In this document: piece by piece, positions 1 to 64,000 of the stretch
How positions within the stretch are numbered: position 1 is the stretch's first letter
Layout: each line of letters begins with the position of its first letter
DNA from: Macrosoma leucophasiata
Taxonomy: Eukaryota > Arthropoda > Insecta > Lepidoptera > Hedylidae
DNA length: 64,000 nt
Reading direction: 5' to 3'
Assembly (NCBI GenBank): GCA_036365455.1
Contig: JAWQUS010000010.1
Span: 22,120,501-22,184,500, forward strand
Notes under the pieces: model-generated
What the model saw: the letters and a program-made list of their open reading frames with translations, nothing else
What the model was told of the DNA's origin: nothing
Database searches by the model: none
Translations under genes and position numbers: made by a program

Positions 1-3000
1 CCCCCCGCGCTCCTCACCCCGCCGCCTGCTGCTCGACTGGTCCTTCTACAGCTCGCTCGTCATCCGCGAGCTCACGCTCAGGTGCGCCCGCCGCCCCCCG
101 CCCCCCGCGCTCCTCCCCCCGCCGCCTGCTGCTCGACTGGTCCTTCTACAGCTCGCTCGTCATCCGCGAGCTCACGCTCAGGTGCGCCCGCCGCCCCCCG
201 CCCCCCGCGCTCCTCACCCCGCCGCCTGCTGCTCGACTGGTCCTTCTACAGCTCGCTCGTCATCCGCGAGCTCACGCTCAGGTGCGCCCGCCGCCCCCCG
301 CCCCCCGCGCTCCTCCCCCCGCCGCCTGCTGCTTGACTGGGCCTTCTACAGCTCGCTCGTCATCCGCGAGCTCACGCTCAGGTGCGCCCGCTGCCCCCCG
401 CGCTCCTCCCCCCGCCGCCTGCTGCTCGACTGGTCCTTCTACAGCTCGCTCGTCATCCGCGAGCTCACGCTCAGGTGCGCCCGCCGCCCCCCGCCCCCCG
501 CGCTCCTCCCCCCGCCGCCTGCTGCTCGACTGGTCCTTCTACAGCTCGCTCGTCATCCGCGAGCTCACGCTCAGGTGCGCCCGCCGCCCCCCGCCCCCCG
601 CGCTCCTCACCCCGCCGCCTGCTGCTCGACTGGTCCTTCTACAGCTCGCTCGTCATCCGCGAGCTCACGCTCAGGTGCGCCCGCCGCCCCCCGCCCCCCG
701 CGCTCCTCCCCCCGCCGCCTGCTGCTCGACTGGTCCTTCTACAGCTCGCTCGTCATCCGCGAGCTCACGCTCAGGTGCGCCCGCCGCCCCCCGCCCCCCG
801 CGCTCCTCCTCCCGCCGCCTGCTGTTCGACTGGGCCTTCTACAGCTCGCTCGTCATCCGCGAGCTCACGCTCAGGTGCGCCCGCCGCCCCCCGCCCCCCG
901 CGCTCCTCCCCCCGCCGCCTGCTGCTCGACTGGTCCTTCTACAGCTCGCTCGTCATCCGCGAGCTCACGCTCAGGTGCGCCCGCCGCCCCCCGCCCCCCG
1001 CGCTCCTCCCCCCGCCGCCTGCTGCTCGACTGGTCCTTCTACAGCTCGCTCGTCATCCGCGAGCTCACGCTCAGGTGCGCCCGCCGCCCCCCGCCCCCCG
1101 CGCTCCTCCCCCCGCCGCCTGCTGCTCGACTGGTCCTTTTACAGCTCGCTCGTCATCCGCGAGCTCACGCTCAGGTGCGCCCCCCGCCCCCCGCCGCCTG
1201 CTGCTCGACTGGTCCTTCTACAGCTCGCTCGTCATCCGCGAGCTCACGCTCAGGTGCGCCCGCCGCCCCCCGCCCCCCGCGCTCCTCCCCCCGCCGCCTG
1301 CTGCTCGACTGGTCCTTCTACAGCTCGCTCGTCATCCGCGAGCTCACGCTCAGGTGCGCCCCCCCGCCCCCCGCCGCCTGCTGCTCGACTGGTCCTTCTA
1401 CAGCTCGCTCGTCATCCGCGAGCTCACGCTCAGGTGCGCCCGCCGCCCCCCGCCCCCCGCGCTCCTCCCCCCGCCGCCTGCTGCTCGACTGGTCCTTCTA
1501 CAGCTCGCTCGTCATCCGCGAGCTCACGCTCAGGTGCGCCCGCCGCCCCCCGCCCCCCGCGCTCCTCCCCCCGCCGCCTGCTGCTCGACTGGTCCTTCTA
1601 CAGGCTCGCTCGTCATCCGCGAGCTCACGCTCAGGTGCGCCCGCCGCCCCCCGCCCCCCGCGCTCCTCCCCCCGCCGCCTGCTGCTCGACTGGTCCTTCT
1701 ACAGCTCGCTCGTCATCCGCGAGCTCACGCTCAGGTGCGCCCCCCGCCCCCCGCCGCCTGCTGCTCGACTGGTCCTTCTACAGCTCGCTCGTCATCCGCG
1801 AGCTCACGCTCAGGTGCGCCCGCCGCCCCCCGCCCCCCGCGCTCCTCCTCCCGCCGCCTGCTGTTCGACTGGGCCTTCTACAGCTCGCTCGTCATCCGCG
1901 AGCTCACGCTCAGGTGCGCCCGCCGCCCCCCGCCCCCCGCGCTCCTCCCCCCGCCGCCTGCTGCTCGACTGGTCCTTCTACAGCTCGCTCGTCATCCGCG
2001 AGCTCACGCTCAGGTGCGCCCGCCGCCCCCCGCCCCCCGCGCTCCTCCCCCCGCCGCCTGCTGCTCGACTGGTCCTTCTACAGCTCGCTCGTCATCCGCG
2101 AGCTCACGCTCAGGTGCGCCCGCCGCCCCCCGCCCCCCGCGCTCCTCCCCCCGCCGCCTGCTGCTCGACTGGTCCTTCTACAGCTCGCTCGTCATCCGCG
2201 AGCTCACGCTCAGGTGCGCCCCGCCGCCCCCCGCCGCCTGCTGCTCGACTGGTCCTTCTACAGCTCGCTCGTCATCCGCGAGCTCACGCTCAGGTGCGCC
2301 CGCCGCCCCCCGCCCCCCGCGCTCCTCCCCCCGCCGCCTGCTGCTCGACTGGTCCTTCTACAGCTCGCTCGTCATCCGCGAGCTCACGCTCAGGTGCGCC
2401 CCCCGCCCCCCGCCGCCTGCTGCTCGACTGGTCCTTCTACAGCTCGCTCGTCATCCGCGAGCTCACGCTCAGGTGCGCCCGCCGCCCCCCGCGCTCCTCC
2501 CCCCGCCGCCTGCTGCTCGACTGGTCCTTCTACAGCTCGCTCGTCATCCGCGAGCTCACGCTCAGGTGCGCCCGCCGCCCCCCGCCCCCCGCGCTCCTCC
2601 CCCCGCCGCCTGCTGCTCGACTGGTCCTTCTACAGCTCGCTCGTCATCCGCGAGCTCACGCTCAGGTGCGCCCGCCGCCCCCCGCCCCCCGCGCTCCTCC
2701 CCCCGCCGCCTGCTGCTCGACTGGTCCTTCTACAGCTCGCTCGTCATCCGCGAGCTCACGCTCAGGTGCGCCCGCCGCCCCCCGCCCCCCGCGCTCCTCC
2801 CCCCGCCGCCTGCTGCTCGACTGGTCCTTCTACAGCTCGCTCGTCATCCGCGAGCTCACGCTCAGGTGCGCCCCCCGCCCCCCGCCGCCTGCTGCTCGAC
2901 TGGTCCTTCTACAGCTCGCTCGTCATCCGCGAGCTCACGCTCAGGTGCGCCCGCCGCCCCCCGCCCCCCGCGCTCCTCCCCCCGCCGCCTGCTGCTCGAC

Positions 3001-3744
3001 TGGTCCTTCTACAGCTCGCTCGTCATCCGCGAGCTCACGCTCAGGTGCGCCCGCCGCCCCCCGCCCCCCGCGCTCCTCCCCCCGCCGCCTGCTGCTCGAC
3101 TGGTCCTTCTACAGCTCGCTCGTCATCCGCGAGCTCACGCTCAGGTGCGCCCGCCGCCCCCCGCCCCCCGCGCTCCTCCCCCCGCCGCCTGCTGCTCGAC
3201 TGGTCCTTCTACAGCTCGCTCGTCATCCGCGAGCTCACGCTCAGGTGCGCCCGCCGCCCCCCGCCCCCCGCGCTCCTCCCCCCGCCGCCTGCTGCTCGAC
3301 TGGTCCTTCTACAGCTCGCTCGTCATCCGCGAGCTCACGCTCAGGTGCGCCCGCCGCCCCCCGCCCCCCGCGCTCCTCCCCCCGCCGCCTGCTGCTCGAC
3401 TGGTCCTTCTACAGCTCGCTCGTCATCCGCGAGCTCACGCTCAGGTGCGCCCGCCGCCCCCCGCCCCCCGCGCTCCTCCCCCCGCCGCCTGCTGCTCGAC
3501 TGGTCCTTCTACAGCTCGCTCGTCATCCGCGAGCTCACGCTCAGGTGCGCCCGCCGCCCCCCGCCCCCCGCGCTCCTCCCCCCGCCGCCTGCTGCTCGAC
3601 TGGTCCTTCTACAGCTCGCTCGTCATCCGCGAGCTCACGCTCAGGTGCGCCCGCCGCCCCCCGCCCCCCGCGCTCCTCACCCCGCCGCCTGCTGCTCGAC
3701 TGGTCCTTCTACAGCTCGCTCGTCATCCGCGGGCTCACGCTCAG
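1..3744 (+). repeat. 100-bp minisatellite made of an RFX exon end plus its splice donor
   Basis: The array holds about 39 tandem units and continues past the left edge of the window. The main unit is 100 bp; shorter units of about 78-95 bp differ mostly by losses in the C-rich spacer. Each unit has about 63 nt of exon encoding DWSFYSSLVIRELTLR, the donor CAG|GTGCGC, and about 37 nt of C-rich intron. The peptide matches the conserved RFX segment just before SAASFGSFHLIRLL. The exon-derived part is nearly invariant; the few changes seen include TGGGCC for TGGTCC (three units), CCTTTTACAG near 1136, an extra G near 1603, and the last unit, which has CGGGCTC and a weaker donor, GTTGTC. Because 100 is not a multiple of 3 and no unit contains a stop, all three + frames stay open for over 3 kb; these are not genes. 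Confidence 0.95.
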
Positions 3745-6700
3745 GTTGTCCGCCACCGTAAAGTACGGACAGTACACAGTATATGGTACACGGTACAGAT
3801 AGCGGACGAACTTTGGCCGGAATGCCGCTGGTCTGGTGGGGTCCCTCGCGCCGGATCCGCGCACCTTCTACACTTAGCGTACATAGGTGGCGAGGACACG
3901 CACGGGCACTGTCTTCATAGCTACTAATTTTATCATTTACCTGCTAGCTTTATTTCGCACGCGCTGCTTACGGCGCCACCGGTCGAAAATTAGTCATACC
4001 AACTCAGAAGCCTTTGTGGGTTCACACACTATCTGTACTAGATTTAAGCTCTCATTTAAAAGAGCTCTTACTGAGTTTGTTGGGTAGCGGAGTTCTTCTC
4101 AGTAGTGACTGCACTTGGAACTCTGCTAAGTGAATAACATTGATCTTGACGAACAAGTTTTTCTTTTTCTTCATTTATTATCATTGAAGGAATTGAAAAA
4201 TTTTATGATTATTATGTTTTAACCAAATAGTTTAAATTTTAATTTTTAATTTACTATTAATATATGATTTTGCTTTTACTATATGTAATGGTTATTCGCT
4301 CTAGGTAGTTTATGATTTATTGACGTTTTGAAAGTATCTGTAAAGATCTATTCGAAATAAAAATATTTTATATTCTTTTCTATTCTATTCTATACACAAC
4401 AACTTGCTCAACAATCATCACGTCATATGATCTAATGTATAGTTCGTGTCACAGAATCGTATATCGTATATGACGTTTGAATGTAACGATTGTGCGGCAC
4501 AGGTCGGCGGCGTCGTTCGGCTCGTTCCACCTGATCCGGCTGCTGTACGACGAGTACGTGTCGTTCCTCGTGGAGCGCCGCGTGGCCGCGCACCTGCGCC
4601 TGCCGCCCATCGCCGTCATGCACCGCGACCTGGTGCGTACACTTACGGGAACACATAGTGCGAGATTCACAGGCCGCACTACGACTTTACTTTGAGCAAA
4701 GTATGCTTAGAACTGTCAGAAATGTATGGGTTTTGACGGTTCGAAGCGTACTTTGCTCGAAAGTAAAGTCGTAGTGCGGTCTATGAATCTCACCCATAGA
4801 AAGGCGCACGGAGTTTTGGCGGGAAGCTTGAATGATGCGTGTGGTGCTCTTATTTTATTTCATACTAGCCGATCCGGCAAACTTCGTATTGCCTCAGAAT
4901 GAAAATATGACATGTGTGTCGAAGGTTTGATAGATACGTATATTTGTATGGGAAAATGAAATGGTGGGTTTTGCTATTTCCCTTCAATTTCTTCATATTT
5001 TTCTTACCTTTTAAACATTCCCTGGACTTCCATTAATCATTCAAAATCAATATAAGCCAAATCGGTCCAGCCATTCACGCGTGATGCCGTGACCAAGAAA
5101 ACGGGTTGCATTTTTATATATATAGATTTTTGGTGTATTTCTGAGTTATATTAAATAAAGTTGGTGGTATTTTGTTTGATATAGGCTTATTACAGTGCTC
5201 GTGTGTAGTAAAATAGAATAACAGTTCGAAAACACGTTCTTTTGGGTTGCCTCCGAAACTTCATTGTAAATGTTCTGGTAAAGTAGCCATTGCTTTACTC
5301 GAATAACTGTGACTCTGACTAACGGACTGATAAATAATTGACTAACTGATTCTGACTCTCTGACTCTTTGACGTTGCTTATTACGAATACGAAATATCGT
5401 TTTACTTGACACTGACAATATGCATAACAAGCAATGCCATTTAATATAAAAAAATACTCACATACTTAGCATGCACGCACCAGTACACGTACAGTCAACG
5501 GCAAAAGTAGATCATCAAAATCGGACATTCAATACTAATTGTCATAATTTGCGTCAAAGTAGTGTGGCGGTTTAGTGTTTCTAAAGTACAAGATTAAGAT
5601 TGTGACGTGTACCAATACTATTTTGACGCAAATTACGGTAGTTAGTATTGAATGTCTGATTTTGATCACCTACTTTTGCCGTTGACCGTACGCCTGTACA
5701 AACACACCCATACACGCACACACGCACGCATGAATGCTCGCATGAATGACGTGCATTGCATAGAAGCAGAAGATATTTACGTCAGTATACGGATTGGGTT
5801 GGGGTACATGTTTTCTTTAAAATATTTTTTTCTAAAAATGATTTAACTTTTAATATTTACCCCCTTATTCATAAACGTATTTTAGCTAGTGTTGCTAATC
5901 TCTCCTTTGTCTTTTTCTATCCTGCACGTTTGACAATGCTACTGACAAGGACAAAGCATTCTATAGCTAAAACATATCTAATGTACATTTTGTTTTTAAA
6001 GAAAAATGGAAAGAAAAAATTGACTTCAGGCGAGACTCGAACTCGCGACCCACTGGGAATCCAGTCCAGCCGCTCCTCCAATTGAGCCACCGAAGCCCTG
6101 CCCAATCTGTCAAATTTTTCCTTCACATCTATTGCATTGTTTTATGGTAGCAGCAGCGCCATCCATTACCAACTATGCTAGTTAGGCAACCATAAAACAA
6201 TGCAATAGATGTGAAGGAAAAATTTGACAGATTGGGCAGGGCTTCGGTGGCTCAATTGGAGGAGCGGCTGGACTGGATTCCCAGTGGGTCGCGAGTTCGA
6301 GTCTCGCCTGAAGTCAATTTTTTCTTTCCATTTTTCTTTAAAAACAAAATATATTTCACAATCATGTGTTAATGCGAAATAATATAAAACAAATATCTAA
6401 TGTACGTTTATGAATAAGGGGGTAAATTAATAACATATTTTTAAAAAAAGGATATCCGTTTATTTTTTGATGAGGTGGTTAGGTGATTTCTATATATTTG
6501 CCTTTATGCGATGCACGCAACAGGTTCACACCCATGCACAAATACTTACATACATGCACACGTACACGCTCACACACGAACGCACATAGGCACTACGTAC
6601 GCACTGACTCACTTGCGCACATAGGTACTACACACGTCCAATTTTCAAACGTACAACTATTTATATTCTAACATAATCTTTAAAAACGTCAATTGCAGGA

Positions 6701-6932
6701 TGATGAAGAGACCACATCAGAGCAAGCTCACGACGGCGAAGACGAGATCATGGAGCAGGACGGGCAGGAGGTCCAGGACGCCCAGGACGTCCAGGACCAG
6801 GAGCTGGAGCAAGAGCTGGAACAAGAGCTGGAGCAGGAGCTGGAGCACGAGCAGGAGCAGGACTGGGAGTGGGGGGACGAGGAAGACGAGGAGGACGACG
6901 TCGGGGAGTGCAAGAAGGCCAAGTTGGCGTAA
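1..6932 (+). CDS. Rfx: RFX-family transcription factor, C-terminal part (spliced, 5' part outside window)
   Basis: RFX proteins bind X-box promoter motifs through a winged-helix domain and, in the RFX1-3 group, control ciliary and other genes as dimers. Only the C-terminal end is visible. The array copies encode DWSFYSSLVIRELTLR. The next exon (4503-4632) encodes SAASFGSFHLIRLLYDEY and then PIAVM, and the last exon (6699-6932) encodes an acidic, Gln-rich tail ending KKAKLA. This order matches the end of the RFX1-3 dimerization region and its acidic C-terminus as I know them. Splice phases fit: ...CTC AG|G TCG between the first two exons, then phase 0. The DNA-binding domain must lie left of the window. 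Which array donor joins 4503 is unknown. Family assignment is firm; the exact RFX1/2/3 orthology is inferred. Confidence 0.88.
3745..4502 (+). other. Rfx intron with a LINE 3' fragment
   Basis: This is the intron between the last array unit and the 4503 exon. It is AT-rich after about 3900. A LINE-derived 3' end lies at about 4065-4395. I see no other gene. Confidence 0.7.
4065..4395 (+). mobile_element. LINE-type 3' end fragment (family D)
   Basis: It starts near TACTGAGTTTGTTGGG and contains TTCTCAGTAG and GGAACTCTGC, followed by T-rich DNA ending near AATAAAAATATT. The same order of motifs recurs at 7030-7375, 23200-23375 and 30620-30895. This suggests a truncated retroelement tail; its clade is not resolved. 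Confidence 0.5.
4503..4632 (+). CDS. Rfx: Rfx penultimate exon (dimerization region)
   Basis: This 130-nt exon begins after GCGGCACAG, finishes the split Arg codon and encodes 43 residues, including SFGSFHLIRLLYDEY and PPIAVM. It ends at GACCTG before donor GTGCGT in phase 0. It is very GC-rich compared with the flanking introns. Homologues carry a glycine or acidic residue where this protein has HRDL after PIAVM. Confidence 0.9.
4664..4788. mobile_element. Small inverted-repeat (MITE-like) element in the Rfx intron
   Basis: Imperfect 39-40-bp arms (4664-4702 and 4749-4788) share CGCACTACGACTTTACTTT and AGCAAAGTA and flank a 46-bp loop. It sits only about 30 nt downstream of the splice donor at 4633. 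Confidence 0.7.
4865..5127 (-). mobile_element. Helitron-like non-autonomous fragment
   Basis: Read on the - strand it begins at CTATATATATAAAAATGCAA, carries GGCTGGACCGATTTGGCTTA and ends CCGGATCGGCTAGTATG. The CTAGT-type end and the 'ACCGATTTGG' module are typical of lepidopteran Helitron-derived repeats. Confidence 0.55.
5491..5689. mobile_element. Short TIR element (MITE)
   Basis: About 50-bp near-perfect terminal inverted repeats begin CAGTCAACGGCAAAAGTAG on the left and end CTACTTTTGCCGTTGACCG on the right, bounded by TA on each side. No coding capacity. The TA target suggests a Tc1/mariner- or pogo-type origin. Confidence 0.75.
5699..5745. repeat. CA-rich simple sequence
   Basis: ACACACCCATACACGCACAC-type degenerate CA repeat. 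A similar tract lies at about 6515-6625. Confidence 0.6.
5860..6422. mobile_element. MITE with CCCCCTTATTCATAAACGTA ends, split by a nested insertion
   Basis: The left part (5860-5986) and right part (6393-6422) are separated by the inverted-dimer element. The ends CCCCCTTATTCATAAACGTA and TACGTTTATGAATAAGGGGG are inverted repeats. A second, uninterrupted copy lies at 36235-36368, which confirms the original structure. Confidence 0.75.
5987..6392 (+). mobile_element. Inverted-dimer tRNA-related SINE with 162-bp arms
   Basis: Arm 5987-6148 is the reverse complement of 6189-6350 with no mismatch that I can find; the loop is 40 bp. The right arm carries a tRNA-like head (GGCTTCGGTGGCTCAATTGG for box A, GAGTTCGAGTCTC for box B, acceptor-like GACTTC/GAAGTC). 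A tail ending GCGAAATAATATAAAAC follows the right arm. A 13-bp direct duplication, ATATCTAATGTAC, flanks it (5974-5986 and 6393-6405), as expected for target-primed reverse transcription. It interrupts an older MITE. A relative with the same loop sequence sits at 34270-34612. Confidence 0.85.
6699..6932 (+). CDS. Rfx: Rfx last exon, acidic glutamine-rich tail
   Basis: The exon starts after the acceptor TCAATTGCAG at 6698 and reads DDEETTSEQ in phase 0, matching the upstream donor. It encodes 77 residues and stops at TAA 6930-6932. Residues about 24-56 are low-complexity E/Q/D, with an ELEQ repeat four times in a row, followed by a D/E-rich stretch and CKKAKLA. RFX1-3 proteins also end in an acidic stretch followed by a short basic/hydrophobic motif. 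The antisense Ser-rich frame here is a shadow. Confidence 0.85.
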   Translation, partial: DDEETTSEQAHDGEDEIMEQDGQEVQDAQDVQDQELEQELEQELEQELEHEQEQDWEWGDEEDEEDDVGECKKAKLA

Positions 6933-7029
6933 TGTGGCCGGTTAGTGATGTATTTACTTTAGCGGGATGCGCAGGATGTTGGAGCGGGATTGTGAGTGGG
7001 ACGAAGAAGATATGAGGAATAAGAAGAAA

Positions 7030-7375
7030 AGAGCCGACTGAGTTTTTTTGGGGCAAGTTTTTCTCAGATCATATTAGCCTTTGGAACTCTGCCGGTGAAT
7101 GACAAAGAACGACTCTTTCTTTTCTCAAACTTTTTGTTATAAGTTTGTTTTACTGGAAATAAGACATTCTACTGATATACTTATTTACATTAGTATATTA
7201 TATTTAGATTAATCTTAGTGATATTTTTGACTATAAACATATTTTTTTAGCTTGTTTGAAATGTATATCGATTGTTATTCACTTAAATTTGTTTTGTTTG
7301 TTTATGACGTGTCATGAGAGGTGCCTGTCACCCTAAATGAATAAATGAGTTTCTGATTCTGATTCTGATTGTGAA
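7030..7375 (+). mobile_element. LINE-type 3' end (family D) in the Rfx 3' UTR
   Basis: Starts about 100 bp after the Rfx stop with GACTGAGTTTTTTTGGGG, contains GGAACTCTGCCGGTGAATGA, and ends in AATAAA (7340-7345) followed by a TTCTGA-type hexamer tail repeated about three times. Hexamer-like 3' tails are typical of several LINE clades. The AATAAA could serve Rfx as a poly(A) signal. Confidence 0.6.
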
Positions 7376-7384
7376 GTCTTAGAC

Positions 7385-7535
7385 TGGGTGGCACCAAAAT
7401 ATTTGTTAACGTTTAAGTGAATGTAAAATTTTACATCCTTCTCCAACTGTAACAAATTTCTTAAAGTTAGAGAAGGATGTGAAATGTTACATTAACTTTA
7501 ACAAATATGTTGGTTCAACCGAATCTCAGTTAAAG
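7385..7535. mobile_element. MITE copy 1 (CACCAAAATATTTGTTAA ends)
   Basis: Inverted ends GGCACCAAAATATTTGTTAA and TTTAACAAATATGTTGGTTC enclose a palindromic interior (TGTAAAATTTTACATCC and GGATGTGAAATGTTACA). No ORF. Confidence 0.6.
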
Positions 7536-8382
7536 TTTTCGGATGTAAAATTGTACAACAATAACTAACAAATATATTGATATGTTGAAGATATTTTGAT
7601 GCCAGCGAACCTAAGGTCGCATAATGTGGACGGTGAGTGTACGCGGATTTTTTTTTCCAGTTCTCGTACATATCAGTTAGCATTCCTTCCCTTTATTTTC
7701 CATGGGCAAGGTTAAACTTGGGGCGTGGTGCTGGTATATCTAGTGATTTATATAAACAATTTTTTTTTTTAATTTACATCAAAACTGTCTCTTACAGGTA
7801 TCAAAAGTGCAATATGCTGCAATACAACGGATGAAGATAAAGCGCTTACACCTTGCGTCTTGCATAGTACAAAAGACTTGGATAAGTGAAGGAATTTTAT
7901 TGAGGTTTATTATATTGGTAAAATGAATAACGTACAGCGGATCTTACGATGAGATGGAAGTAGCAACTTTGCAGTTAATATTGATTGTTAACACTGACCT
8001 CTATATAATACGCTAGACTGGCCATGCCATACAAAATGATGAATGATCATGAAACAAATTAAAACGGTACATGGTAAAACAGCTTTGTAATATTATCTAG
8101 TGAACCTGAAGAATGTTTAAGGGTAATTATAATATTTTTGACTGTCCGGAATATTTATTATTGAACTGTGGAGTGCTTCTTCTGTTCTAGGAAAAACGAT
8201 TTTTAATTACGATGTTCAAAAATGTTTTTCAATACCAGGAAATGTTCTTTAGCTTCCCTAGATATTATTTCTAAGCGGTTTTAACTTGTACCTTTTCACT
8301 TTTTCTAAGCAATTCAACATGGAACTTGCCATGATTCTTTATCATTTTATTGCCGTGCTGTCATTAGTAATTTGTTAGGTTC
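7536..8382. other. No gene seen
   Basis: AT-rich DNA between two MITE copies. The short ORFs here have no recognisable domains. Confidence 0.5.
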
Positions 8383-8540
8383 GGTTCAATCAAAATATTT
8401 GTGAAAGTTAAAGTTATTGTAAAATTTTACATCCATCTCTAACTTTAACAAATTTGTTTAAGTTCGCGAAGCATGTATGTTAATGTGAACAATGACTATG
8501 ACATAAATGAATAAATATTTTGGTGCAACTGAACCTCAAA
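8383..8540. mobile_element. MITE copy 2 of the same family
   Basis: Ends GGTTCGGTTCAATCAAAATA and TATTTTGGTGCAACTGAACC are inverted; the interior shares GTAAAATTTTACATCC with the copy at 7385. Confidence 0.6.
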
Positions 8541-8619
8541 GGTACGATTCCGGCTCTCAGTACGACTCGGCGGCACGCAGCAGTGCTGTCGCGGTACCAT
8601 ATTTCTCTATTTTTTTTTT

Positions 8620-8902
8620 ATATAGTAAAAGTGGCAAACAAGCATTGCAACAACAACATTGATGTTAAGTTATGACTGCAGCCTTAGACACCCACACAAT
8701 GACCAGAGTTCAAAATGTAGATGCGCTGCCATTCCTGAGGCATTAGGTGATATGCTTCTGTGCCTGAAATTACAGGGCCGTACATTACCACCTGACCGGA
8801 ATACGATAGTGCTGAACACTACCATTTAGCGGCAAGTATTAGGTGATGCGGTGGTGCCTACGCCCGCGAGCTCCGTCACTGGAACTCTACCACCAGTAAA
8901 AA
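8620..8902 (+). repeat. Family A repeat (about 280 bp), full copy
   Basis: Marker motifs in order: GATGTTAAGTTATGACTGCAG, AGACACCCACACAATGACCAG, ATTACAGGGCCGTACATTAC, TACCATTTAGCGGCAAGTAT, then a TACCACCAGTAAAA-type end. No ORF and no tRNA-like promoter is obvious. About ten copies occur in both orientations in this window; class unknown. Confidence 0.8.
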
Positions 8903-8959
8903 TCAGTATTTTCTATTGCATTGCTGCCGCGAAAGTGTCGCGTAGCTCGGAATGTAATC

Positions 8960-9413
8960 ATATTAATATTATAAATGCGAAAGATTGTATGTTTGTTTGT
9001 TACCCCTTCACGCAAAAATTGCTCAACCGATTTTCATGAAATTTGGCACACACAAAGAGGGTAACTTGGATTAACACACAAAATAGTTTTTTTTTCTCTT
9101 TATTATTTAGGGACTTTTATACTCAAGTACATGTCAGGCCCATTATGACCCACACAAATTTCATACCCAACCAACTATAATATGTTCATACTTATTTAAC
9201 ATTTATCACGAGTCAATTAAACTTATAAGTCTGAACAAATTCATGGCATCGTTAGAACTCGGACAAGATAATACATCTATAAACATGCCAGTATTGTACA
9301 GTTGTTATCCCGAAAAAATGTTGTGGGATGCCATGGGATGATTTGATGAGTTTTTACAGGTTACGCGAAATGCGACCTACACGTGGGCGGAGCCGCGGGC
9401 AACAGCTAGTCTC
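8960..9413 (+). mobile_element. Helitron-like element, non-autonomous
   Basis: Begins with ATATTATAAATGCGAAAG, has GCTCAACCGATTTTCATGAA and ends GCCGCGGGCAACAGCTAGT, the characteristic 3' hairpin and CTAGT end. An inner stretch (about 9085-9340) unlike other copies may be a secondary insertion. Confidence 0.7.
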
Positions 9414-9723
9414 TTATAATCTCATAGATAATATTTGGAGTCCAGAAGTGCTGCGGCAGCACCGCTGCGTGCTGCCGAGTTCGGAATCGTACCTTAATGA
9501 TGTTAGTTACACTTCGCGCAAAACTTAAATGCGTCCCTGAAGTTAGTTACAAGTAGCTTTGAAGAAAGCGATTTTATTGTTTAAAAGGGAAGGGGGGTGG
9601 TAAACTTGGCAGTAGTTAACTTTCATTATGCCTACTTATAGAACCTCTCTTTTTTTTCGTCCGTGTGGTCATCGCGATGTTACAGACTGGTGCAAAGTTT
9701 ACGCAGGCCACTTTCTACTTTTC

Positions 9724-9985
9724 ATTGACGGTAGAGTTCCATGTAGGCACCACCGCATTACCTCATCTATCTGCCGCCAAATGGTAGTGTTCAGGACTAT
9801 TGTGGTCAGGTTAGATGGTAATGTATGGTCCCGTAATAACTTTCACAGAGACAGAACAACTTAGGTCTCAGGGATGGTAATGCATCTGCATTTTTAACTC
9901 TGTTCTTTTTATGTAGATCATCACTTAACATCTATGTGAATTGCTTGTTTACCACCTTCGTTCAATAAAAAAAAGACTTCACACG
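9724..9985 (-). repeat. Family A repeat copy
   Basis: Reverse-orientation copy. GGTAGAGTTCCATGTAGGCA is at the left and the CATCACTTAACATC motif near 9930, with a T-rich flank beyond. More diverged than the 59188 copy. Confidence 0.7.
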
Positions 9986-10795
9986 GTGGCATTTAAGTTT
10001 TGCGTGTACAGTACTTCAGATTACACACATTGCTTTCAGTGGATTTTTTTTGAACTTGAAATATCTTCATAATCATTTAGGTTATGTCTGCTGTCATGGC
10101 TAGTCCAGCTTAATGTAATAGATAAGTCAGTTAACCAAAGAATCTGTATCGAAGCCCAAGGCATTTCTTGCAAGTTCAATGCCATGGGTAAGCATTACAC
10201 GATGGTCACTTCTCATATTATATTAAAAACTGAATAGTAGTTCGCCGCATACTTTCTAGTCAAGGAAGCACTCGCGTGTTGTGAGCGCCAGGAAGACCTT
10301 AATTTTATCATAAGTTGCTCACGGTCTAATAAGTTTGTCCTTTTCACTATTATAGGTAGAATCATTGGTATATTTATCTCAATGTTTCTTGAAAACTATT
10401 TGCAGCTGATAATCAATGTAATTTTCATATTTGTGTCTATAATTGTTTTCATTAAAAGTTCTAGAACTTTTATTGAAATAGCAGCAAGGGCAAATAAAAT
10501 GAATATTTGTTAACTGTGTTAACACACAGTCAAGATCGTTGGTTGTGAAAGGTTTCATGGACAACTTATTAGGCTGTATTTGTAATAATTGTATAAATTA
10601 CAATAGTAGAACGTTATATTAATTACTTTCCCAATGTAATGGATTCACGGTCCCGTGTTTAATTCGTTCTCGACACTTGAAATGAAATCTGTTGTCCAGA
10701 TGATTTGATAGACAAATACTGGATCTCTTACATGTTCTATGTAGTTTAGAGATCTCAGAACAGACTTTGAGATTGCAAGTCAATAATTCATTGAT

Positions 10796-13700
10796 CATCA
10801 TCATCATCATCATTTCAGCCAAAAGACGTCCACTGCTGGACAAAGGCCTCCCCCAAAGAATGCCACAACGAACGGTCCTGGGCCGCCCTCATCCAACGAT
10901 TGCCCGCGACCTTCACCAGGTCGTCGGTCCACCTCGTGGGGGGCCTGCCTACGCTTCGTCTTCCGGTACGCGGTCGCCACTCTAGAACTCTTCTGCCCCA
11001 ACGGCCGTCAGTTCTGCGAGCTATGTGCCCTGCCCACTGCCACTTGAGTTTCGCTATTCGATGGGCTATGTCGGTTACTTTAGTTCTCATGCGGATCTCC
11101 TCATTTCTGATTCGATCTCGCAGAGTAACTCCGAGCATAGCCCTCTCCATCGCTCTCTGAGTGACCTTGAGCCTTCTTATGAGGCCCATAGTGAGCGACC
11201 ACGTTTCTGTTCCGTATGTCATCACTGGCAACACACACTGGTCAAAGACCTTCTTCTTCAGACACTGCGGTAAATTGGACGAGAAGATATAACGCAGCTT
11301 CCCGAACGCAGCCCATCCGAGTTGGATTCGGCGATTGACCTCTTTCTCGAAGTTGGACCTACCTAACTGGACCGTTTGTCCCAGGTATACGTAATCGTCA
11401 ACAACTTCGAGTGTAGTACCCTCGACCATAACAGGAGTGGGCGTAACAAGGACATTCGACATAATCTTCGTCTTGTCCATGTTCATTTTAAGGCCCACTC
11501 GTTGGGAGGCCCTACTGAGGCCATTGAGCATTGTGCCAAGGTCTTCCAGGGTCTCAGCCATGACTACGATATCATCCGCAAATCGGAGGTGGGAGATGTA
11601 CTCGCCGTTAATGTTGATGCCGAGTCCGTTCCAGTCCAGAAGCTTGAAGACATCTTCCAATGCAGCGGTGAACAGTTTCGGAGATATGACATCTCCCTGT
11701 CTCACACCTCGCTGCAGTTGGATAGGTTTCGAGTTCTGGTCCTGAAGGCGAACCGACATAGTGGCGTTTTCGTACAAGCTCCTTAGCACCTCGATGTATC
11801 GGTAGTCGACTTGGCACCTCTGGAGTGACTGTAGCACAGCCCAAATCTCGACCGAATCGAAGGCTTTCTCATAGTCCACAAACGCTAGACAGAGGGGCTG
11901 GTTATACTCTTCTGTCTTCTGTATAACCTGCCGCAGCGTGTGTATGTGGTCTATGGTGCTAAAACCTTTACGGAACCCGGCTTGTTCGGGAGGCTGGAAG
12001 TCGTCGAGTCTGCGAGATAGACGGTTCGTAACCACTCTCGAAAACAGCTTGTAGACGTGACTTAGAAGTGCGATGGGCCTATAATTTTTAAGAAGGGTAT
12101 TGTCGCCTTTCTTAAAGAACAGTACCACCACACTTCTGTGCCACGCCTGTGGCGTTTTTCCCTCGGATATGACGGAATTGAACATCAACTGAAGAGCTTC
12201 TAATACTGGCCTTCCGCCCGCTTTCAGGAGTTCAGCAGTGATTCCGTCATCACCCGGCGCCCTGTTGTTTTTGAGCTGTTTGAGAGCCGTGCTAATCTCG
12301 TCTAGACTGACGTCCGGGATATCTTCGGTGTAGTGTCGGGTCAGTCCGGCTCTAGGATCTGCTGCCGGACTGTTAACAGGTGGTCGTGCTGTCGTGTATA
12401 ACTGTCCGTAAAACCGTTCGATCTCTTCTGCAAGCTCAGGTTTCGACGATACGATTCTGTTGTCCTCTGTCTTCAGCTTAGTGAGACGGCTTTGCCCTAA
12501 GGACAGATCTTTGGCGAACACTTTAGAGCCCTTGTGCTGCTCTATGGCTGCTTTAATACTATCAGTATTAAAGTGCCGAAGGTCGCGAGTCAATGACTTC
12601 GAGATCTGTCTGTTGAGCCGCCTGTACACTAAAGCATCTTCAGAGGACTTCAGAACCATACCGCGCCTCTCCTCCATAAGCTTGAGAGTTGGGCTGGAGA
12701 TCTTTTTGGTTTTATTCGTAGGGCGGGTCTTGAAAAACTTAGAGCCCGCCGTACGGACAGTTTCCACGAACCTGTTATTGTAATCGTCCACATCTACGCA
12801 CTCACTCAGGCCTTCGAAGCGATTTTGTAGCTCGAGTTGAAAGCTCTCGGGGTTTTGGATTTGGGCAGGTGCTGGGCGGAGCGTAGACTTCATTAGTCGG
12901 GATCTTTCGATCTTGACCTTTATATTCAGTGTGCCTCTTACCAATCGGTGATCACTCCCGGTTTTTACCGAATTGATCACAGAGACATCACTGAATATAT
13001 GCCGCCTCGTGGACATAATGAAGTCTATCTCATTTTTAGTCGCACCATCAGGACTGATCCAGGTCCACTTCCGGCACTCCCGCTTCTTGAAGAAAGAGTT
13101 CATCATGAAGAGGCTCTCTTTCTCCATGAAGTCAGCCAGAGTCTGGCCCCTGGTGTTTCGTTGCCCATATCCAAATCGTCCCATTTTCAGCTCATGATCA
13201 CCTCGAACGCCCAATTTCGCGTTGAAATCCCCCATGACAACGTTGTAGTGGGTCTTCGAACTATGTATGGCTCTGGAAATGTCCTCATACATAGTTTCTA
13301 CCTCATCATCGGAGTGTGCGGAGGTTGGGGCGTAGACCTGTATGACCTTCAGCGAATACCGTTTGGTTATTCTGAGTATAAGGTACGCCACTCTCGACGA
13401 CACACTCTCGATCTTGACAACGTTGTTCACGAGGGACTTGTGGACGATAAACCCGACACCACCTTGGGACAGTTGGTCGCCCTCCCGGAAATAGAGCAGG
13501 TTACCAGACTTGAGGGTTATCGAGTCCTCCCCCTGTCTTCGGACTTCCGATAACCCTACAATGTGCCACCGTAACCCGCTCAATTCTTCCTCCAGTTCCA
13601 TGACTTTCTCGTCAGTCCGCAGCGTCCGTACGTTGTATGTTGCCAGGGCCAGTTGTCGTCGGGTGTGGTACCCTGGCATCTCCCGGTGATTCTTAGCACC

Positions 13701-14003
13701 CCCTGCCCCGCCGTTACCATGACCGGTACCACCATGGTCAGGAATAGCGAAGCTACCGGGGACTAGGGGCCGTTGTGTGTGAATCATTGGGGTGATTTGC
13801 CATAATCGCCACGCTTGGCATGCGGATTGGCGATCGCAGTGGCGGCAATTTTATCACGGGACGCTGCTGCCCATCCCGGATACTCCTACCGCCATGGTTT
13901 GACCGCCATTGTTCGGTTGACTGACTGCACTAGAGGAAGAATTCCCTCCACTAGAAGAGAATTCTTCCGCTAGCGGGCGATGGGGTCGTCACATCCCGAC
14001 GCC
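10796..14003 (-). mobile_element. Full-length RTE-clade non-LTR retrotransposon
   Basis: The element is 3.2 kb, flanked by an 11-bp direct duplication AATTCATTGAT (10785-10795 and 14004-14014). It reads on the - strand. A 5' region of about 216 bp precedes the ORF. The 3' end is only about 19 nt past the stop and consists of a TGA/ATG triplet repeat. Short size, one ORF with an endonuclease followed by a reverse transcriptase, almost no 3' UTR and a microsatellite tail fit the RTE clade. The intact ORF and clean duplication point to a recent insertion. Diverged 3' fragments of relatives lie at about 21515-22062, 36384-36475 and 48540-48600. Confidence 0.93.
10815..13787 (-). CDS. RTE ORF: apurinic endonuclease plus reverse transcriptase
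   Basis: A 990-aa uninterrupted ORF. An exonuclease-endonuclease-phosphatase domain occupies about residues 45-300, with TYNVRTLR, GLSEVRRQ, GDFNAKLG and, at its end, TGSDHRLVRGTL. A reverse transcriptase follows at about 480-780, with NYRPIALLSHVYKL, AFVDYEKAFDS, GVRQGDVISPKLF and the catalytic FADDIVVMAE. The C-terminal region has GHIARRTDGRWGRRVLEW and GRPPTRWTDDL, common in RTE/CR1-type elements. The protein nicks target DNA and copies its RNA there. The first ATG was taken as start; an in-frame downstream start is possible. Opposite-strand ORFs here, such as 12948-13553, are shadows. Confidence 0.95.
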   Translation of the reverse strand: MIHTQRPLVPGSFAIPDHGGTGHGNGGAGGAKNHREMPGYHTRRQLALATYNVRTLRTDEKVMELEEELSGLRWHIVGLSEVRRQGEDSITLKSGNLLYFREGDQLSQGGVGFIVHKSLVNNVVKIESVSSRVAYLILRITKRYSLKVIQVYAPTSAHSDDEVETMYEDISRAIHSSKTHYNVVMGDFNAKLGVRGDHELKMGRFGYGQRNTRGQTLADFMEKESLFMMNSFFKKRECRKWTWISPDGATKNEIDFIMSTRRHIFSDVSVINSVKTGSDHRLVRGTLNIKVKIERSRLMKSTLRPAPAQIQNPESFQLELQNRFEGLSECVDVDDYNNRFVETVRTAGSKFFKTRPTNKTKKISSPTLKLMEERRGMVLKSSEDALVYRRLNRQISKSLTRDLRHFNTDSIKAAIEQHKGSKVFAKDLSLGQSRLTKLKTEDNRIVSSKPELAEEIERFYGQLYTTARPPVNSPAADPRAGLTRHYTEDIPDVSLDEISTALKQLKNNRAPGDDGITAELLKAGGRPVLEALQLMFNSVISEGKTPQAWHRSVVVLFFKKGDNTLLKNYRPIALLSHVYKLFSRVVTNRLSRRLDDFQPPEQAGFRKGFSTIDHIHTLRQVIQKTEEYNQPLCLAFVDYEKAFDSVEIWAVLQSLQRCQVDYRYIEVLRSLYENATMSVRLQDQNSKPIQLQRGVRQGDVISPKLFTAALEDVFKLLDWNGLGININGEYISHLRFADDIVVMAETLEDLGTMLNGLSRASQRVGLKMNMDKTKIMSNVLVTPTPVMVEGTTLEVVDDYVYLGQTVQLGRSNFEKEVNRRIQLGWAAFGKLRYIFSSNLPQCLKKKVFDQCVLPVMTYGTETWSLTMGLIRRLKVTQRAMERAMLGVTLRDRIRNEEIRMRTKVTDIAHRIAKLKWQWAGHIARRTDGRWGRRVLEWRPRTGRRSVGRPPTRWTDDLVKVAGNRWMRAAQDRSLWHSLGEAFVQQWTSFG

Positions 14004-14939
14004 AATTCATTGATACATGCCTGAAATTCACAGTTCCATAATCACAATAACCTTTCTAGTCACTCGTACGCTAGTTGACCAAACTGATGGGAGTGATTTT
14101 AAGGGTGGGAACCTGCGAATAAATGATTGAGAAGAAGTGTGAATCTTTCACAAAGTATAGTTTAAAAATGGCACCAAAGGGTGTGCTTTAGAAAAATACC
14201 AATTCGCACTTAGCTTAATTCGCAGTTAGTCCACTCTCAATAGACAGCCAACGCATTGAGCATACTAACTTTGGGGACAATATTATGGGACTGTTCAGAA
14301 TAATTAAGATCTTACAAAAAAGGGGATCGAAAGACAAATAAGTTGTTAAGCGAGTAAAGAAAAGACGCCATTTTATCTGAATGCCAGATGTATTTTATTA
14401 TGGCAGATGAGGGCAGTCACAAGTAAATTAAAGTGCTCTGGCCGAAATGCTAAAATTAAAACAAAATGGCTGTTTATAAGTTCGAGCTGACAAGATTACA
14501 AAGTTTTGTAAGATCTTAGTTTTTCTAAACACAGCCAATTTTTATATCTGATTACACTTCTTACTTATCGTCAGATTTAACAAATGAAATTCACAAAACG
14601 AGAAAATAATGCTTGTTAATACATTGTACATAAATTGGGTATCTAATGTTAATAACCAAGTATTATTGACCTTTGAAATAAAAAAGGTACACTTTGTATA
14701 TAATATCATAGTAATAATATAAGGAATTTATTTATTTTTTTAAAAGCACTGCAATATTCTCTATTAATGTCTTAGATTGAGCACAAAACTCACCAAAGAT
14801 TGTAAGAGCACATTTGGTTCGCTGTTAGTGGCTATCAACTTGATGACAATCGATGTACATAATAGGCCCGCTAATGCTTGATGCGTTTGGTCCATTTCCA
14901 ATGGAGATTTCCAAATTCGAAAACGTATACAGGGTTAAT

Positions 14940-15305
14940 TTAAATAAGCGCATCAAGTCTTGCAGGCAGCCTCTCTAGATCAATCCGAACAACATTTGTT
15001 TTACAACTTTTTACAAATCTTGATAAATAACCCAAAAAAAAAAAATAAAAAAAATGTTTTGAAAAGTTCAAAAGAGCATTGCCGCCGCTGCGTCACCTCG
15101 CAACCCCGCTCCCCGCTACGAGTGGGGATATTTGCCTAGGCAAAGGTGCGTGGCATACCTACCCTAAGAGTAAATGCCAGTTTAGAGGCAAAAAAATATT
15201 TAAGTATGATATTTTTTTTTAAACTATGAATTTTAAAAAGTCGTAGAACAAATGTTGTTGCGATTGATGTAGAGAAATTGCCTGCAAGAGGTGATGCGGT
15301 AATTA
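14940..15305. mobile_element. Foldback element with GC-rich core
   Basis: Arms of about 60 bp (14940-15005 and 15242-15305) are imperfect inverted repeats sharing TCTTGCAGGCA/TTGCCTGCAAGA and AACAACATTTGTT/AACAAATGTTGTT. The core near 15080-15170 is GC-rich (GCCGCCGCTGCGTCACC). No ORF. Confidence 0.6.
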
Positions 15306-18300
15306 CCATGTATACACGGTGAAATTTTATTACTTGTTTTCCCGCACCAAAAGTAAATTTGTCTTAGTAATTATGTCTTAATGAAATATATCATATACTT
15401 TTTTTTTATATATATATAAAAAAAAAGTATACTTCTTAAGGCAAATGTTTTTGCCGCCGGAAAACAACCACTAAAATTTCACCCTGAATATTTTTACCTG
15501 TCGCTAGTCCAATAATAATATGCTGTTCAACACATACATTAATTATATTCTTAAATTATCGATTATGAAATCTATTACTCGCCGGTACAGCGCAGGCTCT
15601 GCCTACCCTCAGGATTCTACATATCGAATAACTTAGTTTTCAGAGGAGTATTTGATCATTTCATTAATCAAACCTATAACTAGTAAGTACATACTATTTT
15701 GATGTTACCCTGCGGTCGAGACAAGTCTAGCATAAAAATCGCTACGTACTAAGCAATGTTTACGAGCCTTCACATTGTAAACACTTAATTGATATCTCGT
15801 TTATTTTCTGTGTCTTTTTTACGTTTTGCTTGCATTCAAGCGATGCAGTAAGCAATATAACCAGATTCGCTTGGACTATTTTATATTGGACTATATATAC
15901 AGTAATATTAATTCGCAGTGAGTTGTTCCTAGGATGGCTCGTTACTAGATTAAAATTGAATAAAGTATTTAAAAAATTCTAACGTCTCATTCAGATCTAT
16001 TTTTGTCACAAATTAATTTCTCTATAAAACAAGGGTATTATCAAAATTATGTCAGCTTTTCCAAATGTAAAATTTTTCTGTAGTATGATGCCCTATGGTG
16101 AAAATATGACTATAGTCATTTGTATAGATACAAACAAAGATTTGATTAGAACATATTTTTATTTATATTTCGTAGCGATTTTCTCGCTGGATCAAGACCA
16201 AGTTGGCCTAAGTCGTAGGATGTTGTTTAATGTAGCTGTAAAGTAGTCATTAATTGTAAGTTTTACATGTTTATTATCACACGGTGTCTAAATTAGTACC
16301 AAAGCGCGTTGCAATTTCAATACAATTACATATTGTGGTGTAATTAGCCCCGGGTTGTAGCGGATTTAATGTTTTGAACATTTATTCGAATATACTGTAT
16401 AGGTTTTTTTTTGTTCGAGGCTTGAGAACTGTTGACTAGTGTCATCACTTGTTGGGCGCGATTACTAAGGTCTATCAAAAATGTATGTTGCAAATTATTT
16501 TTTGTTGATTTTTTAGGTTTCTTGTTCCATTAAGTGATAGCGCTTTAATAGTGACAAGAATCTAAAACGTCCATTCCACACTCACGCCAGCGTCATGCAA
16601 TTCCATCAGCACGAATGATGTTGGCTGAATAGAATATTTTTTTACATATCTAAAATCTTAATGCAATCATCAGTCACCGCATTACGTGAATTTAGACGGT
16701 AGGTTATCCATCAGTTACTGGTGAAACTGACAGCAAAATCTATCGTCTAATAGACACCCTAACAAATCACCGGCTTCAACATGCACATTCAACAAAATAG
16801 GGACGGTCGAACCATCCTACAGTTCCTTAATCTGTTGCTGAATTTTCAAATAAAATATTGCCACGATGTCTTATGTTCCCGAGACTCGAACCAACAATAT
16901 TATATTATTATATTCAACGCTCGTTGATATGGTCGAATAGGTATCCACATATTTATATTTTTGTATTCGATAATAAATGCAAAGAATTTACTGCCTTTGT
17001 TGTTGCCTTATGACACTTTACCTCGGATTGCTACGTTATTTGGTAAAAAAAAAACGTACGGTTGTGTTTCAGAGCAAATAAGTGTTAGGAGATGTTGTGA
17101 ATGGTTTAGAGTACACCTAACCATGACTGTCCATTGTGTATCATGTGAAACAACACGTTAAATTAATAAAAATATCGACAATAGCGTTGCTCTCTCTGGG
17201 ATTACTGCATATTTTTGTAAAAAAAGATGTAATTGTCTATAATTGTGACTTGTACGTAGTTTAGACTGCAATAGTGTTCGATTCGGCAATACGTTTTATT
17301 ACAATAGTTGCCAAACTTACGCCTTTATAGTTTGAATGGAGGTGTGTATGGAGAAAAAGTAAAGAATTCACATTTTATAAATTGATTTGTATTCATTGTC
17401 CCTCTTTCTTGTATCTATTAAAATCTGTTCGATTGCGATAAACGTTTTTGTTACATTCTGTGTATGTATTATTTTGTTAATATTGTGTATGTTTTTCGTG
17501 CATTTTATCACTTCAAGCATTTTATGTTTAATTGATCGATGTAACGCAATTCGACGTTACGTAGCACGCTAATTGCACTTGTTGGAAGTTAAATAAAGGC
17601 GTATAAGATTGGCGATTTGTATCACATAATATATATTAGAGCAAACGCTACTTGTAATAAATGAATGTATTCCCAGAGTAAGCTTACCAGTGCCTACATA
17701 TTAAAAAAGAAATAGTTTATTTTTGAAGATTTAATATAAAAAATGTCTGTCTTCAAATTGCCTTGATTATATTATTTATTGTCTCGAATGATATCGCATT
17801 CGACATTATTTTTGTCGATTATTATCGAGAATGTTATTAATATTTTTGCATTATGTACTCGTGGGAATTGCACTAGAGTTAGATAGATGTCTATGAATGT
17901 CGTGCCCGATGCGAACGACGATCTGACTAGTGGTGGACGTCTGTTTAGTGCGCCTTCGTCGTGAACAGACAAGGTCGTCGAAGTGTGTCATGCCATTTAG
18001 TAAGAATGTCGTTCGTATTATAAATGTTCGTATATCCGCGTTCTTAACAATGTATCCGTAAGTGTTAAGGTATTTATGAGTGTCTTGATAAAAAGCAGGC
18101 GAGCTGTCGCTAACTGCTTCCATTTTGGTGATATGTTTATTTAATTTATTGGTAGGTACTAGGTACCTACTTATTCACAGTCGTCGAAAGTTTTCTCTGA
18201 TTTTATGAAAATTTAATCAGAAAGTTGACTATATCAAGGAATATTGCTCTAACTTACACCTTCGTAGTAAAAGTATTTTATTTTGCTAAAGATATGCTAT

Positions 18301-18902
18301 AGGAAATGGCGGCGGTTAGCTACAGTGCTCGTTTGGAGTCGAGCTTATCTTTTATACCAGGCTAGTTAAGGTATATTTATTTGTTCCATTATCAGATGTT
18401 TAAATTGAGCAACGAATTTTTTCAACTGCACTCCTGTAGCTTTCATACGCTTGCTGGGTCAAGTAGCATCAAAGTGTCTGCGTCCAGCTCTATGTTATTG
18501 TAATTTAATTCAATTATCAACAGGAAGTCTCTACTTTAATTTATTTTTAAAGTTTTGGTATATATTGAAGTTGATGTGATGTTAGTTCCTGTTCATTTTA
18601 TTGTATTAGATAAGTCTTGTTTAGTTGCCTACTATGTATGCTTATGAGTTGGAAATTTTTGTTCTTTATATTTCGTTACACCTTAGATTAGTATCACCCA
18701 TTTTTCGTAAATGTCACTATCACTGTTTGTCTCTTGGTTTTATTGTAAAAATATTTCTTTTTTTGTAGTAAATCTAGTCAGTGTACACAGGAGTGTGGGG
18801 TGAAAAGTCTGGAGTGACTGTTAGCTGTAAGTAACATATTAATGTATTGTTGTGTCTCGGCCGGGGACGGTCTGATTGTAACGGGAACGATGTAATGTCG
18901 GA

Positions 18903-18908
18903 AATAAA
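18903..18908 (+). promoter_or_regulatory. Candidate polyadenylation signal
   Basis: AATAAA in GGAAATAAACTAGT, followed within about 25 nt by a GT-rich stretch TTGTTGTTTC. This is the best-formed poly(A) context in the repeat-poor region, about 12 kb beyond the Rfx stop. Assignment to a transcript is speculative. Confidence 0.3.
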
Positions 18909-19074
18909 CTAGTCATGTGTTTACATTGTTGTTTCATTATATTCCGCACAAATCTGTTCATCGAATGGCAAAGGAAATCCAGACTTCGCCAATATGAATA
19001 GGGTTCGATCCACGCACCAATCGTACAATATACACGGTTCGATACAAGCCCAAATGAGCCTATACCTGCCTCCT

Positions 19075-19280
19075 GGATGTTTAAATGTGTGCGTGAATTT
19101 GTTTCTGTATTTTGTTAGTCATGGTGTGAGTTTCGTAGTAATAGACGATTTTTGTAGTGTGCGTGTGTGTCGCACGCATTTTCCCCCGCAAAAAATGAGA
19201 CTGTTTTGCATCGGTAATACACGCTATGGCTACTCCCTCTCCGGTCCGCCGTGACCGGTGGGCAACACACAACACAGAGG
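19075..19280 (-). mobile_element. MITE family E, copy 1
   Basis: Shares ATAGACGATTTTTGTAGTGT and CATCGGTAATACACGCTATG with copies at 33205 and 41886. The expected AGAGCAACG outer end is degenerate here (GGGCAACACAC). Confidence 0.6.
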
Positions 19281-19599
19281 TGTGTGTACAACGACATTTA
19301 TAGGTTTAGGTATACCAAGTGTGGGGTTGTGCCAGCCCAGCCCAATCTAGGATTACAAATAAAACAATCATATTTCTCATAATAAATATTATTTCAAACA
19401 TCCCACATTAGCCTAGTTAATGTACAGATCGAACCGGCAATGGACGAATACAAATTAAAATAATATTTACAGAGAAGGAACTAAACATGCGGATTGAATC
19501 GCACCGTGGCGTGGGAACGTGTTACAAGCCACATGGGATACAATACATTACAGTACCTTTACACTGAGCTCATACCTCCTAAAGACGACGTGTTAGTTA

Positions 19600-19779
19600 T
19601 CTATAATATAAAAATAAGTCGGGTTTTCCTTCCTGACGCTATAACTCCGGAACGCACAAACCGATTTTCACGGTTTTGCATTCGTTGGAAAGGTTTCGAG
19701 CTCCGTGAGGTTTATAGCAAAGAAAATTCAGGATTATAAAACGATATCCACGCGGGCGAAGCCGCGGGCAACAGCTAGT
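19600..19779 (+). mobile_element. Helitron-like unit, first of a tandem pair
   Basis: Starts TCTATAATATAAAAATAAGT, contains AACCGATTTTCACGG and ends GCCGCGGGCAACAGCTAGT. Confidence 0.7.
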
Positions 19780-19942
19780 CTATAATATAAAAATAAGTTG
19801 GGTTTTCCTTCCTGACGCTATAACTCCAAAACGCACTAACCGATTTCCACGGTTTTGCATTCGTTGGAAAGGTCTCGGGCTCCGTGAGGTTTATAGCAAA
19901 ATAACGACATCCACGCGAGCGAAGCCACGGGCAACAGCTAGT
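19780..19942 (+). mobile_element. Helitron-like unit, second of a tandem pair
   Basis: Head-to-tail with the previous unit with no spacer. About 90 percent alike by eye; it has ACTAACCGATTTCCACGG and ends GCCACGGGCAACAGCTAGT. The tandem arrangement resembles Helitron end-bypass arrays. Confidence 0.7.
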
Positions 19943-21270
19943 TTTTTATAAAACAATAAACTGAAAAAAATAGCACTTCTGCTACTTTGTAGGTAAATGC
20001 TATATCTGATCAAAATGGTGACAGTATTATATTAATGCGAGTGCGCAAATAATAAATAATAGTGTTATTTTTTTATTCGCATTTTAAGTATCTGATATCA
20101 AATGCGGATACCGCGGTCATCTCTAGGAGCTATGAAGCTGATTTAATATTTATATACAAATCCTTCGACTGTTATAATTAAATCTTACTCCACAACTTGA
20201 TCCCAAATTAACAGCGAAGTAAACAACCGAGTTACAAAAATCTAAAGACGTAACAGTCAATTTTATAATTAATAATATCAATAAATATAACAATTAAAGG
20301 TAAAATTAGAAAATAATTAGCTAAAAATTGCGATATCTATGGCAGTATACATTCGGAATCAAAAAATCAAAACCGCCAAGTTCAGGAGTAAGCGAGTGCA
20401 TTACAATTATTTACTATAATAACAAAACAAGATGAATAATATATAATTCGAATAACTCGAAATTGTAAATAAAATTATGACAAATCCAGTGTCATAAGTG
20501 TATAATTAATTTACTTATACGGTGAGTCGGCGATAATATTCCATTCCTGGCGGCTACCGTGAAATTCTAAGACTAAAGTTAAAGGAACAGAATATCGTTC
20601 CATAACAGATATGTACGTGAAACATGGAGACAATCAGACATGAACGACAAAACGAAAACGAAAGCCAATTCTTTGGTACAAAACACCGTGAAAGAAAAGT
20701 AAAATTTCTGCGTTCAAATATAAAATGGATGAATGAACGAAATAACGAAAACTTCACGTCGAACCGTTTGAATTTCCGGGGGGTTACAGATCAATCTCAT
20801 TCGGTGAGGTCCCGGGAGGTGATGCGAGAGGTTCAAGCGGTACAAAGTATAGTAATTAAGCTTAGTGTCCACATGCCGGGTCGGGGCAAGCCGTATTACA
20901 ACGCAAGAAATCCGTTCGGTGGACTCGGAAAAACTGAAAGCGATATACAATATTGGTACGCAGCACCGTTATCATACCGGCTTAAAAATTGGGTAAATTG
21001 TATCAAGAGTATCTTATACAATAAAGTATTAAATATTATTTTTCGATACTGATACAGAATAAACAGTATTTAACATGCGGGCGACATCAGTCACTCTCGC
21101 GATCAAAGGAAAGTTATTATGCCAGAGAAACTTGACACATACAATAAAGTATCGTTCCGATAAAGGTATGGCTGTTATTCTAGCGTTATTTTCGGTAAAA
21201 ATTGTCGGCTCGTTGCAACCCTGCACGTATTTTCAGTGGACGCCGAGCTTGTCGCGCCTACAGCCTGGGA
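19943..21270. other. No gene seen; region downstream of the IFRD stop
   Basis: AT-rich DNA beyond the IFRD stop, so it should include that gene's 3' UTR. A TTTATT on the + strand near 20072 (AATAAA on -) is one possible poly(A) signal. A 142-aa ORF at 20624-21052 (+) shows no domain and is probably chance. Confidence 0.4.
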
Positions 21271-21340
21271 GCCTGCAGCGGCCTACAGCGGCCTGCAGCG
21301 GCCTGCAGCGGCCTGCAGCGGCCTGCAGCGGCCTACAGCG
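21271..21340 (-). repeat. 10-bp tandem repeat overlapping the IFRD stop codon
   Basis: Seven units of GCCTRCAGCG (+ strand) run head to tail. The unit nearest the gene supplies the final Ala-Leu codons and the TAG stop (21333-21335); the remaining units are 3' UTR. Confidence 0.85.
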
Positions 21341-21419
21341 CCAGCGCCGCGGAGCGCTTGTCGCGACTCTTGTTGCGCGCCAACGTGCGCGCCTTGTTCG
21401 CCGCGTTGTTCTGCAGGTG
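21333..21419 (-). CDS. IFRD1: IFRD exon 9 (C-terminal basic motif and stop)
   Basis: Acceptor TTTCTGTTGCAG. Residues 407-434, HLQNNAANKARTLARNKSR then DKRSAALAL and TAG. It matches the conserved IFRD C-terminal signature with a short lineage-specific end. Confidence 0.9.
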   Translation of the reverse strand, partial: HLQNNAANKARTLARNKSRDKRSAALAL

Positions 21420-24400
21420 CTGCAACAGAAACATGTTACGTTATTATATTTTTCTATGAGAGCTTGTAGACGGAAGGAATATGGTTTGGATTAGCGATTA
21501 CTTTAATTAATTGATCATCTTCATCACATCAGCCATAGGACGTCCACTGCTGAACATAGGCCTCCCCCGATGACCTTCATGCCGACCGATCGGAAGCGAC
21601 GTGCGTCCAGCGGGTACCTGCAGCCTTCACTAGGTCGTCGGTCCATCTCGCTTGTCCCACACTGCGCTTGCCGCGATACGTGGTCTCCACTCGAGAACCT
21701 TTCTGCCCCAGCGGCTATCGGTTCTCCGAGCTATGTGCCCTGCCTATTGTCACTTCAGCTTTGAAATCTGCTTGGCTATGTCAGCAACTTTCGTTCGCCT
21801 CCGGATCTCCTCATTTCTGATTCGATCCAGTAGGGAATCGCCGAGCCCTTTCTATTGACCGCGGAGTGCCTTGGAGCTCTCGTACGAGTTACATAGTGAG
21901 AGACCACGTCTCGGCACCGTAGATCATCACCGGTAAAACGCACCGATTAGAAGACTTTCGTCTTCAAGGACTGCGGGTTGTTTACGAGAAAACGCTCCTT
22001 AACTTCCCGAACGCTGCCCAGTCGAGTTCGAATTGATCATCGATTCCAATTTCAACGTTGAAACTAAAATCTTGAAAAAGAGTCGGTAAAATAATGCAGA
22101 CGACGAGTCTCACTTCACCGGACAATCGGCGAGGGCAGAGGGCGCGGTGGACCTCGCGGATAGAGTACACTTACATGTCGCGACTCGTCGAGTCGGGCTG
22201 CGATCGTAACGTAGCTCGTAGCTAAATAGGACGCGTGCGGTGCGAGGAGTGTCCGGGCGAGCAAAGCGGCGATGAGCGTGAAGCGACACAACTGTATCGC
22301 CACAGTGCGATCACAGGTTTTTTTTTTTTTTTGAGGTCGGGCTTTATGTTGGCTGCCTGTCTCGAGACGGCACTAGTCTACTTCACCGGGCAATGGGCGA
22401 GCGCAGAAGGCGCTCCAGCCTAAGCAAAAAAAGTTAGCGCAACTGCCTAAGGGTGACCCATGCGGGTCCGTGTCTCGGCTTAGGGCGTTGCGGAGGGACA
22501 TATGAGACATATGCGATTATGGGCGGTGCAACTTTCGCTCTACTCCATTCGGTTGGTGATAACCGGAATGTCATCGGCCTCGCGGGGCCGGAGATAGGGT
22601 CGGGATCAGGGGCGGGCGCGGCGCGAAACGCGTCGGCGCGTTGTATTGTTGGCGGTTTGTGCAGTGTGATTCTGTAAATGATCGTTCATAGCGGCGATGG
22701 CCAACGTGGTCTCATCGTCCGGATCTTTTAAGACGCGCTTTGGACGTCTCCTTTTGGCGCGATCAAAAGGAGTGTGCGATCACAGGGGCGTCGTAAGGAG
22801 CCTATATACTCACACGTTGCAGCTTGTTCAGTTTGTGCGGCGGCGGGGCGGCGCTGGGCGCGTCGGGCAGGCGCAGCGCGGCGCGCAGCGGGCCGCAGTG
22901 CGGCGCGAGCGGCAGCAGCGCGGCGCCGAGCGCGGCGGCCAGCGCGTCGTAGGCGGCGCGCGCGCCCCACGTGCCGCACCACACCGTCTCCGCGCCCACG
23001 CGCACGCGCACCTCGCCCACGGCGCCCTCCTGCGACGCCACACACAAATTCTGAGACTATCGTCCGTAGTAGAAAGAAAGAAAACGTCTATTCGGACGGC
23101 ACGGGGACGTGACGATGCAAAATTTCCATAAGTGTACAATTAAACGAGAAAGAAAAACGGTCGACTCGAAATTACGAGTAGAATAAACGCAAAAGGTTTT
23201 GTTTAGTCCTATCTTGCCGTTTGAAAAAGAGAATAATGAAAATTCTGTAGATACCTATTTTAATTATTAAGTATTTTTGGACCATTGTTTATTTTATTTT
23301 TGTTTACTTTGACATATCAACCAACGTATCGGTTGTTATTCGTTTTAATTTTATATTTGTTTCGAGTTAAAGTTTGAAAAAAACATGCTCTAGTCTCCAA
23401 AAGTTCCAGAGGGCGACCGGCGACTCACCTCGAAGTACTTGAGTATGTCGCGGAAGGTGGCCCGCTGCAACTTGCGGTCGCGCTTGGCGCGGTACTTGTG
23501 AGAGTCGCGCGCCAGCCGCTCCAGCCGCTCCAGCAGCACGCGCGCCGTGCCCGCCTCCAGCACCTCGCTATCGCCGTCGCCGTCGTCGTCCGCCGTCACC
23601 GCCTCGTGGGCCATCGCCACCGCCGCGCCCGCAGACATCCGCACCTGATACATGGATACAACATTAATTAAATACACGAAATGTTTATTTCGTACATTTG
23701 TTATACGTAAAGATTCAAACTAACTAACGACTCACCTCCAGGCTGCAGGCCTCCAGCAGGTCGGCGAGCGCGCGAGGAGGGCGGCGGGCGGGGGGCGGGG
23801 GACTCACCTCCAGGCTGCAGGCCTCCAGCAGGTCGGCGAGCGCGCGAGGAGGGCGGCGCGCGGGGGCGGCGGGGGACTCACCTCCAGGCTGCAGGCCTCC
23901 AGCAGGTCGGCGAGCGCGCGGAAGCCGGGCGGCTGGCGCGCGAGGAGGGCGGCGCGCGGGGGGCGGGGGACTCACCTCCAGGCTGCAGGCCTCCAGCAGG
24001 TCGGCGAGCGCGCGGAAGCCGGGCGGCTGGCACGCGAGGAGGGCGGCGCGCGGGGGGCGGGGGACTCACCTCCAGGCTGCAGGCCTCCAGCAGGTCGGCG
24101 AGCGCGCGGAAGCCGGGCGGCTGGCGCACGAGGAGGGCGGCGGGCGGGGGGCGGGGGACTCACCTCCAGGCTGCAGGCCTCCAGCAGGTCGGCGAGCGCG
24201 CGAGGAGGGCGGCGCGCGGGGGGCGGGGGACTCACCTCCAGGCTGCAGGCCTCCAGCAGGTCGGCGAGCGCGCGGAAGCCGGGCGGCTGGCGCGCGAGGA
24301 GGGCGGCGGGCGGGGGGCGGGGGACTCACCTCCAGGCTGCAGGCCTCCAGCAGGTCGGCGAGCGCGCGGAAGCCGGGCGGCTGGCGCGCGAGGAGGGCGG

Positions 24401-27400
24401 CGGGCGGGGGGCGGGGGACTCACCTCCAGGCTGCAGGCCTCCAGCAGGTCGGCGAGCGCGCGGAAGCCGGGCGGCTGGCGCGCGAGGAGGGCGGCGGGCG
24501 GGGGGCGGGGGACTCACCTCCAGGCTGCAGGCCTCCAGCAGGTCGGCGAGCGCGCGGAAGCCGGGCGGCTGGCGCGCGAGGAGGGCGGCGGGCGGGGGGC
24601 GGGGGACTCACCTCCAGGCTGCAGGCCTCCAGCAGGTCGGCGAGCGCGCGGAAGCCGGGCGGCTGGCGCGCGAGGAGGGCGGCGGGCGGGGGGCGGGGGA
24701 CTCACCTCCAGGCTGCAGGCCTCCAGCAGGTCGGCGAGCGCGCGGAAGCCGGGCGGCTGGCGCGCGAGGAGGGCGGCGGGCGGGGGGCGGGGGACTCACC
24801 TCCAGGCTGCAGGCCTCCAGCAGGTCGGCGAGCGCGCGGAAGCCGGGCGGCTGGCGCGCGAGGAGGGCGGCGGGCGGGGGGCGGGGGACTCACCTCCAGG
24901 CTGCAGGCCTCCAGCAGGTCGGCGAGCGCGCGGAAGCCGGGCGGCTGGCGCGCGAGGAGGGCGGCGGGCGGGGGGCGGGGGACTCACCTCCAGGCTGCAG
25001 GCCTCCAGCAGGTCGGCGAGCGCGCGGAAGCCGGGCGGCTGGCGCGCGAGGAGGGCGCGTGCGTGCAGCGGCTCCAGCAGGCCCAGCAGCAGCGCCCAGC
25101 CCTCCAGCGCCGCCGCGTGCCAGGCGCCCTCCTCCACCGCCGCGCCGGAGACCTTCACCGTGCCGTCGCCCTGGACACGACACACGTATTCATTTAGTTT
25201 AGGGGCTGACGGCGCTTCAGTTCCGCTGGTGGTGCGGATCATAAGCGACGGTGACCGCTCTCCGTCGGGTGACACTTTCGCTTGTCTGTTGTTTATTTTG
25301 ATGAAAACATACGCCTAGACTAAACTTGAACTGCATTTTACCCGGTAAACGATATCACAGGTTAAAAAGTGCAGCTCACTTCGATTCGAATTAATCGAGC
25401 TCGAACGACCGAGTTGGCTAAGTTTATGTTTTAAATGTAACTGGCAAATCATAACTGTTTCCGAATATGTTTAAATCTATTTATTAACATCCTATCCCTT
25501 CGGCAAATATGAGCGTCAAATTACATTGTTTGTGCCAAAGTATGTAGATGTTAATTCTGAAACAAGTGAAAATTTGTTTCTATCTATACAAATAAAAATG
25601 AATTACCGAAATGTTTTTCAGCACATATATTTCAAACGACTGCACCAAATTGGATACTATTACATCTTTTTTCATAAAAAAACATTTTAAAATCTCCGAT
25701 GGCGGTACGAACTTTACCGATCAAACTAGTTTATGATAAAGCGAATAAATCGCAGCACATTTGTATCATCAACTCGTTAGCAAATCGAATAACTGCAAGA
25801 AAAAACTAAACCTACATTAATTATTGAGGGCGGACAATAAAACCGATCATAATCTAAAAACCAAACATGCAACATACTACTACTACAAGTACAAGGTTAT
25901 TGCAAAATATTGTATAGAGAAGTGGAACAAAAGATGTTATTTGCACAAGACGTTGACTCGCACGGAGGTGGTCATAAATCATTGAACTCCTGTTTGACCT
26001 TGTCAGCGTGATTCACGAGTCTATTATCGCGTGTGCGAATTTTCGCTTTAATAAAGTCGAAAATGGTGATCTCAGAATCTCAGCATTCTGACCATACTAA
26101 GAAAATCAAGAAATATATTTCTGGTTTTGAGTGCTCAACAAAAGGAGAAAGAATTTTCTGACTAACTGATACCTTTCAATTTATTTATATCTCATAATAT
26201 AAATTTGAAACTATTGAATTTGTAAAAGATACGCTTTACCTAATGTGGAACACGATAGTGCTGACCGCTACCATTTAGCGGCAAGTATATTAGGTAATGC
26301 GGTAGGGCCTGGGCCCGCGAGCTCCGTCACTGAAGCTCTGCCACCAGTAAATGGTATATTATTATATGCCAGGCTTGCTATATTCAATACACATTGCCTT
26401 AAGGGGTTAAGTAGCCTGGAAGACCATGGCAAAACGGAGCTCATCATATATTTGTCAAAATTTGAGCGATCTAGCAGATACTCGCTGTACTTGGTCGACA
26501 AGATCAAGAGTAATTGTAGAGGAGACAAGCATTGCTGTGCTTATTAATATTGCATCAGTGATTATACTACTAGAACGGTTTTGAATACAACATTCGCTAT
26601 TGGTACGGGTAGCGAGCGAAACTTGCTTGATTTTTGCTCGTTAGTTATTTCTGCGTTGCGAACGGTCTAACCTTGGATAATTTAAAAACTTAATATTTTA
26701 TGTACATAAGAATGGTGGGCTGTTGTGCTATGTATGACTGTATGGTGATAGAACTTTAATGAACGAGCTCGAAGGCGTGAACACCTCCATATCATCTACT
26801 TTACCTACCAGTAAATGATAACTCCATGTCCACCATTACCATGTTCTGGTAAGGTGGTAGTATACAGTGGTAGAGCTTCAGTGGCCAAGCTCCAGGGCGA
26901 GCGATCACCACCGCATTTCGCAATTTACATGTCACTAAATGGTACCTATTTTAAGCGATAACAGTATGTAAGCAATGTGGGTATCAATGTCAAAGTTCCT
27001 TGAGGTGATAATTACGAAAATGATATCTCCCTTAAAATCGAAGATTGCGGAGATAATTATTTTTCGAAAATATGATATGGATTTCAATTTTACGGTATCT
27101 TGAGGTAAAAATTTTTCAAATTCAAGATAGCGGACAGATTATTTATTTTTTCTATGGGTCTTAATTTTACAGTTTCTTGGGAGTTCTGATTACGAAAATG
27201 GCATCTATTTGCAGATCCAAGATAGCTGACAGTTTTTTTTTAAATATGACATGGGTATCAATTTCGAGGTTTCTTGGGGTGCTGATTACGCAAATGGGAT
27301 CATTTTTCAAATCCAAGATGGCGGACAAATAATTTCTTCCAAATTGTGATATGAGTGTCAATTTCGAGGTTTCTTGGGGTGCTGATTACTAAAATGATCT

Positions 27401-30400
27401 GAAAAATATATCATTTTCGTGATTAGTACCCCAAGAAACCTAAAAATTGATACCTATATCATATTTTGAAAAGAACATGTGACCGCCATCTTGGATCAGC
27501 ACCCCAAAAAACCTCTAAATTGACACCCATATCACAATTTGAAAAAATGTTTTGTCCGCCATCTTGGATCTGAAAAGTTATTTCGACATTTTATTAATTT
27601 TCATTAATTACACCAAAATAAATAAAACTCTTAATTAAAACTGTGAGTAATTTAAAGCCTTTTCTTTTGCAATAAAAACGAAGCAAAAAGACTGTGCCGT
27701 TCTGGAGAACATTTGCATTTTAAGACAAAAAAGGGGGCATTTTGAAAAGGTTTTTTCTAAAAGGGGGTTAGCAAATTTAACATTCTGTTCAATTAAAAGT
27801 ATTCATTGAGTCCTTGTCTGTCGTTGTGTATTTTTATATTGCGGATTCAATTATCAGTTTTTTCTAGAATTTGACTTAAATCATGTACGAATTTAGGCAA
27901 TTCACCCTACTTAAGGCCTTAAGTTTTTCCTCAACAAAACCGAACAACGTCAAAAAGAACGACTGAACAGTTTCATCACAAATGGGTGGGTAATGAGTTA
28001 ATGAGCAATAGGTATCCTGTGTAACAACTGTGACACTGTTGCCAATACATGTCAATGTCACACGGAGCAATAGTCGCGTGCTCGCGGTTATTTTTATCGA
28101 ACTTATTTCGGCCAGGTCTTGGTCACGATATTTTTAGGATAGCAACAAGCAAAGCGTTCAAGGTGGCGTCAAAAGGCAAAATGTGAATCAGTTAGTACTA
28201 ACATTAGACAAATTACATCACAATCGAAGTTCCGCGATAAAAACTTATATTACGCCCCCAATAACATAACTTTTCCTCTACAATTTTTTGTTATTATAGT
28301 AGAAGCTCTTTATTCGCGGGGTATACGTTCCGTAAATATGCCGCGAATACAGAAATCGTGAATATGGAATGGTCATTTATATATAGAATTATAGGGGATA
28401 CGTTCCTAGGCGCTTAAATAAAAAAAAGCAAACATAAAAAATCTGTTAGTTTCTGACCATACATGATAAGTTACATAATATCTTCCGGTTTAGGCAATGG
28501 TCCAAGTTTATTAACATACTTAAAAAACACCGACCGCGGCGAAGGCGACTTCACCTCAAAAGAACCGTCGAACGAAACAAACAACGTCGTTAGCTTTTGT
28601 AAACACAATCTAGGCGTAGTTGTAATAAAGTCTATTTTATTTATCTCTTGACGCCTTGACAACAAATACAGAATGCTTTTTATTTAGGTACGCGAATAGA
28701 AAAAATAAATAAAGAAATCTTAAGCCGCGAATATAGGACTTGAGTCGCATTTTTTCAATCTGCGAATAGTGTAAACGCGAATGAAGGAAGCGCGAATAAA
28801 GTGGAGATTTATAACATAAAATTTTGGATATAGACGAGTGCTTCGTTTTAACATATGGGGTGTATCTCAACAAATTTGACCTGTCTCTATATTTATAAAT
28901 TTCAAATGTTAAATGTGATCGATCGAAGTTCCCATTCAAAATGGAATGAAAGTGAATTTGGAAGTGAAATAAGCTCATAGCAGCTTATTGAAATATTTGA
29001 ACAGATGCCATATGGACGCAGACCTATACAGACAGCTGAGATTTGTTGTTCTTCTTCTTCTTTCTTCAACAAGCTGTATGGTGTATGGTATGCCTAAATC
29101 TGATAATCTATACCAGTGATTCCCAAAGTGGTCCATATGGACCCCCTGGAGTCCATGGGACTCGATGGGGGTCTACGTAGGCGTGAATAAAATTTGGAAA
29201 TATGGGAATGTGATATAAATGTAGCAAAGAGGGGGTCCACGGAAACTAGAAAAAAATTGAAAGGGGTCTACAAGAAAAAATAGTTTGGGAACCTCTGATC
29301 TATACTAATATTATAAAGCTGAATAGTTTGTTTGTTTGCTTGAACATGCTCATCTCAGAAAATACTGGTCCGATTTGAAAAATTCTTTCAGTGTAAGAAA
29401 GCCCATAATAAAATATCGAGGAATGCTATAGGCTATATAACATCACGCTAAGATGAATAAGAGAGGGTACGTAATATTGTAAAGCGCGAAACCGGGGCGG
29501 GCCGCTAGTAAATTATATTTTTGAGAGGATAATGGGATGTAGAGTGAATTTATTTCACTTTAGGTTATGTTAGTTCTATGTATGGAATTGTCTGAGGCAT
29601 CAATAGTGTTTTAATGTGTGGTGCCAGGCTGTAGAAATTCACTGCTTTCCAACAATTTCGACGATCATAAGATTTCGATCTAAATTTTCACCTTTCATGG
29701 TCATCTCTCCGGGGCCATGGCAACAGTTTTATTTCAACGAGTTGATTTTAATTATGAAAATATTTTTATTTGTCGACATGGCAGAGCTATATCTGTTGCT
29801 CCAGATTCCAGATAACGGTGACGTAAACAAAAGCTGTGATAGTGTGGTACCTTGAGGTAGCTGCCGCTGAAGATGGTCTCGAACATGCGCATGACCTCGA
29901 GGATCTCCGTGAGGTCATCCTCCAGCAGGTAACACAGCACGCTCAGCGACGAGCAGCACTGCAATAACAATTTTCTTTTTATAATGGCAATATCTACCAA
30001 CTACAGGGTAATTTTGCCACAATTTGATGATTGGAAAGGCACTAGTAGAATAAAGATCCCCGGTAAGTGGATAAAACAGTAAGTATTTGGTTATGTCTCG
30101 AAGATTAGGAAAGAAAAATGTGTGCACATACATTGACTTTATTATTGTGCCCGCGTATCGTGGAATAGAATAACAGTGCGTAAACACGGTTCAAGTTGTC
30201 TCCAAAACTTCGTTGTAAATTTTCTGGTAAAGTAGCCACTGCTTTACTCGAATACTGAGTGTGACTCATTTGACTGACATAATAAATAATTTACTGATTG
30301 ATGCTGACTTTTATATGAATACGAAATATAGTTTTATTTGATACTGGCTCGGTAGCCTAGTGGTAGCAGGCCACTACTACTACGCTGAGGTCCTGGGTTT

Positions 30401-33400
30401 GATTCCAGAGATAATGGTAATAAAGTCCTTTATTTCTGGTTTAAATGCGTAAATGCGTACTATAGACTCGATGACTATCTAAAGGATAGAGATGCCTGGA
30501 CAAATGCTGGTCTAGCTCGACAAGACTAAACAATAATTTTGTGAAATTAATGTGCATTGTACTTGATATTGTAAAACATAGTTATAAGTGTCATATTGTG
30601 AAAATAGTTTTAAGGAACATATTTTGAAAAGACCCTACTGAGTTTTGTTTTGGCAGGTTTTTTCTCAGTAATGTGGGCTTTGGAACTCTGCCAGTGAATG
30701 ACAAAGAATGTCCCATATTTTTTTGTTTTGTCTTATTTTGCCGTTTGTAAAAGAAAGTATGGAACATTCTGTTGATACCTATTTTTATCATTAAGTATTT
30801 TTGGACTATTATTTATTTTATTTTGTTAACTTTGACATATTAATCAATGTATCAGTTGTTATTCGCTTTAATTTTATATTTGTAATTTGACCTATCACAA
30901 GCAAATTCTATTATTTCCAAGTGATTAAATGAATTTTTGAGTTGGAGTTTGAGTTTAATTGGGATTTTTCTATTTTCTGAAAATTTCCCAGTACCTCGAA
31001 GTTTGGTAATTTGCCCGGGGATGTCAACAGGCTCGCCACCTGTTACATGGGCCAAAAACGTAACCGGCGAATCGTGGGTGTTTGCATGTATGCTTGAATG
31101 CATGCATTTACCTCTGCCTACCCCTTCGGGGATTACAGGCGTGAAGTGACGTTACGTTGACACTGGCAATAAGCTTCACAACAGTGCCATTACATTAGAA
31201 ATATTAAAAAAAAAACATGAGCACCTCAGAGCGCGTCTCGAGCGAGGCGGACTTGTCGATGGCGGCGGCGGCCAGCGCCGGCCGCACCTCGCGCACGTAC
31301 TCCTCCCCGCCCTCCTCGCCGATCTAAGGGATCATATATTCATCGGTTACCAACATGTTCTCATACAGGATACATACTTGATATCGAACGTCCATGTATC
31401 TATTGTCTATAGTACATTTTTTTTAGCGTTAGACAGAAGGAAAACTTAGAAGCAGGTATCACAAAACTTTTTGTCTATGATATGACAGCAAAATTGTCCT
31501 TGTGTACAATCCGACTTTATTAAAAATACCATGTTGTGCGTCGTGCATGCGTGATAAACGTATTCCTTTTAATTTGTTGTCATTATATCGTATTCCGTTC
31601 GTTTTGTGTTCTTGACTACTTCTTTTGGTCTTTTATAGGAGACGTTTTAGAAAACGCATAAGTTTAATTAAATACAAAATAAATATGTTAACTGTTATGT
31701 AATTCGAAAAAAGTATTGTTTAAAACCTAATATTTGAAAATAATACAGTATTGTATAGGTTCCATTAGTTTTCGGAATGAAGATCGACATTTTTGAACTT
31801 TACTAAAACTTACCTAAAAAACACCTAAATTCCTTCTGTCTTAAGCCTAAAAACAATGTACTATATATATTGACAACTATGCATCAACGATGCACTACAC
31901 TTAAATAAAGTTAGTAACTCTAAGAGGTCCCCGTGTGTCCAAACCGTACATACCTGCAGAGCCACCAAAGGCGCCACAGCCGCGGCAGCGCGTTTCTCGC
32001 CATCCTTGCCACGACGCAGAGCTCTAGTGATGTGGTCGGCCAGAGTGACTCGGTGGCCGCCGAGCAGTGGCGCCAGGTACCGGCGCTGGAGCACGCCGCG
32101 CAACGCCACCAGCGCCGCGGCGCGCGCCGCGTTCGCGCGTGCATTCAACGAGTCGATGATCTCCAGAACCTTCTCTTCGAATTTCTCTTGGTTTTCGTTT
32201 TCTATGATATTTTTTAATTTAAATTAAATGATGTCGTAATTAGTTATAACGTCAGTCAGCTTTCTAGGAGGGCCATCTTGGTATGTTTGATGTCTGAATT
32301 TTATTACGTAGAAATCGGTCATGGTTACGGGTTTTAGGCCCATAGCACACGGCGTATTTTAAACGCGCAGGCGACGCACGTACTAGGATCGCGCGTCTTC
32401 GGCGCCGTACACGCTGATTGCTGCGTTTGTATTGATGATAAAATCGCGCGGATTAAGCGCGTATACGCGCATTTGAAGCGATACATACAACTTAGATAGA
32501 ACAAAGACTCTTTTTGGCACATGTTTATTAACAACATGTAAATTATTAAACTCCTATAAGCACTCGAAGATTTCGACTGGAAATAACAAAAACATATTTT
32601 AATATAAACCAGTTGGTCTAGTTTTTTAGCTAGGATACTCTAATCCCAAACCTAATAACCACAGAATCTCAAATTAGTCACGTCTGCAATAAAGAAAATG
32701 GACAATATAAAAACCTTCCATGCGCCTATAAACGTCCGACGAGTTCGTAATACAAATATTTGCGAGTCCTAATCAAACATACGAGGCAATCGTTAATGAC
32801 GTCACTAGTCTGTTACCTTGAGACCGTTCCTAGACGAACTCTTTAGTACATCATAAGAGCATTAACACGAATTCGATCCTAATAAGTAATTTATAGGAAA
32901 AACCACAAGCCATAATATGGTTTTAATTGACGTGTCTAACAATGACTTTGTATCTATAGATAGGCTTAAATACCTACATTTTTATCATGCTTTTGTGCCC
33001 TTGACATTGATTGAGATTGATACAATAATTTAAACACTTTGACAAGAATCGGCAAACAATGTTATTATGTCATTGATTAGCTAGAATTTCGATAAGAAAC
33101 TCCGGGTTTTGCCGTCCAGTATTCTGCACCGGATTGGAGTAAAATCATTATCGTTTTCACAAATTTTATGATTTTATTGGTGGCAGAACTAATTGGGTTG
33201 AAACATAGAGCAACGCGGCACCACCGGTCACGGCGGACCGGAGTGGGAGTAGCCATAGCGTGTATTACCGATGCAAAACAGTCTGTCATTTTTTGCGGGG
33301 GGAAATGCGTGCGACACACACGCACACTACAAAAATCGTCTATTACTACGAAACTCACACATTGATTTTAACAAAATACAGAAACAATTTCACGCACACA

Positions 33401-36400
33401 TTGAAACATCTAGGCGACAGGTATAGGTAGGGTTGCCAGGCGTCCGGATAAAGCCGGACATAGTTAGGCTTTTTGATTGCGTGTCCGGTCAAAATACACG
33501 GAGTCCGGCTTTTACTAGGCTTTTTACATTTCTTAAACGAGCAAGCGCTGAGCACAGCCGAACGTTTCTATCGCGGGTGTCCAGCATTTTTTCCCAAATG
33601 TCCGCTAAACGTGATGGTCTGTCCGGCTATTAGGTTGAGCGACCTGGCAACCCTAGGTATAGGGCCATTTGGGCTTGTAGGTACTTTGCGTAGGGGAAAG
33701 TCTGCATATGTCTACTCCCCTCCGGTGTTGCTCTATGGGTTGAAAGCATAAAAACCAACATGTTAACTGAACTTTAAATCATTAAATCTATTATATATAT
33801 GTATGTATCTTCACGCCAGGTCCCTAACGGGGTAGGCAGAGAGTGTAGAGCGCCAGACATCCCGGCTCTGACAAACCTCTCGTGCCTCGTCTACCTTCAT
33901 CATTCTCTTCATACATGCACGCCGATTCCTAAGACTTTTGACTATTATATATATGTATAAAGTATAACCAAACTCCTCCAAGATGGAGGCCTGAACTGAA
34001 CCGATTTTTATTTTTTTTAGTAAGTATCGATAATAGAGAGGAACTGCATAATCTCTGACATGAGAGATCTTACGCCTCAGGAGTGAGAATGCAAATGCAT
34101 TGAGAGCTAAAAGCTGTCGCGTTCATATGACAGTTTGCTAATGTGCCACTTTGATGTACTAGATCCTGTTATGTAATGTAAACTAATGTTGCCACTTTCC
34201 TTTTGACTTCAATTATAAAACATTGAAAAATAATCTTAGGTATATTATTAAAATACAATGTATACTTATATTTTATTTAAAGAAAAATGGAAAGAAAAAA
34301 TTGACTTCAGACGAGACTCGAACTCGCGGCCTACTGGGAATCTAGTCCAGCCGCTCTTCCAATTGAGCTACTGAAGTCCTGCCCGATTTGTCAAATCTTT
34401 CCTTCACATTTATTGCATTGCTTTATGGTAGCAGCAGCACCATCTTTTGCCAACTATGCTAGTTAGGCAACCGATAGACTTTGCAGTTTATTGAATATCG
34501 TAAAGATGTCGCTTTTACCCTTAATAAGATTTTATTTAAAGAAAAATGGAATTCCATTTTTCTTTAAATAAAATATATTTCACAAGCATGTGTTAATGCG
34601 AAATAATATAAAACAATGTATACTTATGTTTAAAATAAAAAGTGATAAATTTCTTACAATTTGATAGCATGTATCCAAGTCAATGTGAAATTGTGGAGGA
34701 ATTAATCTACGCTATAAATTATTTCAAGTGTGTTGATAATATAACATTCGATATCGGCTCTAACTAGGTAGGTATATTGATCAGACATCTTTTTTTTAAA
34801 TTTATCACTCTGTTTTTTAAAAGTTACGGGGAAGAAAACAGTAATATGTGGCTCTCTCATTAATTTAACCACTTCGGAAGTGTCTATCTTTCATAGGATT
34901 GACTGTGAGAAAAAATTGTAACAGAAACCTATAAGTATAGCTATACTGATGTGGTTGCTAAAGCAGTTTTTTTCTCAAAATTAAGATTTTTTTTAGATAC
35001 CATATTGTAAGATTTAGAACAAAGTTGATTACAAATTTGTTGCATACCAGTTTCTTCATGACTTCTCAAGTCTGATTGTCCTGATGTCTCCGAGCAATTA
35101 TCTATTGTCATGTCAATACCCGCATCTTCATCAGAGGAATATGGCTGTTCTGTTCTTCTATGCTCTGAAATTAATTTTAAAATATTAAACATTAACAAAA
35201 ATATTACACAACTAAAATAATTATTGATTTTTACTGGTGGTAGAGCTCGAGTGACGAAGCTCGCGGGCGTAGGCACCACTGCATTACCTAATATACTTGC
35301 CGCTAAATGGTAGTGTTCAGCACTATCGTGTTCCGGTCAGGTGGTAATGTACGGCCCTGTAATTTTCAATTTTCGGCACAGAGGCATAACACTTTAGGCC
35401 TCAGGAGTGGTAACACATCTGCATTTTGACCTTGGTCTTTGTGTGGGTGTTTATAGGCCGCAGTCATCACTTAACATCAATGTGAACTGGATGCTTGTTT
35501 GCCACATACATTACATAAGAAAGAAAAAATGAAATTGAAAATTTTTTATGAGAGTTGGATAGATTCCATAGACAGTCAAAGGTCTTCATGCTTGCATCTT
35601 TAATGGTTGTAGTTCGAGTGTTGGAGCTCAAAGGCATAGATACCACTGCATTACCATATTTATCTACTGTCCAATGGTTATATTCAGCATCATATTCTCT
35701 TTATATAATTTATATGGATCACCATCTATTGTTAGTATGGGGCCCAGAGGCAAAACAACTTATACCCCAGTGACACATCTGCATTGTGACCTGCGGTTTT
35801 GTGTAGATGTCTATAGGCTGCAGTATTCACTTACCGTCCATGTTAATTACTTGCTTGTTTGCCATCATCATAACATTGAAAAATAAGTCTTAATACCAGT
35901 AATGTTGATAAAAATCTCAAGGCAAGAGTTTCCAGACACAAATTAATTCATAGTAAGTTGGTATGAGCAAGCATTTTTATGTTTTAATTTGAACAGGAAT
36001 AATAAAAGGTTTTAATGCAGAACTGTAATACTTCAAACACTAAAAATGTTAAGTTCATAATTTTTTTTAAGGATATATTTTTTTTATGTATCCTATGTGT
36101 ATCACCTTAATAAGGTACATTGAAACACAATTTTTCATTTATAATAAGATTTGTCATTGGTATTTTATGACGTTAAACAGAAAACAAATTGAATATCATT
36201 CATTTATAGATTGACCAACTTATTACAAAAAACATATTTTAGCTAAAATGTTACTAATCTCTCTTTTGTCTTTTTCTATCCTGCACATTTAATTTTAACA
36301 ACACAACCGACAAAGACAAAGCATTCTATAGCTAAAACATATCTAATGTATGTTTATGAATAAAGGGGTTAGACTATGAGTGACATCATCATCATTACTC

Positions 36401-37580
36401 CAGGCGAAAGAAGTCCAAACTGGACAAAGTCTTCTCCAAAGACACCCACCTATGCTTCGCAGGCAGATTGGAGATCAATGAGTGACATGCCTAATAATAA
36501 TTAATTGATAGAGTTATGTTTGCTAACATCATTTGGGTAATCACAACATTGTACCACATTGTAAATAATGTGGTTGCAGATAGGTCATACCACAAGGAGC
36601 TATAACGTTTTGGCATTTAATATTCACATTAGTTAACATTTTAAATTAAAAGCAACTTTCAATGCTAACAAGATTTGAAATACTTGAATTACAACTATCC
36701 TGACAGTGGATTGTCTTTCAGTCAATTCAGCATCCAGTGTTTTGCTTTCTGAACACAAACAAAGCAAGCAACTTTCACTAGTATGTGGTTTACACTTTAT
36801 TATGAAAATATAATATTACATGCTCTTCTAGTTTCATACTGCAGCTATACTGGTTTTTTATTGTAGTTTGGTCACCACAAGCCTTAAAAGCAAGTTAGTT
36901 AAAAGGTTATAATTACAAAAAATAAATCATCCAATTTTTTGCACTTTTTATTGACAAAAGCAGACAAGGTAAAATCTAACTTTGCATAAATATATGGATA
37001 TTATATTTTCTAGTAATACTAAAAACGAAAGTGACTTGCAGAATAGTTTTTGTTGTTGTTTTGAACATTAGGGCCAGTTGACGCAAGTCACATATCATCG
37101 TTGTTTGCAATCTCCAAGGAAAAACATAGTTATGATTCATAAAAACTACATGCTCACTGTGTCTTATTATTTATATGAAATAATTTATTATTCTTATCCT
37201 GATTGATGTGGTAACCTTATAAATTACATAATTAAAGGCCTTGCTCGAATTTCAAGGTTGATTTGTGCTTTTAGAACGTCTGTGTGAGCATGAAATGGTT
37301 ACATCGGGAAATGGTTGTGAAATGAGAAAGTGGTTGTGCCTTGTGAAACCAGGAACCAGGCGGAGCTTTCAATCGCGTGCCATATGGCATGTAGCATTGT
37401 TCACCACAATCGCGGATCTATGTAACTATACGTGGAACGTGGAGCTGTCATTACGATCACAAGGTCGCCGCGTGATTTCCCTCTTGGCGAATTCCTAACA
37501 TTTCATAAGTCATTATCAAACCAAAAGCACGCAAACACAAACAACTCACCAAATTTTCCTTTTCTTTTCCCTTTCGGCAT
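21333..37580 (-). CDS. IFRD1: Interferon-related developmental regulator (IFRD1/IFRD2, Tis7 family), complete, 9 exons
   Basis: Coding exons are 37550-37580, 35048-35164, 31954-32201, 31225-31323, 29851-29958, 24988-25170, 23429-23644, 22814-23029 and 21333-21419. They total 1305 nt and give 434 aa, close to the roughly 450 aa of vertebrate IFRD1/2. The start MPKGKRKGKF resembles MPK starts of that family. Segments that match in order are YSSDEDAGID, the helical repeat core with VTLADHITRALRRGK, IDKSASLETRSE, IFSGSYLKGDGTV, KLQRATFRDILKYFE, and the C-terminal NKARTLARNKSRDKRS. Family members act as transcriptional co-regulators, and IFRD2 binds idle ribosomes through its C-terminal segment. 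Every junction is GT-AG and in phase. Intron 6 contains the donor minisatellite. IFRD1 versus IFRD2 cannot be separated because insects usually have one gene. Confidence 0.93.
21515..22062 (-). mobile_element. Truncated, decayed RTE 3' fragment in IFRD intron 8
   Basis: Shares CGTCCACTGCTG and GGCCTCCCC with the full RTE 3' end, and keeps a TGATGAAGATGATC-like tail. Reading frames are broken throughout. Confidence 0.75.
22318..22773 (-). mobile_element. Retroposed 3'-end insertion with poly(A) and 13-bp TSD
   Basis: Direct duplication GTGCGATCACAGG lies at 22305-22317 and 22774-22786. A T15 run at the left edge is the poly(A) tail of a - strand insertion. The body is CpG-rich; the motif CTTCACCGGGCAATGGGCGA recurs, diverged, near 22131. 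A 5'-truncated LINE is the likely source. Confidence 0.75.
22814..23029 (-). CDS. IFRD1: IFRD exon 8
   Basis: Acceptor TGGCGTCGCAG. Residues 335-406, EGAVGEVRVRVGAETVW to PPPHKLNKLQR. Donor GTGAGT. An in-frame upstream acceptor (TCTCAG near 23053) would add NLCVASQ; the shorter form gives the spacing to Trp seen in vertebrate IFRD1. Confidence 0.88.
23200..23375 (+). mobile_element. LINE-type 3' fragment (family D)
   Basis: Shares TTGCCGTTTG, TTAAGTATTTTTGGAC and GTTATTCG with 30730-30880. Lies in IFRD intron 7. Confidence 0.5.
23429..23644 (-). CDS. IFRD1: IFRD exon 7
   Basis: Acceptor CATGTATCAG. Residues 263-334, VRMSAGAAVAMAHE, an Asp-rich insert DDDGDGD, then KLQRATFRDILKYFE, the most conserved family motif. 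Donor GTGAGT, phase 0. Confidence 0.93.
23730..24987 (-). repeat. 94-bp minisatellite of IFRD exon-6 end plus splice donor
   Basis: Fifteen donor copies count the true exon-6 donor at 24982-24987. The - strand unit is GTGAGT, a C-rich run, then CTCCTCGCGCGCCAGCCG and 48 nt more of exon ending GCCTGGAG. Eight consecutive units between 24323 and 24981 look identical. Distal units are shorter (about 71-75 bp, lacking the CCGCCCGGCTTC part) or have single changes (GGCACGCG, GGCGCACG). The + strand is G-rich, with four G-runs per unit (GGGCGGGGGGCGGGGG) that could form quadruplexes. The array fills most of intron 6. Confidence 0.95.
24988..25170 (-). CDS. IFRD1: IFRD exon 6 (source of the 94-bp array)
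   Basis: Acceptor TCGTGTCCAG. Residues 202-262, GDGTVKVSG to LADLLEACSLE. Donor GTGAGT, phase 0. The last about 69 nt, with the donor and first intron bases, are the amplified unit of the neighbouring array. Confidence 0.92.
25275..26240. other. IFRD intron 5, no gene seen
   Basis: AT-rich. A Helitron-like snippet near 25570-25660 (TCTATACAAATAAAAATGAA; CGACTGCACCAAATTGG) recurs near 59735. Confidence 0.45.
26244..26352 (+). repeat. Family A repeat, 3' half
   Basis: Begins GTGGAACACGATAGTGCTGA and runs to GCCACCAGTAAA. A diverged inverted fragment lies at 26806-26935. Confidence 0.7.
26955..27580. repeat. Diverged tandem array with inverted units (AAGATGGCGG motif)
   Basis: Units of about 110-120 bp repeat TTTCGAGGTTTCTTGGGGTG, CTGATTACGAAAATG and TCCAAGATGGCGGACA to about 27395. 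The orientation then flips, and two units read as reverse complement (GTACCCCAAGAAACC; TGTCCGCCATCTTGG) to 27570. Confidence 0.8.
27581..28297. other. No gene seen
   Basis: IFRD intron 5 DNA; no clear repeats or ORFs. Confidence 0.4.
28298..28812. mobile_element. pogo/Tigger-like MITE
   Basis: Ends AGTAGAAGCTCTTTATTCGC and GCGAATAAAGTGGAGATTTA are imperfect inverted repeats. GCGAATA motifs recur through the interior, a pattern of Tigger-like elements. No intact transposase. Confidence 0.6.
29114..29297. mobile_element. hAT-type MITE with 8-bp TSD
   Basis: 184 bp; ends CAGTGATTCCCAAAGTGG and TTTGGGAACCTCTG are imperfect inverted repeats. Perfect 8-bp duplication ATCTATAC at 29106-29113 and 29298-29305. 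hAT elements give 8-bp duplications. Confidence 0.85.
29298..29509 (+). mobile_element. Helitron-like fragment
   Basis: TATACTAATATTATAAAGCT start and GGCGGGCCGCTAGTA end; the hAT element sits at its left edge. Confidence 0.55.
29851..29958 (-). CDS. IFRD1: IFRD exon 5
   Basis: Acceptor TTGTTATTGCAG. Residues 166-201, CCSSLSVLCYLLEDD to IFSGSYLK. Donor GTACCA, phase 0. Confidence 0.9.
30343..30440 (+). mobile_element. tRNA-derived SINE B, 5' part
   Basis: GTAGCCTAGTGGTAGCAGGC (box A) and GGGTTTGATTCC (box B). Matches the fuller copy at 49708. Its 3' part may be the segment at 30925-31150, separated by a LINE fragment. Confidence 0.65.
30620..30895 (+). mobile_element. LINE-type 3' fragment (family D)
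   Basis: CTACTGAGTTTTGTTTTGGC, then GGAACTCTGCCAGTGAATGA, then TTAAGTATTTTTGGAC. The fullest intronic copy, in IFRD intron 4. Confidence 0.6.
30925..31150 (+). mobile_element. SINE B 3' part
   Basis: AATTGGGATTTTTCTATTTTC to CCCTTCGGGGATTACAGGCG, as in the second half of the 49708 copy. A decayed relative lies at about 57420-57680. Confidence 0.6.
31225..31323 (-). CDS. IFRD1: IFRD exon 4
   Basis: Acceptor GATCCCTTAG. Residues 133-165, from IGEEGGEEYVREVRP to ASLETRSE. Donor GTGCTC, phase 0; the donor is weaker than most in this gene. Confidence 0.88.
31330..31950. other. IFRD intron 3, no element recognised
   Basis: AT-rich single-copy-looking DNA. Confidence 0.45.
31954..32201 (-). CDS. 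IFRD1: IFRD exon 3
   Basis: Acceptor ATATCATAG, with a weak pyrimidine tract. Residues 50-132 start ENENQEKFEEKVLEIID and end APLVALQ before donor GTATGT. Codons switch from A/T-ending to G/C-ending within the exon, near residue 70. Confidence 0.9.
32230..33200. other. Part of IFRD intron 2, no gene seen
   Basis: A CpG-rich stretch (32334-32490, with GCGCG and CACGGCG words) has no coding sense; the remainder is AT-rich. Confidence 0.45.
33205..33745. mobile_element. MITE family E, copy 2, interrupted
   Basis: Ends CATAGAGCAACGC and GGTGTTGCTCTATG are inverted. Shares ATTACCGATGCAAAACAGTC with the 41886 copy. Split by a hAT-type MITE at 33428-33655. Confidence 0.8.
33428..33655. mobile_element. 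hAT-type MITE nested in family E, 8-bp TSD
   Basis: 228 bp, TIRs TAGGGTTGCCAGG and CCTGGCAACCCTA, with a perfect 8-bp duplication GGTATAGG at 33420-33427 and 33656-33663. Internal GTCCGG words repeat. No transposase. Confidence 0.9.
33810..33925 (-). repeat. Family C short repeat
   Basis: TATCTTCACGCCAGGTCCCT, ACGGGGTAGGCAGAGAGTGT and CCTTCATCATTCTCTTCATA. Head-to-head copies at 46480-46705; a remnant at 52455-52510. Confidence 0.6.
34270..34612 (+). mobile_element. Inverted-dimer tRNA-related SINE, decayed copy with 15-bp TSD
   Basis: Direct duplication ACAATGTATACTTAT at 34255-34269 and 34613-34627. The left arm keeps the tRNA-like head (- strand). The loop GCCAACTATGCTAGTTAGGC is shared with the 5987 copy. 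The right arm has lost its tRNA-like part but keeps the TTTCTTTAAATAAAATATAT tail. Confidence 0.8.
35048..35164 (-). CDS. IFRD1: IFRD exon 2 (acidic/Ser-rich N-terminal region)
   Basis: Acceptor TTTAATTTCAG. Residues 11-49 include PYSSDEDAGIDMTIDNCSET. Vertebrate IFRD1 has a similar SDEDASIETMS segment. Donor GTATGC, phase 1. AT-rich codon use contrasts with the later exons. Confidence 0.88.
35229..35515 (-). repeat. Family A repeat copy
   Basis: TTTTTACTGGTGGTAGAGCTC to TCACTTAACATCAATGTGAA, well preserved. It borders the 3' portion of the second IFRD intron's sequence on the - strand. Confidence 0.8.
35595..35875 (-). repeat. Family A repeat, diverged copy
   Basis: Same motif order as the adjacent copy (ACCACTGCATTACC, GGGGCCCAGAGGC, CACTTACCGTCCATGTTAAT) but much decayed. 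Confidence 0.6.
36235..36368. mobile_element. MITE, uninterrupted relative of the 5860 element
   Basis: TATTTTAGCTAAAATG, CTTTTGTCTTTTTCTATCCTG and TATGTTTATGAATAAAGGGG in the same order. The left end is decayed. Confidence 0.65.
36384..36475 (-). mobile_element. RTE 3' end fragment
   Basis: CATCATCATCATTACTCCAG followed by diverged coding 3' end (GAAGTCCAAACTGGACAAAG). Only about 90 bp remain. Confidence 0.55.
37550..37580 (-). CDS. IFRD1: IFRD exon 1 (start codon)
   Basis: ATG in CAGCACCATGCCG encodes MPKGKRKGKF and ends phase 1 (G) before donor GTGAGT. The upstream - strand sequence is AT-rich with no TATA box that I trust. Confidence 0.85.
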
Positions 37581-37599
37581 GGTGCTGGCTGGTTTTAGC

Positions 37600-38630
37600 G
37601 ATGGAGCAGACTCAACACAAATGTTAACTAAAACGCTAATTCACTATTTATTTAAACTATATTTCGCACTTAATCAAGACGGAGAAAAGTTCAATATATC
37701 AGTTCTTATAGTACAATTTGGGCACCGAATGTAACATAAAACTAAAATTTGATAAAAACTTTTTAACATGTTTAACCGTGTATCATGCACACACGACTTC
37801 GCTTGTTTGCGCAATGCGCTCTGTCAACTGTCACTTTTATCGGGCAAGGAGGGATTTTACGCCGCCAATTCGACGCCATTTTGATATAAGTGTTGTCATT
37901 GCAGGAAATGGATTTTACTAAGAAATGGATGACATAATAACAAAATATTAATTATTTGAATAACTATTAAAAGTGTTTTATACTATAATCTCTATATATT
38001 AATTTTCTAAATTTTTCTTGAATTATTGAGCAAGTTTGTTGGATAAATTTATATGTTTGAAAATTATTTCCCTGTTTCCGTAAAGGTTATTTTCCATTAA
38101 AATAAGGAAAATATATAAATCTGTGAATGGTCTTGCTAAATGTTATGAAATAATGTTATGAATCGTTCCGTGTTGCAATAATGTATAGAAATAAAAATAT
38201 TGCAAAACATTTTATAACAATAAGCAACTCATATACCTAAATTATCTACTCATCTTGATCTAATATTTTCATTAAAGATATTAAAAAAACCAAAACCTTC
38301 ATCGAAAACCAAATCTACTAAATACTGTATGCAGGTACCTACCTAGATTGTTAATTTATTATTATTTTGTTAAAAGTTAGATAAACCTAGTTCAAATGTG
38401 ATACCTACTAGTCTGCACATATTTTTTATGTTGCAAGTCCTATTTATTTCCATACTTGCCTATACACTGGTTTTCACTTTGAAACATAAATTATGATTTA
38501 AAAACGGATTATCCGGAAAGTAATCCCTTTCTTCCGGTAATATGATAGGTAGTACCTACTAAGTAAAGTAAGAGCGACCTTTGTACAGCTGCGTCCTGTA
38601 TGGCAATCGCGTAAACTGACTCGAACTCAA
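37600..38630. other. Upstream flank of IFRD, no gene seen
   Basis: AT-rich. It must hold the IFRD 5' UTR and promoter, but no core element is clear enough to call. Confidence 0.4.
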
Positions 38631-38639
38631 GATTTTTCG

Positions 38640-39095
38640 ATCCAACGTGAAAATTGTGTTGCTGTACGGATGCGAGACGTGGAAAATCAAGGAACAAAGG
38701 ACATCTCGCGCCGACTTCAGGTCTTTGCGAACCGCTGCCTTCGACATATTCTCGGTGTTTACTGGCCCGAGAAAATCACAAATGAAAACCTGTGGGAGCG
38801 CTGCAATGAAGACCCGATCGCCCAGCAGATCAAACGCCGAAAATGGAACTGGATTGGCCACACGCTCCGAAGGGACCCTGACCACATACCGAGGCAAGCC
38901 CTAGACTGGAATCCCCAAGGAAAGCGCAAGCGTGGCCGTCCCAAACAGACCTGGCGGAGGTCTATCATCACAGAGGCGGGGAACATAGGAAGGACCTGGA
39001 GTGAAATGAAGCGCGAAGCTCAAGACCGACAGGGATGGCGACGCACTGTGGACGCCCTCTGCCCCAGCTAGGGGACATAGGACCTTAAGAAGAAG
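38640..39095 (+). pseudogene. LINE C-terminal fragment
   Basis: A frame at 38670-39071 encodes RRLQVFANRCLRHILGV, KRRKWNWIGHTLRRDPDHI, GKRKRGRPKQTWRRS and ends ALCPS, then an AGAAGAAG tail. This is the region after the reverse transcriptase of a non-LTR element; all catalytic parts are missing, so it is 5'-truncated. A second frame just upstream (LLYGCETWKIKEQRTS) continues it across a frameshift near 38700. Host DNA on both sides is AT-rich. Confidence 0.8.
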
Positions 39096-39420
39096 AACCT
39101 ACTAAGCACTTATAACTTAATTATCTTTTACAGATACTTACTTAATACCTATTTATAATTTTATTATATAAGCAGATACATGCAAACTCTCACGATTTGC
39201 CGGTTACCTACGTTTTTGGCCCATATACCTACCTACTTAAGGCCGTAGATGTGGTAGAGCGCATGCATGCATTTTGACCTCCAACAGCGAATATGTAATA
39301 GTAGGTATTATTACATATTCTACGTCCTCCAGATATTGTGTAGATGTCTATACCTACGCATTATCTGTAGGTACATCACGTACCATCCACGAGAATGCTA
39401 AGCTTGTTTGCCACTTACTT

Positions 39421-39705
39421 TACTGATGGTAGAGTTCCAGTGTAAGAGTCCGTGGGGTAGGCACCACCGCATTACCTAATCTATCTGCCGCCAAATGATA
39501 GTGTTCAGCAGTACCTATTGTATTCGGGTTAGATGGTAATGTATGGCCCTGTAATCACTATCACAGAGACATAACAACTAAGGTCTCAGAGGTGGCAACG
39601 CATCTCTATTTAGGGCCTCTGGTCTTTGTGTAAATGTCTATAGGCTGCAGTCATCACTTAACATCAATGTGAAATGCATGCTTGTTTGCCATTTTCATTA
39701 CATAA
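39421..39705 (-). repeat. Family A repeat copy
   Basis: ACTGATGGTAGAGTTCCAGT to CTTGTTTGCCATTTTC. A partial relative precedes it at about 39225-39418. Confidence 0.75.
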
Positions 39706-39729
39706 AATATAATAAATACTATCTCTATA

Positions 39730-40025
39730 TACCTACCTACATAAATAAAATTATCATGTCACAATAACAACAACGTAAGTTACCATTCTCCTCCGAAATA
39801 GCAGGCTGATTCCCATGAAATTTTGTGTGCTTATTGGATAGGTCTGAGAATCGGCCAACATCTATTTTTCATACCCCTAATCTTAGAGGAATAACGCTAT
39901 GCCCCTAATGCGACTAAGTGATAAAGGTTGTCCAAACCTAATTTTTGGACATTTTATATTAATTTTTGGACATTTTTTTTATACCTCTGAGGCGCTACGT
40001 TGTTCGTCGGGGCAGCTAGGTATCT
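39730..40025 (+). mobile_element. Helitron-like element (CAGCTAG end)
   Basis: CACAATAACAACAACGTAAG to CGTTGTTCGTCGGGGCAGCTAG; a different subfamily from those ending GCAACAGCTAGT. Confidence 0.5.
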
Positions 40026-40615
40026 ATTACATAAAAATAAGGTAGGTATAACAATATTTATCCAATATTGTATAATAGAGCCCTTTTTAGACGGGTAGGG
40101 GATAACGCAGTCCTACTTCATACTTAGTCCTAACAGTCCTAATCAACACAACAGTAGATGTAAGTACCTATATGCGATTTTTTTTCCCTATTTTTTCCCC
40201 CATTAGACTAGGTACCATATCCTCAGATTGCGCAATATTTTGCATTGCCGCAGTTGCCGCTTCCAAGTTTCATAACATAAAGAAAAAACTGTTTATTGTA
40301 TGGATTTGATTGCACCATGTTGAGTGGTCGGCATGTATTACTCATTGTTGTGATTGTGAGTGAACGAATAAGTCTTATGTTGTCCACATTAAAAAGAAAC
40401 TCCGTACCTATGACTCACGTGCTGACTTAACAATTTTTATTTACGCGCACGCCTACCTCAACATTTTGTAATGAGTGAAAACTATAAATTCGACCGGTTT
40501 TGGATTATGGCTGATGACGGCTGATGGTAGATGTACCTATAGGTTGAAATTGGTTCTATGTGTTAGTAATGGATTAATTAGCATTCGCATTAATTGATAG
40601 CATTCTAATGATGTA

Positions 40616-41312
40616 CAGTGGAGCGTCGATTATCCGAACGTCGCTTAACCGAACGACCGCTTATCCGAACGTAGTAACGCGCGGGTCAATGCCGCCCGCG
40701 CTTCAGTTTTCGCCCATTTGTCGCGACTAGTTCACTTGTTATTGTACTCGTATGTTCGGATATTGAAGTTGAAAACATAGTAAGTGCTTCTGAAGCGTTT
40801 ACTTTCTTAGATATTGCCTTGCACTGGTTTGAAACATAGGCCGAGAGCGACCAGTATCTAATATCTGTTCTCAAAAAGTACGCGATCTAGCCGCTCGTAA
40901 GCGGACAGGCTTGCTTCGGCAGACGAAAATTCAAGATTTTTTAAGCGTTAATTGTAATTAATAAACACTAGTTTAACTACAAGATTGTCTGCACTTTTTT
41001 TGTTTATTTCCTATTTGTACTATTCATTTTTTCCTATTTGAACTTTAGAAATTAAAGAAAAAACAGAAAGAAAAATTTGACTTCGGGCAGGAATCGAACC
41101 TGTGACCTCAGGATAACCAGTCCAGCTTTGTTTCTTTTATTTCCTATTTGTCATTTAAAATATTCATAAATGTAAATAATATGGTTTTCATTTACCTGTA
41201 CGTAAATTTGTATGGCTGAATCAATATATGTACATTAGTTCGATTATCCGAAAATACCGGTTTTCCGAACACCCACGTCCCCCAATTAGTTCGGATAATC
41301 GACGCTCTACTG
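40616..41312. mobile_element. pogo/Tigger-type MITE, 697 bp
   Basis: TIRs CAGTGGAGCGTCGATTATCC and GGATAATCGACGCTCTACTG (one mismatch), TA on both sides (40614-40615, 41313-41314). TCCGAAC words near the ends. It contains a nested tRNA-related SINE at 41048-41127. No transposase. Confidence 0.85.
41048..41127 (-). mobile_element. tRNA-related SINE head nested in the pogo-type MITE
   Basis: On the - strand: GGTCACAGGTTCGATTCCTG (box B), then GAAGTCAAATTTTTCTTTCTG. Same family as the inverted dimers. Confidence 0.65.
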
Positions 41313-41885
41313 TACTAGCAATTCACAAATTAAATGAAGTTGTGAAATTCTGCGAAATGTGAAACGCTAATTCGCAATTATTTTGTTATTATCTTCGATT
41401 TGTTTGCATTTAGGATCTTATATTGAATGAAAACGTGAGATTTTTTAATAATAATTAGTGTTAGGTACACCCTTTAACATAAATTAATTTGCATATCAAC
41501 AGAAATCATATTATTATACTCCATTAGGTATCAATTATTACCATATTAGCAAATAGCATAGCAATGGCAAATAGCATGCTAAGAGTCACAAATTCAAATG
41601 TTTACGAAATTTACGAGAAACGGCATTAATTGCCATCGCTACTATGTGTGATTATTATATTTTTGATAGAGATATTGATTCTGTTAAGCTAGTAAATAGT
41701 TAAGTTAAGTTAAATCTTTATACTGAAAAGACCAAGCGGTATGGGGACATATAATACATGGATATATTGTTCATCATGTTTAGATATAGTGATAACGGCA
41801 CAAATTACAACCTTAATTTTACGGTACGGGACTAAACGGCATACGGATTACGGATACGGGATTTTAGGTCTCAGTAGTGGTAACT

Positions 41886-42197
41886 AGACATAGAGCAACG
41901 CTCCACGGGTCGCAACTGCAGACCGGAGGGGAGAAGCTATAGCATTTATTACCGATGCAAAACAGTCTGATATTTTTTGCGGGGAGATATACGTGTGACA
42001 CACACTCACACTATAAAAATCGTCTATTACTACGAAACTCACACCTTGACTTTAACAAAATACATAAACAATTTCACGCACACATTTAAATATCTGGGCG
42101 ACCATTTGGTCTTGTACTTTGACAGAGGGGTAAGCTTGCATATGGGTACTCCCCTTCGGTCCGCCGCGGCTGGTGGCCCGTGTTGCTCTATGTAATT
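41886..42197. mobile_element. MITE family E, best-preserved copy
   Basis: Ends CATAGAGCAACGC and GTGTTGCTCTATG; about 310 bp without interruption; near-palindromic over the outer 30 bp (CGGACC/GGTCCG blocks). No ORF of note. Confidence 0.8.
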
Positions 42198-42199
42198 AG

Positions 42200-43020
42200 A
42201 TCTATGGAGATCTTTTCTGATACAGATGAGAGAGAGCTTGGACTACATAATTTGGAAAATAATGAAATAAATAATGATTCTTCATAAGAGTCAAGAAACT
42301 TCAAAAATAGGTTTCGTTATTATAAGCCGTTGGTAAATAAATACACGTCAATAATTTGAAAACATTTAATAGATATTTATAACACAACCTTTCGTATATA
42401 CACATTGAAACTATAATTCACATAGAAGCAAACATACCAGGTGACAGCTTAGCAAGTTTAGCAATACAGATAATAACACGAGGTAGGCAGGTTACTACTG
42501 CTACTAAAAGGGAAGCCCACAAAAGGCTATAAATGCAGCGGTTGTTTCTAACATCTGGAGATACTGATTACAGATAGGTAGATATTCTTTGTCTCATACT
42601 GTGGCGGAAGCTGCGCGCGATACCACGAATACATACAGGGTGAAATTTAGAGGTTTTTTTGCCCGGACAGGTTGCTTTCACTAGTACTTATTATCGAAAC
42701 AAGATTTAAAATTAAAAATAACACAAAAAATCACATAATTTTAAGATGATCATTATCTTGAAAGCTTGAGAAATTATAGTAATTTACTAAAAACATATGT
42801 ATCACTATGCACTACTTGAACTACTTACGTACAGTTAAAAAACAGTGAATATTTAAAAAAGTTCACAGCAAAATAAACTTCTTGGGATATAGCATGACTA
42901 AAAAAGATTACTAGGTACTAATCGATTGTATTACCAAGACAAAATCATTTTGCTTTGCCAAACAATAACCATTTAATTTTCATGGCGTATCTACCTATAA
43001 ACGTAATCCATGGTGTCAAA
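42200..43020. other. No gene seen
   Basis: AT-rich; an ACAGGGTGAAATTTAGAGG motif near 42637 resembles one near 15320. Confidence 0.4.
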
Positions 43021-43024
43021 TTGA

Positions 43025-43089
43025 CTCTTTTGCAGAATCGAAATTGTTAATTGACAGTGTCAATTAACAATTTCGATTCTGCAAAAGAG
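43025..43089. repeat. Perfect 31-bp palindrome with 3-nt loop
   Basis: Arms 43025-43055 and 43059-43089 (CTCTTTTGCAGAATCGAAAT...) are exact reverse complements around AGT. About 300 bp beyond the 3' end of the Beat-like gene. Confidence 0.95.
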
Positions 43090-43385
43090 AGTTCTAAAAC
43101 TAGAGCAGTACAAAATGTGTTTTCACGATAAAAAAACAACATAGCTTTGGTGAAAAGCAATGTAGCTTTGGTGAAAAAATGACTTTACATTTCTATTTTC
43201 TTTTAAATTGTATTTGAAAGAATGGAGTGGAATTGTTCAAATATTCATTAATCATTATACGACATATTATCCAAGATCCGTTGACGTGGCTCGTGGTTTG
43301 CTCTATTCGAATGTAAATATTAGAGGGAACGCACTGAACAACCTTTTTTTATCAGTATTTGATCACTAATCACTACACATTATTT

Positions 43386-44165
43386 TCATTTATGATTCAA
43401 CACAAACAACAGAAAACAAAAACCTATAATAATAACATTGCAACATCGCCCTACATGGGACCTGTTCGAATCTGTCTGATCATTCTGAATCACATCAGGT
43501 TTGTTGTCTTTAAAATGTGCTATTTCTTGATTAGACATTATCAATCTGTTGTTCGAAATTTCGCCACACTCCAGTACCAATGTCGGAGGATTGCCTATGT
43601 AATGTGATCTGTCATTCTTCAATTTGAACACCTTTGAACCTTTCATGTTCTCCACTTCTTTCGCATTCATGTACCAGTGAATCTGCACGTCGGGTGAACC
43701 TCGGCAGTACGCGTAAATATCGTCTCCAGGTCCGATATCGTCAGCTAAACCCTCCAGTTTCGGTTTCCTCGGCTCAACACCTTCCACTTGCATGAAAGCC
43801 TCCCGGGTCGCGTATCTGTAGGGAGGCGAGTCCCTCTCTATATCGCATCGATACAAACCAGTAGCCTCGGAGTTCAGTTCGCTCAGTCTGATCTTGCAGG
43901 CGACAGGTCCGCAGTAGACGACGTCGATTTGACCGATGCCCTCATTTGGAAAAGTTCGGATGCTGGGCACGGTCCGGGGTTTGTAACGAAAGAACTCGAC
44001 TCTTCCTTTGAACCAGTTGAGGAGGGTGAAGTTCGCGTCGTATTTACACTCGAGTTCGATTGATTTCACGTCTTTTGGAACGAATCGCGGTACTATAAAG
44101 TCTGTTACGTTGAAAGGTTTCTGCGCGGCGGCCGCCGAGATAAGAAGGAAAGCTATGGTGAGCAT
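43386..44165 (-). CDS. Beat-like immunoglobulin-domain protein, intronless
   Basis: 259 aa from MLTIAFLLISAAAA, a clear signal peptide; an upstream in-frame Met (44222) would bury it, so the inner start is chosen. Ig domain 1 has LECKYDA, the WFKGRVEFFRYKP motif typical of Beaten-path proteins, and LYRCDIERD. An additional VYCGPVAC cysteine pair lies between. Ig-like region 2 has YAYCRGS, IHWYMNAKEV and LECGEI. It ends in a hydrophobic NVIIIGFCFLLFVLNH, suggesting a GPI signal or short anchor. Beat proteins are neuronal adhesion ligands of Sidestep receptors. The absence of introns could mean a retrocopy. The family call is by motif; the exact paralogue is unknown. Confidence 0.8.
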   Translation of the reverse strand: MLTIAFLLISAAAAQKPFNVTDFIVPRFVPKDVKSIELECKYDANFTLLNWFKGRVEFFRYKPRTVPSIRTFPNEGIGQIDVVYCGPVACKIRLSELNSEATGLYRCDIERDSPPYRYATREAFMQVEGVEPRKPKLEGLADDIGPGDDIYAYCRGSPDVQIHWYMNAKEVENMKGSKVFKLKNDRSHYIGNPPTLVLECGEISNNRLIMSNQEIAHFKDNKPDVIQNDQTDSNRSHVGRCCNVIIIGFCFLLFVLNHK

Positions 44166-44759
44166 GGTGTCGGGATGCGCGCGCGCATCACACTGTTCCC
44201 CCGAAGTGCTCCCGCGCGGCATGACGCTCTCTTAATTAAACAGTTTATTAAACCGACACTTAACCGTTCCAAAGCTCCCGACGTGCTCCCGACACTGTCG
44301 GTTTTTTTTCGCAGTTGATAGACAAACGGGGACCTAATTGTCTTTTGCTAGGGGTCCACTATGTTTCTAATTAATAATGAAGTTGTTTTAATTGAAAACA
44401 TATTTCCCCTTACCCCGTGTGATGATTTATTGAATGTTTTATGTCTTATTATTATTTTCATAATTATTATTGCCCCATAGGGTATTTAGACATTATTTAT
44501 ATTATTACAATGCTTGTAAATTTATGTCATGCTTTAATAGCATATTGCCTAAAAACTGTTGTAGTGTTATCATCTACGAAAGCAAGAACATCAGTCAGAT
44601 TATAACCATTACTTTTAAAGGAGGTACAAATGGACAGCTATATTCAATCTATATTTATAAAAATCAATTGCTGTTCGTTAGTCTTTAACGAGACTACTCG
44701 AGAATGGCTGGACCGATTTGGCTAAATTTGGTTTTGGGTCAGCTAGTTAATTAAACATT

Positions 44760-44895
44760 TCGACAGGCGGTCGCACCGCTGGACTAGGGATCCCAGTGGT
44801 TGCAGGTTGAAGTGCCATCTGAAGTCAAATATTTATTTCCATTTTTGCTTTAGTATATTTCATTCGCATGTGTTATTGTAAAAAATCCATAAAAC
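44760..44895 (+). mobile_element. tRNA-related SINE, single (monomer) copy
   Basis: Diverged head (GGCGGTCGCACCGCTGGAC; GTTGCAGGTTGAAGTGCC) then GAAGTCAAATATTTATTTCC and tail GCATGTGTTATTGTAAAAAA. Shows the unit from which the inverted dimers are built. Confidence 0.55.
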
Positions 44896-45385
44896 AAATA
44901 CTTCCAACACCAGTATCATCTCTCCGCTTACGATCCGATTAAAAATCCACTTAATAGCTTCATTAACAAGAATCATAATGAATGTATTATATTTTATATC
45001 TGAAATAAAAAAACACATTACTCGGCAATGGAGGGTTGAAGGTGCCGGCTTATTGTACGAATTACGCTCAAAATGTGTCATCCATTTCGCGAGTTAGGCA
45101 CTACCGATGGACAGAATTACAGATATCCTCTGAGATTTTCGACTATGAATAATGCTCGTTTAAGATTCGTTAATTCCTTCTGCATGTCGTGGCATTCTAC
45201 TATGTGTACTCTACTATGTGTATTCTACTGTATGTAGTAGGTAATAGGTACAAAAGATGAATTGGATTCTCAAGTGAAAGTAAACAGTTAAGATTTATTT
45301 ATATAGGTTTACAAACCTCTCATAAATTGTCACGTTTGTTGGAAAGAGATCCAGAGGTGGCAATCCAAAAAGATGGGCTGTCCAG

Positions 45386-45691
45386 GTGATCCAACAATTC
45401 AACATCAGCTTAACTGACGCCATGCACAGTGCTTTGAATCTTGAGAAATGGTGGTGCGCTCAAAGCAAACTGCTAAGCAAACATCACGATGTTTGTTTAG
45501 CAGTGAGAGCACTAATGAAAGAGGAGGATGTAAGCACTTTGTTTTATTTCATGAAGTTTTGTACCTTGGCTACCACTGCTCGTGTTGATCTGCTATCACG
45601 TACTGCTTCGATAACCTCATTAACACTCTTGGAGCTTGAAAAGTCTTATAAACGTTATTGTTTAATATTAAATGAGACTCCAAAATCATGA
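45386..45691 (+). CDS. Unrecognised 101-aa ORF
   Basis: Encodes LEKWWCAQSKLLSKHHDVC and ends LETYKRY-like KSYKRYCLILNETPKS. No family recognised. The frame is open upstream of the Met (RWAVQVIQQFN), so it may be part of a degraded transposon gene. Coding status is doubtful. Confidence 0.2.
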   Translation: MIQQFNISLTDAMHSALNLEKWWCAQSKLLSKHHDVCLAVRALMKEEDVSTLFYFMKFCTLATTARVDLLSRTASITSLTLLELEKSYKRYCLILNETPKS

Positions 45692-45899
45692 TTTGTTAAT
45701 GCTGCCACGTTAGGAGTGGCAACGGGCAAAGGTGTTGCAAAGGCGTCAGAAGTTTTGTGGTCATTTTCTGTTTTTTCTGTAGATGCAGTGTCTACCTGCA
45801 TATCATCAACATCAATGTTTATGCGTGTCTGTTTGCCACTTGCATTATTAATTAAAAAAAATTACGTTTCATTTATTCCGTTCATCGCTAACGCTTAAC

Positions 45900-46475
45900 G
45901 TTTCTTTAGTTGTTATTAGTCGATAGAATTGTTCAATTTACCCATTACAACATTCACAGCACCGAAAAAATATAATAGGTGATGTTGAGGGTAATTGCGC
46001 AGATCTCCAGATTTGATATTTGCAAACGATGTCCTAAATTGAAAGAAATTGTCTTAACAAGGTACTTTGTCTGCTAAAGTGTGCGACAAAGATCGAAGAT
46101 TGGGAGGAGTGTGTATTGAATAAGCGTTTACGAAGAATAATCTCCTCCGTATATCATTGTTTATAACACATAAAATTATATTAATGGAGTTCCTTAAGGT
46201 CACGTTTTAGGACCACCACTATTCTTGTAATATAGAAAATAAAGAATATCAAATTACAAGTAATACATACTATCAATAGATGAATAATAACATGTTTTTT
46301 GATCATAGAGATTAATTAGGGTTGATAAGGGATCAATCGTAATCTATCTAAAAATAAATTTCTTAGTGTTACATTAATGAATCTGAATTAACGTAACTAT
46401 TAGGTATAATTATTTTATGCTTTCTTGTTGAGTGGAGTATATTAATTTTATATTTTATTGATAGATAGTTAAACT
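45900..46475. other. No gene seen
   Basis: AT-rich, no repeats recognised. Confidence 0.4.
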
Positions 46476-46479
46476 GTAT

Positions 46480-46705
46480 GTATCGTCACGTCAAGTGACA
46501 AATGGGGTAGGCAGAAAGCGTGGAGCACCAAATATTAACAAGCCTTTTTAAATTCATCAATCTTTTCATACATGCACTCCGATTCCGTATGAAGAGAATG
46601 ATGAAGGTGGATGAGACACGAGAGGTTTGTCAGGACCGGGATATCTGCCGCTCTACACTCTCTGCCTACCCCGTTAGGGACCTGGCGTGAAGATAGATAC
46701 ATACA
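46480..46705. repeat. Head-to-head pair of family C repeats
   Basis: The left copy (46480-46575) is on -, the right copy (46585-46705) is on +, meeting at CCGTATGAAGAGAATGATG. They read as imperfect reverse complements. Confidence 0.65.
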
Positions 46706-47291
46706 TACACTCCGATTCCGAAGATTCTTGACCGTCTTCGATCATTTTTTCAAGGTCGGTGAGTTTCGGTCTTCCTGGGTCTCTACCATCATCTTACTTT
46801 GTATTGTAAACTTGTTTTGTCATTCACTCGTTTTTTAGTTTTTTTTTCATAATTAATTATCCGATTATGATATAATCAGCTTACGTCATAATTGCAGATC
46901 CCTTTCTGAATTCACAGCGTATATGAAACGAAAAATAAGAAAGGGAAATGTAATACAGAAGGTACGGAACTCCAAAAGCTACACACATTTTCGGATGCTG
47001 GGTCCGCCGTGCCCACGCGCCCTCGGAAATAAGACATTACATTTTTATTAGCGGTAATCTCCTTAAGTGTTATCACACTAATTGAATAATGCATAGCAAC
47101 TACCGCTTGTTATTATACCTATACTATGACACCCGTTGTCTTGGTTTTTAGATCTTGATGATTACATGACTGATTATTTTTTGTCAAAAAATGTGGCAAA
47201 AGATGTAGCTAAAGTTCCCACTGAGGTAAGTAAGTAGATAATACAATCGATAAATGCTTGAGGACCAACTGTAGGTATGTGTTTTGCTTTT

Positions 47292-47595
47292 TTATGTAAG
47301 GAAGATGCCAAAAAGCATGCAGCTCACATTGATGTTAAGTGATGACTGCAGCCTATAGACATCTACACAAAGACCAGAGGTCAAAATGTAGATCCGTTGC
47401 CACAGGGGTGGCATTTTGACCTCGAGAATAGATAGAGACCTTAGTTGTTATGTTTATGACAGCTATTTCGGAGCCATTCATTACTATCTAACTGGAACCC
47501 GAAAGTGCTGAACTACCATAGGTGGCAGACAGATTAGGTAATGCGGTGGTGCCTACGCCCTTGAGCTCCTGCACTGCAACTATACCACTAGTAGG
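47292..47595 (+). repeat. Family A repeat copy
   Basis: CACATTGATGTTAAGTGATG to CTATACCACTAGTA. A short duplicated clause repeats the 'ttgacctc...cttag' segment near 47415. Confidence 0.7.
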
Positions 47596-47739
47596 TAATA
47601 CTATTATTGCTACTATTGAAGTCTAAGAACTTTTGCTTCTCTATTCAATGAATACGGTAATTTACACATTAACACTGTGAACTTGATGCGCGCATGCCCC
47701 GCAGCTGGTGTAGATCGTAAGCGATCTACTCGTAAAGCG

Positions 47740-48055
47740 ATACGGGCGCGGTCGGGTGTGTGATGGGTGGCCGCTAGTGGCAAAATTAAAATGCACGGTT
47801 CCGGGATTTGGAGGGCACGTTAAACCGTCGGTCCCGGTTGCTATCGATAGATAACAGTCGTTTAACCTTGTTGGAGGCCTTATGGGAAAATATATGGTTA
47901 AATTTATGGTTTGAAAATATCCGACAGCGGGTTGGCCACTAACCCGTATCTCCACCAACCCGCATTGGAGCAGCGTGGTGGAGTAAGCTCCAGGCCTCCC
48001 TCCATAAAGGGAAGAGACTCGTGCCCAGCAGTGGGACGTATAATGGGTTGCCATT
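47740..48055 (+). mobile_element. LINE 3' end with CAGCAGTGGGACGTATA tail
   Basis: CAACCCGCATTGGAGCAGCG, GTGGAGTAAGCTCCAGGCC and CCCAGCAGTGGGACGTATAA are motifs I know from a widespread insect LINE 3' terminus. The antisense 130-aa ORF is a shadow. Confidence 0.65.
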
Positions 48056-48539
48056 GTTCATATTTTTATTACTATTAATTAGGCAGATACGTACAAGATA
48101 AAGTTTTTTTTCTGAATTCTGGTAATGCGCTGAAACATAATGAAAATGAAGAAGTTTCAGTTTCAGGTTCAGTTTTTGAAACCTATATCCTAACGACTTC
48201 GGTTAATACGGAACTATACTAGGTACTTACTAAACTAACTATTATAGGTACTTATCTCGTAAAACTCAAATCATATTACTTTTAATTGACCATACAAAAT
48301 TATTAATTGCGCAGGAACACCCTACTAATGAAATATATTCTGTTCAATTAACAAATTGCCGGCTAATCCGCAGTTATGCGGGATTCAATTAGACAATAAA
48401 TTATGTTTTATGTCACCTCTCACAATCACAATGAAGTGCATTCCTAAAATTAATTGGACACAATTTTCAGTTCGAATTGATACATTTCTATGAGTAGGTA
48501 TACAAAGATTATCTGCAGTTGATGAACGTTAAAAACAGG

Positions 48540-48600
48540 TCCTTATCATCGTCATTCCAGCTGAAAGACGTCCACTGCTGCACAAACTGCTCAGCTGCCT
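48540..48600 (-). mobile_element. RTE 3' end remnant
   Basis: TTATCATCGTCATTCCAGCTG, GACGTCCACTGCTGCACAAA; directly abuts the next repeat. Confidence 0.55.
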
Positions 48601-48607
48601 TTTTTAA

Positions 48608-48800
48608 TGTAATGAATGTGGAAAACAAGCATGCAGTTCACATTGATGTTAAGTGATGACTGCAGCCTATAGACACCAACAAAAAGACCCGAGGTCAACA
48701 TGCAGATGCGTTGCCACCCTTGAGACTTTAGTGCTTATGTCTCTGGGATAAGTTAGTGCTATCCGCTACCGCCTACGGTAGCGGATAGGTGGTATCCTGA
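48608..48800 (+). repeat. Family A repeat, 5' part
   Basis: AATGAATGTGGAAAACAAGC to GCGGATAGGTGGTATCC; the second half is rearranged around a small inverted GCGGTAGCGGATAG motif. Confidence 0.65.
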
Positions 48801-49214
48801 AGGCTTACCTAACAAAGCAGAGAAGATGTAATAATGACAATAACTTTAGTTATTGTTTCTGGGTAGTAAGGTATGAATAAGTAGCGCCCTCTGTTTAATC
48901 GACGGTACACGCCGACTAGCAGTAGTCTCACAAAGCATTAGCGCGCTATTGAACCAACCAACAATACGTCTTTCATGTTGTGTCTCCTATGGGGTTTTTG
49001 TAGTTCACTGTGCGATAGAAAGATGGCGCTATAAATATTTAGTAAACTAGTTTGCAATGCACGATCCAGGGTGTAGGAGTAAACATAGCAGTAATATTGT
49101 ATTATTTAATTTATATATATAAGTATGTGTCGCTAGTAAATTTTATTTGTATACTGGCACATGTGGAGTCGTACCAGTCGTAGAGCTTGCTACGAACGTA
49201 GAAGGTTTCCGTAG

Positions 49215-49453
49215 TATAGGTCGCGCCACGTAAAAAGAACGCTGGAAGAAAGTAGAAGGGATGTGTTCGCGCATCGGTACACTCGCGCACGAAAGTACTA
49301 GCCCTATTGGTTTATTTTTGAAGCTTCCGCTTGCGGTTTCGTGTATTGGTAGGCAGATTGAAAACTATATTACATAGAATAACATAAAATGAAATAAAAA
49401 CACATGACGCGCAGCTTGACCGCCAGCGTTCTTTTTACGTGGCGCGACCTATA
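49215..49453. mobile_element. MITE with perfect 31-bp TIRs
   Basis: 49215-49245 and 49423-49453 are exact inverted repeats (TATAGGTCGCGCCACGTAAA...). 239 bp. The 5'-TA ends may be the target duplication. Confidence 0.85.
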
Positions 49454-49707
49454 GTTCAGATAGTAAGATTTACGCTCAGAGGTTCAATTTCAATGACTGT
49501 ATTGTACATATTTTTAATACGCCTGTGCTGTAAAGGCTGTATAACTTGAATATCTCTGTTTTCTCACAAAAACGTAAGTGAAAAAATATGACCAAGACAA
49601 TTAATAAACTAGCCAAAACGATATTATTATGTTTTCCTTAAAACACGGCGTTCATGAGATAATATGTAACATCAATGCGTTAACAAGAATGTTGTATTCA
49701 TCAACTG

Positions 49708-49955
49708 CCTCAGTAGCCTAGTGGTAGCAGGCCACTACTACTACGCTGGAGGTCCTAGGTTCGATTCCCGGGTCAGGAGCTATCAGAGATAACGTTTTAA
49801 AATCTTTTATCTCTGGTTCTATTGGGATTTTTACATTTTCTGGAAGTTTCCCAGTACCTGGGTTTTTGCCCGCAGATGGCAATCATACATGCAAACACTC
49901 TCCTAATATGCCTCTGCCTAGGCGGGAATAACAGGCGTGAATTTACGTACGTACG
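49708..49955 (+). mobile_element. tRNA-derived SINE B, fullest copy
   Basis: Box A TAGCCTAGTGGTAGCAGGCC, box B GGTTCGATTCCC, then a unique body ending GGCGGGAATAACAGGCGTGA. About 245 bp. Confidence 0.75.
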
Positions 49956-50686
49956 TTTTTTGTATTCACAAAATGCAGTGCAGATCCCCATTTTTCAATC
50001 AAGACCCAAAACAAACAATTATCGATCGTTTACTATCGGAAACAGCTTTTGAAGCGATAAATGTCGCACGAACGTTTGACGTGGAGTTGTTAGAGCCATT
50101 AACTGCTTAATTGTCAACTGCTGTCAGTGGAAAGTTAGTTGCAGCGCCGTCAGCTGGAACTAACAAATGCACTGACTGAACCTGAACTACTGATACTGTC
50201 AACTGTTTGTGATTGCTCTGACATTCACATGTCGAGACGTGTTTATTGCGCATCTATTTTTGACTATTTGATAGAGTAATATAATTTATTTGCTCATTAT
50301 TTTGTTAATCATATAGTTTGATCGAAAACATTTAAGCAACTTAGGTAATTATTTAACTTTCATTAAAGGGTAAAATTCATAGTCATAATGATAATCTTAT
50401 GATACCTTTGGATAAATTATGGATCCATATTATTTCAAAAAAAAATTCAAAATTATTTATTTGGTACATAAAACAAAATCACAGAAATAAAATGGAAACG
50501 ATGACACTCGCAAAAGTAAGAAATATACTGTGTCACGAGAATCAACGCCCTCCTCCGAAGCGACACAGGCAGGTTACAGTAATATTACGAAGAACGCAGG
50601 TTAACCAATAACCTAAGTAACTAATAATAAAAGAATACAATAAGATGATGTGTCTGTTCAAAACAAAATAAAAAAAAAAAAAAGGA

Positions 50687-50745
50687 TTGTGTGTGTGTGA
50701 GTGTGTGTGTGTGTGTATGTGTGTGTGTGTGTGCACGCATGTGCA
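50687..50745. repeat. GT dinucleotide microsatellite
   Basis: Interrupted (GT)n with GA, AT and CA changes, preceded by an A15 run at about 50669. Confidence 0.9.
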
Positions 50746-51570
50746 TGTGAGAATGTGTAACTGTTTTATTTTACAACTCTTAGCAAGTCTTCAGTTTCTT
50801 CATAACTCAGTGAAAGTAACCATTTAAAGCATTTATTTGTACATTTGTACCAAGGTAGCGGATAGATTTTATTTTTATTTTATTTTCATGATCTGGTGAT
50901 CATGAAATCGGTAAAATATGATGTAACCGGTACATCAATAATGGAAAAAGATTTACTGATTGTCATCTTAATCTGACCTTATAAACTGATCATTTTAACG
51001 TAAATACTATGTACTTCACGTATTGCGAAAATTTCTAAATTTCTTCCAAATGAAAATTACCATGTGAATTTATACGCTTTTGTTTCCAATTACAAACTTA
51101 ATCCGTCAAAGAACAAATAACTTACGTATTGAAGACTAAAAACAATATTATTCGGGTCATGGGTCACAGCGGGTCACAACTTCACTGCAAATTGCATTAA
51201 CAATGCTCCATAGATAACGTCTCGTCTCGATGCAATGGTTCGATGTTTCTGCATTCAATTAAATTCACATTAAGTTTATTTTCTATTTTCTTTACTCACT
51301 AAGTACATCGAAAAGATTGATTTTCGATTTATGACTTTAGAAATAAACGCAGATTTTTAAATTTAGATTTTGAACATGGAATTACAATTCTTGAGTAATA
51401 TGCTTTCGTCGTTTATGTAAATGTCAAGTTAAATAAATGAATAACATATTATTATGATAAACGATTCCACTATAATTAGTAACGAGTGGCCCACCTCGGC
51501 TTCGCTCGGGTGCAATATTACGTACATTATTACAATAATAATAAAATATAGCCTACATTTTGGGAAACTA

Positions 51571-51677
51571 AATTTGCGGATTTTCTCGCGTATACAACAC
51601 TCCCAAACTTCTCCCAAACGTCGGGTGAGAAGAGAAGAAGTTTGGGAGTGTTGTATACGCGAGAAAATCCGCAAATT
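51571..51677. repeat. Perfect 42-bp inverted repeat
   Basis: Arms 51571-51612 and 51636-51677 (AATTTGCGGATTTTCTCGCG...) are exact reverse complements around a 23-bp loop. The pairing extends imperfectly outward (GGGAAACT/AGTTTCC). Confidence 0.92.
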
Positions 51678-51714
51678 GAGTTTCCACAATGTATGAAGCT
51701 CGCGAAAACCTACG

Positions 51715-51808
51715 ATACGTTATATAGCCTTCGAAGATTAGCCCCTACAAACAAACAAATAAACAAAGTTATAAACTTTACCTCTTTAGAATATTAGTAT
51801 AGATGTAG
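51715..51808 (-). mobile_element. Helitron-like 5' part
   Basis: On -: CATCTATACTAATATTCTAA then TTTGTTTATTTGTTTGTTTG; stops near the 42-bp inverted repeat. Confidence 0.5.
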
Positions 51809-51874
51809 CAGAAGTTAACATTTATAGGAAAACACTCAATATGAAGTTCTAATCTTTAGCTTAACCGCAATTTA

Positions 51875-52115
51875 ATACCTGTTTTTAAACAGGCTAAAGA
51901 GGAGTAGTTTTCTCTTTATCAGTCTGAAGCTTCTTGATTTTCCTTCCTTGGTAAAATACTAAGAAACAAAATTTGCAAACTCCTTTATATCTATACCTGT
52001 TTTTTAAAACAGGCTATAGGGGAGTGGTTTTCTGTTTATCAGTCTGAAGCTTCTTAATATTTTCCTTCCTTGGTAGAATACCAGGAAGCAAAATTTGCAA
52101 ACTCCTTTAATATCT
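51875..52115. repeat. Tandem duplication of about 125 bp
   Basis: Two units share CTGTTTTTAAACAGGCTA, TTATCAGTCTGAAGCTTCTT and AAATTTGCAAACTCCTTTA, about 85-90 percent alike by eye. Each starts with a CCTGTTTT/AAAACAGG hairpin. Confidence 0.8.
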
Positions 52116-52119
52116 TTAT

Positions 52120-53268
52120 CAGAAATACCAACAACCAAATTGCAAGTAGGAATTTAGTTAACAACCTGGATTGCTAAGTGATTGAGGATGCCTCTCACTG
52201 GAAACTTTACTCGTCATTCCATTATTGCAGTTGCTATGATTCCGAGCTCGCCATTGTAAATAGTTTGACGTACTAGGCTCGCATACTCTCCGAAGAGCCT
52301 GTCAGGATCTCGAGTTGCAAGCGAAATTGTGGTATTTTTGGTTGCAAATAATATTATGCAGGTATTCGCACCAGAATTTATAGTACCGTTCAGGTAAGTT
52401 TATTATTTGAGTGATATTGAGCTCTACGAGAAATTGTGGTGTTTTCCAATTGTATGTTATGTATGCATCTTCATGCCAAGTCACTTAAGGCAGACATAGA
52501 GTGGGTATATCCAGTTTTTCGGTTATACATATAATTATTGTGTAGGCAACCTATTCGCGTTGAAAATTATGGACCGGTTTATTCAGATAGTACTTAAATA
52601 TCTTAGGCAGATACAGTACTGTCCAAAAAGGAGTGCTGTTTTCAGGTTTTGTATGGCTGTATATTTTTTATGCTGTCATAACTTCTAAGCGCTTTCTCAT
52701 GCCAAACTCATGTTTAATTCATGCCATGGTGTTAGGCTACTACACCAAAATGTAAGCCATATTACTCAAGAATAATATAAGTTTTTAGGCAAATGCGTTG
52801 CCATTCCTAAGATCTTTTGCTCCTATGCAAGAATTTTTACTAAGCTGCTCATAACCATCCAACTCCTCATACGGTAGTGTTACCAGACAATGCACTTCTA
52901 TTCACGCCCTCAAACTTTGTCATTGAATATTCATTGAAAAACTATACATGATCCGTTTCTTGCCATGACGTGAAACGGTATCACCGTATTTTTTTCTTAA
53001 ACGTAATTTATTGTCAGCAATATAGATCCCGACACAGTGGCGTCTGTGTCACTAGATGGAAAGGACCACCGGGTTCGCACGCAACGTGTCGTGTGGCACG
53101 CAACGGCATAAAATAGAGACAGCCGTTCTCAGGTGATAATACTCCGAGAAAATGTAGATATGACATGATGTTATTCTTTTTTTTCGGGACTAAGGAATTC
53201 GGGTATTTTGCCCGCAATATAATTACGCTTGATACCTTGAACTTGGTTGACCTTTATTTTAAATAGGA
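52120..53268. other. No gene seen
   Basis: AT-rich; a family A remnant (GCGTTGCCATTCCTAAGATC) near 52795 and a family C remnant near 52470. Confidence 0.4.
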
Positions 53269-53269
53269 A

Positions 53270-53408
53270 ACACATTTCAAGAACTACATTACAATACGCT
53301 ACAATACGATACGCTTACAGGCCACACAAATATTTGTCCCGGTGCGGGGATCGAACCCGCGACCCTTCCAATCAAACACACCGCTCACACCACTGGACTA
53401 ACCGGGTC
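53270..53408 (-). mobile_element. tRNA-like SINE head
   Basis: On -: CCCGGTTAGTCCAGTGGTG (box A), GCGGGTTCGATCCCCGC (box B stem-loop), acceptor pairing CCCGGT/ACCGGG, then ACAAATATTTGTGTGGCC and an A/T-rich tail. The anticodon arm pairs poorly, so a SINE rather than a working tRNA. Confidence 0.65.
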
Positions 53409-54164
53409 GTCAACATTGTGTGATACATATCGCCTCTATAGAAGTGAAATCTCTACAAGGAACAAAATTAAAAAAATCAACTCCTTTATTTCAAATTGGT
53501 CTACAAGGACACTTTTGCTTAGTCGGGATCGTCCATCTAAACCCATTAGTCCTTCAAAAATAACGCTATAACTGCCATGATGATTTGACTCCTGGATCAG
53601 GATGAAACATGCTCTGAGACGACAGCGACCGCAGCCACAAGTTATTTAAAATAGCGCATAAAGGTGAATTAAGTGCGCGAGGAGAACTAGAACAGTGAAC
53701 TAGAACGGGTGTAGTATACCAGGATCTCCATTGTGAAAGAAAGAAAGAAATAAAAAGTTTAATTTAGGCACATAAAATACATCACAAAAAAAAAACAGAG
53801 AAAACAACTTATCACGACGGTATGATAGTATATTATATTATATTAGTCTATGCGTATGATGCATGTGTGAGACCAAAAAAATGGTACCCACCTCAACTGG
53901 TTGCTGCAGTTGGCAAGCGCTGGTGTTCTGATGGGACCATAAGTGACTTTGCGAACTACAAGCCGCCCAATGTCACATAACTTGCATTGTGAAGCATGAG
54001 TGGTTCCAAGTCCTTCATATTCCTGTTCTTCTCCCATTGAGCTGGTTGAATGCGAAAGTGTCAGGTGTAAACACCTCGTAAATAGCTGTAAGTGAAAAGT
54101 ACGGCTTTTCCAAAAGTGTGCAAATTGAAAATTTGTATAAATAAATATGGTACTATTTATTTTT

Positions 54165-54365
54165 CGCAATAACACATTATGCGAGTAAACTTTAGAAATC
54201 AAAGAAAAACGAAAAGAAAAAATTGACTTCGGGCAGGAATCGATAGTGGGACTTCGGTAGCTTAGTGGTGAAGCGGCTGGACAGGTTATCCTGAGGTCGC
54301 AGGTTCAATTCCTGCCTCAAATTTTGCTTTCCGTTTTTTCTTTGATTTCTAAATAAATATGATTT
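54165..54365 (+). mobile_element. Inverted-dimer tRNA-related SINE, compact copy
   Basis: Outer arms TTTAGAAATCAAAGAAAAAC and TTTTTTCTTTGATTTCTAAA are inverted. The + arm carries GACTTCGGTAGCTTAGTGGT and GCAGGTTCAATTCCTGCC. The left arm is cut short after GACTTCGGGCAGGAATCGA. Confidence 0.7.
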
Positions 54366-55108
54366 GCGATAATTGGACCCCGACCAGACTTTGTGAAATG
54401 AAACGTATTATTACAGAAATATTCATTCATTCAAGAAAAACATATCAAATCGAAATGAGAAAAATGAACCAAGCATTCGACTCGATGAAGCAGAAAATCT
54501 AAGTTCAAGTATCTATAAATCGTTCACATTAAAAATATCAATTGTAAAGTTAGCAAGTCCTGCGATCTATGCATTAGCAAGTTGTTTCAAGTTCGGAGTT
54601 CAGCCAACTTACCCCATATAAATGGTAATGACCTCCCCGAAGAATCTCGTTTTTATGGAATGTTTTTCAATTTACCGAGCACTTTCATAGCAGTTGGAAG
54701 TTTGTGAAATAACTGCACTCATGTTTATTACATTACAAGTTACAGCACAATTTTGCTGCGACTAACGATCTCTACGGAAATAGTTTCTTGTCTCGTATTT
54801 GTTTTGCAATTAGAATTTGTTTGCGCTACGGGTGAATGCACATAGGTTATATGCTTTTTATTGTTTACTAGGGACTCTGTAGACATTGTGCTGCTCGCTA
54901 TGGGACTCAATGTGTCCATTTTGTATCGGATCCAATTTAAAACTATCGCTGAAATCATTAGGGAGCAATTGATTCTCATTTATTAATTGTATTATACATT
55001 TTTAAGCTATTGCATAGCTTCTATCGCGGGCCTTGAGCGCGGGGACCGAGTTTAGAAATTCCGTAACGCAAAAATCCGGACGCTCCGGATTACAAATTTT
55101 AAACTAGT

Positions 55109-55189
55109 GGTAGCGTGGCCGAGCGGTCTAGGCGCTGGTTCAAGGCACCAGTCTCTTCGGAGGCGTGGGTTCGAATCCCACCGCTGCCA
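55109..55189 (+). tRNA. tRNA-Leu (anticodon AAG by stem pairing)
   Basis: Acceptor stem GGTAGCG/CGCTGCC with discriminator A; box A TGGCCGAGCGG; a variable arm CTCTTCGGAG as in class II tRNAs; T arm GTGGGTTCGAATCCCAC; T5 terminator at 55196-55200. The anticodon stem CTGGT/ACCAG leaves loop TCAAGGC, so anticodon AAG, but position 33 is C instead of the near-universal U. 81 nt, with no CCA encoded, as usual in eukaryotes. Confidence 0.9.
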
Positions 55190-55504
55190 AGATTGTTTTT
55201 GTTCATTTTTTTATTGTTTGTTTTTCCATTCAATATTTAAAAAGTGGTAAATATTAATAGAAAATTATTGTTTCATTTTTCTATTTTTTTTTCTTTTATT
55301 TGCATTTTATTTTGGTTTGCATAATTTTAGATAATTATGTAAATGCAATAGCTTTACCGCGGCAGTCCCCGAGTGCCACACGTCTTTTTTTTATTTAAGC
55401 ATGTTTTACGTTTTGTCTTAGGAATGTATTAATTTTAATATTATACATACATCTTATTTCAATTTTATGACAAAATTTTATCTTAAAAGGCTTGGATATT
55501 TTGT

Positions 55505-55935
55505 CCGGTCAATTTAGCCCCAAATTAGAGGTAACCTTGCATTAATTCCCAGAAAGCTGAAAATTTACATAGATGTTAGGGACACCATTATTATAAAATT
55601 GTGAAAAGTCCTCATTGATTCCATATCTGCAAAAAATTTTATTTAAGGTCAAAGGTTGCAAAAATGGATTTTTTTTCTCATAAATGGTTAGTGTTATGTA
55701 AAAATGTGTAAGGACAATTTTTGTAGATAATGCCATGATCTCCAATTTCTGTCTGACATATTTTATGATAAAACTAACCTTATTTAATTAAACCATTATC
55801 GCAACCTTTGACTGTGAATATTTTTTTTGCAGACATGGAATCGATGGGGACTTTTCACAATTTCATAAAAATGGTGTCCTTAACATCTATGCAAACTTTC
55901 AGCTTTCTGGGAATTTTTTCAAGGGTCAATGTCTA
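55505..55935. mobile_element. Foldback element of about 430 bp
   Basis: Imperfect arms of about 140 bp share CCCAGAAAGCTGAAA/TTTCAGCTTTCTGGG, GGACACCATT/AATGGTGTCC and GTCAAAGGTTGC/GCAACCTTTGAC. No ORF. Confidence 0.8.
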
Positions 55936-56127
55936 AATTGGTAATTAGATGTTTTTAATAAACGATAGGTATGTAGCAAAGAGAATTAGTTTGTGATTGA
56001 TGAAATGATTTTATTTAATATTTAGTGAGGATGGATGATTATTGTTGAGAGGTTTGAAGTGATTCGTTTTATTGATTAAGTACTGAATTCCTTCTGGCGC
56101 TTAAATCTGCTAACGTAATTAGTCTTC

Positions 56128-56220
56128 ATAGTGTCATTGGGTCACGATAAACAGACGGACAGACGTACGAGTGATTTTATAAGGGTTCAGTTTGTCCTTC
56201 TGAGATATGGAACCCTAATA
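56128..56220 (+). repeat. Short dispersed repeat (GACAGACG...GGAACCCTAA)
   Basis: GGGTCACGATAAACAGACGG to ATATGGAACCCTAATAAC; a related TACGGAACCCTAGAAA lies at 63820. A common insect dispersed fragment; class not known to me. Confidence 0.4.
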
Positions 56221-56889
56221 ACAATTAAAAAGCTTTCTGTAACTTTAATTTCACAACTTTCTGTAAAATTAAGATCCTCAAGGTCAAACATAGGTCCACA
56301 CAGTTCACAGTGTGTGGACGAACGTAAGCGCTTGTCTCAAGGGACTACATAGAGCACCACTGAGCTCTTTCTAGCGCCCAACTTCATTACGTGTGTGGTA
56401 ACAAAACGTTGATGCGGAATTATTGTATTAGAAGTGGCCAGACGCATTATTTGTTAGTGTAAAAAAAAGGATGCAGTTCAATGTCTGTAAAGTCGGTTTA
56501 CGGACGATGATTTGACGTGATAACATAAGGAAATAGATGTGCCAAGCCGAACGCTTAGGCCGATCGTATCTTGTTCTACGCTCTCGCTTGCACGCTCGGC
56601 TAAGGCGGAACGTGACACTTCTTCGTGGGTGCCGGAGTTCATCGATTTACAAGACGATACCACGTCAATAAATTCTACTCAAATTGTGTAAATACGGGAT
56701 GTCTTCCCAGTATGATAATAATACAAAATAATCAGTCTGTCAGTGACCACGGCTTGTTCTACCGAGCCGAAACGTCGGAATAAAGGTTTTGTCGGAATAA
56801 AAGTGTTTTTACCCGATATCTATATCACGTCACGACCCGGCTCGTAAAATCAGTAAAATTAGTGTTAAACGCGAGTGTTTTAAAAGTTA

Positions 56890-58655
56890 TAATACAAAAT
56901 AAAATGAAGTACCTATCCGCCCATCAGCTTTCTTTTATCAATTTTTATCCTCTTCTTATCTGAGTATGTACTTAATTGTGCTCATATTATTTTGAAGGAA
57001 GATATTCGATTAAATACATTGATTTTAGAATCCTTGTTTGGCGAAGCAAGTAATATCACACGTGAACTTGACTTTGTGACTTGTGACTTTCACGAGGAAA
57101 GTCATGGAAATTATTTTAATTATGCCACATCTAGCAAAACAACATCAATAATCCCGCTCATACAAGGATGAGTTTTCTAAAACTTACCCGACTGTTTGTA
57201 ATTTTAAAGTAGAGTTACACGTACTGGCTTTTATGAGTTCGCCCCAACCTGAATGCAAGATAATTACGGAACGGTCGTTTGGGAAGGCATCAGTCAAAAC
57301 TTTAGTGGATTTGCGAGTCGGTATCACAGCCAAATACGTGATTCGTTTTAAGCGGGATATTAGGAATTAGCTATGCATGAGTTGATGTTTGCATGTGTTT
57401 TAAAGTTTTTATGATGGCAAGATTATTTCAGTTGTTCTGCTAGTCTTGAGTCAGATTCCAGGGTCGGTTGTTAAGTGCTATAATATTGAGATTTTTCAAG
57501 TTTTCGAAAATATCCAAATGCCACCCTTGGAGCACTTTTGTGTGAGCAAAAATGTCAATAGGCTCGTCGCGTGGGACCAAACATAACTGAAAAATCGGGG
57601 GTCATTGAGTGTAATGCTTGTTTGCATTGTTGCAAACCCTGACTATCACTTCGGGGCTACAGACGTGAAGTTACATATTAGGAGCACAACTTTTTCTCTG
57701 AAAGTAGGAATGTTTATACACATACAGAGTTCTGGGGAAGATAGTGGATGCTGTTAGAGTCCTACATACTAAAAACCACTCCAGTAGCGTTTGTCGAATT
57801 TATAGGCAGTAGATATAGGTCAGAGCTTTTATGAACGAGCTGAAGGGCTAAAAAGGTAGCGTTAAGAAGTTTTTAGAGAAGAAACGAAACTAAAAACCGC
57901 AATTTCGAGGATCGACTTAAAGCGCTACCGCTCATTGAAATTGTTGTCGATATTAATATTGCTGTAAATTTTTCATGTCAATTTCCACCTGCTTTAAAAG
58001 TTGCTGGATAGTTGGTGGTGGTCGTTCGTTGTAACAATATTTAAGTTACACTTTGGTCCAGCTGTGGAGGTTGAATAATGATGATGGAAACTGAAGATCG
58101 AATGGGATTGAAGATACCAAATACCATTATGACTGAAATAATCACGCAGGATTGTATATACAGAATTATAAATTACGTTTACTATACGATACTGTTGTAC
58201 TACTATACTGTTACTGTATACATATACATACAGTATACATACTTAAATTGAATAGCTTTATATAGCTCAGTTCGCAGTTCAATAGAACTACAAATCTTTA
58301 TTAGTTTCAAATAAAAACGTTACTATTTCACTATTTAATTTTAGCTCGAAAAGCAAACGTTAAGGTACATTTCCATTGGCCAAGCGAGACGATTTTAAAA
58401 TAATTTTAGTTCAAAGTACGAGAATTTATCTGTACAATAGTTTAAATAAAATTTCAAGGTACCTATATCTGATGGTTGGTCTTATAGATGTTTATCGTGA
58501 GAATCATGAAACCCTGGGCATGTCATGGGCGGTTTTATCTCGAGGATATTAGTCTAAGTGTATTGTTAAATGACACCATGGATCTCGCGATAAACAGCAA
58601 CCTCATATTTGAGCTTATTAAATCCATTTCATAAAAAAACAAGATGTACGTGGAT
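56890..58655. other. No gene seen
   Basis: AT-rich; a decayed SINE B relative at about 57420-57680 and a TATACATACAGTATACATA simple stretch near 58225. Confidence 0.4.
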
Positions 58656-58660
58656 CATTA

Positions 58661-58970
58661 CCAGTGCCGGATGTAAGCATAGGCAACATAGGCAGTTGCC
58701 TATGGGCCGCCAACAAAAAGAAGCCGGCGCCAGAAAAAAAAAAAAAAAAAAATTGATAAAGGCTCAGTCGTAACAAAAAAGTACTAAGTTTTGTAACAAA
58801 TTCACGATTTTTTTTCTTGAGCTTGAGAAGTTAACATCTCTTCGAGATCAAGCAGTCCGAAATATGAAAACAAATGGCGTATTCTACCGCGCCTGCTGGA
58901 CAACCGCAACAGTGTAAGATCCACCACATTCTCTACCTGTGGGCCGCCGAAGTCGTAAGTCCGGCACTGG
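58661..58970. mobile_element. MITE with CCAGTGCCGG ends
   Basis: Exact 10-bp inverted ends CCAGTGCCGG/CCGGCACTGG, subterminal TGGGCCGCC on both sides, and an A19 run near 58733. About 310 bp, hAT-like in end sequence; no target duplication found. Confidence 0.65.
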
Positions 58971-59187
58971 TCACAACTATCACAGAGGGTCTGGATGATC
59001 AAGATGAGAGACAACCGAGAAAACTCTTCCCTGGTTGACAATAGTGACAATCAGCCACTACTATGTAGACTTTCGTTATACTGGTAGTGATAGAGTTCAG
59101 TGTCTTTTCAGTGACTCATTTCGGAGGTTTCATTTTTTGTGAAAAGTTATTGTTGGTCTTGTCTTGTCCTATTATTTTTTTTTATGT

Positions 59188-59464
59188 AATCGAAGTGGTA
59201 AACAAGCATGCAGTTTACATTGATGTTAAGTGATGACTGCAGCCTATTGACACCTACTCAAAGTCCAAGGTCAAAATGCAGATGCGTTACCACTCCTGAG
59301 GCCTAACGTGTTATGCCTCTGTGCCGGAAATTACAGGGCCGTAAATTACCACCTGACCGGAACACGATAGTGCTGAACACTACCATTTAGCGGCAAGTAT
59401 ATTAGGTAATGCGGTGGTGCCTACGCCCGCGAACTCCGTCACTAAAGCTCTACCACCAGTAAAA
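59188..59464 (+). repeat. Family A repeat, reference copy
   Basis: The cleanest copy: AAACAAGCATGCAGTTTACA, GATGTTAAGTGATGACTGCAG, CGGAACACGATAGTGCTGAA, GCGGCAAGTATATTAGGTAA and the terminal CTACCACCAGTAAAA. Confidence 0.85.
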
Positions 59465-60188
59465 AACCAGTATTATCCAATCATCGCCCTGCCAAGCTTG
59501 TGGAAATGCACCTTTACTACGTACATCGCTCGAATTTACGATACTGCAGAGCTTTTAACGTTTCCGCGCACTTTACGAGAGCATCGCGACGGGCTTTTGA
59601 AATCTCATTTCTATTGGCGATCCCCAAAATGTTAGGAGTTTGTTCGATGGTATGCTGGACAACCCCTCTTCATATAGGTACGTATGGGGATAAAATTCGA
59701 TTTCTGAAAACAAATATTTAAAAAAAAAAATTAATATTACTTAAAACGACTGCATCAAATTGGTTAAAATAAAAAAATGGTGTTCGTTATTATCATACAA
59801 AATGATATCTATTAATAAAAAAAAAATATTATTAAATTTTAGATTTCTTTTTTAAATCGCCGACGGCTTTTTCTGAAATCCGTTTACTTAGAATTAATTA
59901 AACTAATAATTTTGAATATTTTTTTTAAGTCACTTGCTTTTGGTTTTTTTGGTAAAGTGGTAAGGTGAGTTGTAACTTTTACCTTTATCTGTGTAACCAT
60001 GCAATTTTATTTATTTATTTATCCATTTATTATAGGCAACAAAATTGATTACAATTAAACAACAGGCCCATAGAAATATATACCTTATAAACTAACATAA
60101 ATATTAATATATTAGGTTGGGGAAAAAGTTTCTTCGCATTTTTTAAGATAATTCAAAACATTTTTTAATATAGTTTATTTAAATTTAA

Positions 60189-61221
60189 CTAAAGTATGTA
60201 TGTACCATTTTGTTCGATAACCTTTTGCCAACTTGTAGGTAGGGACATGATCCCATTGCTATAAAAATTTTGGGACTTCTCATCAAAATCCCGCGACAAG
60301 TGGATTTGGCAGTCCTCTCGTGATGTTAACCTAACATTGCATAAAGAATTCTGAAGAGACCGAAACAGGTGGAAATCTGAAGGTGACAGGTCAGGACTAT
60401 ACGGCGGATGCATTAACACCTCCCAGGCAAACTCTCTTAATTTTTGCTGAGTGGCTATAGATGTGTGAGGTCTAGCGTCATCATGATGAAACACCACACC
60501 CCTTCTGTTGATCAATTCCGGCCGCTTTCTCTCAACTTCTTGCTTTGATCTCATCAGTTGTTCGCAGTAGAGTTCAGAATCGATAGTCCTGCCTGGTGGT
60601 AATAGCTCATAATGAATAATGCCTTTCCAATTCCACCACACACACACACACAACAATCACCTCATTGCGAGTTAACCCGGGTTTCGCCACAGTCTGTGAA
60701 GCCTGACCGGCCTTTGACCACGACCTTTTTCGCACGTTCTTGTCATACGTGATCCACTTTTCATCACCAGTTATCAGCTTCTTCAAAAATGATTCGGTTT
60801 CATTACGTCGTAATAAAGAATCACAAATGAGTACACGGTTCATTAGGTTTCTTTCAGTGAGCTCGTGAGGTACCCTAATATCGAGCTTTTTTTTGTACCC
60901 AGCTTTTTTCAAATGCGCCAAAACTGTTTTGTGATCAATTTTCAGTTCTTCAGCTACGTCGTAACTACTGATATGTCGATCTTGCTCCCCTTTTTCAAAA
61001 ATGGCATCCATTTTATCCGTAATAGGGCGACCAGAGCGAGGTGCATCTTTGACATCAAAGTTTCCGGATTGAAAACGCTTAAACCAAATTTGTGCTACTC
61101 TCACAGACACTGCACTAGGTCCATAAACATCGCAAGTTTTTTTCGCGGCTTGCGTCGCATTTTTACCCGTTTTGTAGTAAAATTTTAAAATGTATCGAAT
61201 TTCTTCATTAGATTCACTCAT
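60189..61221 (-). pseudogene. mariner transposase, one frameshift
   Basis: The N-terminal frame (61221 to about 60655) has the helix-turn-helix region ATQAAKKTCDVYG, IWFKRFQSGNFD, SGRPI and the first catalytic Asp in TGDEKWITY. The C-terminal frame (about 60650-60189) has the second Asp in FHHDDARPH and the third in YSPDLSPSDFHLF, a D,D34D pattern. The two frames are separated at a CA/TG repeat (60637-60652) in the segment just before NWKGIIHYELLPPG. All three catalytic residues survive, so this is the only disabling lesion I see. Confidence 0.92.
60637..60652. repeat. (CA)8 tract at the transposase frameshift
   Basis: The dinucleotide run sits exactly where the two transposase frames part; mariner proteins usually have a short VCVWW-like stretch here. 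Confidence 0.8.
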
Positions 61222-61450
61222 CTTGACAGTACGAAAAACAAATGAAAATCACACATTTGCCTAATTTGAATTTGGAATTATGTTCTTTAAAATTTTAACT
61301 TTCAATGATACCAAAACCAGCCAGATACAAATACTACAGCCAAAGAGATTTTATTACAAGTTCATACATACTATAATGCGAAAAGACTTTTTCCCCAACC
61401 TATTATATAATAGTGTTAGTACATAAATCTTAATACTAGGTTAGTACACT

Positions 61451-61948
61451 TCACTTGCACTGTGTCATTGTGCGTTCGAGTGGCACTTGTCCCCGGAAGC
61501 GACGGAACACCACATCTTGCGGCCAAAAGCTTTCCTCCATGACGAGGTGCAGCAGGAAAGTCGGCACACGCACCACGAATGACTTGAAGTTGACGTTGCG
61601 GCGCGACTTCAGCAGCTGCACTCTCAGCGTGTACTTCAGCTTTCGACGAAGAAACTCCACGACGTCCTCCGCCTCGGTGGTGTAGTGGAGGCGGGAGATG
61701 TACACCGGGGTATTCGGTTTAGCTGCGTGTAAACCTATATTGGGCTCCACGGGAGCCTTACCGCAGCTGTTCTTATTGGTTCGCTGACGGCGCTTAATCC
61801 TTTGCACCGTCACGAAACCATCATTATCATCAGCCCGGTTCGTGGCCTTCAGGTCCTGCAATGCACGCCACAGGTATAGATATCGGTTATTACAGATCGA
61901 AGCGAAAATATTTTCCTTCGCCTGTCTCCTCCTGAAAATTGTGATCAT
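61451..61948 (-). pseudogene. Retroelement ORF1-like fragment
   Basis: 165-aa ORF. After a low-similarity N-terminus come DGFVTVQRIKRRQRT, PVYISRLHYTTEAEDVVEFL (an RRM-like start), NVNFKSFVVRVPTFLL and WPQDVVFRRFRGQVPLE. The pattern 'FKSF.V.VP ... FWP..V.FRRFRG' is one I associate with the RNA-binding C-terminus of arthropod LINE ORF1/gag-like proteins. No zinc knuckles or reverse transcriptase follow. It lies 50 bp from the mariner end. A domesticated host exon is possible but less likely. Confidence 0.5.
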
Positions 61949-62054
61949 TTATTAATCAATACATATAATAAGACAGCGAAAATCAAGTGTCTGTACATTA
62001 AATATTTTTTCTAAAAAACTGATAGGGGGCGATAAAAGAAGAGTAACAGAAACT

Positions 62055-62279
62055 AAAATGGTTTTTTTGTCTGTCTGTCTGGTACGATATAAATTTGAAA
62101 CTACTCAACGGATTTAACAGGTGGAATAAAAAAACTTTGTTAAAAATTTGTTTCGACAGAATCGGTAAAAAATTTACTTCAAGCACTGCTTCAAATTAAC
62201 TATAAGTCTGTTATAGGTCTGGATAATTGTTATTTCCACAGGTACTTACACGCAAGTGGAGCCGCGGGCAACAGCTAGT
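62055..62279 (+). mobile_element. Helitron-like element
   Basis: ACTACTCAACGGATTTAACAG near the middle, and the 3' end GCCGCGGGCAACAGCTAGT. Confidence 0.6.
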
Positions 62280-62689
62280 TTAAAATATTTAAATACATTA
62301 ACATAAGCAACCCTAAAATTAATGTGGAGCCACGAAATAAAAATAAGTCACCATATTTTTTTGAAGCCTTGCTATAATAATAACTGCCACTTTGTCTATA
62401 AGGAACAGCAGAAATACATTATAATAATTTTCCGAGCAGTCAATAAATGGCCACCATCCACATTGATAGACTTCAATCAATTCCAGGCCGGAAATGTTGA
62501 ATGGAGGCTGGGGCAAAAAATTAATGATCGGATATCGGGGGTAGATAAGGGAAGCTATCACTCTTGGCCCTACGGAGACAGAGGTGATATACTTTGATAA
62601 AGGATTAAGTACTTTTGTTTTAATAGGGTTGAGTGAGATTTGAAGAATCAATGGAAAAGCTAACTTGTGTAAATGTATAAAATAGGTTA

Positions 62690-62915
62690 TGTAGATGAAA
62701 ACTGCAGCCTATAGACACTTACACAAAGACCAAGGTCAAAATGCAGATGCGTTACCACTCCTGAGGCTTAAGGTGTTATGTCTCTGTGCCGGAAATTACA
62801 GGGCCGTACATTACCACCTGACCGGAACACCACCATTTAGCGGCAAATATATTAGGTAATGCGGTGGTGCCCACGCCCGCGAGCTCCGACACTGGAGCTC
62901 TACCACTAGTATAAA
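62690..62915 (+). repeat. Family A repeat copy
   Basis: GATGAAAACTGCAGCCTATA to CTACCACTAGTA; lacks the ACGATAGTGCTGAACA segment present in other copies. Confidence 0.75.
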
Positions 62916-63264
62916 GATAGTAGGTAAGTGAATACTGCAGGTCTATATGTAAGTGTCGACGTGTTTCTACACCTGAATACTAAATTGGTTTGTTCTTACA
63001 GAAATTACAGAGATGATTCTGTAATTTTTACCGAGTTATCTAATTCTGTAATTTCGAGATCTCGAGAACTCGAGTGTGTAATTTCGGTGTGCCACCTCAT
63101 CTATTTGCCACCAGATGGACGCATAAGTGGTGATCATCACAGTCGCCCTTCGCAGGTCAAGAATAACTTAAAAAAATTGTCGATTTATTTAGAAAATAGA
63201 AAATTATTTTTAAAAAATCGGTGATTCTGTGGCATACTGGTACAAAAAAATCTGGTGAGGTCTT

Positions 63265-63286
63265 GGGGGGGGGGGGGGGGGGGGGG
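63265..63286 (+). repeat. Poly(G) run of 22
   Basis: An uninterrupted G22 homopolymer in AT-rich DNA, preceded by GGTGAGGTCTT. Confidence 0.9.
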
Positions 63287-63289
63287 CGG

Positions 63290-64000
63290 AGTCATGTGAA
63301 ATATCGGTAAGGAAATGCGATTCTTCATTGACTCGTAAACAAACATTTTCACTGTCTGTGGCTTAATATTGCATAAACGAAAAAATTAACCGTATAATTC
63401 TTTTACACCTCCTTAGAAACCTTTTACACGAGGCTCACATTCGGACACATTCATCGAAAACATATTTTAAAAAAACACCACTTACAACGTTTTTGAAGGT
63501 CTTGGACACACGCAAAAATATTGTCGTGTCCAGGTGACGAAATAACAAGTCATAATAATTTCAAGTTTAACCAACTGGACACACGTGTGTCCGGTCACTT
63601 GGGTCCAGTTGACGAATAACCCTACCTAACGACACTTTACGCAATGTAGTAAGCGAGAAATAAAAATAGCAACTATAAGGGGAGGTAAACAATTTTTTCC
63701 GTAATGTAAATTCATACCAAACTACAGCTTTCTGATGCAAAGGCATAAGGGTCTCTGAAGAGAGCTGCGGAGAGAAGGACGGGGGACACAGCGAAACTAT
63801 AAGGCTCTTTTGTAAGCTACGGAACCCTAGAAACGTATAATGACACTATCCGTTATCAGTGTAGCCGAATACGTTAGGTCCAATCTAATCTGAATAAGCT
63901 CGTAAACATACAAAAGCAACCCGTCGAATTTTAAAAATACCGTCCGTGCCCAACCCACAATATGTGACGTGACCCGCCTCGCATATAAACTGTCTTAAAC
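63290..64000. other. No gene seen
   Basis: AT-rich with repeated GGACACAC/GTGTCC words at 63495-63605, possibly a small inverted element. Confidence 0.35.

Follow-up and report, generated by a model that had tools for sequence, protein, structure and literature searches.

Minisatellites that span exon-intron boundaries are known from amphioxus as mirage minisatellites; the accessible parts of two reports name Adh3, the globins BflGb6 and BflGb9, PGBD5 and TnC, and describe the repeats as homogenised inside and diverged at the edges (PMC3087553; PMC3902484). Their units measure about 10-160 bp, they leave mRNA splicing undisturbed, and in lancelets they show copy-number polymorphism and somatic instability. 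Two other systems are comparable in part. Human GC-rich minisatellites such as CEB1 are enriched near chromosome ends, according to the accessible part of the source (PMC3486850). In intron gain by tandem genomic duplication, as given in the accessible part of the report, exon DNA is duplicated together with splice signals (PMC4974935).

The arrays described here, in IFRD and elsewhere in one insect genome, also span an exon-intron boundary and have units of 69-130 bp (23 arrays). Joining exons at the first donor gives a continuous Pfam domain both in IFRD and in array B of Rfx, which is only an indirect hint of the undisturbed splicing of mirage arrays. However, whereas the lancelet cases were described gene by gene and at both boundaries, ours occur across the genome with an excess at donors, and they are GC-rich, with many C-rich fillers and up to 55 or more copies. 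They resemble CEB1 as GC-rich tandem arrays, although human minisatellites are not tied to splice sites. Unlike introns gained by tandem duplication, the IFRD intron stands at a position common to relatives. Among the papers listed in our literature search, none reports donor-side minisatellites in insects, and the boundary minisatellites found there come from a handful of lancelet genes. With many of them in one genome, what was a curiosity can be put to the test: by what rule the spliceosome selects one donor from as many as 55 near-identical ones, whether expansion of repeats at the 5' end makes introns grow, whether exon ends become uniform with the copies in the intron, and whether mutation or selection lies behind the excess at donors. 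The arrays would also serve as variable markers and be a source of annotation errors.

The IFRD array and its neighbourhood

In the window (the whole stretch of 64,000 nucleotides that was analysed), TRF placed the IFRD array at 23729-25057. It holds 15 GTGAGT donors on the minus strand, which correspond to the native exon end and 14 repeats, at positions 24987, 24893, 24799, 24705, 24611, 24517, 24423, 24329, 24235, 24163, 24069, 23975, 23881, 23807 and 23735. Each repeat unit consists of GTGAGT, a C-rich filler and a copy of the exon tail, arranged head to tail (Table 1). TRF and the donor positions thus bear out the initial annotation in its claim of an array of exon end, donor and C-rich sequence. 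Its fifteen units of 94 bp hold for the number of donors but not for the units, since only 11 of the 14 repeats have this length; in each of the three short ones an identical part of the exon tail, ~22 bp, is missing. Similarly, the exon tail is indeed repeated, but it measures 70 nt and not 69 nt.

Table 1 Features of the IFRD array and of the Rfx array inside the window
Feature	Position	Strand	Remarks
Rfx exon-end donor array C, part inside window	1..3744	+	begins left of window at L005 8284; exon matches PF25340
Next IFRD exon	23429..23644	-	72 codons; PF05004; end at 23429 set by eye
Last IFRD donor and native intron	23645..23735	-	91 bp, AT-rich, CAG at end
IFRD array, 14 repeats	23736..24987	-	11 x 94 bp and 72, 74, 72 bp
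Two short IFRD units, intron side	23736..23881	-	74 and 72 bp
Short IFRD unit	24164..24235	-	72 bp, lacks ~22 bp of tail
First IFRD donor, GTGAGT	24982..24987	-	joining here restores IFRD reading frame
IFRD exon upstream of array	24988..25170	-	183 nt, 61 codons, end phase 0; repeated tail is last 70 nt, 24988-25057

The next exon alone matches PF05004 at profile positions 230-306 (60.6 bits; query 23405-23644). When both exons were joined at the first donor, a single match covering profile positions 179-306 was obtained (95.1 bits), which confirms the earlier assignment of the gene to IFRD. Since this joining restores a continuous IFRD domain, the array is predicted to lie in the intron. The first donor alone keeps the frame, and no other does so before a stop 189 nt on. 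We infer that the first donor is the one actually used. In TTC7, splicing from one of the later donors would stay in frame before reaching a stop; joining the exons of this gene gains only 0.7 bits because the domain ends there.

Rfx array C carries 55 or 56 donors by two counts. Arrays A and B lie just upstream. Array B is in an Rfx exon; joined at its first donor, the exon matches PF25340 at 82-169 (105.8 bits), and its units alternate between 89 and 98 in a higher-order pattern. For array A the assignment to Rfx comes from its location alone, and no Pfam match was obtained with its exon. The Rfx array that had been reported is real, as its exon matches PF25340, though it extends left of the window. 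Of the two cases within 25 kb that had been counted, both arrays stand but the number does not: there are four such arrays (IFRD and A, B and C) within about 30 kb, three of them in or beside Rfx. A local duplication between Rfx and IFRD was rejected, as the units are unrelated and similar arrays occur on many contigs. The motif CTCCTC, earlier taken for a spacer feature common to both, is native exon sequence in IFRD and filler in Rfx array C, and was rejected as a shared signal.

Recurrence at donors and properties of the arrays

The recurrence in the genome that had been proposed was found. The first search for GTGAGT gave 1196 matches compared to 700 for the backward control, a control that says little, since GTGAGTG itself contains the reversed word TGAGTG. 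Of 24 places among the matches listed for GTGAGT, 20 were examined and 15 proved to be exon-end donor arrays. Three tandem copies of AGGTRAGT were found in the genome 164 times at periods of 76-106 and 120 times at periods of 107-137, compared to 0 and 1 for the reversed motif, respectively. Of the arrays in 39 stretches (316,720 bases), 22 have a unit GC of 0.60 or more. Every one of these 22 has a donor-like site, and 7 of them were found without the use of GTGAGT. L030, with a GC of 0.56 by the shortest-period row, likewise carries a donor-like site and completes the read set of 23 arrays, while L007, L019 and L043 (GC 0.56-0.59) were left out of the exon-end reading. The exon side has an open frame inside the stretch in 19 of the 23 arrays and is cut by the stretch edge in the other four. 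One array, L039a, could be a stop-codon array (AAG-TAG) rather than a donor array; no homologues of the L039 protein were found. Twelve 10-kb stretches at fixed places on other contigs contained no GC-rich donor array, and neither did six neighbouring stretches.

On the acceptor side, tandem TTGCAG (141 compared to 220 for the backward control) and tandem TTTNCAGG (24 compared to 17) showed no excess. However, YYYYYYNCAGG, a C-rich word that resembles an acceptor, shows an enrichment in arrays (123 compared to 12). This word had no match in any array read, and a donor-like word lies near 3 of 14 of its places, taken from the 100 of 123 matches that were listed. As it is enriched yet unmatched by the arrays read, acceptor-side arrays may exist. 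The suggested check, an enrichment at donors over acceptors, is upheld by the donor words, TTGCAG and TTTNCAGG but not by YYYYYYNCAGG, in a comparison of raw word counts that are not scaled to the frequency of each word at native sites.

The unit of 94-100 bp that was thought to be fixed does not characterise the class, with 69-130 bp among the arrays read and a row spacing of 45 to about 136 in the pattern lists beyond them. A G4 motif, defined as four G runs with loops of 1-12 and a trait of the CEB1 type, is present in the IFRD array and in Rfx arrays A and C but in only 8 of the 23 arrays, and was rejected as a common driver. In 19/23 arrays the modal period cannot be divided by 3, a share no higher than chance (p 0.12), so nothing points to translation. 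Counting departures from the modal unit over the modal-length units of 15 arrays gives 5 in 858 cells for donor bases and 67 in 12,693 for all others (Fisher p 0.81); the 5 donor departures come from two of these arrays. Conserved decoy donors were rejected, since repeat donors diverge about as fast as other bases; donor bases in the repeats behave like passengers. In several arrays only about 2-21 nt of the 3' flank match the unit, which means that little intron is inside it. The exon-side half is nearer to the native exon in 9 of the 12 arrays with differing halves and 4 of 16 are tied, in a comparison that excluded four arrays with fewer than 4 units and left out 3 of the 23.

Possible origins

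We give a probability of roughly two in three to the reading that the IFRD array is a neutral GC-rich minisatellite of the mirage type, which survives at donors since all copies behind the first donor stay outside the mRNA. A tandem duplication would have brought together the GC-rich 3' end of the exon, the 5' splice site with a small number of intron bases, and a C-rich filler. Unequal exchange or replication slippage would then have multiplied this unit, while short repeats gave rise to deletions between them. The IFRD array would persist because splicing takes the first donor, leaving later copies in the intron and the protein unaltered. Arrays may recur because exon 3' ends in this genome are where GC-rich, repeat-prone DNA leaves coding constraint, while an array would enter the mRNA if it lay in the interior of an exon, or if it stood at an acceptor and lacked the branch point. 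We infer this order of events, the expansion mechanism and the selection filter. Alternatively, a mutational mechanism aimed at splice donors could seed arrays there more often than in other places; DNA damage during transcription and template switching where exon and intron meet are examples. The strong enrichment of donor words next to the lack of excess for TTGCAG and TTTNCAGG, the small amount of intron in the unit of several arrays and the closeness of the three arrays in or beside Rfx would all fit such targeting. However, selection that removes arrays everywhere else gives the same pattern and explains the donor bias equally well, so that a donor-specific mechanism is not singled out; the exon-intron border doubles as a GC/AT border, and the C-rich acceptor-like word is also enriched. 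We regard this mechanism as unlikely.

In favour of intron gain, with repeats that have just made new introns by tandem duplication, the units here hold a donor and AG sequences, as published cases do in the accessible parts of their reports (PMC4974935; PMC3087553). Two of the 11 TTC7 relatives viewed (P0001 and P0007) read straight through the exon junction, but the other nine break off there (12 of 34 matches were viewed, one of them being the next exon), and all three IFRD relatives break off at the same codon. These breaks at the same place suggest that the IFRD and TTC7 introns look older than their arrays, which makes recent intron gain highly improbable; as the IFRD intron position is common to relatives, the intron is apparently enlarged, not created, by the array. 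In two insect relatives (P0035 and P0036) the sequence continues for 12-15 codons beyond the donor of the same IFRD exon and shows no copy of the tail, which counts for the neutral minisatellite, although this read-through is so short that an array could lie further on. It is very unlikely that the arrays are kept for a function, either as many U1 binding sites at the intron start or as additional in-frame exon segments whose use is regulated. Each of the 15 IFRD donors is intact, and the stretch after the first CAG of the unit is 51 nt as counted from the unit, a multiple of 3; but donor bases diverge as fast as others in the 15 arrays compared, alternative IFRD donors break the frame, and the 43 nt from donor to first CAG are short for an insect intron. 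Although tandem arrays are error-prone in assemblies and copies within arrays are nearly identical, an assembly artefact of collapsed or expanded copies is the least probable explanation of all, given the diverged copies, distinct variants and unique flanks in many unrelated genes and the 89/98 alternation of Rfx array B. Copy number may be wrong, existence hardly. A wider reading is possible but doubtful: a process in this genome may seed and expand minisatellites at 5' splice sites in at least a hundred genes, with the coding ends of exons evolving in concert with dozens of intronic copies. Conversion could then carry mutations of the array into the exon, and each array would provide a stock from which introns could grow or newly arise.

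Position along contigs

The share of arrays near contig ends, for which CEB1 is the point of comparison, varies by set. In the first set, seven of the 14 donor arrays fall within the outermost 5% at contig ends (p 1.8e-4, KS p 0.011), a cut-off that was chosen after looking at the data and that refers to contigs, which need not be chromosomes. Another set gave 3/10 (p 0.07, KS p 0.15), and the AGGTRAGT arrays, most of which are also in the first set, gave 2/7 (KS p 0.40). Clustering at chromosome ends is suggestive only. Among the acceptor-like arrays, six of eight are near contig ends.

Recurrence and donor bias

The initial annotation's suggestion that the Rfx and IFRD arrays are not a single accident holds: arrays of this type form a class. 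In genome-wide searches against a backward (reversed-word) control, the donor word AGGTRAGT gave 164 matches vs 0 with a period of 76-106, and 120 vs 1 with a period of 107-137. Three GTGAGT with a period of 76-106 gave 1196 matches vs 700, but overlap of the reversed word with the motif makes this control nearly uninformative. GC-rich arrays made up of exon tail, donor and spacer were present at 15 of the 20 places examined (24 among the GTGAGT matches listed). Fourteen of these lie on contigs C1-C5 (110 of 616 Mb), a tally that would scale to about 80 arrays genome-wide for this donor word alone. Four of ten exon readings taken from arrays matched Pfam families (Rfx, transketolase, Sel1 repeats and TTC7). 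With a cut-off picked afterwards, 7 of the 14 donor arrays on C1-C5 and 6 of 8 acceptor-like arrays fall in the outermost 5% at one or other end of a contig, but so do only 2 of 7 AGGTRAGT arrays and 3 of 10 arrays from another set.

The predicted enrichment at donors was borne out in part. Genome-wide, the acceptor words TTTNCAGG (24 vs 17) and TTGCAG (141 vs 220) showed no excess over the backward control; by eye, 4 of the roughly 16 native introns that precede arrays end in TTGCAG, which is therefore not a rare acceptor. However, the C-rich acceptor-like word YYYYYYNCAGG was also enriched (123 vs 12). It matched none of the arrays read, and a donor-like word stands just upstream at 3 of 14 of its places among the matches listed. 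All 22 arrays read whose units reach a GC of 0.60 or more carry a donor-like site, as does L030, another of the stretches read. These 23 are non-independent (three in or by Rfx, the rest near baited places) and four are cut, with the native exon outside what was read. Seven were found by routes other than GTGAGT. One, L039a, could be a stop-codon array rather than a donor array; a search for homologues of its protein to decide this returned none. A locus on contig C28 matches the donor search pattern on one strand and the acceptor-plus-donor search pattern on the other.

Anatomy of the arrays

The IFRD array has 15 GTGAGT donors, the native exon end plus 14 repeats, each unit running from GTGAGT through C-rich filler to a copy of the exon's final 70 nt. 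The array and its repeated tail are as originally described, but not the fifteen 94-bp units or the tail of 69 nt: units are 94 bp in 11 of 14, and the others (72, 74 and 72 bp) all lack the same ~22 bp. After the final donor, 91 bp of AT-rich intron precede the next exon, and the array makes up nearly the whole 1343-bp intron. Most of the filler is absent from both flanks, and the unit matches the 3' flank over 7 nt only.

Coordinates of the features discussed
Feature	Location	Strand	Basis or remark
IFRD repeat array	window 23729-25057	-	tandem-repeat detection
IFRD exon upstream of array	window 25170-24988	-	183 nt, phase 0; sequence reading
Next IFRD exon	window, first base 23644	-	PF05004 match
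Rfx array A	L005 4657-5153 (C10, left of window)		exon tail + donor; Rfx assignment by position
Rfx array B	L005 6151-6791 (C10, left of window)		exon tail + donor; in an Rfx exon
Rfx open frame	window 337-3927	+	1196 codons
LINE-type open frame	window 10815-13850	-	1011 codons
10-bp repeat	window 21271-21340		seven copies
L040 donor array	C6:593300-597100		CA-microsatellite filler
G000 locus	C28:1140782-1141792	donor pattern +, acceptor-plus-donor pattern -	row spacing 68; known from pattern matches

In the 17 arrays not cut near stretch ends, the exon tail spans 47-90 nt and the remainder of the unit 10-42 nt. Across all 23, dividing the modal period by 3 leaves a remainder of 1 in ten, 2 in nine and 0 in four, and eight contain a G4 motif (loops 1-12). 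By eye, fillers are mostly C-rich on the sense strand, some G-rich and some dinucleotide; in L040 the CA filler varies in length, two repeat types mutating within one unit. Tail copies are frequently identical to the native exon. Among 16 of 20 arrays compared, the exon-side half was nearer the native exon in 9 of the 12 with differing halves and the opposite held in three. In modal-length units of 15 arrays, with 12 anchor bases per unit unable to differ, deviations from the modal unit numbered 5 of 858 cells for donor bases (every one in L027 or L030) and 67 of 12,693 for other bases.

Probable splicing at the first donor

PF05004 matches the next IFRD exon alone at 60.6 bits; fusing it to the upstream exon at the first donor yields a single match (profile positions 179-306, 95.1 bits). 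Translation continued past this donor runs into a stop 189 nt further along, within the third repeat, and no donor before that stop besides the first keeps the frame. Among five other arrays read likewise, no later donor ahead of the stop keeps the frame in Rfx B, transketolase or the Sel1 gene, and one does in TTC7. In Rfx C, 3000 nt of read-through contained no stop, which leaves the test uninformative there.

The nearest known kind, described in PMC3087553 and PMC3902484, is the mirage minisatellite of lancelets, whose repeats span an exon boundary with splicing undisturbed. We consider it probable, at roughly two chances in three, that the present arrays are neutral minisatellites of this type, unseen by mRNA while the first donor wins. 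Splicing there would keep all further repeats out of mRNA. Arrays within exons, or at acceptors without a branch point, would presumably end up in it, so a donor-directed mutation may not be needed for the donor excess. As far as our searches show, the host group, genome-wide scale and donor excess are new to the literature.

It is very improbable that the repeats recently made new introns by tandem duplication, although two TTC7 relatives without the intron make this reading marginally less improbable. All three insect relatives found for the IFRD exon break off at the identical codon. Two of them extend 12 and 15 codons beyond it, into the intron, and show no copy of the exon tail, which here starts 24 nt in; the third reads only 5 codons, too short to judge.

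Other features of the region

Rfx array C extends left beyond the window and has 55-56 donors (two counts); the Rfx frame stays open despite the frame-shifting 100-bp unit. In array B, 89- and 98-bp units alternate as a higher-order repeat. The window also holds a LINE-type retrotransposon-like frame with endonuclease and reverse transcriptase domains, and the GC-rich repeat GCCTGCAGCG.
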